Assembly: GCF_902729425.1 (NCBI RefSeq) | Contig: NZ_LR746531.1 | Coordinates: 1 to 64,000, forward strand | Origin: Magnetospirillum sp. SS-4 | GTDB taxonomy: Bacteria; Pseudomonadota; Alphaproteobacteria; Rhodospirillales; Magnetospirillaceae | DNA length: 64,000 nt | Direction: 5' to 3' | In this document: positions 1-64,000 of the stretch, piece after piece | Numbering within the stretch: the stretch's first letter is position 1 | Layout: each line of letters begins with the position of its first letter | Notes under the pieces: model-generated | The model's database searches: none | What the model was told of the DNA's origin: nothing | What the model saw: the letters and a program-made list of their open reading frames with translations, nothing else | Position numbers and translations under genes: made by a program

Positions 1-176
1 ACCGGGATAGGGTATGCTCCGTCCCGGCGTTTCAATACACTCGCCCACAGCCGGCCGTGCCGCTCGATCGAGGGGGTGATGGAAGAAAGCCAGACAGAAT
101 CCGAACATCGTCGATTCCGTCTGCGACTTCAGAAACTTCATGTGAGGGAACCGGCACGATATCCGGCACGAAACGG

Positions 177-200
177 AAAGGCCCGCCTTGGGGGCGGGCC
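177..200 (-). terminator. Intrinsic terminator downstream of tRNA-Thr
   Basis: An 8-bp perfect inverted repeat (180-187 pairing with 193-200) with a short loop is followed on the minus strand by a T-run (177-179). It lies about 30 bp past the 3' end of the tRNA and fits a terminator for it. The rest of 1-231 shows no gene I can support. Confidence 0.6.
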
Positions 201-231
201 TCTGCAACGTCCTGATATATCAGGAGAAAAA

Positions 232-307
232 TGGTGCTGCCGAATGGAATCGAACCATCGACCTTACCCTTACCAAGGGTATGCTCTACCGACTGAGCTA
301 CGGCAGC
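232..307 (-). tRNA. tRNA-Thr (anticodon GGT)
   Basis: The minus strand folds as a cloverleaf. The acceptor stem GCTGCCG (301-307) pairs with CGGCAGC, followed by a discriminator A and an encoded CCA (232-234). The D-arm begins TAGCTCAG, the anticodon loop is TTGGTAA giving anticodon GGT (threonine), and the T-arm has GGTTCGATTCC. The length of 76 nt including CCA is normal. No integrase or duplicated 3' end is seen beside it, so nothing suggests it is used as an attachment site here. Confidence 0.97.
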
Positions 308-512
308 AACACCGGGAGCCGGAAAACCCAGCCCGTGAAGAGGGGCGCTTTATGCCACAGGCTTTCCCGGGACGCAAGCGTCTTTCCGAGCGAATCGCGC
401 CCCCACCAATCCCGGCCCGGAATCGGCCGCGCATCGGCGGGATTAAGCCGTCGTAAAGACTGTGGCGGCTAGGATATTTCCGGTTGCCGTCACGATATAA
501 GGAGCGGGTCTG

Positions 513-2093
513 TTGCGCGCCGGATGCACCGCCCCCTGGAGCGATCTGATCGTCTCTTCCGCCGACAACCGGACCAGCATCTGCTGCATGTTCCTGGGCA
601 AGGCGTCGGATACCTTCGATTCCGGGAACCGGGTCCGGCCGCTTCGGGAATTGTGGCATGCCCCCGAACTACAGGCGGTGCGCCGCCTGCAATCGGGAGG
701 AGAACCGACCCCGGGCTGCGCCGCCTGCGTCCACTCCATCGAGGCGCCGCCCAGCCGGCGCGAACCCTATTTCGACTTCAGCAGCCAGGGCCGCCTGAGC
801 GAGCGGCAGCAGGCCAATCTCGACCTTGCCCGGCAAGAGGCGGCCGCCGGCAGCCTGACGCCGGAATCGCTGCCGCTACGCTACCTCCTCTATTTCGGCT
901 GGTTCTGCAACCTGTCTTGCATCATCTGCAACCAGTTGCCGAACCGCGACCAGATGCCCGCCACCCTGCCGGACGACCTGTTCGAGCAATGGCGCGACCA
1001 CTTCGCCGCCGCCATCATGATCGACTGCATCGGCGGCGAGCCCTTCACCATTCCGCCCGCCATCGCCTTCATGCGCAAGTTCGTCGCCGATTCCGATCTG
1101 GCCGGCGTCCGCCTGCGCATCACCAGCAACGGCACCTTGCTGCACAAGCACCTGGACTGGCTGAGGCGGAAGGAACGCATCAGCTTCAACATCAGCATCG
1201 ATTCCATCGGCGACGGGTACGAACATGTCCGCGCCGGCGGCAAATGGGCCCAGGTGCGCGACAACCTGCTGGCGGCCTGCGAGATCGCCCGCGCCGAACG
1301 GCCGGAATGGACGGTTTCCACCAATGCCCTGCTGACCCGTTCGGGAGTTCCGTTCCTGCCTGAATTTGCCCGCTTCCACGTCGAGTCCGGCATCCCCACC
1401 TTCTTTCAGGCGCTCAAGCCGGACCGTGGCAACGAGGAGGTCCTGTACCGCGAGGATATCCTCAGCTTCCCCCATCTGCTCGACGACCTTCCGGACTGGG
1501 AGAACTGTTTCAAGCAGGCCATCGCCATCTTCGAAACATCGGGACAGCCGGAAGCCGCCAAGGGATTGCGCGATTATTTCGACCGCATCAGGCGTACGCG
1601 GGCCGAGCCCCGCCGCAACCTTGACCCGTTCGGCCGCCTGCTGGGAGCCGCCGAGGGTGTCGACGGCATCCTGGGGCTGGTGGTCGGCAGTGTCGGCAAG
1701 GAAAAGGATGCCGGCATCCGGACGTCGCCACCCGTCGTCGAGGGCGGCATGGCCGGCTTCACCAGCGCCGATCCGGATTTCGGGCTGGGGCTGCGCCTCA
1801 ATTTCAGGGGCGGCGTCCCCAATGGCGGCATCGTCGGAATCCGGCTGTCCTGGCCGGCCACGCTTCCGCCGGACATCCGCCGCTGCCACGCCATATTCTA
1901 TGATTTCCCGCCGTTCCTTCTGCTGTCCTGGACGGAATATCGCCGGGGCGACGAACGGGTCGTCGATATGGTGATCTGCGACACCACTGCCGCCAGGACC
2001 GATGTTTCCATGGTCCTGACCATGATGAATGCCAGGATCAACACCCGCAACGCCCTGCCCCACCGGTTGGAAGTCTGGACCACAGATGACTGA
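513..2093 (+). CDS. Radical SAM protein with N-terminal SPASM-like cysteines (first of a tandem pair)
   Basis: The 526-residue protein has the radical SAM signature CNLSCIIC (C132, C136, C139), which binds the 4Fe-4S cluster that cleaves S-adenosylmethionine, followed by an IGGEPF segment typical of the SAM-binding region. An unusual cysteine set precedes it: C5 in CTAPW, C24-C25, and C69-x2-C72. This resembles a SPASM/twitch auxiliary-cluster domain, placed before the core instead of after it. The last ~150 residues match nothing I recognise. The start is TTG, chosen because AAGGAG lies 8 bases upstream and because the paralogue starts at the same point. The last 8 bases overlap the next gene, a close paralogue. 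Substrate unknown; no peptide precursor gene is evident nearby. Confidence 0.85.
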   Translation: MRAGCTAPWSDLIVSSADNRTSICCMFLGKASDTFDSGNRVRPLRELWHAPELQAVRRLQSGGEPTPGCAACVHSIEAPPSRREPYFDFSSQGRLSERQQANLDLARQEAAAGSLTPESLPLRYLLYFGWFCNLSCIICNQLPNRDQMPATLPDDLFEQWRDHFAAAIMIDCIGGEPFTIPPAIAFMRKFVADSDLAGVRLRITSNGTLLHKHLDWLRRKERISFNISIDSIGDGYEHVRAGGKWAQVRDNLLAACEIARAERPEWTVSTNALLTRSGVPFLPEFARFHVESGIPTFFQALKPDRGNEEVLYREDILSFPHLLDDLPDWENCFKQAIAIFETSGQPEAAKGLRDYFDRIRRTRAEPRRNLDPFGRLLGAAEGVDGILGLVVGSVGKEKDAGIRTSPPVVEGGMAGFTSADPDFGLGLRLNFRGGVPNGGIVGIRLSWPATLPPDIRRCHAIFYDFPPFLLLSWTEYRRGDERVVDMVICDTTAARTDVSMVLTMMNARINTRNALPHRLEVWTTDD

Positions 2094-3660
2094 GCCTCAT
2101 CCCGGATGCGCGGCCCCCTGGAGCGATCTGATCGTCTCCTCGGCCGACAACCGCGTCACCAATTGCTGCAATTTCTATGGAACGGCCCCGGCGACCTTCG
2201 GGCGCGACGGCAAGGTTCCGCCGCTGGCGGATTTGTGGAACGCCCCCGAGATCATGGCGATCCGCCGGCTGCAATCGGGGGGGGCGCACACGGCGGGCTG
2301 CGCCGGATGCGCCCATTCCATCGAGACCGCGCCCGACCGGCGCCTTCCCTTCTTCGAATTCACCTCCATGGATTGCCTGACCGAGGCGCAGCGCTCCAAT
2401 CTGGAACGTTGCGCCCGCCTGCGGCGGGAAGGCGCCCTTCACCTCGACACCGTGCCGGTGCGCTATGTCCTGTTCTTCGGCTGGTTCTGCAATCTGACCT
2501 GCACCATCTGCAATCAGGTGCCCCACCGCGACCACATGGCCGCCACCTTGTCCGACGAGTTGTTCGAGCAATGGCGCGGCCACTTCGCCAGCGCCATCCA
2601 GGTGGAATGCATCGGCGGCGAGCCCTTCACCATCCCACCCGCCATCGCCTTCATGCGCAAATTCGCCGCCGCCCCCGACATGGAGCCGGTCAGGCTGCGC
2701 GTCACCACCAACGGCACCGTGCTGCACAAGCATCTGGACTGGCTGATGGCCAAGGAGAGGGTCAGCCTCAACGTCAGCATCGATTCCGTGGCGGAGGCCT
2801 ACGAGGCCATCCGGGCCGGCGGCGCCTGGCCCCAGGTGCGGGACAATCTGCTGCGGGTGCGCGATATCATCCGGACCAGCCATCCCCATTGGCGGCTGGA
2901 CACCAATGCGCTGCTGACCCGCACCGGCGTCGCCGCCTTGCCGGCCTTCGCCCGCTTTCACGTCGACAACGGCATCGGCACCTATTTCCAGACCCTGGTG
3001 TTCACCCGCGGCAACGAGGAGGCGCTGTATCGCGAGGACGTGCTGCGCTATCCCGTCCTGCTGGACGGCATCGACGGCTGGCGCGAGTCGTTTTCCGAGG
3101 CCATCGCCATCTTCGAGGACGGCGGCCAGCCCGAGCCGGCGGCGACCTTGCGGGGAGTGCTGGACCAGTTGAACCGGAACCGCCGCGAGGCGAACCAGCG
3201 CGTCGACCCGTTCGGAAGACCGCTTGCGCGGGTCGATGGCGCCGGCGAGGTCCTGCGGCTGATGGTCGGCAGCGTCGGCAGCGATCGGGTCCAGCCGGAC
3301 ATGGATGGCGGCATCGCCCATTATTCCAGCACCGACAGCAATTTCGGCATGGTCGCCCGGGTCAATTTCCAAGGTGGCGTGCCCGGGGACGGAACCATCG
3401 GCCTGCGCCTGGCCTGGCCATCGCCCCTGCCCGCCGGCACCCGGCGCAGCCATGCCACCCTGCCCGAGGGCAATGGCTTCGAGCTGCTGTCGTGGCACGA
3501 GCGGCAGGGAGAGGACTCGTTCGTCATCGAGATGACCGCCCGCTCCACCACCCCGCCCGGCGCCGACGTGCCGTTGCTGGTGGCCTTCATGAACGCCCAT
3601 CTCGGCGCCCGCAACGCGCTGCCGGCCAGCCTGGAAATCTGGGCTCCTGAGATCGGGTAG
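2086..3660 (+). CDS. Radical SAM protein with N-terminal SPASM-like cysteines (second of a tandem pair)
   Basis: The 524-residue product is collinear with the preceding protein. Its N-terminal cysteines are C8, C27-C28 and C72-x2-C75, the radical SAM motif CNLTCTIC sits at C135/C139/C142, and IGGEPF follows. The spacing from the N-terminal cysteines to the core is identical in both copies, so the pair arose by tandem duplication. The ATG overlaps the upstream stop by 8 bases, implying translational coupling and possibly a hetero-complex. The C-terminal ~150 residues are shared by the two copies but are unfamiliar. The modified substrate cannot be told from the sequence; a peptide, a cofactor or a carbohydrate are all possible. 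Confidence 0.85.
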   Translation: MTEPHPGCAAPWSDLIVSSADNRVTNCCNFYGTAPATFGRDGKVPPLADLWNAPEIMAIRRLQSGGAHTAGCAGCAHSIETAPDRRLPFFEFTSMDCLTEAQRSNLERCARLRREGALHLDTVPVRYVLFFGWFCNLTCTICNQVPHRDHMAATLSDELFEQWRGHFASAIQVECIGGEPFTIPPAIAFMRKFAAAPDMEPVRLRVTTNGTVLHKHLDWLMAKERVSLNVSIDSVAEAYEAIRAGGAWPQVRDNLLRVRDIIRTSHPHWRLDTNALLTRTGVAALPAFARFHVDNGIGTYFQTLVFTRGNEEALYREDVLRYPVLLDGIDGWRESFSEAIAIFEDGGQPEPAATLRGVLDQLNRNRREANQRVDPFGRPLARVDGAGEVLRLMVGSVGSDRVQPDMDGGIAHYSSTDSNFGMVARVNFQGGVPGDGTIGLRLAWPSPLPAGTRRSHATLPEGNGFELLSWHERQGEDSFVIEMTARSTTPPGADVPLLVAFMNAHLGARNALPASLEIWAPEIG

Positions 3661-3672
3661 GAAAACGGCCGC

Positions 3673-5055
3673 CTATCCCTGGTCCAAACCGCCCCGAAGC
3701 GGCGCGTGCAGTTTCGGCCAGGTGAAGACGATGGTGGCGCCGGGGCCGTCCCGGGATTCGACCATGATGGTGCCGCCGTGGCGCTCGACGATCTTCTTGA
3801 CGATGGCGAGCCCGACGCCGGTGCCTTCGAATTCGTCGCGGGCATGCAGGCGCTGGAAGATTCCGAACACCCGCTCGGCATGCTCGGCCGGAATGCCGAT
3901 GCCGTTGTCCGAGATGGCAATCCGCCAGGCGTCCGCGGTCTCGTCTATCCGCACCTCGATCTCGGGCTGGTGATCGGGTCGGCGGTACTTGATGGCATTG
4001 CCGATCAGGTTGAGGAACAAGCGCCCCATCTCGCTCTCGTCGCCCAGCACCACCGGGGGAGAGCCGGAGATGCGGATGTCGGCCTCGGCGTCCTCGATCT
4101 CGAATTGCAGGTCGGTCAGGGCGGATTGGATGGCGTCGCCCATGGCGACGGCCTGATCCGCCGCGGTCCGGCCGACGCGGGAATAGGTCAGGAGATCGGT
4201 GATGAGACGATCCATCCGGCGCACGCCGTCGCGGACGAACGCCATGTATTCCTGGGTCTCGCCGGTGAGACTGCCCTGAAGCTCCTCCTCCATCAGCGAC
4301 ACGTAGCTGTTGACCACCCGCAACGGCTGGCGCAGGTCGTGGGAGGTCACGTAGGCGAACTGTTCCAGCTCCTCGTTGGAGCGCCACAATTCGCGGATCA
4401 GGCCGTCCAGTTCGCCTTCCAGGCGCTTGCGCTCGGTGATGTCCTGGATGGTGATGTCCAACCGGACCGGCGAACCATCCTCGTCGCGGCCGAGTTCGGC
4501 CTGCCCCAGCAGCGCCCGGACCTCGCCATCGGGACGGACGATCCGGAAGGTCCGTTCCATCCGCCGCCCATCCCGCGCCACGGATTCCAGCGCCTGCTCC
4601 ACCGCGGGACGGTCGGAATCCAGGACGCAGTCGAGGAACAGCATCCGCGATGGCCGGCACTCGCCCGGAATCAGCCCGAGAATCGCGTGAAATTCGTCAG
4701 ACCATCTGGACTGACCGGTGCGGAGATCGCGCTCGGCGCTGCCCAGCTGGGCCACCCGCTCGGCATTGGACAGCAGGGCGCGGCTGCGCCGGACCTCTTC
4801 CTCGCGGAGGGTTTCGGAATCCTGGCGCTGACGCTCCAGCAGCCGCCGCAGCCGCCGTCCCGCCACCAGGCCGGCCAGGAAGCCGATCAGCACGAAGCCC
4901 GCCGCCAGGGCGATCGCGCCGCCCCCCAGGCCATCGCGGACCAGGAACGCCCCGGCCGGCAACAGGGCGACCGCCCCTCCCGACAGAGCCATCCACGCGG
5001 CCAGCCGTGTCCCGATTCCGTTGCCGGAAGAGTGATGTCTTTCATCCACGCCCAT
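3673..5055 (-). CDS. Membrane-bound PAS sensor histidine kinase
   Basis: The protein is 460 residues long. Two hydrophobic segments (about 21-40 and 46-66) anchor it in the inner membrane. A PAS/PAC sensor domain (about 95-210) ends in ITERKRLEGEL. A HisKA dimerisation domain carries the phospho-acceptor H239 in TSHDLRQPL. A HATPase domain has the N-box IGNAIKYR and the glycine boxes DNGIGIP and GTGVGLAIVKK. No receiver domain is fused and no response regulator gene is adjacent, so it is an orphan kinase. The frame is open further upstream, but that would overlap the divergent Nudix gene. Start 5055 (or 5082) is preferred, without a strong ribosome-binding site. Confidence 0.88.
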   Translation of the reverse strand: MGVDERHHSSGNGIGTRLAAWMALSGGAVALLPAGAFLVRDGLGGGAIALAAGFVLIGFLAGLVAGRRLRRLLERQRQDSETLREEEVRRSRALLSNAERVAQLGSAERDLRTGQSRWSDEFHAILGLIPGECRPSRMLFLDCVLDSDRPAVEQALESVARDGRRMERTFRIVRPDGEVRALLGQAELGRDEDGSPVRLDITIQDITERKRLEGELDGLIRELWRSNEELEQFAYVTSHDLRQPLRVVNSYVSLMEEELQGSLTGETQEYMAFVRDGVRRMDRLITDLLTYSRVGRTAADQAVAMGDAIQSALTDLQFEIEDAEADIRISGSPPVVLGDESEMGRLFLNLIGNAIKYRRPDHQPEIEVRIDETADAWRIAISDNGIGIPAEHAERVFGIFQRLHARDEFEGTGVGLAIVKKIVERHGGTIMVESRDGPGATIVFTWPKLHAPLRGGLDQG

Positions 5056-5115
5056 GACGCCCACATTAAGGGGCGCTAACATGACGGGCAAGCCGTTCGA
5101 GGAGACCGAAACACC

Positions 5116-5550
5116 ATGCCGAGGCAATATCCCGCCCACCCGCTTCCCGGCGTGCTGGCGCTGGTGGTCAGGAACGGATGCGTGCTGATGGTGCAGCGCG
5201 CGAAAAACCCCGACCGGGGTAAGTGGGGATTTCCCGGCGGACTGGTCGAACTGGGCGAGACGGTCGCCGAGGCGGCGCTGCGGGAACTGCGCGAGGAGAC
5301 GGGAATCGTCGCCGAGGCCGAAGGGGTGATCGACGTGTTCGAGGTCATCACCCGCGACGATGACGGTCTGGTCCGCTACCACTTCGTCCTCAACGTGGTA
5401 TCGTGCCGCTGGCGGGCGGGAGAGCCGGTGGCCGCCGACGACGCGGCGGCGGCGGGCTGGTTCGCCCCAGCCGCCATCGACGACCCGGCCCTGCCGTGCA
5501 GCGTCAATGTCGGACGACTGGCCAGGATGGTCCTGCCATTTCCCGGTTGA
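5116..5550 (+). CDS. Nudix hydrolase
   Basis: This 144-residue protein has a complete Nudix box, [20 protein letters not shown] followed by ETGI (about residues 36-60). The box supplies the glutamates that bind Mg2+ for hydrolysis of a nucleoside diphosphate linked to another group. The GKWGFPGG run before the box is typical of MutT/ADP-ribose-pyrophosphatase-like members. A GAGGAGA ribosome-binding site lies 10 bases before the ATG. It is divergent from the histidine kinase and followed 54 bases later by crcB. The substrate cannot be assigned; nucleotide-pool sanitation is the family's usual role. Confidence 0.88.
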
Positions 5551-5604
5551 CCGGCCGGACCCAGGGCGCATAGTCGCAACAGTCGATCAACGGGAAACAT
5601 CGAT

Positions 5605-5991
5605 ATGCTGACCTACGCTCTGGTCGCGCTCGGCAGCGCCATCGGCGGCACCCTGCGCTACTGGCTGTCGGGCGTCGTCGCCCAATCCATCGGCGGCGCC
5701 TTCCCCTGGGGCACCATGGCGGTGAACGTCAGCGGCTCCTTCGCCATCGGCCTGTTCGCCACCCTGGCCGGTCCCGACGGCCGCCTGCTGGTCCCGACCG
5801 AGGCGCGGACATTCTTCATGATCGGAATCTGCGGCGGCTACACCACGTTCTCGTCGTTCAGCCTGCAAACCCTGGCCCTGGTCCAGGATGGCGAGTGGCT
5901 GCCAGCCGGCCTCAACATCGCCGGCTCGGTGGCCGCCTGCCTGGTGGCGGTGTGGCTGGGCCATGCCTGCGCCATGGCGCTGAACAGATAG
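5605..5991 (+). CDS. crcB: CrcB/Fluc fluoride ion channel
   Basis: The 128-residue inner-membrane protein has four hydrophobic segments. It shows the family hallmarks GTLRYW near the start, NVSGSF in TM2, and GGYTTFSSFS in TM3, where the phenylalanines and the TTFS break line the fluoride path. Family members work as dual-topology dimers exporting F-. The length is normal. The next gene, a DUF190 protein, begins 10 bases downstream with its ribosome-binding site overlapping the crcB stop, so the two form one unit; DUF190 is a frequent CrcB partner. I see no fluoride riboswitch in the 54 bases upstream. Confidence 0.93.
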   Translation: MLTYALVALGSAIGGTLRYWLSGVVAQSIGGAFPWGTMAVNVSGSFAIGLFATLAGPDGRLLVPTEARTFFMIGICGGYTTFSSFSLQTLALVQDGEWLPAGLNIAGSVAACLVAVWLGHACAMALNR

Positions 5992-6000
5992 GAGACCGAC

Positions 6001-6345
6001 ATGCGAATCCCCAAGGACGCCGTGCTGCTCCGCGTTTTCCTCGGCGAAACCGACCGGCACGAGGGCAGGCCCCTGTACGAGACCATCGTGCTGGAAGCCC
6101 GCCGCCATCATCTGGCCGGCGCCACGGTGCTGCGCGGCCCCATGGGCTTTGGCCATTCGTCGCGCCTGCACACCGCCAAGATCCTGCGCCTGTCCGAGGA
6201 CCTGCCGCTGGTGATCGAGATGATCGACGGTCCCGAGCGCGTCAACGCCTTCCTGCCGATACTCGACATCCTGCTGGGAGACCGGGGGCTGATCACGCTG
6301 GAGAAGATACAGGTTCTGCGCTACGGCCCCGAGAAAACCCAGTAA
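6001..6345 (+). CDS. DUF190 domain protein
   Basis: The 114-residue soluble protein has the DUF190 pattern: an LRVFLGETDRH strand near the N-terminus, then YETIVLEARRHHLAGATVLRG and a central GFG segment. The fold is PII-like (ferredoxin-like), suggesting a small regulatory or ligand-binding subunit. It sits 10 bases behind crcB with an AGGAGA ribosome-binding site in the junction. By context it probably supports or modulates fluoride export; its biochemical role is not established. Confidence 0.85.
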   Translation: MRIPKDAVLLRVFLGETDRHEGRPLYETIVLEARRHHLAGATVLRGPMGFGHSSRLHTAKILRLSEDLPLVIEMIDGPERVNAFLPILDILLGDRGLITLEKIQVLRYGPEKTQ

Positions 6346-6464
6346 ATCCGCGTCGTCACCGACGTTTCCGAAACGATTCCACTCTGCGGCTGGACCAGCT
6401 ATGCGCCACGGTATATGCTTTTCGCAATAGCTGGGCAGGCGTACCATCGTCAGCGGGGGAACGC

Positions 6465-8480
6465 ATGAAGAAGATTCTGATCGCACTTGGCGTCATGGTC
6501 ATCCTGGCCGTCGCCGCCCTGATCGTGTTGCCCGGACTGGTGCCGGCCGACCGCATCAAGGACGAGGTGGTCACCGGGGTCAAGACCGCCACCGGCCGCG
6601 ATCTGTCCATCCAGGGCAAGGTGGCGGTGGCGGTGTTTCCGTCCCTGTCGGTGCAGGTGGGCAACGTGGCGCTGTCCAATCCGCCCGGCTTCTCCTCCAA
6701 GGATCTGCTGCGCCTGGGCGCCGTCGACGTCCGCCTCAAGCTGATGCCGCTGCTGTCGGGCCGGATCGAGGTGGACAGCTTCGTCCTGGTCGATCCGGTG
6801 ATCACCCTTGAAACCGACCGCCAGGGCAAGGGCAACTGGGTTTTCGACGCCCCCGCCGCCGAGGCCGGCTCTCCTCCCGAGGCGAAGTCCACGGCCAAGC
6901 CCGGGGCCGCCAAGCCCGACGAGGCGCCCGCCGCCGCCGGCCCCAGTGACCTTCGCCTGGGCGACGTGCGCATATCCAACGGCCGGCTGATCCAGATCGA
7001 CGGCAAAACCGGCACCCGCCAGGAGGTAAGCGGCATCAACCTCCAGGTCGGACTGAAAAGCCTGGACTCGCCGCTGTCGGCCAAGGGCGGCCTCACCTGG
7101 AACGGCAAGGCGGTTCAGATCGACCTGGGCATCGACAGCCTGAAGGCGCTGATGGACGGCGGCGCCACCAAGATGGCGCTGTCCGTCGATTCCGAGCCGG
7201 TCACGCTGGGCTTCAAGGGCAGCGCCAAGGGTGGAACCGCCGCCGGAGTGGACGGCGACCTGGACCTGAACGTGCCGTCGGTGCGCACTCTGGCCGCCTG
7301 GGCCGGCGCCCCCATCGCCATGGCCGGCAGCGGCCTGGGGCCGCTCGCCATCAAGGGGCATCTGGCCGCCGCCGGCACCCGCGTCGCCTTCACCAAAGCC
7401 GCCATCGGCCTGGACGCCATCAAGGCCAGCGGCGACGTCACCGTCGACACCGGCGGCATCCGCCCGAACATCCGGGGGCGGCTGGACGTCGACATGCTCG
7501 ATCTCAATCCCTACCTGCCGCCGGAAGACGCCGCTCCGGCCAAGGCCGGCGGTGGCGGAGCCGGCGGCGGCGGCAAGGAGACGCCGCCCCAATCCCAGAC
7601 CCAGGCCAAGGCCGGCTGGAGCGACGACCCCATCGACGCCTCCGGCCTCAAGGCCGCCGACGTGGATTTCGCGCTGTCTTGCGCCGGCATCAATATCCGC
7701 AAGATCAAGGTGGGCAAAAGCGCGCTGAAACTGGCGCTGAAGGATGGCCGGATGGTGGCCGACCTCACCGAACTGGCGCTCTATCGGGGGGCCGGCAAGG
7801 GTCGGGTGGCGCTGGACGGAACCCAGCCGGGCGTCGGGCTCGACGCCTCCTTCCAGTTGAAGGGCCTCCAGGCCGAACCGTTCCTGATGGACGCCGCCGC
7901 CATGGACCGGCTGTCGGGCACCGGCAATTTCGACGTCACCGTCGCCGGGCGCGGCAAGAGCCAGCGCCAGATTGTCTCGTCGCTGGACGGCAAGGGCGCG
8001 GCAACCTTCCTCGACGGCGCCATCAAGGGCATCAATCTGGCCGCCATGGTCCGCAACGTCGCCACCGCCTTCACCGGCGGCCCGGCCTCGACCGAAAAGA
8101 CCGACTTCGCCGAGCTTGGCGGCACCTTCACCATCGCCAGGGGCATCGTGTCCAACAAGGATCTCGCCTTGAAATCGCCGCTGCTGCGCGTCGAGGGCAG
8201 GGGCACCGTCGACCTGCCCCAGCGAACCGTCAATTACCGCATCGACCCCAAGGTGGTGGCCAGCCTGGAGGGCCAGGGCGGTTCGTCCTCGGCCGCCGGC
8301 ATCGTCGTGCCGGTCCTGGTGAGCGGACCTTGGGACAATCTCGGTTACCGCCCCGATCTGGAAGCCCTGCTGAAGCAGAATGTCCAGAACGTCGGCAAGG
8401 CGGTGGAGGGCCTCCTCGGCGGCGTCAAGCCGACCGAATCGGGCGGCGGCCTCAATCCACTCAAGCTGTTCGGCCGCTGA
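6465..8480 (+). CDS. AsmA family protein
   Basis: The 671-residue protein begins with one N-terminal transmembrane helix (about residues 4-22) followed by a periplasmic body. The N-terminal block (RDLSIQGKVAVAVFPSLSVQVGNVALSN) is the standard AsmA start, and the C-terminal AsmA domain (KGAATFLDGAIKGINLAAMVRNV) is present. A low-complexity Ala/Pro/Lys linker at about 125-160 and a Gly-rich one near 360 separate repeats of beta strands. AsmA-like proteins are bridge-type factors of envelope lipid homeostasis. The ATG at 6465 is preferred over the longer open frame because it gives the membrane anchor and has a GGGGGA site upstream. Confidence 0.88.
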   Translation: MKKILIALGVMVILAVAALIVLPGLVPADRIKDEVVTGVKTATGRDLSIQGKVAVAVFPSLSVQVGNVALSNPPGFSSKDLLRLGAVDVRLKLMPLLSGRIEVDSFVLVDPVITLETDRQGKGNWVFDAPAAEAGSPPEAKSTAKPGAAKPDEAPAAAGPSDLRLGDVRISNGRLIQIDGKTGTRQEVSGINLQVGLKSLDSPLSAKGGLTWNGKAVQIDLGIDSLKALMDGGATKMALSVDSEPVTLGFKGSAKGGTAAGVDGDLDLNVPSVRTLAAWAGAPIAMAGSGLGPLAIKGHLAAAGTRVAFTKAAIGLDAIKASGDVTVDTGGIRPNIRGRLDVDMLDLNPYLPPEDAAPAKAGGGGAGGGGKETPPQSQTQAKAGWSDDPIDASGLKAADVDFALSCAGINIRKIKVGKSALKLALKDGRMVADLTELALYRGAGKGRVALDGTQPGVGLDASFQLKGLQAEPFLMDAAAMDRLSGTGNFDVTVAGRGKSQRQIVSSLDGKGAATFLDGAIKGINLAAMVRNVATAFTGGPASTEKTDFAELGGTFTIARGIVSNKDLALKSPLLRVEGRGTVDLPQRTVNYRIDPKVVASLEGQGGSSSAAGIVVPVLVSGPWDNLGYRPDLEALLKQNVQNVGKAVEGLLGGVKPTESGGGLNPLKLFGR

Positions 8481-8522
8481 GTTTCGCAATCAACCAAATA
8501 ACTGGAACCGGAGACCAAGCCC

Positions 8523-9371
8523 ATGAAGCTTTCCCGCCTTAGCGCCGCCCTCGGCATGAGCGTCCTGCTCGCCGCCTGCGCCACCCCCTGGGAGGTGTCG
8601 GACGTCAACACCATCATGGAGGCCCCCGCCCCCACCGCCGGCAGCGCCTTCACCAAGGCCCTGTTCGCCGAATACAAGGCCGAGACCGCCCAGGAAGCCA
8701 AGAACGAATACGAATGGGACCACGCCGCGATCTTCGCCCGCAAGGGCCTGCGCGCCGCCGCCGGCGAGATGGTCGGCCCGGAGGAGGTGAACACCACCTG
8801 GTACGCCCCGGACAGCCGCGTCAAGGAACTGACCGACGCCCGTGCCCGCCTGATCGGCTATTTCGGCAACGGCGCCCGCGAGCGCGTGCCTGCCGCCGCC
8901 GCCAAGGCCCAAGCCAAGTTCGATTGCTGGATGGAGGAAGAGGCGGAGAACGACGCCAATTCCGATTGCCGCGCCGCCTTCCTGAAGATCGAGCCCGAGC
9001 TTCAGGTCAAGCCGGCCATGGCCCCCGCCGCGCCGAGGATCGTCAAGACCTTCGTGGTCTATTTCGACTTCAACAAGGCGACCCTGACCAAGGACGCCCA
9101 GCGGGTGCTGAAGGAAGTGGCCGCCGCCCAGGCCGAGATCAAGCCGACCGGCATCTACGTTTCCGGCCATACCGACACCGTCGGCAACAGCGCCTACAAC
9201 GACAAGCTGTCCAACAGCCGCGCCAAGGCGGTGGCGGCCGGCCTGTCCAAGCTGGGCGTCGGCAGCAAGATCGACCAGAAGGCCTTCGGCATGACCAAGC
9301 TGGCGGTGCCCACCAAGGGCAACGTCAAGGAGGGCAAGAACCGCCGCGTCGAGATCAGCTTCGAGAAGTAG
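8523..9371 (+). CDS. OmpA-family lipoprotein
   Basis: The 282-residue protein has a lipoprotein signal with lipobox LAAC (C19), so the mature protein should be acylated and probably placed in the outer membrane. The C-terminal ~110 residues form an OmpA/Pal peptidoglycan-binding domain: YFDFNKATLT, then SGHTDTVGNSAYNDKLSNSRA with the conserved Asp/Arg pair, and a terminal NRRVEI. The central ~150 residues are unassigned. A strong terminator follows, so transcription ends here. It probably tethers the outer membrane to the cell wall. Confidence 0.9.
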   Translation: MKLSRLSAALGMSVLLAACATPWEVSDVNTIMEAPAPTAGSAFTKALFAEYKAETAQEAKNEYEWDHAAIFARKGLRAAAGEMVGPEEVNTTWYAPDSRVKELTDARARLIGYFGNGARERVPAAAAKAQAKFDCWMEEEAENDANSDCRAAFLKIEPELQVKPAMAPAAPRIVKTFVVYFDFNKATLTKDAQRVLKEVAAAQAEIKPTGIYVSGHTDTVGNSAYNDKLSNSRAKAVAAGLSKLGVGSKIDQKAFGMTKLAVPTKGNVKEGKNRRVEISFEK

Positions 9372-9395
9372 GACCGCAACGCCGGCGCCGTCATC

Positions 9396-9426
9396 GCCCC
9401 CCTGATTCCGGTCAGGGGGGCTTTTT
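9396..9426 (+). terminator. Intrinsic terminator of the OmpA-like lipoprotein gene
   Basis: A 10-bp perfect stem (9396-9405 with 9412-9421, six-base loop) is followed directly by TTTTT (9422-9426). It separates the lipoprotein gene from convergent argJ. Confidence 0.9.
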
Positions 9427-9432
9427 CGCGCG

Positions 9433-10662
9433 TCAGGTCCGGTAGGAACCGTTGATGTCGATATAGGCGTGGGTCAGGTCGCAGGTCCACACCGTCGCCT
9501 TGCCCTTGCCGACCCCCACGTCGGCCTCGATGACGATGGTCCGGCCCTTCATGTGGGCGGCCACCGGCGCCTCGTCGTAATCGGGCGCCATCTCGCCCTT
9601 GTCGGCCACCAGGATTCCTCCCATGCGGATCGAAAGGCGGTCGCGGTCGGCTTTCTCGCCGGCCTTGCCGATGGCGGCGACCACCCGGCCCCAATTGGCG
9701 TCCTCGCCGGCCACCGCTGTCTTGACCAGCGGCGAATTGGCGATGGACAGGCCGATCCTGCGGGCCGCCCGCCGGCTGGCGGCACCGGTCACGGTGATGG
9801 CGACGAACTTGGTGGCGCCTTCGCCGTCCCGCACCACCTGATGGGCCAGATCAGTCAGCAGGTCGAACAGCTTGGCCTTGAAATCGGCCAAGCGCCGGTC
9901 CTTGGCGTCCTTGATCACCGTATTGCCGGCCTTGGCGGTAGCGAACAGCATCAAGGTGTCGCTGGTCGAGGTGTCGCTGTCCACGGTGATGCAGTTGAAC
10001 GAGCGGTCGACCCCCTTGGACAGCAGATCCTGAAGCACCTCGGCCGGCAAGGCGGCGTCGGTGAAGACGTAGGACAGCATGGTCGCCATGTCGGGGGCGA
10101 TCATGCCCGCCCCCTTGGCGATGCCGTTGATGGTGACGGTGGTGCCGTCGATCACGGCGGTGCGGCTGGCGCCCTTGGGATAGGTGTCGGTGGTCATGAT
10201 GGCCGAGGCCGCCTCGAACCAGGAATCGGCCTTCAGCTTGCCCCGGACCTCGGCCAGGGCGGCGGTGATCTTCTCGTCGGGCAGCCGGATGCCGATGGTG
10301 CCGGTCGACGCGACATAGACCTCGCGGGCCTTGCACCCGGCGACCCTGGCGGCCTCGTCCACCGTGCGCCGCACCGAGGCCTCGCCCACCGAGCCGGTAA
10401 AGGCGTTGGCGTTGCCGGAATTGACCACCAGCACGCGGGCGCGGCCCTTGGCGACGGCCTTGCGACACCAGTCCACCGGGGCCGACGCGGTCAGCGAGCG
10501 GGTGAAGACGCCGGCGGCGGTGGTGCCCTCGGCCATCTCGACCATCAGCAGGTCGGTGCGGCCGGCATAGCGGACGCCGCAGGCATGGCTGGCCAGGGTG
10601 ACGCCCCGGATCACGGGCATGTCGGGAAAACGGGCGGGAGCAAGCGGCGAGACGGTGGTCAT
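9433..10662 (-). CDS. argJ: Bifunctional glutamate N-acetyltransferase / N-acetylglutamate synthase ArgJ
   Basis: ArgJ moves acetyl from N-acetylornithine to glutamate (cyclic arginine pathway) and can also use acetyl-CoA. The 409-residue precursor contains [15 protein letters not shown]194 in this motif is the residue where ArgJ cleaves itself into alpha and beta chains and is the catalytic nucleophile. [10 protein letters not shown] (81-90) and the C-terminal [11 protein letters not shown] are also family signatures. The start at 10662 gives the usual N-terminus; the longer open frame upstream has no support. The parvulin gene lies 64 bases upstream on the same strand and is probably co-transcribed. 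Confidence 0.96.
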
Positions 10663-10726
10663 GACGGTCGTTCCTGTGAGCCGGCCGGAACCGGGCCTGC
10701 GCCCGGCTCCGGCCTTCCTTTGCGAC

Positions 10727-11572
10727 TTAGTTCCGGGGCGCCTCGCCCATCGGGGCGCCGTCGGGAGTGAAGCGCTTGATCTTGGCCTTCTCGCGCAGGT
10801 CGCCGACCAGCTTGTTCTGGATGCCGGAGGCGATTTCCTGGGCGACCATCGGCTTGGCCTTGTCGAACGGCGGAATCGAGGACATGCGCTTGTCCTCGAC
10901 CTTGATGACGTGATAGCCAAACTGGCTCTTCACCGGGGTCTTGGACAGTTCGCCCGGACGCATGGCGAAGGCGGCGTTGGCGAATTCCGGCACCATGTCG
11001 CCCTTGGTGAAGTAGCCGAGATCGCCGCCGGGGGCCTGATCCTTCGAGCGGGTCTTGGCCAGTTCGGCGAAATCGACGCCACGGGTCAGCTCGGCGATGA
11101 TCGAACGGGCGGCCTCCTCGGTTTCCACCAGGATATGGCGGGCGCGCACCTCCTCGGCCGGGACGAAATCCTTGACCAGCTGGTCATAGCGCGCCTTGAC
11201 GGCTGCGTCGCCGATGCTGGGCTTGACCTTCTTCTGCATGTAGGCCTGGGTCAGGATCTGCATCTCGATCTTCTTCAGCGCCGCCTTGACCTCGGGGTCG
11301 GCGTCCAGCTTTTCCTTCTTGGCCTGCTCGTAGACCAGCTGGTTGTTGATGGCGACCTCCAGCAGCATCTCGTAGGGCGCCTTGGCGCCGTCGGGCCCCA
11401 TCTGACGGGCGAAATCGGCCAGGGCGGACAGCCTGACGTCGGCACCGTTGACGTTGGCGACCACGGTGTCCTTCTTGCCGGCGTCGGCGGAGAACGCGGG
11501 GCTGGCGGCCAGCCCCGCCGCCATGGCAAGGGCGAGGGCAAGGGCGGAGCGGCGCGCGAACAGCGTCATCAT
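10727..11572 (-). CDS. Periplasmic parvulin-type peptidyl-prolyl cis-trans isomerase
   Basis: The 281-residue protein starts with a Sec signal peptide ending near ASPAFSADA. An N-terminal SurA/PrsA-like helical chaperone region follows. The parvulin domain (about 140-240) has [34 protein letters not shown] and [12 protein letters not shown]. It should help outer-membrane and secreted proteins fold in the periplasm. The first of two consecutive ATGs (11572) is used, with AGAAGGAT upstream. It precedes argJ in the same direction. Confidence 0.92.
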
Positions 11573-11885
11573 GGGCGAATCATCCTTCTCGTCGCGAGAC
11601 CGGGGGCGACAGCCGCTCCGGCCGGGATATCCATGCCGGGTATGAAGCACAACCGCGCAGGCCACACAAGTACCGGCTTGGGTGATATGCGCCGAGGCCG
11701 TTTCCCGACTCGACGCCTCTCCCCGAGGCCAGACCGCAATCGCCCTGATCGCGACAAGTAAAGTCAAATCAATAATCCACCATGCTGCGCTGCGAAAAAT
11801 ATGTATCAATCACAATCGGGCAGGATAGCGGAGTGAGTTCTGTCCAGGCCATTCGGATATTACTTAACCATCAATCAGGGTAACC

Positions 11886-11918
11886 CCGCCCCAATACCTT
11901 TGGGTAGGGCGGCGTTTT
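11886..11918 (+). terminator. Orphan plus-strand terminator-like hairpin in the prolyl isomerase/gap intergenic region
   Basis: CCGCCC (11886-11891) pairs with GGGCGG (11907-11912) around an inner TACC/GGTA stem, and TTTT follows at 11915-11918. No plus-strand protein gene lies upstream of it, since argJ and the isomerase both read leftwards. It may end a small RNA or be a leader element of gap. The rest of the 542-base gap between 11573 and 12114 is AT-richer than its surroundings in 11760-11960 and must hold the divergent promoters; I could not place them with confidence. Confidence 0.5.
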
Positions 11919-11946
11919 AGTGTGAATTTGTTATACGCATGATTGA

Positions 11947-13116
<1,170 letters not shown>

Positions 13117-13185
13117 GACCGACGGGGCAATCGGGCGAGCCGCTTCCGGGGCTCGCCCATCCGCGAGATTTCAGGAGACCGGGCC

Positions 13186-14406
13186 ATGTTCAGGACCATC
13201 GACAAGCTCGACGTCAAGGGCAAGCGGGTGCTGGTGCGCTCCGACCTCAACGTCCCGGCCAAGGACGGCAAGGTCACCGACACCACCCGCATCGACCGCT
13301 CGGCAGCCACGCTGACCGAATTGGCCGCCAAGGGGGCCAAGGTCATCGTTCTCACCCATTTCGGCCGCCCCAAGGGCCGCGAGGACAAGTACTCCCAGAA
13401 GCTTCTGGTCGAGCCGCTGTCCAAGGCGGTGGGCAAGCCGGTGGCCTGGGCCGACGACTGCATCGGGCCGGAGGCGGAAACGCTGATCGCCGCCATGAAG
13501 GACGGCGACATCGCCCTGCTGGAGAACGTCCGCTTCCATCCCGACGAAGAGCAGAACGGCTTCGACTTCGCCAAGACCCTGGCCGGCCTCGGCGATGTCT
13601 ACGTCAACGACGCCTTTTCCACCGCGCATCGGGCGCATGCCTCCACCGAGGGGTTGGCCCGGCTGCTGCCGGCCGCCGCCGGCCGGCTGATGCAGGCCGA
13701 ACTGGAAGCGCTGGGCAAAGCGCTGGAGCATCCGGAAAAGCCGGTGGCCGCCATCGTCGGCGGCGCCAAGGTTTCCACCAAGCTGGACCTGCTGGGCAAT
13801 CTGGTGGCCCGGGTCGATTACCTGATCATCGGCGGCGGCATGGCCAACACCTTCCTGTTCGCCCAGGGTAAGTCGGTCGGCAGGTCGCTGTGCGAAAAGG
13901 AGATGGCCGACACGGCGCGCGAAATCCTCGAAAAGGCCAAGGCCGCCAAGTGCCACATCGTGCTGCCCACCGATGCGGTGGTGGCGGCCGAATTCGCCGA
14001 GAACGCCCCCAGCCGGGTGGTTTCGGTGGACGCGGTGCCCGACGACATGATGATCCTCGATGCCGGCCCGGCCTCGGCCGAGGCGGTGATCGACCGTCTG
14101 GGCGGCTGCAAGACCCTGGTGTGGAACGGCCCGTTCGGCGCCTTCGAGATCAAGCCGTTCGACGCCGCCACCAACGCGGTCGCCCAGTGGGCGGCCGAGC
14201 GCACCCGCCAAGGCAGGCTGCTGACCGTGGCCGGCGGCGGCGACACCGTCTCGGCCCTGGCCAAGGCGGGGGTGGAGGACAAGTTCTCCTACGTCTCCAC
14301 CGCCGGCGGCGCCTTCCTGGAATGGCTGGAGGGCAAGGAACTGCCGGGCGTCGCCGCCCTGCACGTCAAGCCGGAGTCCGGCGGCTGCATGTGCGCCGGT
14401 CATTGA
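13186..14406 (+). CDS. pgk: Phosphoglycerate kinase
   Basis: The 406-residue cytosolic kinase moves phosphate between 1,3-bisphosphoglycerate and ADP. The N-terminal substrate domain has [12 protein letters not shown] and LTHFGRPKG. The C-terminal nucleotide domain has [12 protein letters not shown], the hinge segment [10 protein letters not shown] and the terminal [20 protein letters not shown] ribosome-binding site precedes the ATG. It is the second gene after gap, presumably co-transcribed. Confidence 0.97.
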
Positions 14407-14412
14407 TTATTC

Positions 14413-14463
14413 CCCCGTCACCTCGCCCTTCGAGGCTTCGCGCCTCAGGGTGAGGTGACGGGG
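14413..14463. repeat. Large imperfect palindrome after pgk
   Basis: CCCCGTCACCTC (14413-14424) is perfectly inverted at 14452-14463, with a further partly paired core (TCGAGGC/GCCTCA). No T-run follows. It may be a dispersed palindromic element that also limits read-through from pgk. Confidence 0.5.
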
Positions 14464-14501
14464 AACGCCGGCGCGATCCCCATCCCGACCGTCAATCAAG
14501 C

Positions 14502-14545
14502 CCTCATCCTGAGGAGGCCCGCCAGGGTCGTCTCGAAGGATGAGG
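14502..14545. repeat. Intergenic palindromic repeat in front of cobM
   Basis: CCTCATCCT (14502-14510) and AGGATGAGG (14537-14545) bracket a core GAGGAGGCCCGCCAGGG. From memory this resembles a repeat type scattered between genes in many alphaproteobacterial genomes; only one copy lies in this window. Confidence 0.5.
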
Positions 14546-14561
14546 CCTTCCGGAACAAGCC

Positions 14562-15323
14562 ATGACCGTTCATTTCATCGGTGCCGGACCGGGGGCTCCC
14601 GACCTGATCACGGTCCGCGGCCTGAAACTGATCCGGTCCTGCCCGGTGGTGCTCTATGCCGGTTCGCTGGTGCCGGCCGAGATCGTCGCCGAGGCGGCGC
14701 CCGACGCCCGCGTGGTCGATACCGCGCCCTTGGACCTGGACCAGATCGTCGCCGAGATTGAGGCCGCACACGCCAAGGGTCTGGACGTGGCCCGCGTTCA
14801 TTCCGGCGATCCCTCGCTGTACGGCGCCATCGCCGAGCAGATGCGCCGGCTGGACGCCCTGGGCATCGCCTATGACGTGACGCCGGGGGTGCCGGCCTTC
14901 GCCGCCGCCGCCGCCGCGCTGTGCACCGAGCTCACCCTGCCCGACATCAGCCAGACGGTGATTCTGACCCGGACCTCGGTGCGCTCGTCGGCCATGCCCA
15001 ACAACGAGGACCTCGCCACCCTGGGACGCAGCGGCGCGACCCTCGCCATCCATCTGTCGGTGACCAATCTCGCCCATGTGGTCAAGGAACTGAGCCCGCT
15101 CTACGGCGAGGATTGCCCGGTGGTCGTCGCCTTCCGGGTGGGCTGGCCGGACCAGACCTTCATCCGGGGCACCCTGGCCGACATCCGCGACAAGGTGAAG
15201 GCGGCGGGTCTGACCCGCACCGCCCTGATCCTGGTGGGCCGCGTGCTGAGCGAGGAGGCCGATTTCACCGATTCACGGCTCTACGCCGCCGACCACACCC
15301 ATGTGCTGCGGCCGGGAGCGTAG
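14562..15323 (+). CDS. cobM: Precorrin-4 C11-methyltransferase
   Basis: The 253-residue tetrapyrrole methylase opens with [18 protein letters not shown] and AGSLVP, and has [14 protein letters not shown] and a central DVTPGVPAF. These are the SAM- and substrate-binding loops of the CobM/CbiF branch, which methylates C11 of the corrin precursor. cobK and cbiD lie 0.5-2 kb downstream on the other strand, with cobA and cobB near 27-30 kb, so cobalamin genes are clustered but broken up by other genes. With CbiD present, calling it CbiF would be equally valid. Confidence 0.92.
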
Positions 15324-15325
15324 GC

Positions 15326-15607
15326 TCAGCGTTTCTCGGCGGCCCTGTAGACCAGATTGCGGTCGCGCTTTCCCACGGCGATGACGACCACGACGACTTC
15401 GGCATCGCGAACCTCGTAGACCAGGCGATAGCCGGCACTGCGCAGCTTGATCTTGTAGCGGTCGGGATGGCCGGCCAGCTTGGCCGATGGCACGCGGGGA
15501 TTGTCCAGGCGCTCGGCCAGCTTCTTCTTGAACTGTTCGCGAGCGGCGTTGTCGAGCTTGCGCCACTCCTTCAGGGCTTCATCGAGGAAGCCGAGGTCAA
15601 AGCTCAT
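15326..15607 (-). CDS. RelE/ParE-family toxin
   Basis: The 93-residue basic protein follows the RelE pattern: an N-terminal helix pair (FLDEALKEWRKLDNAAREQFKKKL), then PSAKLAG, a YKIKLRSAGYRLVYEV strand pair and a VVIAVGKRDRNLVY end. In RelE-type mRNA interferases the arginines and terminal tyrosine of these segments act in ribosome-dependent mRNA cleavage. It overlaps the antitoxin gene by 11 bases and is read second, so it is translationally coupled to it. Confidence 0.88.
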   Translation of the reverse strand: MSFDLGFLDEALKEWRKLDNAAREQFKKKLAERLDNPRVPSAKLAGHPDRYKIKLRSAGYRLVYEVRDAEVVVVVIAVGKRDRNLVYRAAEKR

Positions 15608-15845
15608 CCAGCGTCACCTTGATGACAGGCTGGTCGCGCCTGGCATCGGCCAGCGCGTTCAGTTCCAGATCCTCCAGCCGCTCCATCAGGGCTTCGTAAG
15701 CCTTGGCTGGAACGCAGTAGAACGCCGGTTCGTTACGGTTGAGAATGGCCACCGGAGCCCCGTCGCCCGCCGCCATGGTGCCCATGGGATTGCGCTTCAG
15801 TTCGGATACGCTGGCCGTCACGTCCGTCAGGATCAGGTGAGTCAT
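15597..15845 (-). CDS. Phd/YefM-type antitoxin
   Basis: The 82-residue protein has a Phd/YefM-like DNA-binding N-terminus (TASVSELKRNPMGTM, then APVAILNRNEPAFYCVPAKAYEAL). The acidic C-terminal tail (LEDLELNALADARRD) should bind and neutralise the toxin. It is the first gene of the pair, as usual, so it is made ahead of the toxin and can repress the shared promoter. Candidate operator repeats lie just upstream. Confidence 0.86.
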   Translation of the reverse strand: MTHLILTDVTASVSELKRNPMGTMAAGDGAPVAILNRNEPAFYCVPAKAYEALMERLEDLELNALADARRDQPVIKVTLDEL

Positions 15846-15857
15846 GACCGTCTCTTG

Positions 15858-15888
15858 GTGCTATGAACAGCACTCATATTAGCACTCA
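15858..15888 (-). promoter_or_regulatory. Probable operator of the toxin-antitoxin operon
   Basis: GTGCT (15858-15862) and AGCAC (15869-15873) form an inverted repeat with a 6-base spacer, and AGCACTCA is repeated directly at 15869 and 15881. On the minus strand a TAATAT -10-like hexamer lies between the repeats. This is the usual setting for autoregulation by an antitoxin-toxin complex. The element overlaps the last codons of cobK. Confidence 0.45.
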
Positions 15889-16622
15889 TCAGAGGGCCGA
15901 TCCAAGCGCAACCATTCCACCGCCGCCGCCACCGAGTCCACGGCTGCCCCCGCGGGCGGCGCGGGGCGGCGGATCATCAGCACCGGAATGCCGAGATGGC
16001 GGGCGGCGGCGATCTTGCCATAGGTCGCTGAACCGCCCGAGGCCTTGCTGACCAGGACGTCGATGCGGTGCTCGGCCATCAGCGCCCGCTCGGCCGCCTC
16101 GGCGAAGGGCGGCCGGCCGGTGATCACGGCGTGATCGGCCAGCGGCAAGGGTCCGGCCGTCAGCAGCCGCACCAGGAACCACACGTCGGGCACGGGGGCG
16201 AAGGCGGCGACCTCGCCGGCTCCGACGGTGAGAAAGGCGCGCCGGCCCAGACCGGGCAGAACCGCCGCCGCCCCGGCCATGTCAGCCACCTCGGTCCAGC
16301 GATCCTCGGGGTGGCGGGGCCATTCCGGGCGGCGCAGCATCAGGCGGGGGATGCCCAGCGCGGCGCAGGCGGTTCCGGCATGGGCCGAGATGCGGGCGGC
16401 GAAGGGGTGGGTGGCGTCGATCACCCGTCCGATGGCCTCGGTCCGCAGGAAGGCCTCCAGCCCGGCGGCGCCGCCGAAACCGCCCACCCGCACCCGTCCC
16501 GGCAAACTTGGAATTCCGGCGCGGCCAGCCAGCGAAGTGACGGTCTCGATCCGGCCGGCGACGGCGCGGGCCAGGGCGGCGGCCTCGGCCGTTCCTCCCA
16601 GTATGAGGAGTTTACCCGGCAC
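15879..16622 (-). CDS. cobK: Precorrin-6A reductase
   Basis: The 247-residue protein matches CobK/CbiJ: KLLILGGTAEAAALA at the N-terminus, DATHPFAARIS in the middle (substrate side) and LVSKASGGSATYGKI near the C-terminus. It uses NADPH to reduce precorrin-6A to the dihydro form. The start overlaps the cbiD stop by 11 bases, so the pair is translationally coupled in the order cbiD-cobK. Confidence 0.92.
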   Translation of the reverse strand: MPGKLLILGGTAEAAALARAVAGRIETVTSLAGRAGIPSLPGRVRVGGFGGAAGLEAFLRTEAIGRVIDATHPFAARISAHAGTACAALGIPRLMLRRPEWPRHPEDRWTEVADMAGAAAVLPGLGRRAFLTVGAGEVAAFAPVPDVWFLVRLLTAGPLPLADHAVITGRPPFAEAAERALMAEHRIDVLVSKASGGSATYGKIAAARHLGIPVLMIRRPAPPAGAAVDSVAAAVEWLRLDRPSDEC

Positions 16623-17643
16623 GGCCCACCACCTTTCCCGCCCGGTCGATGGCGATCACCTCGACCCGGGTGCCGCCCGACAGCACCGCCAGCGCCGTCT
16701 CGCGCGCCCGCCGCGCCACCAGATCGCCCAGGGGCAGACCGCCGGCCAGGGCCAGGACCTGGGCGGCGCTGGCATCGGCCTCCATCGGGAGCGGGCGGCC
16801 CAGCTCGGCCAGCAATCCGGCGAGGAAACCGACATCCACCCGGCTGGCACCCGAATGCAGGTCCAGTTCTCCCGCCGCCAGCTTGGCCAGCTTGGCGAAG
16901 CCACCCACCAGAATCAGCCGTTCCACCGGGGCACGGCGCAGATATTTCAGCACCGCGCCGGCCATGTCGCCCATGTCGATCAGAGCCGGATCGGGGGGCG
17001 AGAACAGCCGGCGGGCGGCGGCTTCCGAGGTCTTGCCGGTCACCGCGACGACATGGTCCAGCCCCAGGGCGCGGGCGACGTCGATGCCCCGGTGGATGGA
17101 ATGGACCCAGGCGGAACAGGAATAGGGGATGACCACCCCGGTGGTGCCCAGGATGGACAGCCCGCCCCGGATGCCCAGCCGGCCGTTCAGCGTCCGGGCG
17201 GCCAACGCCTCGCCGCCGGGAATGGACAGCGTCACCACCACGTCGGCGGGACCGAGATTGTCCATGATCTGTCGGCGCGGCCCCGGATTGATGGCGGCCT
17301 CGCCCGGCGGGACCGGCAGGCCCGGCAGGGTGACGGTTCCCACCCCGTCCCCGGCCCGGAACACGATGCCGCTGCCGGGAGGCGCCGGCTCGACGCAGGC
17401 GATGATCTCGGCGCCATGGGTGACGTCTGGATCGTCGCCGGCGTCCTTGATCACCCCGGCGACGGCGCGGCCGGGCTCAAGCCGCTTGCGCGACAGGGCA
17501 AACGACGGGGTCTCGCCCCTGGGCAGGCGGATGGCGACGGGATCGGGAAAGCCGTCGCCCCGCAACGCCTGCCAGGCGGCCTTGGCGGCGGCGGCGGCGC
17601 AGGCGCCGGTGGTCCATCCCTTGCGGAGCGGGGCGTCAGTCAT
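16612..17643 (-). CDS. cbiD: Cobalt-precorrin-5B C1-methyltransferase CbiD
   Basis: The 343-residue protein opens with RKGWTTGACAAAAAKAA, the CbiD signature, and contains VIKDAGDDPDVTHGAEI and GTTGVVIPYSCSAW. CbiD methylates C1 in the early-cobalt (anaerobic) cobalamin route and is unrelated to the aerobic enzyme CobF. It begins just downstream of the moxR stop (10 bases) and is followed with overlap by cobK. This points to an anaerobic-type or mosaic corrin pathway. Confidence 0.93.
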   Translation of the reverse strand: MTDAPLRKGWTTGACAAAAAKAAWQALRGDGFPDPVAIRLPRGETPSFALSRKRLEPGRAVAGVIKDAGDDPDVTHGAEIIACVEPAPPGSGIVFRAGDGVGTVTLPGLPVPPGEAAINPGPRRQIMDNLGPADVVVTLSIPGGEALAARTLNGRLGIRGGLSILGTTGVVIPYSCSAWVHSIHRGIDVARALGLDHVVAVTGKTSEAAARRLFSPPDPALIDMGDMAGAVLKYLRRAPVERLILVGGFAKLAKLAAGELDLHSGASRVDVGFLAGLLAELGRPLPMEADASAAQVLALAGGLPLGDLVARRARETALAVLSGGTRVEVIAIDRAGKVVGRAG

Positions 17644-17652
17644 GGCCGCCGC

Positions 17653-18663
17653 TCAGCCGACGACGCCATCCACCAGGGCGGAGATCACCTCGTCCATGGT
17701 GACGCCGTCGGCGCGGGCGGCGAAACCCAGCGCCATGCGGTGACGCAGGATGGGCGGCGCCAGGGCGGCGACGTCGTCCAGCGACGGACTGAGCCGGCCT
17801 TGCAGCAGGGCACGGGCCCGCACCGCCAGCATCAGCGCCTGGGCGGCGCGGGGGCCGGGCCCCCAGGCGACGGCGGCCCTGACCAGATCCAGCCCGGACC
17901 CGTCCGGCCGGCCGGCCCGCACCAGGGCCAGGATGCCGTCGACGATCCCGTCGGCCACCGGCAGCCGCCGGACCAGCGCCTGGGCGGCCAGCAACTCGGC
18001 GGCGGTCATCACCGGCCGGGCCTGGGGCTGGGCGGCGCCGGTGGTCTCGATCAGCATGCGGCGCTCGGCGGCGCGGTCGGGATAGCCCACGTCGATCTGC
18101 ATCAGGAAGCGGTCAAGCTGGGCCTCGGGCAACGGATAGGTTCCCTCCTGCTCCAGCGGGTTCTGGGTGGCGAGAACGTGGAACGGCGACGGCAGATCGT
18201 GCGAGATTCCGGCGATGCTGACCCGGCTTTCCTGCATGGCCTGCAACAGGGCCGACTGTGTGCGCGGGCTGGCGCGGTTGATCTCGTCGGCCATCAGCAA
18301 CTGGCAGAACACCGGCCCCTTGACGAATCGGAAGGCCCTTTCACCCGAGGGGCTTTCCTCCAGCACTTCCGATCCCAATATATCGGCAGGCATCAGATCG
18401 GGAGTGAACTGGACGCGGTTGTCGGCCAGTCCCAGGACGGTGCCAAGGGTCTGCACCAGCCGGGTCTTGGCCAGGCCGGGCAGACCGATCAACAGGGCGT
18501 GACCCCCTGCCAGCAGCGTGATAAGACTTTCGTCCATCACCCGCTCCTGGCCGAAAATCACCCGGCCGATCTCGGCGCGGGCCTCGGCCAGACGGGCTTC
18601 AAGGGCCTCGATGTCCGACAGCGGGGGATGGCCGCCGGAAGAAGACAGGATGACGGTGTTCAT
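17653..18663 (-). CDS. MoxR-family AAA+ ATPase
   Basis: The 336-residue protein has the MoxR layout. The Walker A is GLPGLAKTRL (about 60-70), LMADEINRASPRTQSALLQAMQE covers Walker B and the helix after it, and LATQNPLEQEGTYPLPEAQLDRF contains sensor 1. MoxR ATPases act as chaperones that insert cofactors or assemble complexes, normally with DUF58 and VWA partners. No such partner is adjacent here; cbiD and cobK follow on the same strand. The start at 18663 is 39 bases from the divergent DUF1285 gene. Confidence 0.9.
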   Translation of the reverse strand: MNTVILSSSGGHPPLSDIEALEARLAEARAEIGRVIFGQERVMDESLITLLAGGHALLIGLPGLAKTRLVQTLGTVLGLADNRVQFTPDLMPADILGSEVLEESPSGERAFRFVKGPVFCQLLMADEINRASPRTQSALLQAMQESRVSIAGISHDLPSPFHVLATQNPLEQEGTYPLPEAQLDRFLMQIDVGYPDRAAERRMLIETTGAAQPQARPVMTAAELLAAQALVRRLPVADGIVDGILALVRAGRPDGSGLDLVRAAVAWGPGPRAAQALMLAVRARALLQGRLSPSLDDVAALAPPILRHRMALGFAARADGVTMDEVISALVDGVVG

Positions 18664-18702
18664 GGGGGAGCACCTGAATTGGCGGAGGAGCGGCGGAGCG
18701 AC

Positions 18703-19230
18703 ATGCCTTCCCAGGATTTGGATTTCAACGGCGACCATCCCGGCGATTGCGGCGATCTCGGCATCAGCATCGACCGGCAGGGGCGTTGGTTCTACCACGG
18801 CACGCCGATCAACCGCAAAGAGATGGTCTGCCTGTTCGCCTCGGTGATGCATCGCGCCCCCGACGGCGGTTATCTTCTGATCACCCCTGGCGAGATGGGG
18901 CGGATCGAGGTCGAGGACGTCCCCTTCCTGGCGGTGGAGATGTTCGCCTGCGGCAGCGGCCGCGACAGGGTGATCAGCTTTCGCACCAACATGGACGAGA
19001 TGGTCACCGTCGACGCCGAACACCCGTTGCGCATCGAAACCGGCGACGGCACGGGGGAGCCCTCGCCATATGTCATGGTGCGCAATGGATTGGAGGCACG
19101 CCTGACCCGATCCGTGTACTATGACCTGGTCTCCCAGGGATGGGAGGAAGAGAGGGGAGACGAGAAAGTCTACGGGTTATGGAGCAGCGGGATATTCTTT
19201 CCACTGGGGAGGCTGGACCTTTCCGACTGA
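18703..19230 (+). CDS. DUF1285 domain protein
   Basis: The 175-residue soluble protein fits DUF1285: ISIDRQGRWFYHGTPINRKEMVCLFASVM at about 20-48, then a beta-rich C-terminal half with LITPGEMGRIEVEDVPFLA and GLEARLTRSVYYDLV. The function of the family is unknown. It begins a plus-strand run of overlapping genes (CoA pyrophosphatase, CCA transferase, a secreted protein). The ATG at 18703 follows GGAGGAGCGGCGGAGCG; the longer open frame upstream is antisense to moxR and cbiD and is not real. Confidence 0.85.
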   Translation: MPSQDLDFNGDHPGDCGDLGISIDRQGRWFYHGTPINRKEMVCLFASVMHRAPDGGYLLITPGEMGRIEVEDVPFLAVEMFACGSGRDRVISFRTNMDEMVTVDAEHPLRIETGDGTGEPSPYVMVRNGLEARLTRSVYYDLVSQGWEEERGDEKVYGLWSSGIFFPLGRLDLSD

Positions 19231-19859
19231 CCGGCGACGTCATCGCGCGGTGTCTGGCCCTGGGCTTCGACGCGCGCGGGCGTTCGGACATGGCCCTGGA
19301 AGCCATGATCGACGGCGGCGCCATCCGGCCCGGCGAGGCGGTCGACGACGAGGCGGAACTGACGGCGGCGGCGGTGCTGGTGCCGCTGGTCGAGCGACCC
19401 GGAGGGCTGAGCGTCATGCTGACCAAGCGCACCGCCCATCTGGCCCACCACCCCGGCCAGATCAGCTTTCCCGGCGGCCGGCTGGAAGAGGTCGACAACG
19501 GCGACCTGATCGCCTGCGCGCTTCGCGAAACCGCCGAGGAAGTCGGGCTGGACCCCGCCCTGATCCGGGTCCTGGGCCGCCTTGACGACTACGTCACCGG
19601 CACCGGCTTCATCGTCACCCCGGTGGTCGGACTGATCCGGCCGCCGTTCCAGTTGTCCCCCGATTCGTTCGAGGTGGCCGAGGTGTTCGAGGTGCCGCTG
19701 GATTTCGTCCTGGACCAGGCCAATCACAGCCTGGAACGGCGCGAGGTCCGGGGCCGCCAGCGGCCGTTCTGGGCGCTGACCTGGAACGACAGGCTGATCT
19801 GGGGCGCCACCGCCGGAATTCTCGTCAACCTGTCCGACGTGCTGGCGGATCGTGGCTAG
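19179..19859 (+). CDS. CoA pyrophosphatase-type Nudix hydrolase
   Basis: The protein is about 226 residues. VMLTKRTAHLAHHPGQISFPGG (the last part also the UPF0035-like extension) leads into the Nudix box LACALRETAEEVGL, with the glutamates for Mg2+. This extended box is typical of CoA/peroxisomal-type coenzyme A pyrophosphatases (YeaB/NudL-like), which split CoA to 4'-phosphopantetheine and ADP. The start is uncertain: 19179 overlaps DUF1285 by 52 bases, and an alternative ATG lies at 19140. The stop overlaps the CCA gene by 8 bases. Confidence 0.87.
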   Translation: MEQRDILSTGEAGPFRLTGDVIARCLALGFDARGRSDMALEAMIDGGAIRPGEAVDDEAELTAAAVLVPLVERPGGLSVMLTKRTAHLAHHPGQISFPGGRLEEVDNGDLIACALRETAEEVGLDPALIRVLGRLDDYVTGTGFIVTPVVGLIRPPFQLSPDSFEVAEVFEVPLDFVLDQANHSLERREVRGRQRPFWALTWNDRLIWGATAGILVNLSDVLADRG

Positions 19860-21180
19860 GGACAGGCTCGGCACCGGAGGTTCGCTGGCGCTGAGGCCGG
19901 GCGATCCCATCGGACAACTGGAACCGCAGGTCTGGATGGAGGCGCCCGAGACCCGAGCCGTCATCGCCGCCCTGCGCGCCGACGGCGCCGAGGTCCGCTT
20001 CGTCGGCGGCTGCGTCCGCGATTCGGTGCTGAAGCGTCCCATCAAGGACATCGACATCGCCACCCCCGACCCGCCACAACGGGTCCTGGCGCTGCTGGAC
20101 GAGGCCGGCATCCACGCCATTCCCACCGGCATGGATCACGGCACCGTCACCGCCGTCATCGGCAAGGCCCATTTCGAGATCACCACGCTTCGGGTGGACG
20201 TGGAAAGCTTCGGCCGCCATGCCCGCATCGAGTACACCGACAACTGGCTGGTGGACGCTTCGCGCCGCGACTTCACCATGAACGCCCTGTCGGCCGATCC
20301 CGAGGGTCACATCTTCGACCCGTTCGACGGCCTGGCCGACCTGGGGGCGGGACGGGTGCGCTTCGTCGGCGATCCGGCGAGCCGCATCGAGGAGGATGGG
20401 CTGCGCCTGCTGCGCTTCTTCCGTTTTCACGCCCATTACGGCCGCCGCACCAATCTGGACGCCCGCGCCCTGGCCGCCTGCCGCAAGCTGGCCCCCCGGC
20501 TGGATGTCCTGTCGGGCGAACGGGTGGCCGGCGAGATGCTGCGGCTGCTGCTGGCCGACGATCCGGCGACGGTGCTGCTGGCCATGCACGCCAACGGCAT
20601 CTTGTCCCACCTGCTGCCCGACGCTCGCGATTTCGGCCGCCTGCGGGTGCTGTCCTGGCTGGAAAGCCGGGGGCTGGCCCGCGACGAGATCGCCCCCGAT
20701 TCCATCCGCCGGCTGGCCGCCATGCTGACCACCGACCGCCGAGGCGCCGAGGCGACGGGAGAGCGGCTGAAGCTGTCCGGACTCCAGACCAGACGGCTGG
20801 TGGCCATGGCCGAACCGCGGGTCGAGCTTCGCCACGACCTCGATCCGGCCGGAACCCGCCGGGCCTTGCGCAAGGTCGGAGAGGCCGAGTTCCGTGATCT
20901 GGCGCTGCTGGCCTGGGCCGGGCGGCGCAGCGTCGAGGCGCGGCCCTGCCCCGACGAAACCCGCGCCTGGACCGCCCTGCTGGACCTGGCGCGATCCTGG
21001 CGGCCGGTGGAGCTGCCCGTCAAGGGACGCGACCTCCTGGCCCTGGGACTTCCCCACGGCCCCGAGATCGGCCGCCATCTCGCCGCCATCGACGCCTGGT
21101 GGGAGGAACGTGACTACCGCCCCGACCGTCAGGCCTGCCTGGACGAATTGCGGCGCCGGCTGGATGGGAAGACGCCATGA
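19852..21180 (+). CDS. cca: CCA tRNA nucleotidyltransferase
   Basis: The 442-residue enzyme completes or repairs the 3' CCA of tRNAs. It has the class II nucleotidyltransferase head VRFVGGCVRDSVL with the metal acids in IKDIDIAT, then DASRRDFTMNAL, GDPASRIEEDGLRLLRFFRF and ERVAGEMLRLL. The start is GTG at 19852, overlapping the Nudix stop. A later ATG (before EAPETRAV) is possible, because the first ~28 residues are not clearly conserved. The next gene starts in an ATGA overlap. Confidence 0.94.
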   Translation: MARDRLGTGGSLALRPGDPIGQLEPQVWMEAPETRAVIAALRADGAEVRFVGGCVRDSVLKRPIKDIDIATPDPPQRVLALLDEAGIHAIPTGMDHGTVTAVIGKAHFEITTLRVDVESFGRHARIEYTDNWLVDASRRDFTMNALSADPEGHIFDPFDGLADLGAGRVRFVGDPASRIEEDGLRLLRFFRFHAHYGRRTNLDARALAACRKLAPRLDVLSGERVAGEMLRLLLADDPATVLLAMHANGILSHLLPDARDFGRLRVLSWLESRGLARDEIAPDSIRRLAAMLTTDRRGAEATGERLKLSGLQTRRLVAMAEPRVELRHDLDPAGTRRALRKVGEAEFRDLALLAWAGRRSVEARPCPDETRAWTALLDLARSWRPVELPVKGRDLLALGLPHGPEIGRHLAAIDAWWEERDYRPDRQACLDELRRRLDGKTP

Positions 21181-21800
21181 ACAAGGGACTGGCCGCCGCC
21201 GCATTGCTATTGCTCGTCCTGGCGGCAGCCTTCTGGCTCCAACCGCCGGCGCCGCCGCCCGACGTGGTGGAGGAAGGCGGCATGGCAGGCCTTGCCCGCA
21301 TTCAGGCCGCCCTCGCCGCCGCCGCCGAGGGCAAGGCGACGACCGAACCGGCCGCCGAGGCTCTGCGCGCCATCCTGGCCGGCGACCTCGCCGAGGCCGA
21401 CCGCCTGCTGGACGAGATCGAGGCCGAAATCGAGCACCACCTGCCGACCGAAAGCCAGATGCTCGCCGACCCCGGACAAGCCGGGCGCGAGGAATGGCTG
21501 GTGAGCTATTTCGAACTGCTGCCCGAGGCCGAGGACGCCGATCCCCAGGTTCGGGGTTTCAATCGCCTGGCGGTGGTGCTGCGCAAGACCGACGCCCTGC
21601 TGCTGGCCGAGGCCTTGGCCGATCTGAGAGGCTATGACCTGGTCAGCCGCCGCTCGGCCCAGCCCTCGGCGCTGGATGGCGCCGGGCTGCGCCTGCCCTG
21701 CCGGCTGACCCGGACCCATCCGGCCCTTACGGAAGGCGCCGGCCGCTTCCTGGGCAAGCTGGCCGACCGGCGGACCGCCCCGCTCACCGACTGTCCATAG
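21177..21800 (+). CDS. Uncharacterised exported or membrane-anchored protein
   Basis: This 207-residue protein has one hydrophobic N-terminal segment (about 5-21, ALLLLVLAAAFWL). A short Pro stretch and a mostly helical Ala/Glu-rich body (AGLARIQAALAAAAEGK, EADRLLDEIEAEIEHHL) follow. I do not recognise a domain. It overlaps cca by 4 bases (ATGA), so it is co-translated with the tRNA gene. The segment after residue 140 is less acidic and has two cysteines (RLPCRLT and the C-terminal CP). Confidence 0.7.
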   Translation: MNKGLAAAALLLLVLAAAFWLQPPAPPPDVVEEGGMAGLARIQAALAAAAEGKATTEPAAEALRAILAGDLAEADRLLDEIEAEIEHHLPTESQMLADPGQAGREEWLVSYFELLPEAEDADPQVRGFNRLAVVLRKTDALLLAEALADLRGYDLVSRRSAQPSALDGAGLRLPCRLTRTHPALTEGAGRFLGKLADRRTAPLTDCP

Positions 21801-21903
21801 GTTCCGTATGGATATGCTATTGGGTCAGGAGGCCTTGAACATGCCTCGGTTCACTCCCTTATCCATCATCATGGTGTAGCGTCTCGGAGCAAGGGGAACG
21901 ATC

Positions 21904-22344
21904 ATGATCGTCAAGACCATTCTCAAGGCAAAATCCCGCGGGACGGGCATCGTCACCATATCCCCCGACACACCGGTCGGCGATGCGGCCCGGCTTTTGG
22001 CCCAGCACCGCATCGGCGCCCTGCTGGTGATGACCGGCGACACCGTGGCCGGCATCCTGTCCGAACGCGATATCGTGCGCGGACTGGCCCAGGCGGTCGA
22101 CGTCTGTTCCACCGCCCAGGTCCGCGACCTGATGACGTCCGAGGTCTTCGTCTGCGGCGAGGACGACACCGTCGAGCACCTGATGCAGGTGATGACCGCC
22201 AAGCGCATCCGCCACCTGCCGGTGATGGACGGCGACGGCAAGGTCGCCGGCATCGTCACCATCGGCGACGTGGTCAAGTCGCGGCTGGACGAAACCAGGA
22301 TGGAGGCGGATTCCCTGCGCGATTACGTGATGGCGGGGCGGTAG
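21904..22344 (+). CDS. Tandem CBS-domain protein
   Basis: The 146-residue protein is two CBS motifs (about 12-70 and 80-135) and little else. GILSERDIVRGL and GIVTIGDVVKSRLD close the two modules. CBS pairs bind adenine nucleotides or SAM and act as regulatory switches. A paralogue with the same layout lies at 56111-56542. It is convergent with soxZ. The partner protein is unknown. Confidence 0.9.
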   Translation: MIVKTILKAKSRGTGIVTISPDTPVGDAARLLAQHRIGALLVMTGDTVAGILSERDIVRGLAQAVDVCSTAQVRDLMTSEVFVCGEDDTVEHLMQVMTAKRIRHLPVMDGDGKVAGIVTIGDVVKSRLDETRMEADSLRDYVMAGR

Positions 22345-22359
22345 GACGCCACAGACGCT

Positions 22360-22689
22360 CTATTCCACCACGATGTCGTGGGTGTATTCGAACACCTCTC
22401 CGGTCTCGTCCCACCATGACAGCTTGATCTTGCCGCTGGCGGTGGCGACGGCGAAGAAGCTGCTGAACGGGTTGGACGAGACGGCCTGATACCAGTCGGC
22501 GCTGACCACCGGCTCTCCGTTCCAGGTACAGGTGAAACGGTTGACGATCCGCCGGGGGATGGGCTTGCCGGCGGCGTCCTTGCGCTGGCCGGTCTCCATG
22601 TCGTGGCTGAGCTGGGTCTTGATCTCGATGATCTCGCCCTTCTTGGCCTTGGCGGGAATGCGAACCTTGACCCGATCGGAATTGGCCAT
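22360..22689 (-). CDS. soxZ: Sulfur carrier complex protein SoxZ
   Basis: The 109-residue immunoglobulin-like protein has the SoxZ features RVKVRIPAKAKKGEIIEIKT, HDMETGQRKDAAGKPIPR and FTCTWNGEPV. It pairs with SoxY in the periplasm to hold the growing sulfur chain during thiosulfate oxidation. It has no signal peptide, as usual for SoxZ, which is exported together with the Tat-targeted SoxY. The start at 22689 follows soxY by 2 bases. Confidence 0.94.
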   Translation of the reverse strand: MANSDRVKVRIPAKAKKGEIIEIKTQLSHDMETGQRKDAAGKPIPRRIVNRFTCTWNGEPVVSADWYQAVSSNPFSSFFAVATASGKIKLSWWDETGEVFEYTHDIVVE

Positions 22690-22691
22690 CG

Positions 22692-23156
22692 TCATCCTCC
22701 GCATCCACCGATGGTGACCTTGACCTCCTGGCGGGTCATCCAGACCGAACCGTCGCTGAGTACGGCATAGGCCCGCACCATCTGGGTCTTGGCCAGACGC
22801 ATGCGGAAATTGACCTCGGCCCGGCCGGACCGGGGGGTCAGGTACCATGACGCCACCACCGGATAGGGATTGCCCTCGGCCAGGACATGGATGGCCTTGA
22901 CGTAATCGGCCGGCGTCATGGGGCTGTCCACCGACACCCCGACCGGCTCGTTGGTGCCGCTTTCCGCCACGTCCTTGATCTTGAGGTGGACCCGGCCCTC
23001 CTTGGCGGTGAACGGCCCCATCAGCTTGCGGGCATGGCCGTCGGCGTCCGCGGCCTGGGCCCGCGCGGGCGGCGCCAGGGCCGAGGCGACGGCGGCGGCG
23101 GCGGCGGCGCCGGTCGCCAGCAAATGGCGGCGGCTGAGGGCTGCGTGGATATCCAC
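22692..23156 (-). CDS. soxY: Thiosulfate oxidation carrier SoxY
   Basis: The 154-residue protein has a Tat signal (SRRHLLATG, cleaved near ARAQA). It ends in GGCGG, whose cysteine carries the sulfur substrate on a swinging arm, the defining SoxY feature. soxZ follows directly. No soxXA, soxB or soxCD lies in the window; those would be needed for a full Sox pathway and may be elsewhere. Confidence 0.95.
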   Translation of the reverse strand: MDIHAALSRRHLLATGAAAAAAVASALAPPARAQAADADGHARKLMGPFTAKEGRVHLKIKDVAESGTNEPVGVSVDSPMTPADYVKAIHVLAEGNPYPVVASWYLTPRSGRAEVNFRMRLAKTQMVRAYAVLSDGSVWMTRQEVKVTIGGCGG

Positions 23157-23317
23157 CGGATCGTCTCCCTCTATTCGGTCATGCGGGACTTTCGATGCTA
23201 ATGGAGCCGGCCACCCCGGCGCAACAGCTATATGATAAGACTGTGATATTGTCGTCGAATCTAGTAGCCTGCGACCACGCAGAATATTAGTGTGTCCTGA
23301 TTAACTGGGGAGGATGC

Positions 23318-23809
23318 ATGATGGCCGCCACCGGAAAGTCCATGTCGCTGATCGTGACCAAGGGGACCCTTGACTGGGCCTATCCTCCGTTCATCCTGGC
23401 GACCACCGCCGCCAGCATGGGGTTGGAAGTCAGCATGTTCTTCACCTTCTACGGCCTGACCCTGCTGAGGAAGAAGCTGGACCTGCGGGTGACCACGCTG
23501 GGCAACGCCGCCATGGAGATGCCGATGATGGGCATGCACATGGCGATGCCCAACCTGATGGGGGCCATGCCGGGAATGGAAAGCCTGACCACCACCATGA
23601 TGAAGAACCTCATCAAGAAGAAGGGGGTGGCCTCGATCGAGGAATTGCGCGATCTGGCGGTAGAGGCCGAGATCCGCATGATCGGCTGCCAGATGACCCT
23701 GGATCTGTTCGAATACCAGCCGGGCGACCTGATCGACGGCATCGAGCTGGCGGGGGCCGCCACCTATATCGAGACCGCCACCAAATCCGACATCAATCTG
23801 TTCATCTGA
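23318..23809 (+). CDS. DsrE2-like sulfur-trafficking protein
   Basis: The 163-residue protein fits the DsrE/DsrF/DrsH superfamily, DsrE2 type: SLIVTKGTLDWAYPPFILATTAASMGLEVSMFFTFYG, a Met-rich middle (MEMPMMGMHMAMP), and MIGCQMTLDLF with the conserved cysteine. In sulfur oxidisers DsrE2 and TusA work in series on cytoplasmic persulfide sulfur, and tusA follows 14 bases downstream. It may start at the first or the second ATG (23318/23321). Confidence 0.9.
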   Translation: MMAATGKSMSLIVTKGTLDWAYPPFILATTAASMGLEVSMFFTFYGLTLLRKKLDLRVTTLGNAAMEMPMMGMHMAMPNLMGAMPGMESLTTTMMKNLIKKKGVASIEELRDLAVEAEIRMIGCQMTLDLFEYQPGDLIDGIELAGAATYIETATKSDINLFI

Positions 23810-23823
23810 GGGAGAAACGCACC

Positions 23824-24051
23824 ATGTCGAAGACCGTTCTGGATGTGAAGGGCCTCAACTGCCCGCTGCCGATCCTGCGGGCCAAGAAGGCGATCAAGGA
23901 CATCGCCACCGGCTCCGTGCTGGAGGTGATCGCCACCGACCCGGGCTCGGTCAAGGATTTCGACGCCTTCTGCCGCCAGACCGGCAACGAGCTGGTCAGC
24001 CAGAAGGAAGCCGGCGGCGTCTATACCTTCGAGATCAAGAAGGGGGCGTAA
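23824..24051 (+). CDS. tusA: TusA-family sulfurtransferase
   Basis: The 75-residue protein has the TusA/SirA signature LNCPLPILRAKKAI, with the active cysteine in the CPxP motif that carries a persulfide. It is translated right after the DsrE2-like gene, an arrangement known from dissimilatory sulfur oxidation gene sets. A role in delivering sulfur to oxidation or to cofactor synthesis is inferred. Confidence 0.93.
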   Translation: MSKTVLDVKGLNCPLPILRAKKAIKDIATGSVLEVIATDPGSVKDFDAFCRQTGNELVSQKEAGGVYTFEIKKGA

Positions 24052-24080
24052 TCCCCCTTTTCCCACCGGCCGGCGCCGGG

Positions 24081-24536
24081 TTACCTGGGCTTCCAGGCCC
24101 GCGCCAGCCGTTCCGCCTCAGCCAGCTGGTCCGGGGCGAGGCTTGCCGCGACCTCGGCCCGCAGGGCGGCGAGGCGGTCGTGGTCGTCCGTCCCGGCCGT
24201 CGGCCCCGACAGGGCCAGACTTAACCAGACATGCGCCCGCACCGGGTCGACGGCGACGCCCGTCCCCTGGGCGTGGAGACGGCCAAGCGCCGCCTGGGCT
24301 GGACGGTTGCCCTGTTCAGCGGCCATGCGGTACCAGCGGGCCGCCTCCACCATATCCCGGCCCACCCCCTCTCCGGCCTCGTAGAGACGGCCGATCCTGA
24401 CCTGGGCGGCCATGTCGCCGTGATCGGCCAGCGAGCGCAGCGTCTGAATCATGGGCGAGGTCTCGGCGGCCGGCGCCACCCCACCCCATAGGGTCGTCAG
24501 TAGAACACCCCACATCACGACGACATATTTCATCAC
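24081..24536 (-). CDS. Exported Sel1-like repeat protein
   Basis: The 151-residue protein starts with a Sec signal (cleaved near APAAET). It then has about two and a half Sel1 repeats, seen as DMAAQVRIGRLYEAGEGVGRD and EAARWYRMAAEQGNRPAQAALGRLHAQGTGV. These helical repeats mediate protein contacts. The start may be the first or the second of two ATGs. It is convergent with tusA; the role is unknown. Confidence 0.83.
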   Translation of the reverse strand: MMKYVVVMWGVLLTTLWGGVAPAAETSPMIQTLRSLADHGDMAAQVRIGRLYEAGEGVGRDMVEAARWYRMAAEQGNRPAQAALGRLHAQGTGVAVDPVRAHVWLSLALSGPTAGTDDHDRLAALRAEVAASLAPDQLAEAERLARAWKPR

Positions 24537-24617
24537 CGCGCCCCGCTATGTATCATTCCCTTGCATCCCCCGCACGAACCACCACATGATGTTGGCGAAA
24601 CATCTCTGGAGGTCAAT

Positions 24618-24818
24618 ATGTTGACCGCAGACCCCGAGGAAATCACCCGTTCGGCGCACCGCATGCTGGTCAGCTACGGCGCCCACGCCATCGATATCGC
24701 CCGTGAACGGGTGCGCGAGGCCGGGCGCCCCCACGATATCCGCGAACAGGATATCGCCTTCCTCGTGCTGTCCGAGGTCGAAAGGCTGGTGCGGCGCCAG
24801 GGCGCCGGACCGTCCTGA
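24618..24818 (+). CDS. Small uncharacterised helical protein
   Basis: This 66-residue protein has no recognised domain: MLTADPEEITRSAHRMLVSYG, then an Arg/Glu-rich helical half ending in LVRRQGAGPS. The ATG at 24618 is preferred because TGGAGGTC lies 8 bases upstream. It sits between two minus-strand genes and ends 15 bases from the leuA stop. Confidence 0.65.
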   Translation: MLTADPEEITRSAHRMLVSYGAHAIDIARERVREAGRPHDIREQDIAFLVLSEVERLVRRQGAGPS

Positions 24819-24833
24819 CGCCGCACTCACCCC

Positions 24834-26489
24834 CTATCGGTTCAGCGCGCTGACCAAGGCCTTCAGCGAGGCCATGGTGATGCCCGAATCCGTGGCGACG
24901 CCGTGGACGTTGCGGCCATCGGTGCCGGTGATCTGGACATAGCAGGCGGCCTGAGCATCGGCGCCGCCGCCAATGGCGTGCTCGTGGTAGTCCCGCACCT
25001 TGACGGCAAGGCCGAGTTCCTTGTCCAGGGCATGGACAAAGGCGTCCAGCGGACCGGCGCCAACCCCCTGGACCACCCGCTCCTTGCCGTCGAGAGCAAT
25101 GGTGGCGGTCAGCGCCCGCTGCCCCCCCTTGCCCACCGGCACGGTGGTGTAGTCCACCAGTTCAAGCCTGCCGGTCCGGAAATAGGTGTCGCGGAACGCC
25201 TGCATGATCTCGGCCGAATTCAGTTCGCGGCCCTCGCGGTCAGCGATGTCCTGGACGATGCGGGCGAACTCGATCTGAAGCTGGCGCGGCAGTTCAAGCC
25301 CGTGATCGCGTTCCAGCACGGCGGCGATGCCGCCCTTGCCCGACTGGCTGTTGATGCGGATCACCGCCTCGTAGGTGCGACCGACATCGGCCGGGTCGAT
25401 GGGAAGGTAGGGAACTTCCCACATCGGGTTGTTGGCGGTCTTGCGCGCCGCGAATCCCTTCTTGATGGCGTCCTGGTGCGAACCGGAAAACGCGGTGTAG
25501 ACCAGATCGCCGGCATAGGGATGACGGGGATGGACCGGCAGCCCGGTGCAATACTCGGCCGCGCGGCGGATCGAATCGATGTCGGACAGGTCAAGGCCGG
25601 GGTCGACGCCCTGGGTGTAAAGGTTGAGCGCCAGCGTCACCACGTCGACATTGCCGGTGCGTTCGCCGTTGCCGAACAAGGTTCCCTCCACCCGGTCGGC
25701 GCCCGCCATCACCGCCAGTTCCGCCGCCGCCACGCCGGAGCCACGGTCGTTGTGGGGATGGACCGAGACGACCAGGGACTCGCGGTTCCGAACGGTGGCG
25801 CAGAACCACTCGATGACGTCGGCGTAAAGATTGGGGGTCGACATCTCCACCGTGGCAGGAAGGTTGCAGATCAGCGGCCGGGCCGGCGTCGCCCCCCATT
25901 CCGCCGCCACCGCCTCGACGATCTCCACCGCGAAATCGGGCTCGGTGCCGGTGAAGCTCTCCGGCGAGTACTGAAGCGTGACCTCGCCCTCGGGCCGCGC
26001 CGCCGAAAGCTGGCGGATCAGCCTGACCCCCGCCAGGGCGAGATCGACGCAGCCCTGGCGGTCGATGCCGAACACGATGCGGCGCTGGGCCTCGGAGGTC
26101 GAGTTGTACAGGTGGACGATGCACCTCTTCGCCCCCTCCAGCGCCTCGAAGGTGCGGCGGATCAGTTCGTCCCGCGACTGCACCAGCACCTGGATGGTGA
26201 CGTCGGCGGGAACATGGCCTCCCTCGATCAGGGCGCGGATGAAGTCGAAATCGGTCTGCGAGGCGGCGGGAAAGCCCACCTCGATCTCCTTGAACCCCAT
26301 TCCCACCAGGGTGTCCCACATGCGCATCTTGCGGTCGGTGCCCATGGGGTCGATCAGCGCCTGATTGCCGTCGCGCAGGTCGACGCTGCACCAGACCGGC
26401 GGCCTGGAGATGACGGCGTCCGGCCAGGTGCGGACGGCGGGACGGACGGTGGCGTAGGGGCGGTACTTGCTCTGGGCGGCGGGCATCAT
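24834..26489 (-). CDS. leuA: 2-isopropylmalate synthase (LeuA, long class)
   Basis: The 551-residue enzyme condenses acetyl-CoA and 2-ketoisovalerate, the first committed step of leucine synthesis. The barrel has WCSVDLRDGNQALIDP (metal-binding Asp), EVGFPAASQTDFDF, VSVHPHNDRGSGVAAAE (metal histidines) and GTLFGNGERTGNVD. The C-terminal LeuA dimer regulatory domain (about 430-551) is where leucine feedback acts. The length and the N-terminal QSKYRPY match the actinobacterial/alphaproteobacterial long form. The start at 26489 has a near-perfect AAGGAGG site. A leader peptide lies upstream. Confidence 0.96.
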   Translation of the reverse strand: MMPAAQSKYRPYATVRPAVRTWPDAVISRPPVWCSVDLRDGNQALIDPMGTDRKMRMWDTLVGMGFKEIEVGFPAASQTDFDFIRALIEGGHVPADVTIQVLVQSRDELIRRTFEALEGAKRCIVHLYNSTSEAQRRIVFGIDRQGCVDLALAGVRLIRQLSAARPEGEVTLQYSPESFTGTEPDFAVEIVEAVAAEWGATPARPLICNLPATVEMSTPNLYADVIEWFCATVRNRESLVVSVHPHNDRGSGVAAAELAVMAGADRVEGTLFGNGERTGNVDVVTLALNLYTQGVDPGLDLSDIDSIRRAAEYCTGLPVHPRHPYAGDLVYTAFSGSHQDAIKKGFAARKTANNPMWEVPYLPIDPADVGRTYEAVIRINSQSGKGGIAAVLERDHGLELPRQLQIEFARIVQDIADREGRELNSAEIMQAFRDTYFRTGRLELVDYTTVPVGKGGQRALTATIALDGKERVVQGVGAGPLDAFVHALDKELGLAVKVRDYHEHAIGGGADAQAACYVQITGTDGRNVHGVATDSGITMASLKALVSALNR

Positions 26490-26770
26490 GGCCTCGACCT
26501 CCTTCTTGTCTGAAACGTTGCGGCCCTTGACGTTCGGCCGCCGGGCGGCCATGCGGATCAGGCCCGGCGACCGCGGAGTAGTCGCAACGCCAGCAGGGCG
26601 GCACGAACGGGAGAACGGCGGAGAGGGAAGGAGAGTGACGACATCAGGGCAAATCCGACCAAGAGTGCTGGAACGCGCGAAATCCCGGCGTCGTCCTTAC
26701 GACACCGGGCGGCTAAGCAGCAGCAGGGCGGTTGCGGCAATGGTCATCATGGCCCAACACTGCCCCAGGA
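26490..26770 (-). promoter_or_regulatory. leuA leader region (attenuator candidate)
   Basis: The leader region before leuA holds the tetra-leucine peptide gene (26697-26750). Closer to leuA are the arms CGTTGCG (within the segment read GCGTTGCGAC) and CGCAACG (just before the ribosome-binding site). These are complementary; an alternative local hairpin GCGAC/GTCGC competes for the same bases. No clear T-run terminator is visible, so control could be Rho-dependent or act on leuA translation. Confidence 0.5.
26697..26750 (-). CDS. leu leader peptide
   Basis: The reading frame MMTIAATALLLLSRPVS, 17 codons, ends in TAA and contains four consecutive leucine codons (CTG CTG CTG CTT). It lies about 210 bases in front of leuA on the same strand. 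Such runs of the end-product amino acid are the sensor in ribosome-mediated attenuation. No strong ribosome-binding site is seen before the first ATG. Confidence 0.75.
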   Translation of the reverse strand: MMTIAATALLLLSRPVS

Positions 26771-26876
26771 CCGGCGGGCGCGTCAAGGATTTCGGACGAT
26801 GCCCGGCCCACGCGGCCGCCGGCGATTAACAAAATTTCAGGGGCCGGATCGGCAAGGCGTGCCTATACTGCCGGCC

Positions 26877-27662
26877 ATGTTTGACCTTCCCTTCGATTTC
26901 CCGCCGTTCGAGGCGGGCAGCGTCTGGCTGGTGGGCGCCGGGCCGGGCGACCCTGGCCTGCTGTCGCTGCTGGCCTTGCATGCGCTGAGGAACGCCGATC
27001 ACGTCATCCATGACGCCCTGGTGGATTCCCGCATCGTCGCCCTGGCGCGGCCGGGCGCGGTGACCGAGGCCATGGGCAAGCGCGGCGGCCAGCAATCCTC
27101 GTCCCGGCAGGCCGACATCACCGAACGCCTGATCGAACTGGCGAAGCAGGGGTCGCGGGTGTTGCGGCTGAAGGGCGGCGACCCGTTCGTGTTCGGACGC
27201 GGCCCGGAGGAGGCGCTGGCCCTGGCGGCCGCCCACATCCCGTTCCGGGTGGTGCCCGGCATCACCGCCGGCATCGGCGGACTGGCCTATGCCGGAATTC
27301 CGGTGACATCCAGGGACACCAACGCGGCGGTGGCCTTCGTCACCGGCCACGGCGCCGACGGCGACATCCCCGACGGGTTCGACTGGGATGCCCTGGCCCG
27401 AGGCGCGCCGGTCCTGGTGTTCTACATGGGACTGAAGCATCTGGAGCGCATGGTGGCGCGACTGCTGGCGGCCGGGCGCAAGCCCGCCGAACCGGTGGCG
27501 GTGGTGTGCGACGCCGCCACGCCGCGGCAAAAGGTGGTTGAAACCACCCTGGCCGATCTGGCGGCGACGGTGGCGGTGGCCGGCCTGGTCCCGCCGGCCC
27601 TGCTGGTGGTGGGCGAGGTGGTCGGGCTGCGCTCGCGGCTGGACTGGTGGCGGCCGGAATGA
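26877..27662 (+). CDS. cobA: Uroporphyrinogen-III C-methyltransferase
   Basis: The 261-residue SAM-dependent enzyme makes precorrin-2, the entry to cobalamin and siroheme. The signatures are VWLVGAGPGDPGLLSLLALHAL, DALVDSRIVAL, RLKGGDPFVFGRGPEEA, VVPGITAG and the SRD segment PVTSRDTN. The ATG at 26877 gives the family start. It is diverged from leuA; a TATACT hexamer sits at 26864, close to the ATG, so the transcript may have a very short leader. The TauE-like gene follows. Confidence 0.95.
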   Translation: MFDLPFDFPPFEAGSVWLVGAGPGDPGLLSLLALHALRNADHVIHDALVDSRIVALARPGAVTEAMGKRGGQQSSSRQADITERLIELAKQGSRVLRLKGGDPFVFGRGPEEALALAAAHIPFRVVPGITAGIGGLAYAGIPVTSRDTNAAVAFVTGHGADGDIPDGFDWDALARGAPVLVFYMGLKHLERMVARLLAAGRKPAEPVAVVCDAATPRQKVVETTLADLAATVAVAGLVPPALLVVGEVVGLRSRLDWWRPE

Positions 27663-27675
27663 GCGAGCAAAGCGA

Positions 27676-27692
27676 GCGCCCGGCACTTGAGG
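27676..27692. repeat. Short dispersed intergenic repeat, copy 1
   Basis: The 17-base string GCGCCCGGCACTTGAGG lies between cobA and the TauE-like gene. It recurs with one mismatch at 38896-38912 between hybD and hypC. Both copies sit just upstream of a start codon. Confidence 0.45.
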
Positions 27693-27702
27693 GGCTGGCC
27701 TT

Positions 27703-28455
27703 ATGAGCGACCTGGGGACGTTGCTCCAGTCCGGCATGGCCATCTGCCGGACCGGCATGGATGGGCGCGAGGGACTGATCGGCGGCCTGTTCCTGACCGG
27801 GTTGGTCGGCAGCCTCAGCCATTGCGGCGGCATGTGCGGCCCGTTCGTGCTGTCGCAGGTGGCGGCCCGCATGCAGTCCCTGCCGCCGGATCGCATGACC
27901 GAAACGCGGAGACTGGCGGGAGCCGCCCTGCTGCCCTATCATCTCGGCCGCGCCACCACCTATGCCGGACTGGGGGCGCTTGCCGCCTCGCTGGCCGGGC
28001 TGGCGGGCGGAACCCCCGCCTTCGGCTGGGTGGCGGCCCTGCTGCTGTCCCTGGCCGCCCTGGCGCTGCTGGCGCTGGCGGTGCCGGGATTGCGGGGAAT
28101 GGCCGGCAGCGGCGAGACCTGGTGGTCGGCCCGCGTCGGCCGGCTGGCGCGGCCGCTGTTCGCCAGCCCGTCCGGCTGGCGCGGCTGGCTGCTGGGGGTG
28201 GCGCTGGGCTTCATTCCCTGCGGCCTGCTTTACGCCGCCCTGGCGGCGGCGGCGGCGGCGGGCAATCCGGTGGCCGGCGCCCTGGGCATGCTGGCCTTCG
28301 CCGCCGGAACCGTGCCCATGCTGATCCTGGTGGGGGCGGTCGGCCACGCCGCCCTGGCCCACTGGCGCGGGCCGCTGCTGCGGCTGGCGCCGGCGATGCT
28401 GATTTTGAATGCCGCTGTGCTGGGCTTTATGGCCTGGCGGATGCTCGTGACCTGA
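27703..28455 (+). CDS. TauE/SafE-like (UreH/DsbD-like) membrane protein
   Basis: The 250-residue protein has about six hydrophobic segments. Two signature motifs are visible: SHCGGMCGPFVLS at about 46-58 and ALGFIPCGLLYAAL at about 165-180. These cysteine-containing half-repeats define the family associated with metal (often copper) handling and cytochrome oxidase assembly. The SCO gene begins just after its stop, so a role in copper delivery is inferred from context. Confidence 0.86.
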   Translation: MSDLGTLLQSGMAICRTGMDGREGLIGGLFLTGLVGSLSHCGGMCGPFVLSQVAARMQSLPPDRMTETRRLAGAALLPYHLGRATTYAGLGALAASLAGLAGGTPAFGWVAALLLSLAALALLALAVPGLRGMAGSGETWWSARVGRLARPLFASPSGWRGWLLGVALGFIPCGLLYAALAAAAAAGNPVAGALGMLAFAAGTVPMLILVGAVGHAALAHWRGPLLRLAPAMLILNAAVLGFMAWRMLVT

Positions 28456-28472
28456 TGCCGGAGACCAAAGTA

Positions 28473-29075
28473 ATGAAATTCTCGCGTACCCTGATCGTCC
28501 TGACCGGATTAGTGGTGGTGGCCTTCGTCGTCATCGGCGTTCGCATCGTCATCTGGACCGGCGGCAACAGCGAGGCCAGCAAGCCCATCCCGGCCATCGG
28601 CGGACCGTTCACCCTGACCGACCAGGACGGCAAGGCCGTATCCGATCGCGACTACCGCAACCGTTACATGCTGGTGTTCTTCGGCTACACCTATTGTCCG
28701 GACGTCTGTCCGACCACCCTGTCGACGGTGGCCGGCGCCATGGAGAAGCTGGGACCAAGCTTCGCCAACAAGGTGGTTCCCATCTTCATCACCGTCGATC
28801 CCGAGCGCGACACCGTCGCCGCCATGAAAACCTATGTGGAGGCGTTCGGCTTCGGCATCCAGGGACTGACCGGCACACCCGAGCAGATCACCCAGGTCGC
28901 CAAGGATTTCAAGGTCTACGCCGCCAAGGTCAAGGGCGACACCCCCGACAGCTATTCCGTCGACCATTCCGCCATTCTCTATCTGCTGGGACCGGACGGG
29001 CGCTTCGTCGCCCACTTCACCCACGGCATCTCGGTGGACGACCTGATCGCCGGACTGAAGAAGCACATTGGGTAA
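28473..29075 (+). CDS. SCO1/SenC family copper chaperone
   Basis: The 200-residue thioredoxin-fold protein is anchored by an N-terminal helix (about 5-27). It carries the copper ligands C-x3-C in YTYCPDVCPTT and the distant histidine in SVDHSAILYL. SCO proteins load the CuA site of cytochrome c oxidase and keep its cysteines reduced. The ATG at 28473 has GGAGA 8 bases upstream; an upstream in-frame ATG at 28455 overlaps the previous stop. The last 8 bases overlap cobB. Confidence 0.92.
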   Translation: MKFSRTLIVLTGLVVVAFVVIGVRIVIWTGGNSEASKPIPAIGGPFTLTDQDGKAVSDRDYRNRYMLVFFGYTYCPDVCPTTLSTVAGAMEKLGPSFANKVVPIFITVDPERDTVAAMKTYVEAFGFGIQGLTGTPEQITQVAKDFKVYAAKVKGDTPDSYSVDHSAILYLLGPDGRFVAHFTHGISVDDLIAGLKKHIG

Positions 29076-30387
29076 CGGGCTTGTCATCGCCGCGCCGTCC
29101 TCGGGCAGCGGCAAGACCTCGGCCACCCTGGGCGTGCTGCGGCTGCTGGCGCGGCGCGGCCTCAAGGTGGCCTCGGCCAAGGTGGGGCCGGATTACATCG
29201 ATCCGGCCTTTCACGCCGCCGCCTCGGGACGTCCCTGCTTCAACCTCGACAGTTGGGCGATGCGGCCGGCCACCGTCGCCGGCCTTGCCGCAAGGCTGGC
29301 GGAAGACGCCGAACTGGTGGTGTGCGAAGGCGTCATGGGCCTGTTCGACGGCGCCTTCGTGCCGGCCGGCCAGCCCGACGGCAGCACCGCCGACCTGGCG
29401 GCGCTGACCGGCTGGCCGGTGGTGCTGCTGGTCGACGGACGCGGCATGACCGGATCGGCGGCGGCGGTGCTGGCGGGATTCGCCGGGCTGCGGCCGGACG
29501 TCTCGGTCCGGGGTGTCATCTTCAACCGGGTCGCCGGCGAGCGCCACAAGGCCGCCATCGCCGACGCCTGCCGGCGCGCCTGTCCCCATATCCGCCTGCT
29601 GGGCTTTCTGCCCGCCGATTCCGGCCTGGAACTGCCGTCCCGCCATCTCGGCCTGGTCCAGGCCTCCGAGCGGAGCGATCTCGCCGCCTTTCTCGATCAT
29701 GCCGCCGGCCTGGTGGAGACCCACCTGGACATGGAGGCGCTGGTGGCACTGGCTTGTCCGTCGCGTCTGCCCGCCCCGGGACACGCGCCGTCCTTGCCGC
29801 CGCCGGGCAACCGGGTGGCGGTGGCCAGCGACATCGCCTTCGCCTTCGCCTACGCCGCCCTGCTGGAGGGCTGGCGCGCCGCCGGAGCCGAGATCCTGCC
29901 ATTCTCGCCGCTGGCCGATCAGGCTCCCGATGCCTCGGCCGACGCGGTCTATCTGCCGGGAGGCTATCCCGAGCTGCATGCCGGAAAACTGGCCGGCAAT
30001 TCCCGCTTTCTCGGCGGCCTGCGCGACGCCGCCCGGCGCGACGCCGCCCTGTTCGGCGAGTGCGGCGGCTACATGGTGCTGGGCCGCGTCCTGATCGACG
30101 CCGACGGGACCGCCCACGAAATGGCGGGATTGCTGGAACTGGAGACGTCGTTCGCCACCCGCCGCCTGCATCTCGGCTACCGCCGCGCCCGCCTGCTGGC
30201 CGACGCGCCGCCGGGCCGGGCCGGCGACGGCTTTCGCGGCCACGAATTCCACTATGCCTGCATCTTGCGGGAAGACGGCCCCCCCCTGTTCCAGGCCGGC
30301 GACGCCGCCGGCTCCGAGATCGGCCGCCACGGATTGATCAACGGCCGGGTGGCCGGATCGTTCATTCATCTGATCGACCGGGCCTGA
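29068..30387 (+). CDS. cobB: Cobyrinic acid a,c-diamide synthase
   Basis: The 439-residue amidotransferase has an N-terminal ATP-binding domain (APSSGSGKTSATLG, VGPDYIDPAFH, CEGVMGLFDG). The C-terminal class I glutaminase domain has the nucleophile in GECGGYMVLG and a later GHEFHYA. It amidates the a and c side chains of the corrin ring with glutamine and ATP. The start is TTG at 29068, overlapping the SCO stop. It is the last corrin gene in this window. Confidence 0.93.
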   Translation: MGNGLVIAAPSSGSGKTSATLGVLRLLARRGLKVASAKVGPDYIDPAFHAAASGRPCFNLDSWAMRPATVAGLAARLAEDAELVVCEGVMGLFDGAFVPAGQPDGSTADLAALTGWPVVLLVDGRGMTGSAAAVLAGFAGLRPDVSVRGVIFNRVAGERHKAAIADACRRACPHIRLLGFLPADSGLELPSRHLGLVQASERSDLAAFLDHAAGLVETHLDMEALVALACPSRLPAPGHAPSLPPPGNRVAVASDIAFAFAYAALLEGWRAAGAEILPFSPLADQAPDASADAVYLPGGYPELHAGKLAGNSRFLGGLRDAARRDAALFGECGGYMVLGRVLIDADGTAHEMAGLLELETSFATRRLHLGYRRARLLADAPPGRAGDGFRGHEFHYACILREDGPPLFQAGDAAGSEIGRHGLINGRVAGSFIHLIDRA

Positions 30388-30554
30388 CGCGCCCCGATTC
30401 CCGGTCCCGCGCCCCCGTCGGCGGACGAAGGCAGGAGAGCCCCGCCACGTCAAGCCGAAATACGCATGCCGATACCACATAATTTTATTGCACGACGCCA
30501 TCGTTTTTTGTAACGAATGAACCGTCGAATGACTCGTATCAAGGGGGATCAGCG

Positions 30555-31781
30555 ATGCTGTACCAGTTGCACGAATTCCAGCACCATGCCTTCGCCCCCA
30601 TGCGGCTGCTGGCCGAGACCATGCAGACCGTCTACAGCCATCCCTGGGTGCCGCTGTCCTACACCCGGTTCGGACGGGCGGTGGCGGCCGGCGCCGAGCT
30701 GATCGAGCGCACCACCCGGCGCTATCCCAAGCCGCCGTTCAACCTGCCCACCACGATGGTCGACGGCGAGGCGGTGGGAGTGACCGAGGAGGTGGTGCTG
30801 GCCACCCCCTTCTGCCATCTGCTGCGTTTCCGCCGCGCCCTGCTGGGCCGGCGTGACCCCAAGGTCCTGCTGGTGGCGCCCATGTCCGGGCATTTCGCCA
30901 CCCTGCTGCGCGGCACCGTCGAGACGCTGCTGCCCGAACACGACGTCTACATCACCGACTGGATCGATCCCCGTCATGTGCCGCTGTCCGAGGGTGAATT
31001 CTCCCTGGACGACTACATCGACCTGATTTCCGAGTTGCTGACCTTCCTGGGGCCCGACACCCACATCATCGCGGTGTGCCAGCCCTCGGTGCCGGTGATG
31101 GCGGCGGTGTCGCTGATGGCGGCCGAGGATCATCCCTGCCAGCCGCGCTCCATGACCCTGATGGGCGGACCGATCGACACCCGCGCCAACCCGACCAAGG
31201 TCAACGAGATGGCCACGCAAAAGCCGCTGGAGTGGTTCGAGCGGACCGTCATCCACACCGTGCCGGTCGGCTATGCCGGTCGCGGCCGGCAGGTCTATCC
31301 CGGTTTTCTCCAGCTTCAGGGCTTCATGAGCATGAACCTGGAGCGCCATGTGGGCGAGCATGTGAAGCTGTTCCAGAACATGGTGCGGGGCGATGGCGAT
31401 TCCGCCGAGGAGCACCGGGCGTTCTACGACGAATACCTGTCGGTGATGGACCTGCCGGCGGATTACTACCTGCAAACGGTGCGCAAGGTGTTCCAGGAAC
31501 ATCACCTGCCGCGCGGAATCATGGAATCCCGCGGCCGGCGGGTCGATCCGTCGATGATCCGCCACACCGCCCTGATGACGGTGGAAGGCGAGAAGGACGA
31601 CATCACCGGGCTTGGCCAGACGCGGGCGGCGCACGATCTGTGCGTCAACCTGGACCCGTCCAGGCAGCGCTATCACCTTCAGCCCAAAGTGGGCCATTAT
31701 GGCGTTTTCAATGGCCGCCGCTGGCGCGAAGAGGTCTACCCCCATGTCCGCGAATTCATCCGCACCCACGACCGCGACTGA
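30555..31781 (+). CDS. phaZ: Intracellular polyhydroxyalkanoate depolymerase
   Basis: The 408-residue alpha/beta-hydrolase mobilises stored poly-hydroxybutyrate. The family start MLYQLHEFQHHAFAPMRLLA is present. The nucleophile segment is VCQPSVP, with cysteine in place of the serine of ordinary lipases, as in type 1 intracellular depolymerases. QPKVGHYGVFNGRRWR near the C-terminus supplies the histidine. It has no signal peptide, consistent with cytoplasmic granules. The upstream 30388-30554 stretch is AT-rich and contains TTGCAC (30488) and TAACGA (30511), 17 bases apart, as a weak promoter candidate. Confidence 0.93.
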   Translation: MLYQLHEFQHHAFAPMRLLAETMQTVYSHPWVPLSYTRFGRAVAAGAELIERTTRRYPKPPFNLPTTMVDGEAVGVTEEVVLATPFCHLLRFRRALLGRRDPKVLLVAPMSGHFATLLRGTVETLLPEHDVYITDWIDPRHVPLSEGEFSLDDYIDLISELLTFLGPDTHIIAVCQPSVPVMAAVSLMAAEDHPCQPRSMTLMGGPIDTRANPTKVNEMATQKPLEWFERTVIHTVPVGYAGRGRQVYPGFLQLQGFMSMNLERHVGEHVKLFQNMVRGDGDSAEEHRAFYDEYLSVMDLPADYYLQTVRKVFQEHHLPRGIMESRGRRVDPSMIRHTALMTVEGEKDDITGLGQTRAAHDLCVNLDPSRQRYHLQPKVGHYGVFNGRRWREEVYPHVREFIRTHDRD

Positions 31782-32217
31782 AGCCGAGGCCCCGTTCTGG
31801 CTCACCACCCCGCTTTCGGCCATGACCGACGAGCAGTGGGAAAGCCTGTGCGACCGTTGCGGCCGCTGCTGCCTGCACAAGGTCGAGGACGCCGACACCG
31901 GCCGTGTCCACTATACCGAGGTGGCCTGCCGGCTGCTCAACCTGGGCACCGCCCAGTGCAAGGACTATCCCGGCCGCTGGAACCATGTGCCCGATTGCGT
32001 CCAGCTCAGCCCGGCGGCCATGCGCCATATCCAGTGGCTGCCGTCCACCTGCGCCTACCGTCTGCTGTCGGAGGGCAAGCCGCTGGCGTGGTGGCACCCC
32101 CTGGTGTCGGGCGACCCCGATTCCGTGCACCGCGCCGGCATCTCGGTGCGGGGCCGGGTGGTGGCCGAGGCCCGCGCCGAACTGCTGGACTACCATATCG
32201 TCACCTGGCCGGAATAA
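31744..32217 (+). CDS. YcgN/UPF0260 family cysteine-cluster protein
   Basis: The 157-residue protein has the UPF0260/YkgJ-type cluster LCDRCGRCCLHK at about 36-47 and later cysteines in VACRLLN, AQCKDYP, VPDCVQL and STCAYRLL, with WWHPLVSGD. These could bind zinc or an iron-sulfur cluster. The biochemical role is unknown. The ATG at 31744 overlaps phaZ by 38 bases, behind GAAGAGG. Confidence 0.88.
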   Translation: MSANSSAPTTATEAEAPFWLTTPLSAMTDEQWESLCDRCGRCCLHKVEDADTGRVHYTEVACRLLNLGTAQCKDYPGRWNHVPDCVQLSPAAMRHIQWLPSTCAYRLLSEGKPLAWWHPLVSGDPDSVHRAGISVRGRVVAEARAELLDYHIVTWPE

Positions 32218-32237
32218 GGCGCGTCCCCCGCACCGCT

Positions 32238-32813
32238 TCAGCCCGGGCCGAACATCCGGCTGAGGCTGCGGTGGCCGGCCAGCTGATGCAACACCCCCAG
32301 CAAGGGATGGACCGCCAGATAGGCCCACATCAGCGGGGCCACGGCCTCGTGAGCCTCCTTCACCATCCGCACGGCCGGCGGCCATCCGCCAGTGGGAGCC
32401 GCCCCCACGGCCAGAACCGCCCCGCTCGCAGCCAGGAACAAGGCAAGCAGCAGGCCGATTCCCTGGATGGCGGCCGGCAGCGGCCGCGACTGGGTTTCCG
32501 CCGGCAGGCGGCACCGCCTCAGTTCCCTTCCGGTGGCCCGGACGTCATCGGCAAGTTCGGCCAGACGTCGCCGCGAGAACCAGGGAAACAGCATCGGCGC
32601 CTCGCCCTGGGCGACGCTTCGGACCGCCACCCACAGCCAATAGGCCATCACCACGGCCAGAACCGCCAGTCCGACGCCTTCGTGAACCTCGTACCAGACA
32701 TTGGGCAACCGCCCCGGCTTGGGGTGAATCATCACCAGGCTGTTCAGCAGTTGCGCCGTCACTCCGGCGGCGACCAGCAAATGCAGGATTCGGGTCAAGG
32801 GGTCGTATTTCAT
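32238..32813 (-). CDS. Cytochrome b561-type membrane protein
   Basis: The 191-residue protein has four hydrophobic segments and the pattern of di-heme cytochrome b (b561/HupC-like) subunits. H11 lies in TRILHLLVAA, the second histidine in YEVHEGVGLAV, and two more in KEAHEAV and LAVHPLLGVLHQL. It is divergent from the hydrogenase operon, so it may pass electrons from hydrogen to the quinone pool. However, HybB already fills that role in this operon type, and the link is only positional. Confidence 0.78.
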   Translation of the reverse strand: MKYDPLTRILHLLVAAGVTAQLLNSLVMIHPKPGRLPNVWYEVHEGVGLAVLAVVMAYWLWVAVRSVAQGEAPMLFPWFSRRRLAELADDVRATGRELRRCRLPAETQSRPLPAAIQGIGLLLALFLAASGAVLAVGAAPTGGWPPAVRMVKEAHEAVAPLMWAYLAVHPLLGVLHQLAGHRSLSRMFGPG

Positions 32814-32937
32814 GGCGGTCTCCGACGGACGGGCTGTCGATTCGGGTCGACTGAAGACACTTTATCCGCGGCAAGCTGAACCGAACCTGACCGCTTCGTT
32901 CATTCCCGGTTCAGACTCGCCCGGCCCGGGCCGCTCC

Positions 32938-32979
32938 GGTGGAATGATTGTTTTCATTGATGCAAACAATCATTCCACC
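32938..32979. promoter_or_regulatory. 16-bp perfect inverted repeat upstream of the hydrogenase operon
   Basis: GGTGGAATGATTGTTT (32938-32953) is exactly inverted at 32964-32979 around the 10-base loop TCATTGATGC. It lies about 107-148 bp upstream of the sigma-54 promoter, where activators of such promoters usually bind. It could equally be a hairpin. The rest of 32814-33198 holds the promoter listed next and no gene. Confidence 0.6.
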
Positions 32980-33085
32980 GCCCTCAGGCAACGCGCCCTG
33001 GACGCATTCCACGAGCGTCCGCCAGAGCCTTGCGCCAACGGCATTGGTGGCATTCCCCCACCCGTCCGATCCCACCCGAATCCCC

Positions 33086-33101
33086 TGGCACGGCATTTGC
33101 G
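33086..33101 (+). promoter_or_regulatory. Sigma-54 (RpoN) promoter of the hydrogenase operon
   Basis: CTGGCACG-GCAT-TTGC matches the -24/-12 consensus (TGGCACG-N4-TTGC) without mismatch in the core. Transcription should start near 33112, about 85 bases before hybO. Sigma-54 promoters need an enhancer-binding activator; HoxA/HupR-type regulators do this for hydrogenases in other proteobacteria. No such regulator gene is in the window. Confidence 0.8.
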
Positions 33102-33198
33102 GTCTCTGCATCGCACAACCGAGATCACGACGTCCGGACGGCCGCGATGGCGCCTTCCGGATTTCGCCAGCCCGACGCGCCAGACAAGGTGGGGGACA

Positions 33199-34329
33199 AT
33201 GTACGACGACACCGAGATTTCCCGCGAGATCGCGAACCGCTTCAATATCGAGCGCCGCGACTTCCTGAAGTTCTGCGCCGCCATGGCCGCGACCATGGGC
33301 CTGCCCAAGGGGGCGGACGCCGAGATCGCCAAGGCCATCACCGCCAAGGAACGCCCTAGCGTGATCTGGCTGCATTTCCAGGAATGCACCGGCTGCACCG
33401 AATCGATGCTCAGGGCCGAGCATCCCACCATCGAGAAGCTGATCCTGGAGATCATCTCGCTGGATTACCACGAGACCCTGTTCGCCGCCGCCGGCCATCA
33501 GATCGAAGCCGCCCGCGAGGCCGCCATGAAGAAGAACTGGGGCAAATACGTCCTGGTGGTGGAAGGCGCCATTCCGGTCAAGGACAACGGAATCTACTGC
33601 AAGGTCGGCGGCAAGACCGCCCTGCAACTCACCAAGGAAGTCGCCGAAGGCGCCGCCGCGGTGATCGCCATCGGGTCCTGCGCGTCGTGGGGCGGCATGC
33701 CGTCGACGCCGCCCAATCCCACCGGCGCCTCGGGCGTGCCCGAGATCCTGGCCGGCAAGCCGGTGGTCACCATCCCCGGCTGTCCGCCCAATCCCTACAA
33801 TTTCCTGTCCACCGTGGTCCATTTCCTGACCTTCGGCGCCCTGCCGGCCCTCGATCACCTGGGACGGCCGAAATTCGCCTATTCCCGCCTGATCCACGAG
33901 AACTGCGAGCGCCGCGCCCATTTCGACGCCGGCCGCTTCGCCCTGGAATTCGGCGACGAGGGCCACCGCAAGGGCTATTGCCTGTACAAGATCGGCTGCA
34001 AGGGGCCCGAGACCTACGCCAACTGCCCGTCGATCCTGTTCAACGATGTGGGCTCGGGGTCGTGGCCGGTGGGCACCGGCCATCCCTGCATCGGCTGCAC
34101 CGAAAAGGGCATCGGCTTCCACAAGCCGATCCACGCCCTGGCCGAGTTGCAGAACCAGCGCCCGCCGGCGGGGTATCCCCGCGTGGTCGAGGAGCAGGGA
34201 ACGGGTGCCTCCATCGCCGCCATCGCCACCGTGGCCGCCGTCGGCGGCCTGGCCATCGGGGCCGGCGCCAAGCTGGTGGGCAACCTCGGCAAGAACGAGA
34301 ACGGCCAGGATTCCGGCAAGCAGGGGTAA
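33199..34329 (+). CDS. hybO: [NiFe]-hydrogenase small subunit (Hyb type)
   Basis: The 376-residue precursor has a Tat signal (ERRDFLKFCAAMAATMGL). The proximal cluster motif is ECTGCTES, and further cluster ligands lie in GSCASWGG, IPGCPPNP, NCERRAHF, YCLYKIGCKGPETYANC and HPCIGCTEKG. A C-terminal membrane anchor (about 338-362) holds it at the periplasmic face. It carries electrons from the large subunit to HybA/HybB. The proximal motif has Gly where oxygen-tolerant enzymes carry an extra Cys. Start 33199 gives the Tat motif; the longer frame upstream runs through the promoter. Confidence 0.95.
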   Translation: MYDDTEISREIANRFNIERRDFLKFCAAMAATMGLPKGADAEIAKAITAKERPSVIWLHFQECTGCTESMLRAEHPTIEKLILEIISLDYHETLFAAAGHQIEAAREAAMKKNWGKYVLVVEGAIPVKDNGIYCKVGGKTALQLTKEVAEGAAAVIAIGSCASWGGMPSTPPNPTGASGVPEILAGKPVVTIPGCPPNPYNFLSTVVHFLTFGALPALDHLGRPKFAYSRLIHENCERRAHFDAGRFALEFGDEGHRKGYCLYKIGCKGPETYANCPSILFNDVGSGSWPVGTGHPCIGCTEKGIGFHKPIHALAELQNQRPPAGYPRVVEEQGTGASIAAIATVAAVGGLAIGAGAKLVGNLGKNENGQDSGKQG

Positions 34330-34335
34330 GTCGTC

Positions 34336-35337
34336 ATGACCATCACCAGACGCAACTTCCTGCGCCAGGCGGCGGGTGGAACGGCGGCGGCAGCCGCCTG
34401 CGCCACCCTGGCCCCCAGCCCCGCCGAAGCGCGCGACAACCTGAAGGTGCCCGAGAAAGCCATCGGGCTCTTGTACGACTCGACGCTGTGCATCGGCTGC
34501 AAGGCCTGCATGTCCGGCTGCAAGGACGCCAACAACCTGCCTCTGGAGGACACCATCGGCGAAAAGCTGTGGGACACGCCGCTGGAGCTGTCGGGCAAGA
34601 CCTACACCGTCATCAAGATTTACCAGCACGGCACCATGGCCAACAAGGACAAGGCCGAGAACGGCTTCGCCCACATCAAGCGCCAGTGCCTGCATTGCGT
34701 CGATCCCTCCTGCGTTTCCGCCTGCCCGGTCTCGGCCATGCAGAAGCGTCCCGAGGACGGTGTCGTCACCTACAACAAGGACGCCTGCATCGGCTGCCGC
34801 TATTGCGTCGCCGCCTGCCCGTTCGGTGTCCCCCAGTTCCAGTACGACACCCCCAAGCCGGAAATCGCCAAGTGCCAGCTGTGCAAGCACCGGCTGGCCG
34901 AGGGCAAGATCCCGGCCTGCGCCGAGCAATGCCCGACCGGAGCCACCCTGTTCGGCACCCATCAGGCGCTGTCGGCGGAAATCGCCCGGCGCAAGGCCAT
35001 GAAGCCGGGCGAGCCCAACCTGTTCCCTCGGCGCACCATCGATTCGGGCGACAATCACGAGAAGGCGGCGGCGGAATACGTCGATCACGTCTACGGCGAG
35101 AAGGACGCCGGCGGCACCCAGGTCCGCTACCTGTCCGGCGTGCCGTTCGACAAGCTGGCCCTGCCGGTCGGCCTGCCGGAACGGTCCTACGCCGCCGATT
35201 CCGAGACGCTCCAGACCACCTTGTACGGCGGCCTGATCCTGCCGGGAATCGCCCTGGCCGGACTGGTGGCGGCGGCATGGCGCGGATCGAAGACCCATCA
35301 CGACGATGACGACCAAGGGGGGCAGAATCATGGTTAA
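34336..35337 (+). CDS. hybA: Hydrogenase 4Fe-4S electron-transfer protein HybA
   Basis: The 333-residue protein has a Tat signal (TRRNFLRQAAGG) and four cysteine groups: CIGCKACMSGC, CLHCVDPSCVSACP, CIGCRYCVAACP and CQLCKHRLAEGKIPACAEQCP. These should bind four 4Fe-4S clusters. A C-terminal hydrophobic helix (about 298-315) anchors it. It links the hydrogenase to the membrane quinone reductase HybB. The gene is 6 bases after hybO. Confidence 0.95.
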   Translation: MTITRRNFLRQAAGGTAAAAACATLAPSPAEARDNLKVPEKAIGLLYDSTLCIGCKACMSGCKDANNLPLEDTIGEKLWDTPLELSGKTYTVIKIYQHGTMANKDKAENGFAHIKRQCLHCVDPSCVSACPVSAMQKRPEDGVVTYNKDACIGCRYCVAACPFGVPQFQYDTPKPEIAKCQLCKHRLAEGKIPACAEQCPTGATLFGTHQALSAEIARRKAMKPGEPNLFPRRTIDSGDNHEKAAAEYVDHVYGEKDAGGTQVRYLSGVPFDKLALPVGLPERSYAADSETLQTTLYGGLILPGIALAGLVAAAWRGSKTHHDDDDQGGQNHG

Positions 35338-36535
35338 CCACCCCATCCCGAGCGAGGTCGCCCGCCGGCTGCAAAAGCCCCGGGACGGCCACGCCGCCAT
35401 CGGCGGCCCGCTGTTCACCCCCTTCACCCTGGCGCTGGGCGTCCTGATCGCCGTCGCGATGTACTTCCTGGCCCAGCGCTTCATTTACGGCCTGGGCGCG
35501 GTCACCAACATCAACAACGGCTATCCCTGGGGTGTCTGGGTGGTCTGGGACGTGGTGATCGCCACCGGCTTCGCCTGCGGCGGCTACGCCATGGCCCTGG
35601 TCACCTACATCCTCAACAAGGGCGAGTACCACCCCCTGGTCCGCCCGGCGCTGACCGCCTCGCTGTTCGGCTATTCGCTGGGCGGCCTGTCGGTGCTGAT
35701 CGATCTCGGCCGCTACTGGAACTTCTGGCACATCCTGTCGCCCACCTACGCCCAGCCCGGCTCGGTGATGTTCGAGGTCGCGGTCTGCATCAGCCTCTAC
35801 GTGGTGGTGCTGTGGATCGAGTTCTCGCCCGCCTTCCTGGAACACCTGGGGCTGAAGGACGTCAAGGCCAAGCTGAACAAGGTCATGTTCATCTTTATCG
35901 GCCTCGGCGTGCTGCTGCCCACCATGCACCAATCGTCGCTGGGCTCGCTGCTGGTGGTGTACGGCTACCAGATCCACCCGCTGTGGCAGACGCCGCTGCT
36001 GCCGCTCTTGTTCCTGCTGACCGCAATCTGCATGGGCTTCGCCATCGTCATCCTGGAGGCCACCCTGGCGGCCGCCGGATTCAAGCGCGACATCGGACCG
36101 GAACTGCCCCTGCTTTCCAAGATCGGCAAGATCATCATGGGCATCCTGGTGGCCTATCTGGTCATCCGCATCGGCGACCTGATCGTCAGGGGCGCCATGG
36201 GCACCGCCTTCACCTCGGGCACCAAGAGCGTGATGTTCATCATCGAGATGGCGCTGTTCGCCTATCCCGTGGCGGTGCTGTCCAAGCCGGCCAACCGGGC
36301 ACGGCTGTCCAGGTTGCTGGCGGCGGCCATGAGCATGCTGACCGGCGCGGTGCTGTACCGCATCGACGCCTTCCTGGTGGCCTACGACACCGGCCCCGGC
36401 TGGAGCTACTTCCCCAGTGCGCCCGAGATGCTGGTCACCATCGGAGTGATCGCCGTCGAGGTGCTGGCCTATATCGTTTTCGTCCGGAAATTCCCCGTTC
36501 TACCCGGCCACTCCACCACCGCGGCCGCCGAGTAA
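35330..36535 (+). CDS. hybB: Hydrogenase membrane subunit HybB (NrfD family)
   Basis: The 401-residue integral membrane protein has about ten transmembrane segments and the NrfD/PsrC fold (TNINNGYPWGVWVVWDVVIA near the start of the membrane part). It passes hydrogen-derived electrons to menaquinone or ubiquinone without heme. The ATG at 35330 is chosen because AAGGGGGG lies just upstream and it overlaps hybA by 8 bases; an earlier in-frame ATG at 35306 is possible. Confidence 0.94.
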   Translation: MVNHPIPSEVARRLQKPRDGHAAIGGPLFTPFTLALGVLIAVAMYFLAQRFIYGLGAVTNINNGYPWGVWVVWDVVIATGFACGGYAMALVTYILNKGEYHPLVRPALTASLFGYSLGGLSVLIDLGRYWNFWHILSPTYAQPGSVMFEVAVCISLYVVVLWIEFSPAFLEHLGLKDVKAKLNKVMFIFIGLGVLLPTMHQSSLGSLLVVYGYQIHPLWQTPLLPLLFLLTAICMGFAIVILEATLAAAGFKRDIGPELPLLSKIGKIIMGILVAYLVIRIGDLIVRGAMGTAFTSGTKSVMFIIEMALFAYPVAVLSKPANRARLSRLLAAAMSMLTGAVLYRIDAFLVAYDTGPGWSYFPSAPEMLVTIGVIAVEVLAYIVFVRKFPVLPGHSTTAAAE

Positions 36536-36548
36536 GGAGACCTGAGCA

Positions 36549-38252
36549 GTGTCCAAGAGAATCACCATCGATCCCATCACCCGGATTGAAGGCCATCTGC
36601 GCGTCGACGTCGAAGTCGATGGGGGAAAGGTCACCAAGGCATGGTCGTCGGGCCAGATGTGGCGCGGCGTCGAACTGATCCTGCTGGGCCGCGACCCGCG
36701 CGACGCCTGGGCCATCACCCAGCGCATCTGCGGCGTCTGCACCACCGTGCACGCCATCACCTCGGTCCGCGCCGTCGAGAACGCGCTGAACCTGGACATT
36801 CCGGTGAACGCCCAGTTCATCCGCAACATGATCATCTCGGCCCACGCCATCCATGATCATATCGTCCACTTCTACCACCTGTCGGCGCTGGACTGGGTCG
36901 ACGTGGTCAGCGCCCTGAAGGCCGATCCGATCAAGACCGCCCAGTTGGCGGAAAGCCTGTCGGACTGGCCGCTCAACAACCGCCACGTCATGACCCAGAC
37001 GCTGGAAAAGCTGAAGACCTTCGTCGGCAGCGGCCAGTTGGGGCCGTTCACCAACGGCTATTGGGGCCATCCGGCCATGAAGCTGTCGCCCGAGGTCAAC
37101 CTGCTGGCGGTGGCGCATTACCTCCAGGCGCTGGACGCCCAGCGCCACGCCAACAAGATCGTCACCTTGCTGGGGTCCAAGAGCCCGCATATCCAGAACG
37201 TGGCGGTGGGCGGCGTCTCGAACCCCATCGCCACCGACAGCCAGTCGGTGCTGACCGTCGAGCGCCTGCTGAAGCTGAAGATGCACATGGATGCGCTGTC
37301 TGACTTCATCCACAAGGTCTATCTGGTGGACATCGCCGCCATCGGCGCCTTCTACGCCGACTGGACCAAGTACGGCGCCGGCGTCACCAATTACCTGTCC
37401 TGCCCCGACTTCCCCATGGACAGCAAGGGCACCAAGTTCCTGGTTCCCGGCGGCTACATTCCCAATGCCGATCTGGCCAAGTACAAGCCCATCACCGCCT
37501 TCGGCGACGCCTATCTGCGCGACGGCGTCGAGGAAGGGGTCAAGCATGCCTGGTACAAATATTCCAAGCCCGGCCCGCTGCACCCCTACAAGGGCGAGAC
37601 CACACCCGAGTACACCGACTTCCAGGACGACGGCAAGTATTCCTGGCTGAAGGCACCCACCTTCTACGGCGAACGCGCCCAGGTCGGGCCGCTGTCTTCC
37701 GTGCTGGCCGGCGTCGCCGCCGGTCACCAGCCCACCATCAACTATGCCACCAAGGTGCTGGACACCGCGTCGTCGCTGCTGGGCTCCAAGATCCCGCTGG
37801 CGGCGCTGCACTCGACCATCGGACGCCACGCCGCCCGCGCCGTGCGCTGCGCCGTCATGCAGGACGTGCTGCAACAGAACTGGCAGGCCCTGATCGACAA
37901 TATCGGCAAGGGCGACGTCGCCAGCTTCAACAAGCCGACCTTCCCCAAGGGCGAGATCATGGGCTACGGCTTCCACGAGGCGCCGCGCGGCCTGCTGTCG
38001 CACTGGACGGTGATCAAGGACGGCAAGATCGCCAATTACCAGTGCGTGGTGCCGTCGACCTGGAACGCCGGCCCCCGCGACGACACCGACAAGATCGGCC
38101 CCTACGAGGCCTCGCTGATGGACAATCCCATCGCCGACGCCGAACAGCCGCTGGAAGTGCTGCGCACCATCCACTCGTTCGATCCCTGCCTCGCCTGCGC
38201 CGTGCATGTGGTCGAGGACAACAAGGAAGTCGTCCAGGTCAAGGCGCTGTAG
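36549..38252 (+). CDS. hybC: [NiFe]-hydrogenase large subunit (Hyb type)
   Basis: The 567-residue catalytic subunit binds the Ni-Fe(CN)2CO site. The L1 motif is RICGVCTTVHA (C61, C64) and the L2 motif is DPCLACAVH (C547, C550, H553). Fourteen residues follow H553 and should be removed by the HybD protease after nickel insertion. It is exported folded with the Tat-bearing small subunit. The start is GTG at 36549. The sequence and the hybOABCD order point to the group 1 Hyb (hydrogenase-2) type, whose members can run reversibly. Confidence 0.96.
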   Translation: MSKRITIDPITRIEGHLRVDVEVDGGKVTKAWSSGQMWRGVELILLGRDPRDAWAITQRICGVCTTVHAITSVRAVENALNLDIPVNAQFIRNMIISAHAIHDHIVHFYHLSALDWVDVVSALKADPIKTAQLAESLSDWPLNNRHVMTQTLEKLKTFVGSGQLGPFTNGYWGHPAMKLSPEVNLLAVAHYLQALDAQRHANKIVTLLGSKSPHIQNVAVGGVSNPIATDSQSVLTVERLLKLKMHMDALSDFIHKVYLVDIAAIGAFYADWTKYGAGVTNYLSCPDFPMDSKGTKFLVPGGYIPNADLAKYKPITAFGDAYLRDGVEEGVKHAWYKYSKPGPLHPYKGETTPEYTDFQDDGKYSWLKAPTFYGERAQVGPLSSVLAGVAAGHQPTINYATKVLDTASSLLGSKIPLAALHSTIGRHAARAVRCAVMQDVLQQNWQALIDNIGKGDVASFNKPTFPKGEIMGYGFHEAPRGLLSHWTVIKDGKIANYQCVVPSTWNAGPRDDTDKIGPYEASLMDNPIADAEQPLEVLRTIHSFDPCLACAVHVVEDNKEVVQVKAL

Positions 38253-38267
38253 TAAAGTCGCGGCTTC

Positions 38268-38292
38268 CCCCTCTCCCTTCGTGGGAGAGGGG
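38268..38292 (+). terminator. Intra-operon hairpin between hybC and hybD
   Basis: CCCCTCTCCC (38268-38277) pairs perfectly with GGGAGAGGGG (38283-38292) around a 5-base loop, followed by CTTTGC. The weak T-run suggests partial termination or mRNA protection that lowers hybD/hyp expression relative to the structural genes. Confidence 0.55.
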
Positions 38293-38310
38293 CTTTGCAT
38301 TGAGGTTCCT

Positions 38311-38793
38311 ATGCGTGTGGTGATCCTGGGCGTCGGCAACATCCTGCTCACCGATGAAGGCGTGGGCGTCCACGCCGTCAACGAGCTTATCGCCCGCTAC
38401 GACCTGCCCGACGAGGTCGAGGTCATCGACGGCGGCACCTCGGGCATGGATTGCCTGGATCAGGTCTCGGACGCCGATCACCTGCTGATCGCCGATGCCA
38501 TGCGGGCAAAGAAGGAGCCCGGCACCATCACCCGGCTGGCCGGCGACCAGATTCCCGCCTTTTTCAAGACCAAGATATCCCCCCATCAGGTCGGCATCTC
38601 CGACATGCTGGCGGCGCTGAACTTCCACGGCCTGATGCCCCGCAACATCGTGCTGTTCGGCATCGAGCCGCTGTCCTTCGCCACCGCCATGGAACTGTCG
38701 CCCTCCATCGCCGCCCGGATTCCCGAGGTGGTGGACTGCCTCGTCGCCGAATTGAAGGCCATCGGCATCGATGCGCGGCGCAAGGCGGCCTGA
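38311..38793 (+). CDS. hybD: Hydrogenase maturation protease HybD
   Basis: The 160-residue endopeptidase has the family signatures ILGVGNILLTDEGVGVHAV (nickel-sensing Glu/Asp), DGGTSGMDCL, DAMRAKKEPG and SPHQVGISDML with the metal-binding histidine. It clips the C-terminal extension of the large subunit encoded just upstream. The ATG at 38311 follows GAGG. Confidence 0.95.
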   Translation: MRVVILGVGNILLTDEGVGVHAVNELIARYDLPDEVEVIDGGTSGMDCLDQVSDADHLLIADAMRAKKEPGTITRLAGDQIPAFFKTKISPHQVGISDMLAALNFHGLMPRNIVLFGIEPLSFATAMELSPSIAARIPEVVDCLVAELKAIGIDARRKAA

Positions 38794-38895
38794 GGGGGAT
38801 GAAAAACCGATCGACGAGCCAGGCCCCCTGGCGAGGAGTTGGCGCGTTGAGCGCGCGCGCCTCGTGGCGCGGGAGCCCAGCCCTGCGGATGCAGG

Positions 38896-38912
38896 GCGCC
38901 CGGCGCTTGAGG
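38896..38912. repeat. Short dispersed intergenic repeat, copy 2
   Basis: GCGCCCGGCGCTTGAGG matches the copy at 27676-27692 at 16 of 17 positions. It lies in the 132-base hybD-hypC gap, together with GC-rich palindromic runs around 38850-38895. Confidence 0.45.
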
Positions 38913-38925
38913 GAGGAGAAGTAAG

Positions 38926-39159
38926 ATGTGCATGGCGGTTCCGTCGCGCATCGTCGCCATCGACAACGGCATGGCCACCGTCGAGGCGTTCGGCGCCATC
39001 CGCACCACCAGCCTGATGCTGCTGGAGGACGAAGTGGCGGTGGGCGATTACGTCATCCTGGGTGCCGGCGGCAATTTCGCCGCCGAGAAGGTCGAGCCCG
39101 AAGTGGCGGCCGAAGCCCTGGCCTATCTCGCCGACGTGCTGGACAGCGGCCTCGCCTGA
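38926..39159 (+). CDS. hypC: Hydrogenase assembly chaperone HypC/HybG (copy 1)
   Basis: The 77-residue protein starts MCMAVPSRIV; the N-terminal cysteine after Met removal is essential in this family for carrying the Fe(CN)2CO unit with HypD. VAVGDYVILGAGG is the conserved middle. Its position directly after hybD suggests it is the copy dedicated to HybC (HybG role). A second HypC is at 43237. Strong site GGAGGAG upstream. Confidence 0.94.
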   Translation: MCMAVPSRIVAIDNGMATVEAFGAIRTTSLMLLEDEVAVGDYVILGAGGNFAAEKVEPEVAAEALAYLADVLDSGLA

Positions 39160-40331
39160 TGCAGGGACTTGAGGCCGGCATCAGCCTCGCTCTCGGAATC
39201 GAGGGGGGCTCCGTCGCCAGCGTCGATATCCGCTCGACCCGATTGGTGCAGGCGTCGCGCATGCTGGCCGGGCGCACGCCGGCCCAGGTGATCGCCATCC
39301 TTCCCACCATCTTCGCGCTATGCGGCACCGCCCAGGGTCTGGCCGCCGCCGCCGCCGTCGAAAACGCCCTCGGCCAACCGGCACCGCCGCCTCAGCGCAT
39401 GGCCCGACGCCTGCTGCTGCTGGTCGAGACCATCGCCGAGCATGCCCTGGGAGTTCTGCGCGACTGGCCGGCCCTGACCGGGACGCAACCCGATCTGGCC
39501 GCCGCCAAGACGCTGCGGCCCTGCCTTGCCGCCACCCGCCGCGCCCTCTACCCCGACGGCGACTGGGCGCGGCCAGGCGGCGGCCGCCTTGCGGTGGCGC
39601 GGCCGGTCCTGGACGAACAGATTAGCATCCTGTCCGGCATCGCCGAACGCCTGTTCGCAGCCGCGCCCGACGAGTGCTGCGAGAGTCCCGATACCTTCGC
39701 GGCCTGGGTGTCGCGGGGAGAAGGCCCAGCCGCCGCCCTGCTCAACCATATCCATCGCGACGGGCTGGACGGCTTCGGCCGTTCGCCGGTCCACCCCATG
39801 GCGGAGTCCGGACCGGCCGATCTGGACGACCGCCTGCGGGCCGACCATGACGGGCATTATGCCGCCCGGCCGGATTGCGCCGGCCAGCCCCAGGAAACCA
39901 ACGCCCTGACCCGCCGGATGCGCCATCCACTGATCGCCGGATTGCTGGAACGGCACGGCGGCGGCCTTGTCTCCCGCTTTGCCGCCCGACTGGTGGAGAT
40001 CACGGCGTCGTTGCGCGAAGCGGCGGATTTGGCGCAGGATTTATGCGACGCCCCAGGCACGGATGCCGACCTCGCCGGCAGCGGGCGCGGCCTGGGACGT
40101 GTCGAGGCCGCCCGCGGCCTGCTGGTCCATGGCGTCGAACTGGAGGAAGGCGTGGTGCGCCGCTATCAGATTCTGGCTCCGACCGAGTGGAATTTCCACC
40201 CCCGGGGGCCGTTGCGTCACGGCCTGCTGGGGGCCGGGGCCGGCCCCGGCCTGGAGCGCCGCGCCCGCCTGGCCGTCGCCGCCCTGGACCCCTGCGTCGC
40301 CTGCACCATCGAGATCACCCGCCATGCATGA
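39159..40331 (+). CDS. hupK: HupK-like hydrogenase assembly scaffold
   Basis: The 390-residue protein is a diverged copy of the large subunit. C55 in FALCGTAQGLAAAAAVENAL aligns with the second L1 cysteine, while the first is lost. The L2 end DPCVACTIEI keeps C379 and C382. This fits HupK/HoxV proteins, thought to hold the Fe(CN)2CO unit during assembly; they are found mostly in aerobic hydrogen oxidisers. The TGATG junction with hypC shows coupling. The middle (about 150-260) is poorly conserved with HybC. Confidence 0.87.
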   Translation: MQGLEAGISLALGIEGGSVASVDIRSTRLVQASRMLAGRTPAQVIAILPTIFALCGTAQGLAAAAAVENALGQPAPPPQRMARRLLLLVETIAEHALGVLRDWPALTGTQPDLAAAKTLRPCLAATRRALYPDGDWARPGGGRLAVARPVLDEQISILSGIAERLFAAAPDECCESPDTFAAWVSRGEGPAAALLNHIHRDGLDGFGRSPVHPMAESGPADLDDRLRADHDGHYAARPDCAGQPQETNALTRRMRHPLIAGLLERHGGGLVSRFAARLVEITASLREAADLAQDLCDAPGTDADLAGSGRGLGRVEAARGLLVHGVELEEGVVRRYQILAPTEWNFHPRGPLRHGLLGAGAGPGLERRARLAVAALDPCVACTIEITRHA

Positions 40332-40668
40332 AATGTCGCTGACCGAGGGCGTGGTGCGGATTTTGGAACAGCAGGCCGAGACCCACGGCTTCACCCGCGT
40401 CAAGACGGTGTGGCTGGAGATCGGCGAATTGTCCACCGTGATCCCCGAAAGCATGGAATTCTGCTTCGACGCCGTGGCGCGGGGCAATCCGCTGACCGAG
40501 GGCGCAAGGCTGGAGATCATCCGCATTCCCGGCACGGCGTGGTGCATGGAGTGTTCGGAAAGCGTCGCGGTAACGTCGCGCATCGACCTTTGCCCGAAAT
40601 GCGGCGGCGCCAGGCTGGCCGTCACCACCGGCGAGGAAATGCGGATCAAGGAAATGGAGGTGGAGTGA
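40324..40668 (+). CDS. hypA: Hydrogenase nickel-insertion protein HypA
   Basis: The 114-residue protein starts [11 protein letters not shown], where His2 is the nickel ligand. Two zinc-binding pairs follow, CMEC and CPKC. It delivers nickel to the large subunit with HypB. It overlaps hupK by 8 bases and hypB by 1 (TGATG). Confidence 0.96.
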
Positions 40669-41516
40669 TGTGCACCGTTTGCGGCTGCGGCGAGTCCAAG
40701 GTGGAAGGCCACTCCCATTCCCACGGCCATGGACACCACCATCACGGCCATGATCACCACCATGATCACGATCACGACCACGATATGCATTTCGGCCACG
40801 GCATCGCGGGGGTGCATGTTCCGGGGCTCAGCCAGTCGCGCATCGTCCAGATCGAGCGGGACATCCTCGGCCACAACAACGACCATGCCGGCCGCAACCG
40901 CGCCTGGCTGAGCCGTCGCGGGGTGTTCGCGCTGAATCTGGTGTCCAGTCCCGGTTCGGGCAAGACCACCTTGCTGTGCCGCACCGCCCTGGCGCTGAAG
41001 GACCGCTTTCCCCTGGCGGTGATCGAGGGCGACCAGCAGACCAGCTTCGACGCCGACCGCATCCGCGCCACCGGCATCCCCGCGCTTCAGGTCAATACCG
41101 GCAAGGGCTGCCATCTCGACGCCCACATGGTGGAAACCGCGTTGGAACGCCTGGACATCGCCCCGGATTCGGTGCTGTTCATCGAGAATGTCGGCAATCT
41201 GGTGTGCCCCGCCGCCTTCGACCTGGGCGAGGCCTACAAGGTGGCGATCCTGTCGGTGACCGAGGGCGAGGACAAGCCGCTCAAATACCCCGACATGTTC
41301 CACGCCGCCGGCATGATGATCCTGAACAAGACCGACCTGCTGCCCCATTGCGATTTCGACGTGGAACGCTGCATCGCCTTTGCCCGGCGGGTCAATCCCG
41401 ACATCGTGGTGCTTCAGCTCTCGGCCCGCACCGGAGAAGGCATGGACGAGTGGCTGGCCTGGATCACCGAGGGCCGCCGAAGGATGGCCGCCCATCGCAA
41501 GGGATTGGCCGGCTAA
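40668..41516 (+). CDS. hypB: Hydrogenase nickel-insertion GTPase HypB
   Basis: The 282-residue protein has an N-terminal CxxCGC motif (MCTVCGCGE) and a His-rich stretch (about 16-42, [14 protein letters not shown] and onward) that can store nickel. The G domain has [13 protein letters not shown] (P-loop), ENVGNLVCP (Walker B/metal switch) and NKTDLL. It drives nickel insertion with HypA. The stop overlaps the end of an antisense gene by 4 bases. Confidence 0.96.
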
Positions 41517-41869
41517 TGAAGGGCAACCGTCCGGGCAATGGTGAACACCAGTCCCACCAGACCGAGAGAGATGCCGACGAACCACGTCAGCATCTGAAAG
41601 GTGGTCGGCAGGTTGGACAGACGGCCTTCGATGCCTGCCAAACGCTCCTTGATGGCGGCGGCATCCTTCACCAGGGATTTGAGGTCTACCTTGATTTCCT
41701 TGACGTCGGCTTCCAGGACGCCAACTCGGCGCGAAAGCTCATCCAAGCCGCCACCGTGGGGAGGATCTCCCCCCTGCGGAGGCAGGCGCCCGCGCTCGGC
41801 CAGCCCCTCGGCCCATTTTTGAGCGTTGGTGAAATCGACGGTGTCACTCCCTGGGGGCATGTTCACCAC
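41513..41869 (-). CDS. Small coiled-coil protein with C-terminal membrane helix
   Basis: The 118-residue protein has a heptad-rich middle (about 46-85, [20 protein letters not shown]) then LPTTFQML and one hydrophobic helix (about 93-112). This XhlA-like layout, with coiled coil before a tail anchor, is common in small membrane proteins of phage or host origin, but no function follows from it. It is antisense to the hyp operon, tail-to-tail with hypB, and overlaps the gene behind it by 26 bases. Confidence 0.7.
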
Positions 41870-42089
41870 TCACGATCTCCGCGGCCTGGACGACATAATC
41901 CACAGCCTTCTTCACGGCGGTCTCTCTCTGACCAGCCGCGTCCGCCTCACCCGTGGTCTGGGGAAGGGCAATCAGCGTCATCGTCGCGGCGCAAAGCTTC
42001 AACAACGCCGTTTCCAGGTGCTCGACCCGATTATGAAGATCAATTTCCGTCAAGGTCATTGGACATCCGACCACCTGCTGCTCCGTCAT
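41844..42089 (-). CDS. Small uncharacterised protein, partner of the coiled-coil gene
   Basis: This 81-residue protein is mostly helical: MTLTEIDLHNRVEHLETALLKL, a short hydrophobic stretch (CAATMTLIALP), then an Ala/Glu-rich helix ending in GEHAPRE. I recognise no domain. The ATG at 42089 is favoured because longer versions would overlap hypF on the other strand. It precedes the coiled-coil gene with an overlap, so the two are likely one small operon. Confidence 0.55.
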   Translation of the reverse strand: MTEQQVVGCPMTLTEIDLHNRVEHLETALLKLCAATMTLIALPQTTGEADAAGQRETAVKKAVDYVVQAAEIVSGEHAPRE

Positions 42090-42141
42090 CACATTGGCAT
42101 CGGTCCTTCCCTCGCGCAACAGGAACAAGGATGATGGTTGC

Positions 42142-43215
42142 ATGACCGCCATCGCCACCACCATCGCCCTGCCCCGCACCGTGCCGCCGGTGCTGGCGGT
42201 GGGCGCCTTCCTCAAGAACACCATCTGCGTCACCCGCGGCGCCGAGGCCTTCGTCTCGGCAATTCACGGCGATCTCGGCACGCCAGAGGCCATCAAGGCC
42301 TTCGACCGCTCGGTGGACACCCTGGTGGCGGAACTGGGCGTCAGCCCGGTCCGAATCGCCTGCGACCTGCATCCCGATTTTCATTCCACCCGCTATGCCC
42401 AGGGCCTGGACCTGCCCCAGGTGCCGGTGCAGCACCACCACGCCCACGCCGCCGCGATCAGTGCCGAGCACGGCCATGACGGGCCGGTGATCGCCCTGTC
42501 GCTGGACGGTTTCGGCCTTGGGCCGGGCAACCAGTCGTGGGGCGGCGAATTGCTGCTGGTGGACGGCCCCCATTACCGCCGCCTGGGCCATCTGGCCCTG
42601 CTGCCCCAGCCCGGCGGCGACGCCGCCGCGCGCGAGCCCTGGCGCATGGCCGCCGCCGCCCTGCACCGGTTGGGCCGGGGCGCCGAGATCGCCGGGCGCT
42701 TCAAGGCCATTCCCGCCGCCGCCATGCTGCCCCAGATACTGGACAAGGGCATCAACTGCCCGCGAACCTCCAGCGCCGGCCGGCTGTTCGACGCCGCCTG
42801 CGGCCTGCTGGGCCTTCACCTCGTCGCCGAATTCGAGGGCCAGGCCCCCATGGCGCTGGAAGCGCTGGTGACCCGGCCCGAAGCCCTGCCCGCCGGCTGG
42901 ATCATCCAGGACGGAATCCTCGACCTGTTGCCGACCCTGGCGCTGCTGTCGTCCTGCCCCGATCCGGCAAGGGGGGCCAACCTGTTCCACGGCACCCTGA
43001 TCGAGGCTCTGGCCGCCTGGGCCGGCGACGCTGCCGAGGCCGTCGGAGTCGAGACGGTGACCCTGGGCGGCGGCTGCTTCCTCAACCGGGTGCTGAGCGC
43101 GGGCGTGGTGGAGCGGCTGGAACGCCGGGGTCTGCGCCCACTGACAGCCCACCGGGTCTCGCCCGGCGATGCCGGTCTCAGCCTGGGCCAGGCCTGGATC
43201 GCCGCGTTGAGTTGA
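42142..43215 (+). CDS. hypF: HypF-type carbamoyltransferase domain (short HypF)
   Basis: The 357-residue protein matches only the C-terminal Kae1-like half of HypF: FLKNTICVTRGAEAFVSAIHGDL, ACDLHPDFHSTRYA, VQHHHAHAAAISAEH (metal histidines), LSLDGFGLGP, NCPRTSSAGRLFDAA and VTLGGGCFLNRVL. The acylphosphatase, zinc-finger and YrdC domains of full HypF (about 750 residues) are missing. HypF makes the carbamoyl group that becomes the cyanide ligands. Shortened HypF proteins are known (Ralstonia HypF1), so this need not be dead. Confidence 0.9.
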   Translation: MTAIATTIALPRTVPPVLAVGAFLKNTICVTRGAEAFVSAIHGDLGTPEAIKAFDRSVDTLVAELGVSPVRIACDLHPDFHSTRYAQGLDLPQVPVQHHHAHAAAISAEHGHDGPVIALSLDGFGLGPGNQSWGGELLLVDGPHYRRLGHLALLPQPGGDAAAREPWRMAAAALHRLGRGAEIAGRFKAIPAAAMLPQILDKGINCPRTSSAGRLFDAACGLLGLHLVAEFEGQAPMALEALVTRPEALPAGWIIQDGILDLLPTLALLSSCPDPARGANLFHGTLIEALAAWAGDAAEAVGVETVTLGGGCFLNRVLSAGVVERLERRGLRPLTAHRVSPGDAGLSLGQAWIAALS

Positions 43216-43236
43216 GTCTCTGAGAGGACCTTAACC

Positions 43237-43473
43237 ATGTGCCTTGCCCTGCCTGCCCTGGTCACCGAATTGCTGCCCGACGACAACGCCAAGGTCAATC
43301 TGGGCGGCGTCGCCAAGACGGTGTCGCTGGCCCTGGTGTCGGACGTGGCGGTGGGCGATTACGTCATCGTCCATGTGGGCTACGCCCTGTCGGTGATCGA
43401 CCCGGAAGAGGCCGCCCGCACCCTGGAACTGTTCGCCGAGATGGGGGAACTGGTCCCGGAGGGAACGGCGTGA
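43237..43473 (+). CDS. hypC: Hydrogenase assembly chaperone HypC (copy 2)
   Basis: The 78-residue protein starts MCLALPALV with the essential N-terminal cysteine and has VAVGDYVIVHVGYALSVIDPEEA, the full HypC pattern. It sits immediately before hypD, its usual partner. It is more canonical at the C-terminus than the copy at 38926. GTGA overlap with hypD. Confidence 0.95.
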   Translation: MCLALPALVTELLPDDNAKVNLGGVAKTVSLALVSDVAVGDYVIVHVGYALSVIDPEEAARTLELFAEMGELVPEGTA

Positions 43474-44633
43474 AATATATCGACGAATTCCGCGACGGCA
43501 CCGTCGCCCAGGGCATCGCCAAGGCCATCCGGGCCGAGGCCGACCCGGGCCGCGCCTATCACATCATGGAATTCTGCGGCGGCCACACCCACGCCATCTC
43601 GCGCTATGGCCTCGAAGACCTGCTGCCCGCCAATGTGCGGATGATCCACGGCCCCGGCTGCCCGGTCTGCGTCCTGCCGGTGGGGCGCATCGACGCCGCC
43701 ATCTGGCTGGCCCGCCAGGACGGCGTCACCCTGTGCACCTATGGCGACATGCTGCGCGTGCCGGGCTCGAAGCGGCTGTCGCTGCTGAAGGCCAAGGCCG
43801 AGGGCTGCGACATCCGCATGGTCTATTCCACCATGGACGCCCTGAAGCTGGCCCAAAGCCTGCCGGAGCGCCAGGTGGTGTTCTTCGCCATCGGCTTCGA
43901 GACCACCACGCCCCCCACCGCCGTGGCCATCAAGCAGGCTCAGGCCATGGGGCTGGGGAATTTCAGCGTGTTCTGCAACCACGTCCTGACGCCGTCGGCC
44001 ATCACCCAGATTCTCGACAGTCCCGAAGTGCGCGAGCTGGGCACCGTCAGGCTGGACGCCTTCATCGGCCCCGCCCATGTGTCCACCATCATCGGCTCGC
44101 GCCCCTACGAATACTTCGCCGAGGAGTATCAGCGGCCGGTGGTGATCGCCGGCTTCGAGCCGCTGGACGTCATGCAGGCGGTGCGCATGCTGGTGCGCCA
44201 GATCAATGACGGCCGCTTCGAGGTCGAAAACGAGTTCGCGCGCGCCGTCACCCGCGACGGCAACGAAAAGGCCAAGTCGCTGGTGGCCGACATGTTCGAG
44301 CTTCGCCGCGCCTTCGAATGGCGCGGCCTGGGGCTGGTGCCCTATTCGGCGCTGCGCCTGAAGGAGCGCTTCGCCGCCTGGGACGCCGAGCGCCGCTGGG
44401 ACGTGCCCCAGGACAGCCCGCCCGACAACAAGGCCTGCGAATGCGGCGCCATCCTGCGGGGCGTCAAGAAGCCCGTCGACTGCAAGCTGTTCGGCACGGT
44501 CTGCACCCCGGAAAACCCCATGGGATCGTGCATGGTCTCGGCCGAGGGCGCCTGCGCCGCCCATTGGACCTATGGCCGCTTCCGCGACGCCGATCCCGGC
44601 CACGCCAGCGGACCGGACCCGGAAGGAGACTGA
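43470..44633 (+). CDS. hypD: Hydrogenase maturation protein HypD
   Basis: The 387-residue iron-sulfur protein assembles Fe(CN)2CO. Signatures are MEFCGGHTHAISRYG, HGPGCPVCVLP, FAIGFETTTPPTA, FCNHVLTP and, at the C-terminus, the cluster cysteines of CECGAILRG and DCKLFGTVCTPENPMGSCMVS. The start is GTG at 43470, overlapping the hypC stop. hypE follows without a gap. Confidence 0.96.
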   Translation: MKYIDEFRDGTVAQGIAKAIRAEADPGRAYHIMEFCGGHTHAISRYGLEDLLPANVRMIHGPGCPVCVLPVGRIDAAIWLARQDGVTLCTYGDMLRVPGSKRLSLLKAKAEGCDIRMVYSTMDALKLAQSLPERQVVFFAIGFETTTPPTAVAIKQAQAMGLGNFSVFCNHVLTPSAITQILDSPEVRELGTVRLDAFIGPAHVSTIIGSRPYEYFAEEYQRPVVIAGFEPLDVMQAVRMLVRQINDGRFEVENEFARAVTRDGNEKAKSLVADMFELRRAFEWRGLGLVPYSALRLKERFAAWDAERRWDVPQDSPPDNKACECGAILRGVKKPVDCKLFGTVCTPENPMGSCMVSAEGACAAHWTYGRFRDADPGHASGPDPEGD

Positions 44634-45698
44634 ATGACCCTGCCCCGCCGCGCCCATCCCCGCCCGCTGGACGTCGAGAACGGCCGCGTCGACCTCACCC
44701 ATGGCGGCGGCGGCCGCGCCATGGCCCAGTTGGTCGAGGAGATGTTCATCCGGGCCTTCGACAACGAGGCGCTGAATCAGCGCAACGACCAGGCCGCCTT
44801 CGACGTCCCCCCCGAACTGCTGAAGGGCGGCCGCATGGTGATGACCACCGACGGCTATGTCATCAGCCCGCTGTTCTTTCCCGGCGGCGATATCGGATCG
44901 CTTGCCGTTCACGGCACCGTCAACGACGTCGCCATGGCCGGCGCGGTACCGCTGTCGCTGTCGGCCGGCTTCATCATCGAGGAAGGTTTTCCGCTGGCCG
45001 ATCTTCAGCGCATCGTCCAATCCATGGCCAAAGCCAGCAGGGAGGCCGGCGTGCCGGTGGTCACCGGCGACACCAAGGTGGTGGAGAAGGGCAAGGGTGA
45101 CGGCCTGTTCATCACCACCGCCGGCATCGGCATGGTGCCGGCGGGCGTCATGATTTCCGGCGACCGGGCGCGGCCGGGCGACGCCATCCTGGTGTCGGGC
45201 ACCATGGGCGATCACGGCGTGGCGGTGATGAGCCAGCGCGAGGGCCTGGGCTTCGAGACCGCCATCTTGTCGGATTCGGCGGCGCTGCACACCATGGTGG
45301 CCGCCATGGTGGCGGCGCAGCCGGCCATCCATGTGCTGCGCGACCCCACCCGTGGCGGGCTGGCGGCGACGCTGAACGAGATCGCCTCGCAATCGGCGGT
45401 CGGCATGCTGATCGAGGAGAACGCGGTGCCGGTCGCCCCCGAGGTCAGGGGCGCCTGCGAGTTGCTGGGCCTCGACCCGCTTTACGTCGCCAACGAGGGC
45501 AAGCTGATCTGCATCTGCGCCGAGGACGACGCCGAAGCGCTGCTGGCGGTAATGCGCGCCCATCCGCTGGGCGCCAACGCCGCCCGCATCGGCACCTGCC
45601 GCGAGGATTCCCACCACTTCGTCCAGATGCGCACCGGCATGGGCGGAATGCGGGTGGTGGACTGGCTGGCCGGCGAGCAATTGCCGAGGATCTGCTGA
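44634..45698 (+). CDS. hypE: Hydrogenase maturation protein HypE
   Basis: The 354-residue PurM-like ATPase dehydrates the carbamoyl group on its own C-terminal cysteine to a thiocyanate that becomes the cyanide ligand. The terminal PRIC supplies that cysteine. HGGGGRAM, GTVNDVAMAGA, VTGDTKVVEKGKGDG and DPTRGGLAATLNE are ATP/metal-binding segments. AAGGAG precedes the ATG, and the stop overlaps hypX by one base. Confidence 0.96.
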   Translation: MTLPRRAHPRPLDVENGRVDLTHGGGGRAMAQLVEEMFIRAFDNEALNQRNDQAAFDVPPELLKGGRMVMTTDGYVISPLFFPGGDIGSLAVHGTVNDVAMAGAVPLSLSAGFIIEEGFPLADLQRIVQSMAKASREAGVPVVTGDTKVVEKGKGDGLFITTAGIGMVPAGVMISGDRARPGDAILVSGTMGDHGVAVMSQREGLGFETAILSDSAALHTMVAAMVAAQPAIHVLRDPTRGGLAATLNEIASQSAVGMLIEENAVPVAPEVRGACELLGLDPLYVANEGKLICICAEDDAEALLAVMRAHPLGANAARIGTCREDSHHFVQMRTGMGGMRVVDWLAGEQLPRIC

Positions 45699-47341
45699 TG
45701 CGGATCTTGCTGCTCGCCCATTCGTTCAACTCGCTGACCCAGCGGCTGTGGGTGGCGCTGGGCGAACTCGGCCACGACGTCACCTGCGAGTTCGACGTCA
45801 ACGATGCCGTCACCGTCGAGGCGGTCCGGCTTGCCCGGCCCGACCTGATCATCGCGCCGTTCCTGAAGCGCGCCATTCCCGAGGCGATCTGGCGCGACCA
45901 TCTCTGTCTGGTGGTCCATCCCGGCCCCCCCGGCGACCGGGGACCGGCGGCACTGGACTGGGCCATCCTGGAAGGGCGCGAGACCTGGGGTGTCACCGTG
46001 CTCCAGGCCGAGGTCGAGATGGACGGCGGCCCGGTCTGGGCCAGCCGGACCTTTCCCATGCGTCCGGCGACCAAATCCAGCCTGTACCGCAACGAAGTGG
46101 CGGATTCGGCGGTCGATGCGGTGATGGAGGCGGTGGAAATGGCCGCCGCCGGCTCGTCGGAGCCTCGCCGTCCCACCGCCACCACCTGGAAACCGGCCAT
46201 GAAGCAGGCCGACCGCGTTATCGACTGGACCAGGGACGACACCGCCACGGTGCTGCGCAAGATCCGTTCCGCCGACGGCACGCCGGGTCTGCTGGACCGC
46301 ATCAATGGGCAGGACGTCTACCTTCACGACGCCCACGCCGCCGCCGGCCTGGACGGCGAACCCGGCGCCCTGATCGCGCGGAGCGGCGACGCGGTGGCCA
46401 GGGCCACCACCGACGGCGCGGTGTGGATCGGCCATCTGCGCCTGAAGCAGCCCCACGCCCTCAAGCTGCCGGCCGCCACCGTGCTGGATGGCCTCGATCT
46501 TCCGGAACTCCCCGGCTATCACGACATCTGGTACGACGAGCGCCACGGCGTGGGATATCTCCACTTCCCGTTCGTCAACGGCGCCATGAGCACCGAACGC
46601 TGCCAGCGGCTGACGGCGGCCTTCCGCAAGGCGGCTTCCCGCCCCACCAAGGTGATCGCGCTGATGGGCGGGCCGGATTTCTGGTCCAACGGCATCCATC
46701 TCTGCACCATCGAATCCGCCGCCAGCCCGGCGGACGAATCCTGGCGCAACATCAATGCCATGAACGATCTGTGCCGCGAGATCATCACCTGCGGCAGCCA
46801 CCTCACCATCGCGGCCATGCAGGGCAATGCCGGCGCCGGCGGGGTGTTCATGGCCCTGGCCGCCGATCTGGTGCTGGCCCGCGACGGCGTGGTGCTGAAC
46901 CCCCATTACAAGGGCATGGGCAACCTGTACGGCTCGGAATACTGGACCTATCTGCTGCCCCGGCGCTGCGGCGCCGACAAGGCAAGGGAGGTGGTGGAGG
47001 CCCGCCTGCCCATGGGCACCGCCGAGGCCGAACGCCTGGGCCTGATCGACGCCCATTTCGGAAGCGATCCGGCCGAATTCCGCCGGATGGTCGAAGGGAT
47101 GGCCGAGGCCCACGCCGCCGACCCGGCCCTGGAGGAACGCCTGATCGCCAAGCGCCTGGCCCGCGCCGCCGACGAGGCCGACAAGCCGCTGGAATCCTAC
47201 CGGGCCGAGGAACTGGAACATATGACGCTGAACTTCTACGGCTTCGATCCCAGCTACCACGTCGCCCGCTACAACTTCATCCACAAGGTGCCGAAGTCGC
47301 GGACGCCGCTCTATCTGGCCCGGCACCGAAGGAAGAGGTGA
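45698..47341 (+). CDS. hypX: HypX, CO-ligand synthesis from formyl-tetrahydrofolate
   Basis: The 547-residue protein joins an N-terminal formyltransferase-like domain (LLAHSFNSLTQRLWVAL, VVHPGPPGDRGPAALDW) to a C-terminal enoyl-CoA hydratase/crotonase-like domain (GGPDFWSNGIHL, AAMQGNAGAGGVFMALAADL). HypX/HoxX makes the active-site CO under aerobic conditions from N10-formyl-tetrahydrofolate through a formyl-CoA stage. It is usually found with hydrogenases that work in air. It is the last gene of the operon and ends 3 bases from the convergent chemoreceptor. Confidence 0.94.
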   Translation: MRILLLAHSFNSLTQRLWVALGELGHDVTCEFDVNDAVTVEAVRLARPDLIIAPFLKRAIPEAIWRDHLCLVVHPGPPGDRGPAALDWAILEGRETWGVTVLQAEVEMDGGPVWASRTFPMRPATKSSLYRNEVADSAVDAVMEAVEMAAAGSSEPRRPTATTWKPAMKQADRVIDWTRDDTATVLRKIRSADGTPGLLDRINGQDVYLHDAHAAAGLDGEPGALIARSGDAVARATTDGAVWIGHLRLKQPHALKLPAATVLDGLDLPELPGYHDIWYDERHGVGYLHFPFVNGAMSTERCQRLTAAFRKAASRPTKVIALMGGPDFWSNGIHLCTIESAASPADESWRNINAMNDLCREIITCGSHLTIAAMQGNAGAGGVFMALAADLVLARDGVVLNPHYKGMGNLYGSEYWTYLLPRRCGADKAREVVEARLPMGTAEAERLGLIDAHFGSDPAEFRRMVEGMAEAHAADPALEERLIAKRLARAADEADKPLESYRAEELEHMTLNFYGFDPSYHVARYNFIHKVPKSRTPLYLARHRRKR

Positions 47342-47344
47342 TCC

Positions 47345-49039
47345 CTATCCCTGGGCGCCCTTGTCCGAGCGGACCGTATCCATGAAATTGTGAATCTCGG
47401 TTTCCAGGCTGCCGGCCTCGGACGTCAGGCGACCGGCGATGTAGAGCACGGATTCGGCGCTGCCGCCGGCCTCGGCGGTGGCGGCAGAGAGATGGCCCAG
47501 CACGCCGGCCACCTCCTGGGTGCCGCTGGCCGCCTCCTGGACATTGCGGGCGATTTCCTGGGTGGCGGCGCCTTGCTGCTCGACCGCGGCGGCGATGGCC
47601 CCGGCAATGTCGTTCAGGATGCCGATGGTGTCGCCGATACCGCGGATGGCCGCCACCGCCTCGCGGGTGCGGGACTGAACCGCGCCGATCTGGTTGGAAA
47701 TCTCCTCGGTCGCCCTGGCGGTCTGGTTGGCCAGGGTCTTGACCTCGCCCGCCACCACGGCGAAGCCCTTGCCGGCGTCGCCGGCGCGGGCGGCCTCGAT
47801 GGTGGCGTTCAAGGCCAGCAGGTTGGTCTGGGCGGCGATATCGTTGATCAGGGTGACCACCTCGCCGATGCGGCCGGCGGCCTCGGCCAGGCTGAGCACC
47901 AGGGCGTTGGTGCGCTCGGCCTCGCCGACCGCCTGGCGCGACATGTCGGACGAACGGTGGACCTGGCTGGCGATTTCGTGAATCGAGGCCGACAACTGCT
48001 CGGCGGCGGCGGCGACGGTGGCGACGTTGGCCGAGGCCTGCTCGGCGGTGGCGACCACGCCGGCCGCCTGGTTGCCGGCGCTCTGCACCGCGCCCGACAC
48101 GGTGCGGGCGGCGCCTTCCATATCGGCCACCGCGTCCACCAGCACGTCGGAAACCCGCTTGATGGTGGCCTCGACGTCGTCGGCCAGCTTCAGCCGCGCC
48201 TCGCGCCGCTGGATCGACGCCAGCCTGTAGCCTTCCTGCTGTTCGGCGCGGGTGGCCTCGACCTGGGCGGCCTCGTCACGCAGCACGGCGATGGCCCTGG
48301 TCAGGGCGCCGATCTCGTCGTGACGTTCGGTCCGGTCGATCTCGATGCTGAAATCCCGCTGGGCGAGACGTTCGGCGGCGTGGGACAGGCGCAGGATCGG
48401 ACGGGCGATTCCCCGGGCCAGCAGGCCGGCCAGCACCAGGGAAACCAGGGTGACCGCCAGGGCGATCAGGGCGAATCGCCACGCCGCCGAACGGAACTCG
48501 GCGTCGACGTCGTCCAGGTAGATTCCCGTCCCGATCACCCAGCCCCAGGGCTGGTAGGGGCCGGCATAGGAGACCTTGGCCACCGGCTGGTCGGAATTGG
48601 CGCGGGGAAACTTGTAGAACACCTTGCCGCCGCCGGCCTTGGCGCCCTCGACCAGCTGCCGGATGAACGGGACGCCGTCGGCATCCTTGGTGTCCATGAA
48701 ATTCTTGCCCTCCCGCTCCGGCTTGGGCGGCAGCATGACGGTGGTGCCGTCATCGGTGTAGATGAAGAAGTATTCCTGCCCCTGGTAGCGGACGTGGCGG
48801 AGCGTCTCGATGGCCTGGGCGCGGGCGGTGGCCTGATCGAACTCGCCGGCCCTGGCGCGGTCGTCGAACGCCTTGGCGGTCGCGACGGCGACCTGGGTCA
48901 GGGCCTCCACCTTGGACAGCCGGTCCTCGACCATGGTCCGCCGCAACTCGCCCAGCGCCACCCACGACAGGACGATAAAGCCGAACAGCGCCAGAACGGC
49001 CGTCGACATCAGCTTGACAGAAATACCCGCTTTCCCCAT
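47345..49039 (-). CDS. Methyl-accepting chemotaxis protein with single Cache domain
   Basis: The 564-residue receptor has a first membrane helix (about 8-28) and a periplasmic sCache_2-type domain (about 35-185: [37 protein letters not shown]-like end). A second helix (about 190-212), a HAMP domain and a signalling domain follow, whose hairpin tip reads [38 protein letters not shown]. The family senses small organic acids, among others. The ATG at 49039 follows AAGGGGGG. Confidence 0.93.
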
Positions 49040-49127
49040 GGCCATCCCCCCTTGCGCCATTCCCAGCCGGAACTGTATCCCAGCTCTCGCCCGACAACCA
49101 GTAACGATAATCAGCGGCGGACGATAC

Positions 49128-49823
49128 TCAATCGGCCACGATGCGCCCGTCAACCAGATGGATGCGGCGATCCGCCATGGCGGCCAGATCGTTGTCGTGG
49201 GTCACCACCACCACGCTGCGGCCCTGCTGGCGGGCCAGGGTGCCGAACAGTTCGAACACCAGATGGGCGGTGCGGGTGTCGAGATTGCCGGTGGGCTCGT
49301 CGGCCAGCAGCAGCGGAGGATCGTTGGCCAGGGCGCGGGCGATGGCGACCCGCTGACGCTGGCCGCCCGACAACTGGTCGGGATATTTCCGGCGGTGATC
49401 GGCCAGTTCCAGCGAATCGAGCAGCAGGGCGGCACGCTCCCGGGCCTGGGCGGCGCTCAGCCGCCCCAGCCGGCGGATGGGAATCTCCACATTGGCCATG
49501 CAGGTGAATTCGGGCAGCAGGAAGTGGAACTGGAAGACGAAGCCGATGCGGGACAGCCGGATGGCCGCCAGTTGGTCCGGCGACAGCCCGGCGGTGTCGG
49601 CGCCCTCGATCCGGACGCTGCCGGCGGTCGGCAGATCCAGCAATCCCAGCAGGTAGAGCAGCGACGACTTGCCCGAGCCCGACGGGCCGGTGACCGCGAC
49701 GAACTCGCCGGCCGCGACGGTCAGGTCGATGTCCTGGACCAGGGTCACCGGCACCTCGCCCGGCAGGACCCGCCCCAATCCCCTGGTCTCGATCGCCGGG
49801 CCGCTCACCCCGCCCCTCCCCAT
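49128..49823 (-). CDS. LolD-like ABC transporter ATP-binding protein
   Basis: The 231-residue ATPase has Walker [20 protein letters not shown]-loop, signature [16 protein letters not shown], Walker [13 protein letters not shown] and the H-loop THDND. It belongs to the LolD/MacB branch that moves lipoproteins or drugs. No permease gene is next to it, so it is an orphan. A GTG at 49859 would add 12 residues; neither start has a good ribosome-binding site. Confidence 0.88.
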
Positions 49824-49895
49824 GGCCGCGCCGGCGCGAACGGAAAAGGGGCGGGACACGCCCGGCGTCCCGCCCCCGCCGACATTCCGGCATCC

Positions 49896-51026
49896 TCAGA
49901 CGAAATAGGTCTTCAGCGGGGCGAAGCCGTTGAAATTGACCGCCGAATAGCTGCTGGTATAGGCGCCGGTGGACAGGATGCGCACCTTGTCGCCGACCTT
50001 CAGGGACAACGGCATGCGATAGCCCGACTTCTCGTAGAGGATGTCGGCGGAATCGCAGGTGGGACCGGCCAGGGCCACCGGACCGGTCTCGTCGTCACCA
50101 TGGGGGGTCTCGATGCGGTACTTGATGGCCTCGTCCATCGTCTCGGCCAGGCCGCCGAACTTGCCCACGTCCAGATAGACCCAGCGCACGTCGTCGTCGT
50201 AGCCCTTGCGGCTGATCAGCACCACCTCGGATTCCAGCACGCCGGAATTGCCCACCATGCCGCGGCCCGGCTCGATGATCATGGTCGGGATGTTGTTGCC
50301 GAAATGATCGGTCATGGCGGTCATGATGGCGTCGGCGTAGCGGTCCATGGCGGGAATGTCGGTGCGGTACTTGGTGGGCAGACCACCGCCCAGGTTGACC
50401 ATGCGCAGATCGATGCCGGCCTCGGCCAGAGCGGTGAACAGCATGGCGGTCTTGCCCACCGCGATGTCCCACTGCCCCAGGTCGGTCTGCTGGCTGCCCA
50501 CGTGGAACGACACGCCATAGGGATCAAGGCCCAGGTCGCGGGCGCGGACCAGCAGGTCGCGGGCCATGTCGACCTCGCAGCCGAACTTGCGCGACAGCGG
50601 CCACTCGGCCCCCTCGCAGGTCATCAGGATGCGGCAGAACACCCGCGAGCCGGGGGCGGATTCGGCCAGCTTCTCCAACTCGGCCTCGGAATCGAAGGCG
50701 TACAGGGTCACGCCCTTGGAATAGGCGTAGGCGATGTCGCGCTGCTTCTTGATGGTGTTGCCGAACGAGATGCGGTCGGCCGAGGCGCCGGCTTCCAGGC
50801 ACAGGTCGATCTCGCCGGGGCTGGCGACGTCGAAGTTCGATCCCAGGCCGGTCAGCAGCGAGACGATCTCGGGGGCCGGATTGGCCTTCACCGCGTAGAA
50901 CACCTCGGCCACCGGCAGCCAACGTCGGATGTCGAGATAGTTCTGGCGAACCACGTCGAGGTCGACCACCAGGCAGGGGGTGGGGGGCTGAACTTCTTCC
51001 AGGAAACGGGCGATCTTGGCGGTCAT
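49896..51026 (-). CDS. Ornithine/lysine-type PLP decarboxylase (fold III)
   Basis: The 376-residue enzyme has the PLP lysine K47 in FYAVKANP, the phosphate-binding EPGRGMVG (252-259) and the interface cysteine C324 in GPTCDSADIL. This is the eukaryote-like alanine-racemase-fold ornithine decarboxylase, which starts polyamine synthesis by making putrescine; some members also use lysine or diaminopimelate. Alphaproteobacterial copies are often called speF or speC. A long structured leader with a uORF precedes it. Confidence 0.93.
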   Translation of the reverse strand: MTAKIARFLEEVQPPTPCLVVDLDVVRQNYLDIRRWLPVAEVFYAVKANPAPEIVSLLTGLGSNFDVASPGEIDLCLEAGASADRISFGNTIKKQRDIAYAYSKGVTLYAFDSEAELEKLAESAPGSRVFCRILMTCEGAEWPLSRKFGCEVDMARDLLVRARDLGLDPYGVSFHVGSQQTDLGQWDIAVGKTAMLFTALAEAGIDLRMVNLGGGLPTKYRTDIPAMDRYADAIMTAMTDHFGNNIPTMIIEPGRGMVGNSGVLESEVVLISRKGYDDDVRWVYLDVGKFGGLAETMDEAIKYRIETPHGDDETGPVALAGPTCDSADILYEKSGYRMPLSLKVGDKVRILSTGAYTSSYSAVNFNGFAPLKTYFV

Positions 51027-51394
51027 GGCAAATGCTCCAAACGGACCGGATGGTCTACGGCTTGCGGCCGAAAAGGCAGAGTCGAAGCCCCTAGGTCAGC
51101 CGGGTGGCGACCTGAGGGAACCCGACGGTGACGGCAATGGAAGGGATGCCGTCAGGCCCGTTTGGACGTACTTCGGACATCCGACCACAGCAGGGCCCAG
51201 CCCTGCCGCGTTACGGGCGTCTTGTACGCGGAGAAAAGAAGAGCGGACGACGCCGAAGCGTGCCGAGCAATCGAGTTCATAAGAGTTCCTCCAAGCACCG
51301 GGGGCTTTCACCCCGCTTGCACCCAGAAGACGCCTTTGACGTCGTTGCCTGACCACCCGTGGTCAGAGGCACGTGCGCTGTACGTCTGTCCTAA
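51027..51394 (-). promoter_or_regulatory. Structured 5' leader of ornithine decarboxylase (speF-leader-like)
   Basis: The ~370-base leader contains a uORF (51152-51280) and a series of stems: CTGACCAC/GTGGTCAG (51349-51366), GGGG/CCCC (51301-51314), GCAGGGC/GCCCTGC (51190-51206), TGACGGCA/TGCCGTCA (51129-51154, covering the uORF stop), and CCCTAGGTC/GACCTGAGGG (about 51088-51118). A conserved speF leader RNA is known before ornithine decarboxylase in Alphaproteobacteria. Position and gene fit, but I could not run a covariance search. Confidence 0.65.
51152..51280 (-). CDS. uORF leader peptide before ornithine decarboxylase
   Basis: A 42-codon frame starts ATG at 51280 behind a perfect GGAGGA site and reads MNSIARHASASSALLFSAYK, ending ...RQGWALLWSDVRSTSKRA with TGA at 51152. 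Ribosome-binding site, length and position argue for translation. In enterobacteria a peptide called SpeFL stalls on ornithine before speF; this one is not similar in sequence but may work in a comparable way. Confidence 0.65.
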   Translation of the reverse strand: MNSIARHASASSALLFSAYKTPVTRQGWALLWSDVRSTSKRA

Positions 51395-51400
51395 GGCCGC

Positions 51401-51428
51401 TATATACGCCGTTTTCGGACGATGAAAA
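51401..51428 (-). promoter_or_regulatory. Probable promoter of the ornithine decarboxylase leader
   Basis: On the minus strand TTTTCA (51423-51428) is followed after 16 bases by TATATA (51401-51406) in the context GCGTATATAG. The same extended -10 context GCGTATATAG recurs at about 56590-56599 in front of the CBS gene. Upstream to 51663 the sequence is AT-rich and holds no gene. Confidence 0.5.
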
Positions 51429-51663
51429 GTGAAAATTTTCCCTTGTTCGAAATATTTTTAACTCCCCAAGATTTATTGTTTGATATCAACGCGCTGACAA
51501 ACCGCCCTCCCGCCGGCCGCACGCCCTCGGCCGCAAGGAATAGCGCAGCCGGACCGTGGCATCCCACTATTGGCGGTGAGGCGCCCGGGCAACCGGAAAA
51601 ATAGCCTCGACCCGCCAATTTCCATTTGCATCCCCGCCCGTCCCGGTCCCAAATCAAGGCGAC

Positions 51664-53451
51664 ATGAGCACCGAAAAGAAAGTCTGGCTGAAGCCGATCA
51701 TGGAGCCGTTGCGCCCGGTCATGCGCGAATTGCTGACCGCGTCGCTGTTCATCAACCTGATGGCGCTGGCGGTTCCCATCTTCGTCATGCAGGTCTACGA
51801 CCGGGTGATCGGCCACAACGGCTTCGCCACCCTGAAGGGGCTGGTGATCGGCGTCGGCATTCTGCTGGCCTTCGACCTGATCATCCGCACCTCGCGCGGG
51901 CGCATCATGCAGACGGCGGCGCTGCGCATCGACGTCGAGGTCGGAACCAAGCTGTTCGACAAGGTGATGCACCTGCCGCTCCGCACCCTGGAAAGCCGGC
52001 CGGCCTCGTTCTGGCAGACCCTGTTCCGCGACGTCGACACCATCCGCAACACCATTTCGGGCGCCACCGCCACCCTGCTGGCCGACCTGCCCTTCGTCAT
52101 GATCTTCCTGGGCGTCATCTTCGTGATCGGCAAGCCGCTGGCGATGGTGTTCATCGTCTTGTTCGCCATCTTCATCGTGCTGGCCTGGCGTTCGGGCACG
52201 GCGGTGTCCGAAAGCGCCGACAGGGAAAAGAACGTCCAGACGGCGCGGGATAATCTGGTGGCCGAGATCATCGCCGGACGCGGCACCGTCAAGGCGGTGG
52301 CGCTGGACCGCGCCATCCGCCCCATCTGGGAGGAGAAGCAGGCCGGCACCATCGAGCAATCCATCCAGCGCGGCGCCACCGCCGACGGCTACGTCAACAT
52401 GGGGCAGATGCTGACCATGCTGGGCAGCGTCGCCCTGACCACGGTGGGCGCCGTCTACATCATGGACCACGAGCTTTCCATGGGGGCGCTGGTGGCCTGC
52501 AACATGCTGTCGTCCAGGCTCTACGGCCCCATCAACCAGTTGGTGGGGGCGTGGAAGAGCTTTTCCGCCTTCCACCAGTCGGTCGAGCGGCTTGGCGAGG
52601 TCTTCGCCGAGGCCGAGGAACGGCGGGAAAGCGGCATCACCCGCGAACGTCCCGCCGGGCTGGTGACGCTGGAGGACATCTCGTTCGCCTACGACCAGAA
52701 AAGCCAGGCCGCCGCCGCCATCGACCGCCTGGACATCCGTCCGAACGGCATCACCGCCATCCTGGGGCGCAACGGCAGCGGCAAGACCACCCTGCTCAAG
52801 ATCATCATGGGGCTCTATCACCCCGCCAAGGGGCGCGTCCTGCTGGACGGCGCCGACATCGCCCAGTTCACCCGCGCCGAACTGGCCGGCTGGATCGGCT
52901 ACGTGCCGCAGGAATGCGTGCTGTTCAACGCCTCGATCCGCGACAACGTCGCCTACGGCGCGCCGGGCTGTTCGGACGAGGCCATCCTGGCCGCCGCCCG
53001 CATCGCCGGCGTGCACCAGTACATCGTCGACCTGCCCGACGGCTACGCCACCCCCATCGGCGAGGCCGGGTCGCGCCTGTCGGCGGGACAGCGCCAGCGC
53101 ATCGCCATCGCCCGCGCCCTGATCGGCGACCCGCCGGTGCTGCTGCTGGACGAACCCTCGGCCAGCCTGGACCGTCAGGCCGAGGAGGATCTGCGCGCCA
53201 CCTTGGCGGAACTGGCCAAGACCCACACCATCGTCATCGTCACCCACAGCCCGGTGCTGCTGCCCATCTGCCGCGACGTGGTGGTGCTGGACAAGGGCTC
53301 GGTCGCCGCCGCCGGCCCGGCCGCCGAGACCCTGCAACGCCTGTTCGGCGTGCGCCAGCCGCAGCCACCTTCGCCGCCGCACGGCATCGGCACCCAACCG
53401 AGCGCGCCGCTGGGCGGCGGCGTCCGCATCGGCGTCGGGGGGGCCACATGA
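51664..53451 (+). CDS. Type I secretion ABC transporter (permease-ATPase)
   Basis: The 595-residue half-transporter has about six membrane helices (residues 25-310) and an ATPase domain (about 335-560): Walker [13 protein letters not shown], signature LSAGQRQRIAIARAL (Ala replaces the usual second Gly), Walker B VLLLDEPSASLD and THSP at the H-loop. It lacks an N-terminal C39-like domain, unlike LapB/HlyB relatives. A Pro-rich tail ends it. The HlyD-type gene overlaps by 4 bases (ATGA). Confidence 0.9.
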   Translation: MSTEKKVWLKPIMEPLRPVMRELLTASLFINLMALAVPIFVMQVYDRVIGHNGFATLKGLVIGVGILLAFDLIIRTSRGRIMQTAALRIDVEVGTKLFDKVMHLPLRTLESRPASFWQTLFRDVDTIRNTISGATATLLADLPFVMIFLGVIFVIGKPLAMVFIVLFAIFIVLAWRSGTAVSESADREKNVQTARDNLVAEIIAGRGTVKAVALDRAIRPIWEEKQAGTIEQSIQRGATADGYVNMGQMLTMLGSVALTTVGAVYIMDHELSMGALVACNMLSSRLYGPINQLVGAWKSFSAFHQSVERLGEVFAEAEERRESGITRERPAGLVTLEDISFAYDQKSQAAAAIDRLDIRPNGITAILGRNGSGKTTLLKIIMGLYHPAKGRVLLDGADIAQFTRAELAGWIGYVPQECVLFNASIRDNVAYGAPGCSDEAILAAARIAGVHQYIVDLPDGYATPIGEAGSRLSAGQRQRIAIARALIGDPPVLLLDEPSASLDRQAEEDLRATLAELAKTHTIVIVTHSPVLLPICRDVVVLDKGSVAAAGPAAETLQRLFGVRQPQPPSPPHGIGTQPSAPLGGGVRIGVGGAT

Positions 53452-55100
53452 CCGGCCTGCCGCCACCGTCCCCATCGGCGTCGCCTCCCCCACCCCCGGC
53501 GACGCCGCAGGCCAGCCCGGAGCAGATGCTGCAAATGCTGGCCGCCCTGGGCGGCGGTCCCGGCGGCGCGCCGCCGCCCGCGCCGCCCTCCACCGCCCGG
53601 CTGCTGTGGCGGCGGCTACGGGCGCTGGGCGGCTTCACCGTCTGGCTGTTCGGAGCGCCGGAGGGGACGGCGCGCCACGGCGCCGCCGGCCTGCTGGCCC
53701 TGCCGCGCCGGCTGCTGCTGACGGTGGCCGACTGGTTCCTGCCGTCGCTCAACCCGGTGGAGCCGATCGCGCCGCAACCCCACCACGCGCCGCAGCACGG
53801 CGGACGGCTGTATCATCTGGCCAATTCCTATCCGCTGCCCAGCTGGCGTCCCATCGCGAGGGTGGTGATGACGCTGACCGCCCTGTTCATTGCCTGGGCC
53901 ATGGTGGCGCGCCTGGACGAGGTCGCCATCGCCGAGGGCGAGGTGGTGCCCGAGGGCAAGGTCAAGGTCATCCAGCACCTGGAAGGCGGCACCGTCCGCG
54001 AGATTCATGTGAACGACGGGTCCGAGGTGCGGGAAGGCGCGCCGCTGATGCTGATCGAATTGCCGGTCAGCTCGCTCAACAAGGACGAATTGCAGGTCCG
54101 CCTCGACGGCTACATGCTTCAGCGCGCCCGGCTGGAGGCCGAACTGACCGGCGCCCCCCTGGCCTTCCCCGAGGCCGAGGCCCGCCGCCATCCCGCCCTG
54201 GTGGAATCCGAGCGCCGCTCGTTCGAGGCCCGCCGCAACGCCCTGCGGGCGTCACAGGCGGTGCTTCAGGATCAGGTCCGCCAGAAAGGGCTGGAGGTGC
54301 AGGAATACGAGACCAAGCAACGCACCATCGCCACCAGCCTGCGGCTGGCCCAGGAACGCTTCGAGATGTCGAGGAACCTCATGAAATCGGGGCTGGCGTC
54401 GCGGATGGACCACGTCCAGATGGAAAGCCAGATGGAGGACCTCAAGGGCCAGCTGGAAAGCGTGCGCGCCTCGATCCCCCGCGCCCAGGCCGCCCAGCAG
54501 GAGGCCCGCAGCCGCCTGGACGAGGAACTGGCCCGCTTTCAGCGCACCGCCCAGGGCGAGATGAGCGAGGCGGAACTGAACGTCGCCCGTACCAGGGAAC
54601 TGCTGTCCCAGGCCACCGACCAGCAGCGCCGCACCCTGATCGCCAGCCCCATCGACGGCATCGTCAAGAATCTGCGGGCCAACACCATCGGCGGCGTCAT
54701 CCGGCCGGGCGATCCCATCATGGAGATCGTGCCGCTGCACGAACGTCTCCAGATCGACGCCCGGCTAAGCCCGATGGACCGCGGCTATGTCCAGCTGGGC
54801 CAGCGCGCCACCGTCAAGATCAGCGCCTACGACTACACCACCTATGGCGGGCTGGAGGGCGACGTCATCCTGGTCGCGGCGGACACCACCGTGCCCCAGA
54901 CCCAGACGCCCAACGCCCAGCCCTATTACCGGGTGGTGGTGCAGACCGACCGCGCCTATATCGGCGACGAGGTGGCCAAGCGCCTGATCAGCCCCGGCAT
55001 GCAGGCCACCGTCGAAATCCACACCGGCACCCGCTCGGTCATGGAATTCCTGGTCAAGCCGGTGCTCAAGCTCCGTCACGAGGCGTTCAGGGAGCGGTAG
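53448..55100 (+). CDS. HlyD-family membrane fusion protein
   Basis: The 550-residue adaptor has a long N-terminal extension (about 1-135) beginning Pro/Ala-rich (MTGLPPPSPSASPPPPPATP). One membrane helix (about 140-157), a lipoyl-like part (VIQHLEGGTVREIHVNDG), long coiled coils (about 215-400), and the C-terminal RTX-secretion MFP end (IASPIDGIVKNL ... YRVVVQTDRAYIG) follow. It should bridge the ABC pump to an outer-membrane TolC, which is not encoded here; nor is any secreted substrate. Confidence 0.9.
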   Translation: MTGLPPPSPSASPPPPPATPQASPEQMLQMLAALGGGPGGAPPPAPPSTARLLWRRLRALGGFTVWLFGAPEGTARHGAAGLLALPRRLLLTVADWFLPSLNPVEPIAPQPHHAPQHGGRLYHLANSYPLPSWRPIARVVMTLTALFIAWAMVARLDEVAIAEGEVVPEGKVKVIQHLEGGTVREIHVNDGSEVREGAPLMLIELPVSSLNKDELQVRLDGYMLQRARLEAELTGAPLAFPEAEARRHPALVESERRSFEARRNALRASQAVLQDQVRQKGLEVQEYETKQRTIATSLRLAQERFEMSRNLMKSGLASRMDHVQMESQMEDLKGQLESVRASIPRAQAAQQEARSRLDEELARFQRTAQGEMSEAELNVARTRELLSQATDQQRRTLIASPIDGIVKNLRANTIGGVIRPGDPIMEIVPLHERLQIDARLSPMDRGYVQLGQRATVKISAYDYTTYGGLEGDVILVAADTTVPQTQTPNAQPYYRVVVQTDRAYIGDEVAKRLISPGMQATVEIHTGTRSVMEFLVKPVLKLRHEAFRER

Positions 55101-55104
55101 AGGG

Positions 55105-55156
55105 AGCCGGGGGCGCGTCTTCCGCTTGGCAACCGCTCCACAGCGCCCCCCCGGCT
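55105..55156. terminator. GC-rich hairpin between hlyD-like and prk-like genes
   Basis: AGCCGGGGGCGC (55105-55116) pairs with GCGCCCCCCCGGCT (55143-55156, two extra C). The genes on either side converge. There is no T-run, so it is a weak terminator candidate. Confidence 0.35.
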
Positions 55157-55183
55157 GCGCCATCAAGGCCTGGGATCAAGTAT

Positions 55184-56083
55184 TTAGGCTGCATGGGCGG
55201 CGCGGCGGCGCCGGTCCATCAGCTTGCGCACCATGGTGGTGAAGATCAGGTCCATGGCGAGATTGGTCTTGCCGCCGGGCAGCACGATGGTGTTGCGCCG
55301 GCTCATCCAGGCGCCGTCCAGCCGCGACAGCAGCAGCGGAAAGTCCACCGCGAAGTCTTCGGGCCGGCGGAAGCGGACCACCGTGACGCTTTCGTCGATG
55401 GTGGGCAGGTCGCGGGCGATGAACGGCGCCGAGGTGTCCACCACCGGCACCTGCTGGAAGTTGACGTCGCTGTGCTTGAACTGCGGCACGATGGTCCGGA
55501 CGTAATCGTTCATCCGCCGCAGCACCGTTTCCACCACCGCCTCGCGGGAATAGCCGCGTTCGTTGGTGTCCTTGTGGACCTTGCGTATCCATTCCAGATT
55601 GATCACCGGCACCATCCCGATCTTGAGATCGACCAGTTGGCCCAGGTCGTAGTCCGGACCGCGCACCACCCCGTGCAATCCCTTGTAGACCAGCAGGTCG
55701 GTTCCCTCCGGCAGGTCTTCCCAGGGAGTGAACTCGCCCGGCTTCAGGTCGAAATGCCCCAGCCGGGCGGCATCGGCCGCCGAATGCAGGTAATGCCGCC
55801 GCCGCCCGGTTCCGGTGGCGCCATAGCTGCGGTACAGCGCCTCCTGCTCGGCGAACAGGTTGGCGTCGGCGCCGAAATGGCTGAAGCTGCGGTCGCCGGT
55901 GGCCAGCCGCTCCTTCGAGACCCGCCGCATCTCCTCGCGGCTGTAGCGGTGAAAGCTTTCGCCCTTCACATAGACCGCGCTCAGCCCGTCGCGTCGGAAA
56001 ATGGAATCGAAGACCTGGCGGACGGTGTCGCGGCCGGCCCCGGACGAGCCGGTGACCGCGACGATGGGGTGTCGCTGGGACAT
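55184..56083 (-). CDS. Phosphoribulokinase-like protein with altered active site
   Basis: The 299-residue protein aligns along its whole length with proteobacterial phosphoribulokinase/PrkB: IVAVTGSSGAGRDT, GESFHRYSREEM, FSHFGADAN, GEFTPW, GLHGVV, VPVINLEWIRKVHKD, RGYSREAV, VPVVDTSAPF. However, residue 42, the catalytic-base Asp in characterised enzymes, is Glu. The Walker-B-region Glu (YEGLHG) is Lys (K134, YKGLHG). The P-loop reads GAGRDT in place of GAGTST/GAGTTT. No RuBisCO gene is nearby. Activity on ribulose-5-phosphate is doubtful. Confidence 0.85.
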   Translation of the reverse strand: MSQRHPIVAVTGSSGAGRDTVRQVFDSIFRRDGLSAVYVKGESFHRYSREEMRRVSKERLATGDRSFSHFGADANLFAEQEALYRSYGATGTGRRRHYLHSAADAARLGHFDLKPGEFTPWEDLPEGTDLLVYKGLHGVVRGPDYDLGQLVDLKIGMVPVINLEWIRKVHKDTNERGYSREAVVETVLRRMNDYVRTIVPQFKHSDVNFQQVPVVDTSAPFIARDLPTIDESVTVVRFRRPEDFAVDFPLLLSRLDGAWMSRRNTIVLPGGKTNLAMDLIFTTMVRKLMDRRRRAAHAA

Positions 56084-56110
56084 GTGCCGTCTCCCTGAAG
56101 GCGTTGCCGG

Positions 56111-56542
56111 TCAGACGCGGGCCACCGCGTAATCGCGCATCACCGCCAGTTCCCTCTGCTTTTCGGCCAGCCGGTACCTGACGATGTCGGTGATGCTGAT
56201 CATGCCGTTCAGGCTGCCGTAATCCACCACCGGCAAGTGACGGATGCAGCGGTCGTTCATGATCTGGACGACCGCCGACACCGAATCGGCGGAGGCGCAG
56301 GTCTTGACCGGCGAGGACATGAAATTCCTGACCTGCATGATCATCGCCGCCGGGCCGTATTCGGTGACGGCGCGGATGATGTCGCGCTCGGACAAGATAC
56401 CGGTGACCTCGCCCCGGTGCCGCACCAGGACGACGCCGATGCGGTTTTCGGCCAGCACCTCGGCCGCCTCGGCCATGGACTGGCCCGGACGGACGGAATA
56501 GACGTCATTGCCCTTCATGTCGAGAATATCGCCAACGTTCAT
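56111..56542 (-). CDS. Tandem CBS-domain protein (second copy)
   Basis: The 143-residue protein consists of two CBS motifs (GILSERDIIRAVTEYG, then CIRHLPVVDYGSLNGMISITDIVRYRL). It is a paralogue of the protein at 21904-22344 with the same size. It lies 27 bases from the prk-like gene, and its upstream region carries GCGTATATAG, the extended -10 type also seen before the ornithine decarboxylase leader. The 198-base stretch upstream (56543-56740) is AT-rich and holds no gene. Confidence 0.9.
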   Translation of the reverse strand: MNVGDILDMKGNDVYSVRPGQSMAEAAEVLAENRIGVVLVRHRGEVTGILSERDIIRAVTEYGPAAMIMQVRNFMSSPVKTCASADSVSAVVQIMNDRCIRHLPVVDYGSLNGMISITDIVRYRLAEKQRELAVMRDYAVARV

Positions 56543-56740
56543 TGTCTGCCTCCCTGGGGCGGCTTCGATGTCCGCCTAGGGAAAGTAGACTATATACGCG
56601 GGGCCTTATGGAAGATGATTCTGTTTGTGCAGCGCAGTTGCTATGGCTTTATTTTATTATTTCTTTACACATACCATCCTGGCGGGTGGGACGGATTTAT
56701 CGTCAAGGCGGGACCGCCCCACCCGATCGAAGCAACCCCC

Positions 56741-58153
56741 TCACCCCTTCAGCAATGCCCGGACCCGGCTGGATACGGCGACCTTGCCCGAGGCGGAGTA
56801 GGATTCGTGATTGGCCTCGATATGGCCCAGGTCGTAGAGGTAGTTGACCATCAGCCCCGCCGATTGCGCCAATCCGTTGGCCGACAGGTCGGCCATCCAG
56901 TTGATCCGCTCGATGCGGGCGCCATTGGAGAGGTGGAAATGCGCCACCGGGTCCAGCGCCTGGCCGTTGGACCGCTTCTCCTGGGCGAGATAGCGGGCGG
57001 CCAACCGGGACAGCGGCGGCTCCAGCGCCTCGGCCAGCGGCGGCTCGGCCACCCAGCCGGGCTCGGACAGCAGGGCCTTCAGGCTGCCCTTGGCGCCCAG
57101 CCCGCCCGACAGGCGGGTCAGTATCGTGTGCTCGGCGGCGTTCAGCAATCCGGGTTCGCCCAGGGTCAGGCGTTCATCCAGCCACCTGCGGAACCCCGGA
57201 ATCGGTGACAGGGTGGCGAAGGTCCTGATCCGCTTGAACTGGCGCGACAGGTCGTCGACCACCCGCTTGATCAGGAAGTTGCCGAAGCTGATGCCGGCCA
57301 GCCCCTTCTGGGCGTTGTTGATGGAATAGAAGATGGCGGTGTCTGCCGCCTCGACGTCCCCCAGCGGCGCGCTGGGGTCCAGCAGGTCCTGGACATTGCC
57401 GGCGATCTCGTCGACCAGCGCCACCTCGACGAAGATCAGCGGCTCGTCGGGCATGCGGGGATGGAAGAAGGCATAGAGGCGGCGGTCTGAATCCAGGCGG
57501 TTCTTCAGGTCGTCCCAGCCTTGGATGGCGTGGACCGCCTCGTAGGCCATGATCTTTTCCAGCACGGCGGCGGGCGAACGCCAGGTGATGCGCTCCAGCA
57601 CCAGGAAGCCGACGTCGAACCACGACGCCAGCAGGCCGCGCAGATCGGCCTCCAACGCCGCCAGGTCGGAATCGCCGGCCGCCAGCCGCATCAGCTCGGC
57701 CCGCATGTCGACCAGGAACTTGACGCCCTCGGGCAGGGCGTTGAACTGGGTCAGCAGCCGCAGCCGGGGCGGTTCCAGCGCGGCCCGCAAGATGGCCTCG
57801 GCCTTGGGGCGGTCGGCGGAATCCGCCTCGGCCAGCCCCCGGACCGCCTGATCCACCGCCGATGGCTCGGGCCCGAATTCACCGGCCAGCAGCCGCAGGA
57901 AACGGGCGCGCCCATCCGCCGACAGCGACAGATAGGCGCGGCCCAGCCGCGCCGCCCGCGCCCGGGCCGAGACCTCGCCGCCCCGGGCGGCCAGACAGGC
58001 CCGCATCTGCTGGCGCAGCGATTCCAGGTCGGAATCCGGCAGGTCGGGAACCAGACTGGCCAGATCATCGCCGCCGGGACCCGCCACCTCGCGCCACAAT
58101 CCCTTCAGACGGGCCAGCAGGCCGACATTGGCAAGCTTGGAAAGTTCGGTCAT
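56741..58153 (-). CDS. Malonyl-CoA decarboxylase
   Basis: The 470-residue enzyme turns malonyl-CoA into acetyl-CoA and CO2. The N-terminal helical domain ends near WFDVGFLVLERITW, and the C-terminal GNAT-like catalytic domain contains MAYEAVHAIQGWDDLKNRL, RRLYAFFHPRMPDEPLIFVEVAL, FYSINNAQKGLAGISFGNFLIK and FATLSPIPGFRRWL, with the conserved His, Ser and Tyr. A MatB ligase partner is not adjacent. The stop of the upstream fused nnr gene overlaps the start by 4 bases. Confidence 0.94.
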   Translation of the reverse strand: MTELSKLANVGLLARLKGLWREVAGPGGDDLASLVPDLPDSDLESLRQQMRACLAARGGEVSARARAARLGRAYLSLSADGRARFLRLLAGEFGPEPSAVDQAVRGLAEADSADRPKAEAILRAALEPPRLRLLTQFNALPEGVKFLVDMRAELMRLAAGDSDLAALEADLRGLLASWFDVGFLVLERITWRSPAAVLEKIMAYEAVHAIQGWDDLKNRLDSDRRLYAFFHPRMPDEPLIFVEVALVDEIAGNVQDLLDPSAPLGDVEAADTAIFYSINNAQKGLAGISFGNFLIKRVVDDLSRQFKRIRTFATLSPIPGFRRWLDERLTLGEPGLLNAAEHTILTRLSGGLGAKGSLKALLSEPGWVAEPPLAEALEPPLSRLAARYLAQEKRSNGQALDPVAHFHLSNGARIERINWMADLSANGLAQSAGLMVNYLYDLGHIEANHESYSASGKVAVSSRVRALLKG

Positions 58154-59622
58154 CGGCTGGTCCTCCAACTCCACAGCGTCTCGGTCAGATCCTCGGCGAT
58201 CAGTCCCGGCCCCAAGGCCGCCGCCGCCCGCCCGTGCATCCAGGCGCCGGCCGAGGCGGCGGCGAAGGCCTCCATGCCCTGCGCCAGCAGCCCGACGATC
58301 ATCCCGGCCAGCACGTCGCCCGATCCGGCGGTCGCCAGCCACGGCGGCGCGTCGGTGGTGATGGTGGCGCGGCCGTCGGGATGGGCGACCACGGTGTCCG
58401 GCCCCTTCAGCAGCACCACCGCGCCGCTTGTTCTGGCCGCCTCGCGGGCGCGGTCCAGCCGGCTGCCCTCGATCCGCCCGAACAGCCGGGCGAACTCGCC
58501 GTCGTGGGGAGTGAGCACTGCCCGGTCCGACAGGACGGCGAACAGGGAATCCGCCCGGCCGGCGAACGAGGTCAGGGCATCGGCGTCCAGCACGCAGGGG
58601 CGACCGGTGGCCAGGGCGGCCAGGACCCGCCCCGCCAGGGGCTCCCCCGCGCCGCCGCCAGGCCCCAGCAGCAGGGCGTTGCGCCGGGCGTCGGCCAGCA
58701 GGTCGGCGAACGGCTCGGACGGGCAGGCCAGGACGCCGGGATCGCCGGCCCGATACACCGCCAAGGCCTCGGCCGGCGCCGCGACGGTGACCAGCCCGGC
58801 GCCGATGCGGCGCGCCGCCCGCGCCGCCAGCCGCGCCGCTCCGGTCATGGCGGCTCCTCCCAGGATCAGGGCATGGCCGCGGGCATATTTGTGGCCATCG
58901 GCCGCCGGTGTGGGCAGGGTCCAGCAGGCGGGGCCGTTCCCGGCCAGATTCGGCCGGATAGCATCCAGCACGGCGGCGGGAATGCCGATGTCGGCCACCG
59001 TCACCTCGCCGCATTTCAGCCGCCCCGGCAGCAGGCAATGGCCCGGCTTCCTGCGAAAGAACGTCACGGTGGCGACGCAATCGGGGGCGGCGCCCAGCAC
59101 CTCGCCGGAATCGCCTTGGACGCCGGAAGGCACGTCCACCGCGACAACCGGCAGGCGTCGCGCATTGATTTCGTCCACCACCCGCCGGGCGACGCCGTCC
59201 AGCGGGCGGCCCAGGCCGGCCCCGAACATGGCGTCGATCACGACGTCGCAGCGTTCCAGGGCATCGATGCCCAGCGGCTCCACCGTCCCCCGCCACCGCG
59301 CGGCCATGACCGCCGCGTCGCCGCGCAGGGCGTCCAGCCGGCCCAGCAGGAACAGACGCACCGCCCAGCCATCGCGTTCCAGCAGCCGGGCCGCGACGAA
59401 ACCGTCGCCGCCGTTGTTGCCGGGGCCGCACAGGACGGTGACCCGCCCCTTGGCGAAGTGTCCCTGGGCGAAGTGTCCCTGGGCAAAGCGCCGGCGCACC
59501 TCGCGCGCCACCGCCCAGCCGGCCGCCTCCATCAGCCGGAGCCCCGGCACGCCGCCGGCCATGGCGCGGCGGTCGGCGTCGTACATCTGGGCGATGGTGA
59601 GGACTTCGTTGACCATATCCAT
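58150..59622 (-). CDS. nnrD: Bifunctional NAD(P)HX epimerase/dehydratase
   Basis: The 490-residue fusion repairs hydrated NAD(P)H. The N-terminal epimerase half (about 1-210) has LCGPGNNGGDGFVAARLL and VVAVDVPSGVQGDSG. The C-terminal ADP-dependent dehydratase half has HKYARGHALILGG, LLGPGGG, VLDADALTSF, LTPHDGEFARLFG and ATAGSGDVLAGMIVGLL. A short tandem duplication (FAQGHFAQGHFAKG, about residues 46-60; 15-bp DNA units at 59452-59490) lies just before the nucleotide loop. Coupled to malonyl-CoA decarboxylase by ATGA overlap. Confidence 0.95.
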   Translation of the reverse strand: MDMVNEVLTIAQMYDADRRAMAGGVPGLRLMEAAGWAVAREVRRRFAQGHFAQGHFAKGRVTVLCGPGNNGGDGFVAARLLERDGWAVRLFLLGRLDALRGDAAVMAARWRGTVEPLGIDALERCDVVIDAMFGAGLGRPLDGVARRVVDEINARRLPVVAVDVPSGVQGDSGEVLGAAPDCVATVTFFRRKPGHCLLPGRLKCGEVTVADIGIPAAVLDAIRPNLAGNGPACWTLPTPAADGHKYARGHALILGGAAMTGAARLAARAARRIGAGLVTVAAPAEALAVYRAGDPGVLACPSEPFADLLADARRNALLLGPGGGAGEPLAGRVLAALATGRPCVLDADALTSFAGRADSLFAVLSDRAVLTPHDGEFARLFGRIEGSRLDRAREAARTSGAVVLLKGPDTVVAHPDGRATITTDAPPWLATAGSGDVLAGMIVGLLAQGMEAFAAASAGAWMHGRAAAALGPGLIAEDLTETLWSWRTSR

Positions 59623-59662
59623 GCCCTACTCTACATCTTTGCGGCCCCAACACGGGAGAGGG

Positions 59663-60940
59663 ATGGTGAAGGTCGTCGTCATCGGCGCCGGCGTGGTCGG
59701 CACCGCCTGCGCCTGGTATCTGGCCAAGGACGGTCACGAGGTGGTCGTGGTCGAGCGGCGCGAGGCCGCCGGGCTGGAGACCAGCCTCGCCAACGGCGGC
59801 CAGATTTCCCCCTGCCACGCCGAACCCTGGGCCAATCCCGGGGCGCTGCCGCGAATCCTGCGCTGGCTGGGCCGCGACGACGCGCCGCTGCTGTTTCGCT
59901 GGAATCGCTGGGACCCGGAACTGTGGGCCTGGGGGCTGCGCTTCCTTGCCAATTGCACTCCGGCCCGCGCCACCGTCAATATCGAACGCACCTTGCGGGT
60001 GGCGTTGTATTCCCGCCTCTGCCTCCAGCGCCTGCGGGCCGAGACCGGCATCGACTACGACCAGAAGACGCTGGGCATCCTGCATGTCTACCGCGATCCC
60101 CGCACGTTCGAGCAAGCCTGCGCCGCCGCCGAGACGATGCGCCGCCACGGCCTGGCCCGCCTGCCCAGGACCCCGGACGAGGCGGTGACCATCGAGCCCG
60201 CCCTGGCCGCCGTCCGCCACGAACTGGCCGGCGCCATCTTCACCCCCGACGACGAGAGCGGCGACGCCCACAAATTCACCACCCGGCTGGCGGCGCTGGC
60301 CGCCGGGGCCGGTGCCCGCTTCCACTGGACCACCGATGCCCTGGCCCTGGTCCAGGACGGCGAGCGCCTCACCGGCGTGGTCACCGATGGCGGTTTCATC
60401 GGGGCCGATGCCTGCGTCCTGGCCGCCGGCTGCGCCAGCCCGGCCCTGGCCCGTCCGCTGGGGCTGCGCCTGCCGGTGGTTCCGGCCAAGGGCTATTCCA
60501 TCACCGTGCCGGTGGCGGGGCATGATGGCGCCCCCAGCGTCTCGGTCACCGACGACGAGCACAAGATGGTCTATTCCCGCCTGGGCGAACGGCTGCGCGC
60601 CGCCGGCACCGCCGAGATGACCGGCTTCGACCGCACCCTCGATCCCCGGCGGCTGGCCATGATCGCCAGCCACGCCCGCGCCCTGTTCCCCGATGGCGGC
60701 GACTATGCCCGGGCCGAGCCGTGGACCGGCCTGCGCCCCGTCACCCCCGACAGCGTGCCGCTGCTGGGCGCCACCCCTTACGCCAATCTGTGGCTGAACA
60801 CCGGCCACGGCACCCTGGGCTGGACCATGGCCTGCGGATCGGGCCGCATCGTCGCCGACCTGGTGGCCGGACGGATGCCGGAGATCGGCCTGGACGGCCT
60901 GGGACTGGACCGCTTCCGCGCCGTCTCCCTGCTTCCATAG
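59663..60940 (+). CDS. dadA: D-amino acid dehydrogenase (DadA-type)
   Basis: The 425-residue flavoprotein has the FAD dinucleotide motif VVVIGAGVVGTACAWYLA, ANGGQISPCHAEPWANP, the substrate domain, VVPAKGYSITVP and the C-terminal WTGLRPVTPDSVPLLG with GHGTLGWTMACGSGRI. DadA oxidises D-amino acids to keto acids and passes electrons to the respiratory chain. No alanine racemase (dadX) is adjacent. The ATG at 59663 has a GGGAGAGG site. Confidence 0.93.
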   Translation: MVKVVVIGAGVVGTACAWYLAKDGHEVVVVERREAAGLETSLANGGQISPCHAEPWANPGALPRILRWLGRDDAPLLFRWNRWDPELWAWGLRFLANCTPARATVNIERTLRVALYSRLCLQRLRAETGIDYDQKTLGILHVYRDPRTFEQACAAAETMRRHGLARLPRTPDEAVTIEPALAAVRHELAGAIFTPDDESGDAHKFTTRLAALAAGAGARFHWTTDALALVQDGERLTGVVTDGGFIGADACVLAAGCASPALARPLGLRLPVVPAKGYSITVPVAGHDGAPSVSVTDDEHKMVYSRLGERLRAAGTAEMTGFDRTLDPRRLAMIASHARALFPDGGDYARAEPWTGLRPVTPDSVPLLGATPYANLWLNTGHGTLGWTMACGSGRIVADLVAGRMPEIGLDGLGLDRFRAVSLLP

Positions 60941-61011
60941 AGCGCCGCCCCTATCCGCCCTTGTGAATATTTCGCCTGCGGACGGCCTTGCCCATCCCCG
61001 CCCCCGCTGGC

Positions 61012-61218
61012 GCATGATCATGCTTTATATCGATGCAAAATGCGGTTTCCCAAGGAATGATGATCGATTGATCATGGATGTGGCGCCGGCCATCGACTGC
61101 GAAATCATCATGCCAATTCTGTGGACAACCTGTTGATATCCCCATTGCGGCTTGGCGCCCGCCCCCCTCCCTTCCCCCTTCTTGCCGGACCGGGCATTTT
61201 CAGCCTTGTGAACAGGCT
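61012..61218. repeat. Palindrome-rich non-coding stretch
   Basis: The 487-base gap between dadA and the recombinase-like gene holds several symmetric sites: GCATGATCATGC (61012-61023), ATGATC-GATT-GATCAT (61060-61075) and AGCCT-N7-AGGCT (61202-61218). A TGTGGACAA string near 61120 resembles a DnaA box. No protein or RNA gene is recognisable. It may be a regulatory or recombination region for the gene downstream. Confidence 0.5.
61021..61040. repeat. 20-bp direct repeat, copy 1
   Basis: TGCTTTATATCGATGCAAAA matches the copy at 61266-61285 at 17 of 20 bases. The core ATYGATGCAAA also occurs inside the inverted repeat upstream of the hydrogenase operon (32957-32967). Confidence 0.5.
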
Positions 61219-61265
61219 CGCGGACTCCACCCGCCGGAAACGGGTCACCGGATCGGAAGCGGTCG

Positions 61266-61285
61266 TGCTTATTATCGATGCAAAG
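61266..61285. repeat. 20-bp direct repeat, copy 2
   Basis: TGCTTATTATCGATGCAAAG is the second copy, 245 bp after the first and about 145 bp before the recombinase-like gene. It is flanked by GTGCTT/AAGCAC, a short inverted repeat. Confidence 0.5.
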
Positions 61286-61427
61286 CAGGAAGCACCGTCA
61301 GGGCGACGTGCCGGATCATATCCGACAGCCCTTGCCCACCATGCGAATTCATTATGCGAAAGGTGTGGACGAGCTGGGGAAAGTGGGCAAGACTGCGCCA
61401 CCGCCATAGCCCAGACGGAGTTCGGAC

Positions 61428-61976
61428 GTGATTGTCGGATATTATCGCCAGCTGACCCAGGATAGCGACGGCGCCGCGTCGCCCATGGCGATTCTGCGCG
61501 CCGAACGCTGCCTGCGCATCGTCTCGGACGAGGCCGGGCGTTCCGATGCCCGAACCCAGCTGATCGCCTCGCTCGGCAACGGCGACGTCCTGGTTTCGCC
61601 TTCGATCGCCCATTTCACGGTCTCGACCACGGAATTGCTGCGGGTGGCCCAGGTGGTCCACGGCCGCGGCGTCACGCTCCGCCTGGTGGCGGAAAAGATC
61701 GATACCGAGGTTCCGGCCGCGCGCAACGTGATCGCCGTCCTGGCCGAGTTCAACCGGAAGATTATGACCGCCCGCCGTCAGACGGGGATGTGGGAGGCGC
61801 AGTTGCGCGGGGCCGCCGCCGGCCGGCCGCGCAAGCTGGACCTGCGCCATGTGGCCACCATCCGCGACGAACTGACCAGCGGCCGCACCTACGCCTCGGT
61901 GGCCCGCGACCTGGGGGTTCACCCGACCACGGTCATGCGGCTGATGCAGCGCGTGGACGGCGGGGACGGGAAATAG
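61428..61976 (+). CDS. Serine-recombinase homologue lacking the catalytic serine
   Basis: The 182-residue protein follows the resolvase/invertase plan: MIVGYYR at the N-terminus, SDARTQLIASLGNGDVLVSPSIAHF, VTLRLVAEKIDTEVPAARNVIAVLAEFNRKIMTARRQTGM, then a GRPRKLD linker and a C-terminal helix-turn-helix (TYASVARDLGVHPTTVMRLM). The residue aligned to the catalytic serine of YxRVST is Leu (YYRQLT), and the arginines of DRLGRS are absent. It probably binds DNA but cannot cut it by the usual route. The start is GTG behind GGAG. Confidence 0.72.
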   Translation: MIVGYYRQLTQDSDGAASPMAILRAERCLRIVSDEAGRSDARTQLIASLGNGDVLVSPSIAHFTVSTTELLRVAQVVHGRGVTLRLVAEKIDTEVPAARNVIAVLAEFNRKIMTARRQTGMWEAQLRGAAAGRPRKLDLRHVATIRDELTSGRTYASVARDLGVHPTTVMRLMQRVDGGDGK

Positions 61977-62062
61977 GCAGGAGAACCGGGAAACAATCGC
62001 CGCCGGATTTTAAGGAAACTGCGTCTACACAACGGCTTGTTTCTATTGTCTATTTCAGCGAG

Positions 62063-62097
62063 TTGACAGAACTGTGTACGCTTCTGTGTATACACAG
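62063..62097 (+). promoter_or_regulatory. Promoter/operator candidate before the integrase
   Basis: TTGACA (62063-62068) is followed by a TATACA hexamer (62089-62094; spacing of 20 is long). The latter lies inside a perfect 14-bp palindrome CTGTGTATACACAG (62084-62097), with an extra half-site ACTGTGTA at 62071. This looks like an autorepressed promoter. No other gene is seen in 61977-62228. Confidence 0.45.
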
Positions 62098-62228
62098 TCA
62101 CAGGCTCTCAGCCGATTTCCTACCCCCAAGACCACCCTTCCTTATCACGAATGTTCGGGGAGAAGGGTTGCGATCTTGCATGCATCTTGGGACAAGCACT
62201 CCCTTTGATCGGGCCTTTGGGGGTGCTC

Positions 62229-63155
62229 ATGGACATTCTTACTGCCACAAACTCTTTTCTCAATTACTGCCGCGTCGCCAAGACCCTATCCCCCCACACT
62301 GTGCGGGCCTATGAAACGGACCTTGCGCATGTGGCAGCCAAGTTAGGCTGCCATATCCCGGTATCATCCATTGGCCGAGACGACCTCAGGGCCTATGTCG
62401 GCAGCATGCTTCAAGAGCAGGAGTTGAAGGCAAGCAGCGTCAAGCGGCGCATGGCGACAGTAAAGCAGCTCTTCAAGTGGTTGGAACGCGAGGAAACCAT
62501 CCCCCTCAACCCCTTCCACCGCCTGGACATCTCCATCCGCCTCCCGCGCCGTTTGCCGCGCGCCCTGACTGTTGAAGATATTCGGAAGCTGCTGGAACGG
62601 GCGCGGCATGAAGCAGAGGTCGGCGGCACCCATTCTGCCCAGGTCATGCACTTCGTGGTGATTGCCTTGATCGTGACGGGTCTGCGAGTGGGGGAATTGG
62701 CAGGGGTCGGCCTGAGCGATCTGAACGAAGCCGAAGGCGTCATCTTGGTGCGCGGCAAAGGCAATCGCGAGCGACAGGTCTATTTGCCGGGAGCAACGGC
62801 CAAGGCCGCATTGCAGACCTATCTGAAAGCCAGAGCAGGGATTGAACCTGAAAGCGATCGGCTGCTGATCTCGTCCTACGGCACGCCAGTCACCCCACCC
62901 CGCATTCGCCGTCGCCTATCTGCTCTGGCTGATCGCGCGGGCCTGAGCCGTCATGTCACCCCCCACATGCTGCGCCACACCGCAGCCACCCAACTGATCG
63001 AGGCCGGTGTCGATATCCGCTTCGTCCAGAAGCTTCTGGGACACGCCAGCATTGCCACCACCCAAATCTACACGCAGGTCAGCGACGCCAGCCTGCGCAG
63101 CACACTGGAGCAGGCCGATACTTTGGGCCGAATTGGGGGGCAAAGGGGACGATAA
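62229..63155 (+). CDS. Tyrosine recombinase (XerD-like integrase)
   Basis: The 308-residue recombinase has an N-terminal SAM-like core-binding domain (LSPHTVRAYETDL) and a complete catalytic domain: R153 in TGLRVGEL, K177 in RGKGNRE, H246/R249 in HMLRHTAA, H272 in LGHASIATT and the nucleophile Y281. It is therefore likely active. Its codon use is more mixed and its GC lower than in the genes around 40 kb, suggesting transfer. An ATG at 62151 would add 26 residues. Target site unknown; no tRNA is adjacent. Confidence 0.92.
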   Translation: MDILTATNSFLNYCRVAKTLSPHTVRAYETDLAHVAAKLGCHIPVSSIGRDDLRAYVGSMLQEQELKASSVKRRMATVKQLFKWLEREETIPLNPFHRLDISIRLPRRLPRALTVEDIRKLLERARHEAEVGGTHSAQVMHFVVIALIVTGLRVGELAGVGLSDLNEAEGVILVRGKGNRERQVYLPGATAKAALQTYLKARAGIEPESDRLLISSYGTPVTPPRIRRRLSALADRAGLSRHVTPHMLRHTAATQLIEAGVDIRFVQKLLGHASIATTQIYTQVSDASLRSTLEQADTLGRIGGQRGR

Positions 63156-63164
63156 CTGGGAATT

Positions 63165-63280
63165 ATGGCTGCTGATCGACTCCTTTACGTGGGTGTCCAT
63201 ATCGGTCACGACCGTAGCGTTTCCGTGGTAGAGAATGGGACTTTGGTTGACCGCCTCCGTCAAGCCGGAGAAACCGCAGC
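63165..63280 (+). pseudogene. Fragment resembling the N-terminus of a NodU-type carbamoyltransferase
   Basis: The frame reads RLLYVGVHIGHDRSVSVVEN, recalling the NodU/CmcH N-terminus (Y-I-L-G-I-x-x-GHD-x-S-x-x-L-x-x-G). The frame then degenerates into Arg-rich sequence within ~60 residues. A full enzyme would be about 550-600 residues, so this is at most a remnant cut by rearrangement. Confidence 0.35.
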
Positions 63281-63301
63281 CGACAGAGGACGCTTACCAC
63301 C

Positions 63302-63463
63302 GTGCTTGCGCTGGGCAAGGACCAGAACGCCATTGAGATCGGGACCAAGGACAAGCTGGTGTCGACGATCCAGACCGTCATCGACGCCGTGAAGGCGGGC
63401 GAACTGGATGCCGCGATGAAGGCCGCGCTGGCGGCGCGCAAGAAGCCCGGCAAGTCCGCGTAA
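63302..63463 (+). pseudogene. C-terminal fragment of an unidentified protein
   Basis: A frame entering from upstream reads VLALGKDQNAIEIGTKDKLV and continues with good alphaproteobacterial codon use to AARKKPGKSA and a TAA at 63461. It has no start of its own and abuts the truncated transposase. I do not recognise the parent protein. Confidence 0.4.
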
Positions 63464-64000
63464 CGCATTGGCCTTGGCGAATTTCACCATCCAGCGGGCA
63501 TCTCGATCCTTTTGCCGCAGCTTGGCCGGCTTGTCCGTCCATTCCTCGGGGATCTGACCGGCCTTGATCGCCTCCTTCTCACCGTCGCTGTTGCGCTGCT
63601 TGGGCGCCGCCACCAGGGTGGCGTCGATGATCTGGCCGCCCATGGCCAAATAGCCGGCATCGGAGATCGCCTGGTCGAGCTTGCTGAACAGCCGCTCCAG
63701 CGCCTTGGTCTTGATCAGCGCTTCGCGGAAGTCCCACAGGGTGTTGGCGTCGGGGACCGCGTCTCCGGGGCGCAGGCCGCAGAACCGCAGCCAGGTCAGT
63801 CGGTCGCGCACCTGGAAGGACGTCTGCTGCAGCGACAGCCCATACAGCCCCTGCAGCACCAGCATCTTGAATTTCAGCACCACGTCGAACCCGGGCCGAC
63901 CGCCCTTCGACGGATCGGAGCGCCGAACCGCCTTGGTCAGCGCCGGGCGAAATTGCTCGAAGCGAACCGTCCGCTCCAGCTGCTCCAGCGGATCACCCTC
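63464..64000 (-). mobile_element. IS5-family transposase, truncated at its 3' end and running off the window
   Basis: The frame enters from beyond 64000 (EGDPLEQLERTVRFEQFRPA) and continues with KGGRPGFDVVLKFKMLVLQGLYGLS, the typical IS5 N-terminal half, up to KDRDARWMVKFAKA near 63470. Homology stops there and the frame runs into unrelated sequence. The catalytic C-terminal half (second and third DDE acids) is missing, so this copy is dead. No terminal inverted repeat is visible at the broken end. Confidence 0.8.

Follow-up and report, generated by a model that had tools for sequence, protein, structure and literature searches.

A rare in-frame AGT codon and a stop-codon hairpin in the upstream reading frame of a Magnetospirillum ornithine decarboxylase-type leader: a candidate polyamine-gene attenuator

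The window, that is, the whole 64,000-nucleotide stretch of Magnetospirillum sp. SS-4 DNA that was analyzed, carries on its minus strand a gene for an ornithine decarboxylase (ODC)-type PLP decarboxylase of 376 aa (49896-51026; Orn_Arg_deC_N, PF02784, 184 bits). Its closest solved relatives are lysine/ornithine decarboxylases (E 2e-62), followed by ornithine decarboxylases, and no NCBIfam model scored above its cut-off, so the exact substrate is not fixed by these matches. A homologue is present in 120 of 149 related genomes (E 1e-80 or better), and in four genomes (L282, L283, L284, L286) a close homologue lies directly 3' of homospermidine synthase. The sample surveyed for an upstream open reading frame (uORF) comprised 91 loci, drawing on 60 fetched upstream stretches and 30 loci given; a class-wide search, in which 134 of 385 genomes had the decarboxylase (E 1e-70), led to 60 further upstream stretches, used alongside 29 new loci. 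Just 5' of the decarboxylase start in L038 and L047, folding predicts a hairpin, CGCGTAC-AGGA-GTATGCG, whose loop holds the Shine-Dalgarno sequence of the gene. An ORF end, MNSAIAEAKDPVKMA...PLAGLI, recurs upstream of the decarboxylase in L060, L062, L070, L074 and L091, where the RNA core described below is absent by pattern; it is apparently the end of an upstream gene, which we take to be thiazole synthase.

The leader of this gene contains a uORF of 42 codons plus TGA on the minus strand (51152-51280; peptide MNSIARHASASSALLFSAYKTPVTRQGWALLWSDVRSTSKRA), with a Shine-Dalgarno sequence GGAGGA (51287-51292) six bases 5' of its ATG and with CGA AGT (Arg-Ser) at codons 36-37 (51170-51175), identical in 35 of 35 aligned leaders. 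The earlier note had described such a 42-codon uORF with a GGAGGA site and a stop codon within an 8-bp perfect hairpin, which holds in window coordinates, and had named conservation of the peptide in relatives as a check; the uORF is indeed conserved and coding in 35 decarboxylase leaders, window included. BLAST recognizes a homologue in 34 of the 91 loci (33 sites, window included) and a motif search adds L008 and L019, L016 and L008 having been placed in the 35-leader alignment by hand. The 35 aligned peptides, 37-49 aa long, follow the pattern MN-x-x-AR...variable...RQAWALLWSDVRSTSRRI. Carriers include Magnetospirillum fulvum, M. molischianum, M. aberrantis, M. sulfuroxidans, Paramagnetospirillum caucaseum and Terasakiella sp. 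PR1, several of which are labelled with the same genus as the window's genome.

Amino-acid identity in the block before CGA-AGT, calculated for 13 non-redundant sequences with L005, L008 and L009 left out, is 0.540 against a mean of 0.394 for shuffled columns, of which 1 in 2000 was as high. Over an equal number of codons, identity of the block is 0.564 in frame, 0.454 in frame +1 and 0.436 in frame +2. Across the 35 leaders, pN/pS for the whole uORF is 0.82, with values of 1.03 for the first 12 codons and 0.69 for the last 18, and differences at the third codon position (0.34) exceed those at the others (0.23, 0.29) only slightly. The first 12 codons thus show no protein-level constraint, and their value together with the overall one speaks against strong coding constraint over the whole uORF.

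The stop codon lies at the foot of a hairpin of 8 bp with a 10-nt loop (51129-51154), in which TGACGGCA (51154-51147), whose first three bases are the TGA, forms eight perfect pairs with TGCCGTCA (51136-51129). At least seven of the eight pairs can form at the stop in 29 of 33 leaders (window included), versus 310 of 3108 positions within the same uORFs. In alignment A1 (32 distinct rows), five of the eight pairs have changed on both sides and the covariation score was reached by none of 500 shuffles, with 18 cells of double-sided change against 8.1 in shuffles; the count of double-changed pairs was reached by 34 of 500 shuffles and that of further pair types by 412 of 500. The hairpin is thus more than chance, and it covaries. 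Mean folding z-scores against single-nucleotide shuffles over the 42 nt from the stop are -1.39 in 34 leaders of the window's group, -1.97 in 16 others of its family and -1.19 in 36 from other families; the corresponding means for the uORF bodies are 0.01, -1.18 and -0.08.

A second hairpin, CAAGCGGGG-UGAAAG-CCCCG-GUGCUUG (51292-51319), lies just 5' of the uORF Shine-Dalgarno sequence, and this hairpin, the 5' core and the stop hairpin all recur in relatives. Further upstream, TATATA (51401-51406) is a possible -10 element, and GTATATA recurs at the same distance from the core in nearly all leaders of the window's group; a consensus scan of the window's leader found neither a sigma-70 promoter nor an intrinsic terminator. 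A long-range pairing of a 5' GACGUAC with GUACGUC in the uORF was dropped, as it breaks in relatives. In some folds, inspection by eye showed the 3' arm of the stop hairpin, once freed, masking the decarboxylase ribosome-binding site, but there was no average effect: with the 5' arm covered, the site was predicted to be unpaired at 0.38 versus 0.38 in 45 leaders, so simple masking is not supported.

The 5' core, AGACG...CGCACGUGCC..hairpin..GCAACGACG...CGUCU (51321-51392), is ar45-like by its motifs and by the covariance model R1. Its motifs CGCACGTGCC...GCAACGACG, with flanks AGACG and CGTC(T), occur in the window and in many relatives; after the closing stem, many relatives have CUUUUUGG and the window's group has CUUCUGGG or CUUCCGGG. 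Model R1, built with the short-insert alignment A2 from 33 leaders that all lie outside the window's family, recovers the window's core (51.1 bits, E 3.2e-13); a further match elsewhere in the window (34772-34815, E 0.066) was taken as chance. For 53 cores with long inserts, aligned by MAFFT, RNAalifold was uninformative, and A2 was used instead. In A2, the outer stem alone changes on both sides (3 of 15 pairs, as many in 14 of 500 shuffles) and the covariation score of the whole structure did not beat the shuffles, 392 of 500 being as high, so the fold of the core rests mainly on conservation.

This core bears on the class assignment proposed in the earlier note, namely that the leader fits the alphaproteobacterial speF leader (RF00518), which the covariance-model search did not bear out. 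Scans for RF00518 found nothing across 13 kb of the window (E up to 1) or across 531 bases of the leader (E up to 10), nor, under stricter filters, in the window's own genome; ar45 (RF02347) gave no match at E up to 10 over the same 531 bases, and nothing in the leader reached the cut-offs of 37 bits (RF00518) or 40 bits (RF02347). In the class as a whole, RF00518 matches were found in 11 of 289 genomes at E 0.001, nine of them over the cut-off. RF02347 lies directly 5' of RF00518 in all three of these 11 loci that were scanned with the whole of Rfam; in 8 of the 11, R1 matches the stretch that immediately precedes RF00518 (E up to 1.1e-4), the remaining loci giving E 0.32 only (L102) or no match (L098, L100), and both core motifs stand by pattern directly before RF00518 in 10 of the 11. 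By sequence and predicted fold, as detected through R1, the window's leader shares the core of ar45, and its link to the alphaproteobacterial speF leader appears to run through this 5' core. No uORF was found by eye within the RF00518 part of the sequences of these loci.

The same core precedes other genes of polyamine metabolism. At E 0.01, 48 of 289 genomes of the class have an R1 match; at 1e-4, 70 of 119 relatives do, and 40 of 55 genomes of the window's family have two or more. The better copy in the window's own genome (77.7 bits, C78:233562-233629, L272) lies 5' of homospermidine synthase, so named in 14 of 14 solved matches (best E 7e-178); its leader, in which, as in the decarboxylase leader of the window, an Rfam scan gave no relevant match, has a 17-codon uORF, MLVTHKMGRASEIPSSM, that ends TCG AGT ATG TGA, with a possible hairpin CGGCGG...CCGCCG from the stop. 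A weak third match in this genome (C49:34747-34812, E 0.0035) belongs to a 3.5-kb locus, L273, that lacks the two core motifs. Across 31 core loci, the first hit gene is homospermidine synthase in 13, a second decarboxylase (also closest to lysine/ornithine decarboxylases) in nine, ODC in seven and none in two (L292, L300). Homospermidine synthase and/or the second decarboxylase lies downstream at 15 of 17 second sites, L278 and L287 lacking both and L273, L285 and L291 having been left out. In L288 and L290, the core is followed by a PLP decarboxylase, a 1,9-bis(guanidino)-5-aza-nonane-synthase-type gene and an agmatinase-type gene, identified by HMM in L288 and by similar protein starts and layout only in L290.

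Many of these uORFs carry a rare serine codon near their end. The ODC set of 176 upstream regions was obtained from 180 loci by removing repeats of the same sites (L001, L104, L109, L126); L031 and L048, which are cut by contig ends, were admitted on the 3' core motif alone. The core was found by pattern in 119 of the 176, and 98 of these 119 have a closed uORF, a call that required a Shine-Dalgarno-like stretch after the core; of the remaining regions, 57 lack the core by pattern, 12 have a core and no uORF, and nine have a frame that runs into ODC. An in-frame AGT lies within the last eight codons of 69 of the 98 closed uORFs, compared with 7 and 2 in the shifted frames, and AGT makes up 70 of 784 uORF tail codons versus 16 of 3147 body codons. 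At L016 and L083 the uORF rule took the wrong ORF and both were left counted as misses, the true uORF of L016 carrying AGT. The family count matters here because 51 of the 98 uORFs come from one family: AGT is present in at least half of the members in 14 of 26 families (4 and 1 in the other frames), and it is absent from most members in 12 of 26 families and from 29 of the 98 uORFs. In 72 ODC genes AGT accounts for 28 of 27072 codons (0.1%) and 1.9% of serine codons, of which it is the rarest.

A later set of 34 non-identical loci had the core in 34 of 34 and a closed uORF in 17, 16 of which carry AGT, with 12 frames running into the decarboxylase and five loci without uORF; this set is not fully independent, because several loci share genera with earlier ones and the L219 peptide equals that of L050. 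In seven loci (L229, L235, L237, L244, L258, L260, L303), a uORF-like frame directly after the core runs into the decarboxylase; these fused-frame leaders are of Ferrovibrio, Parvibaculum and Magnetovibrio type, as if the uORF had become an N-terminal extension. Beyond ODC, 34 of 40 second-site loci tried gave a uORF (five without uORF, one without core), after exclusion of L273 and L291 (core absent by pattern) and of L299 (one site with L272). AGT is in frame in 19 of these 34 loci, or 17 of 31 distinct uORFs, compared with 1 and 0 in the other frames; outside the window's family only 2 of 14 such uORFs carry it (L306, L307), so that in non-ODC leaders it is mainly a trait of that family.

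In the window's uORF, which the core precedes, AGT is codon 37 of 42. Between AGT and the stop lie 15 nt in this leader, 3 nt in homospermidine-synthase leaders and 0 nt in L319 and L320, so one fixed stall position cannot explain all cases. No fixed RNA pairing partner for AGT was found by eye, and the peptide bodies differ by group, with ends such as ...VRSTSRRI, ...CRDSM, ...GRKNPHSSL, ...PSSMTASRL and ...HISSI. AGT is nevertheless locked to the reading frame across genes and families, which indicates that the ribosome reads it as a codon. In the mRNA, AGU is read by wobble of tRNA-Ser(GCU).

These observations establish the anatomy of the leader, its conservation, the in-frame AGU and the repeated ties to ODC, homospermidine synthase and the second decarboxylase. 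They may best be explained, with a probability that we put at about one half, by attenuation of polyamine genes through a ribosome pause on a rare AGU close to the uORF end; that the leader belongs to a family of alphaproteobacterial polyamine-biosynthesis leaders is part of the same explanation and shares its estimate. The layout of this family consists of the 5' core, a short hairpin, a strong ribosome-binding site, the uORF, often a stop hairpin, and then the enzyme gene, and most members seen carry the rare AGU serine codon within the last eight uORF codons. A ribosome on the uORF would slow at AGU (CGA-AGU in the window's group), its position would decide whether the stop hairpin forms, and this position would in turn be coupled to transcription or translation of the enzyme gene. 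Judging from gene context, the pause may depend on polyamine supply and so exert feedback on polyamine synthesis. In relatives where the core is followed by a U-run (GCGUCCUUUUUGG), the core may itself terminate transcription; the U-run is absent from the window's leader, so control there is more likely translational or Rho-dependent, and Rho, RNA decay or translation are candidate readouts of the pause.

Polyamine-dependent control of the leader is a candidate reading, supported by gene association only. What holds of the earlier interpretation is that this is the leader of a decarboxylase gene, with a uORF conserved as coding and a genuine stop hairpin, and Rfam speF membership falls; its proposal of translation-based polyamine control is strengthened by the gene associations, with the sensor more likely to be the codon than the peptide. 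A more far-reaching version can be formulated, in which polyamines would set how fast the ribosome passes a rare G-U-wobble AGU near the ends of short uORFs; the stop hairpin and the 5' core would read out this speed, which would control ODC, homospermidine synthase and related genes as one Alphaproteobacteria regulon; the codon would then be the receptor and the peptide would hardly matter. We regard this version as doubtful.

Across families it is the rare in-frame AGT that stays rather than the peptide, which favors a codon-based pause over the nascent-chain sensor considered possible in the earlier note. Such a sensor would be a uORF peptide that arrests the ribosome on binding a polyamine or ornithine, with AGT as only one part of it. 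The conserved C-terminus RQAWALLWSDVRSTSRRI, maintained with synonymous changes in the window's group (Asp GAC/GAT 18/17, Trp 34/35), is what such a sensor would lead one to expect, as are the motifs GR[KRE]NP[HL]SS or GQGTVPSPV..CRDSM shared within other groups. However, the peptides differ between groups, the homospermidine-synthase uORFs of 14-17 codons keep AGT without these motifs, and a peptide effect would not require that one of six serine codons be used. We therefore consider a nascent-chain sensor rather unlikely, if still a serious contender.

Control by RNA alone, which we judge unlikely, would make the 5' core a protein- or ligand-binding terminator and would leave the uORF merely to keep ribosomes on the leader, through Rho protection or coupling, with AGT acting as a slow codon without a sensing role or belonging to an RNA motif. 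No part of the leader is better conserved than the core, and many relatives have the U-run; in Bartonella, the counterpart of the core, ar45, is expressed separately from the speF leader according to the accessible part of PMC7717549, and the Ferrovibrio, Parvibaculum and Magnetovibrio leaders manage without a separate uORF, the frame after the core entering the decarboxylase. Against this, an RNA motif need not be locked to a frame across genes and families as AGT is, and the A. tumefaciens speF RNA bound none of six metabolites by in-line probing (ornithine, lysine, diaminopimelate, putrescine, cadaverine, spermidine; available text of PMC1273637).

A small protein acting in trans, for which the place before ODC would be incidental, would account for the conserved coding C-terminus of one group. 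It is very improbable, since the body is unconserved, length varies from 37 to 49 aa even within that group, the uORF sits between core and gene in these leaders, and unrelated peptides precede other polyamine genes. Another minus-strand frame of the leader is open for 86 codons and plus-strand frames for 74-88, but the frame-locked AGT, hairpin covariation, stop-hairpin enrichment, conservation of the uORF frame and later loci leave practically no room for a chance ORF and hairpin.

If the preferred reading, a ribosome pause at AGU, is correct, it would bear on a long-standing question. How the alphaproteobacterial speF leader senses its signal has been open ever since metabolites did not bind the naked RNA in 2005 (PMC1273637, available part), and its function was still called unclear in 2020 (PMC7717549, accessible part). 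The lack of response of naked RNA would be explained if a uORF with a conserved rare codon has to be translated, and recurrence of the layout ahead of homospermidine synthase suggests a single polyamine regulon. The AGT and the arms of the stop hairpin are direct targets of point mutations for this model.

Among known systems, the window's leader resembles the RF00518 or extended speF element in lying upstream of a COG0019-type ornithine decarboxylase (COG0019/PF02784 in the window) in alphaproteobacteria (Corbino 2005, PMC1273637). In the available part of that paper, the conserved part begins close to the transcription start, in a stem with an insertion at its top, as here, and no uORF is mentioned; the window's leader, by contrast, gives no RF00518 match, and its uORF occupies the place of the RF00518 part. 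The S. meliloti speF locus is also listed as a candidate independent RNA (PMC2573895, accessible part). With alpha-r45 RNA (RF02347), the leader shares the CGCACGUGCC...GCAACGACG core at the same place, but it lacks a model match and the GGGC-UUUUUU end. The open PMC literature, where subscription papers are mostly absent, yielded no description of the uORF family or of its AGT. The closest described uORF before an alphaproteobacterial ODC found there is odc1 (uORF-25-1), which likewise combines a uORF with structured RNA and, in the available text of PMC8632094, has a uORF of constant length, 11 codons, whose UUG start lies two nucleotides before a UUG main start. The uORFs described here, unlike odc1, start with AUG, are mostly of 14-60 codons and end before the gene; TTG-NN-TTG occurs near the start in 3 of 176 loci, none of which opens such an 11-codon frame.

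In gammaproteobacteria, SpeFL (orf34), encoded before speF, arrests the ribosome with ornithine, stalling at the end of its uORF being ornithine-dependent; its decarboxylase presumably belongs to another family than that of the window. Both leaders have a uORF before an ornithine decarboxylase with ribosome-pausing codons, established or proposed, and a hairpin at or downstream of the stop; in Salmonella orf34, the ribosome pauses on arginine codons, and the hairpin beyond the stop cannot form while a ribosome occupies the stop codon (PMC6386406, accessible part). The consecutive arginines at orf34 codons 12-13 given in that part, the sole feature by which dissimilarity to SpeFL was judged, are absent from the window's uORF, which has Ser-Ala there. 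AGU would thus stand in the place of the arginine codons. Attenuators of the trpL type, too, have a regulatory codon within a short uORF that lies ahead of an RNA structure. The same arrangement is described for uORFC-8-2/cysS in the available part of PMC8632094. Unlike in either of these, the candidate regulatory element here would be a single rare codon, for an amino acid without obvious link to the product of the pathway.
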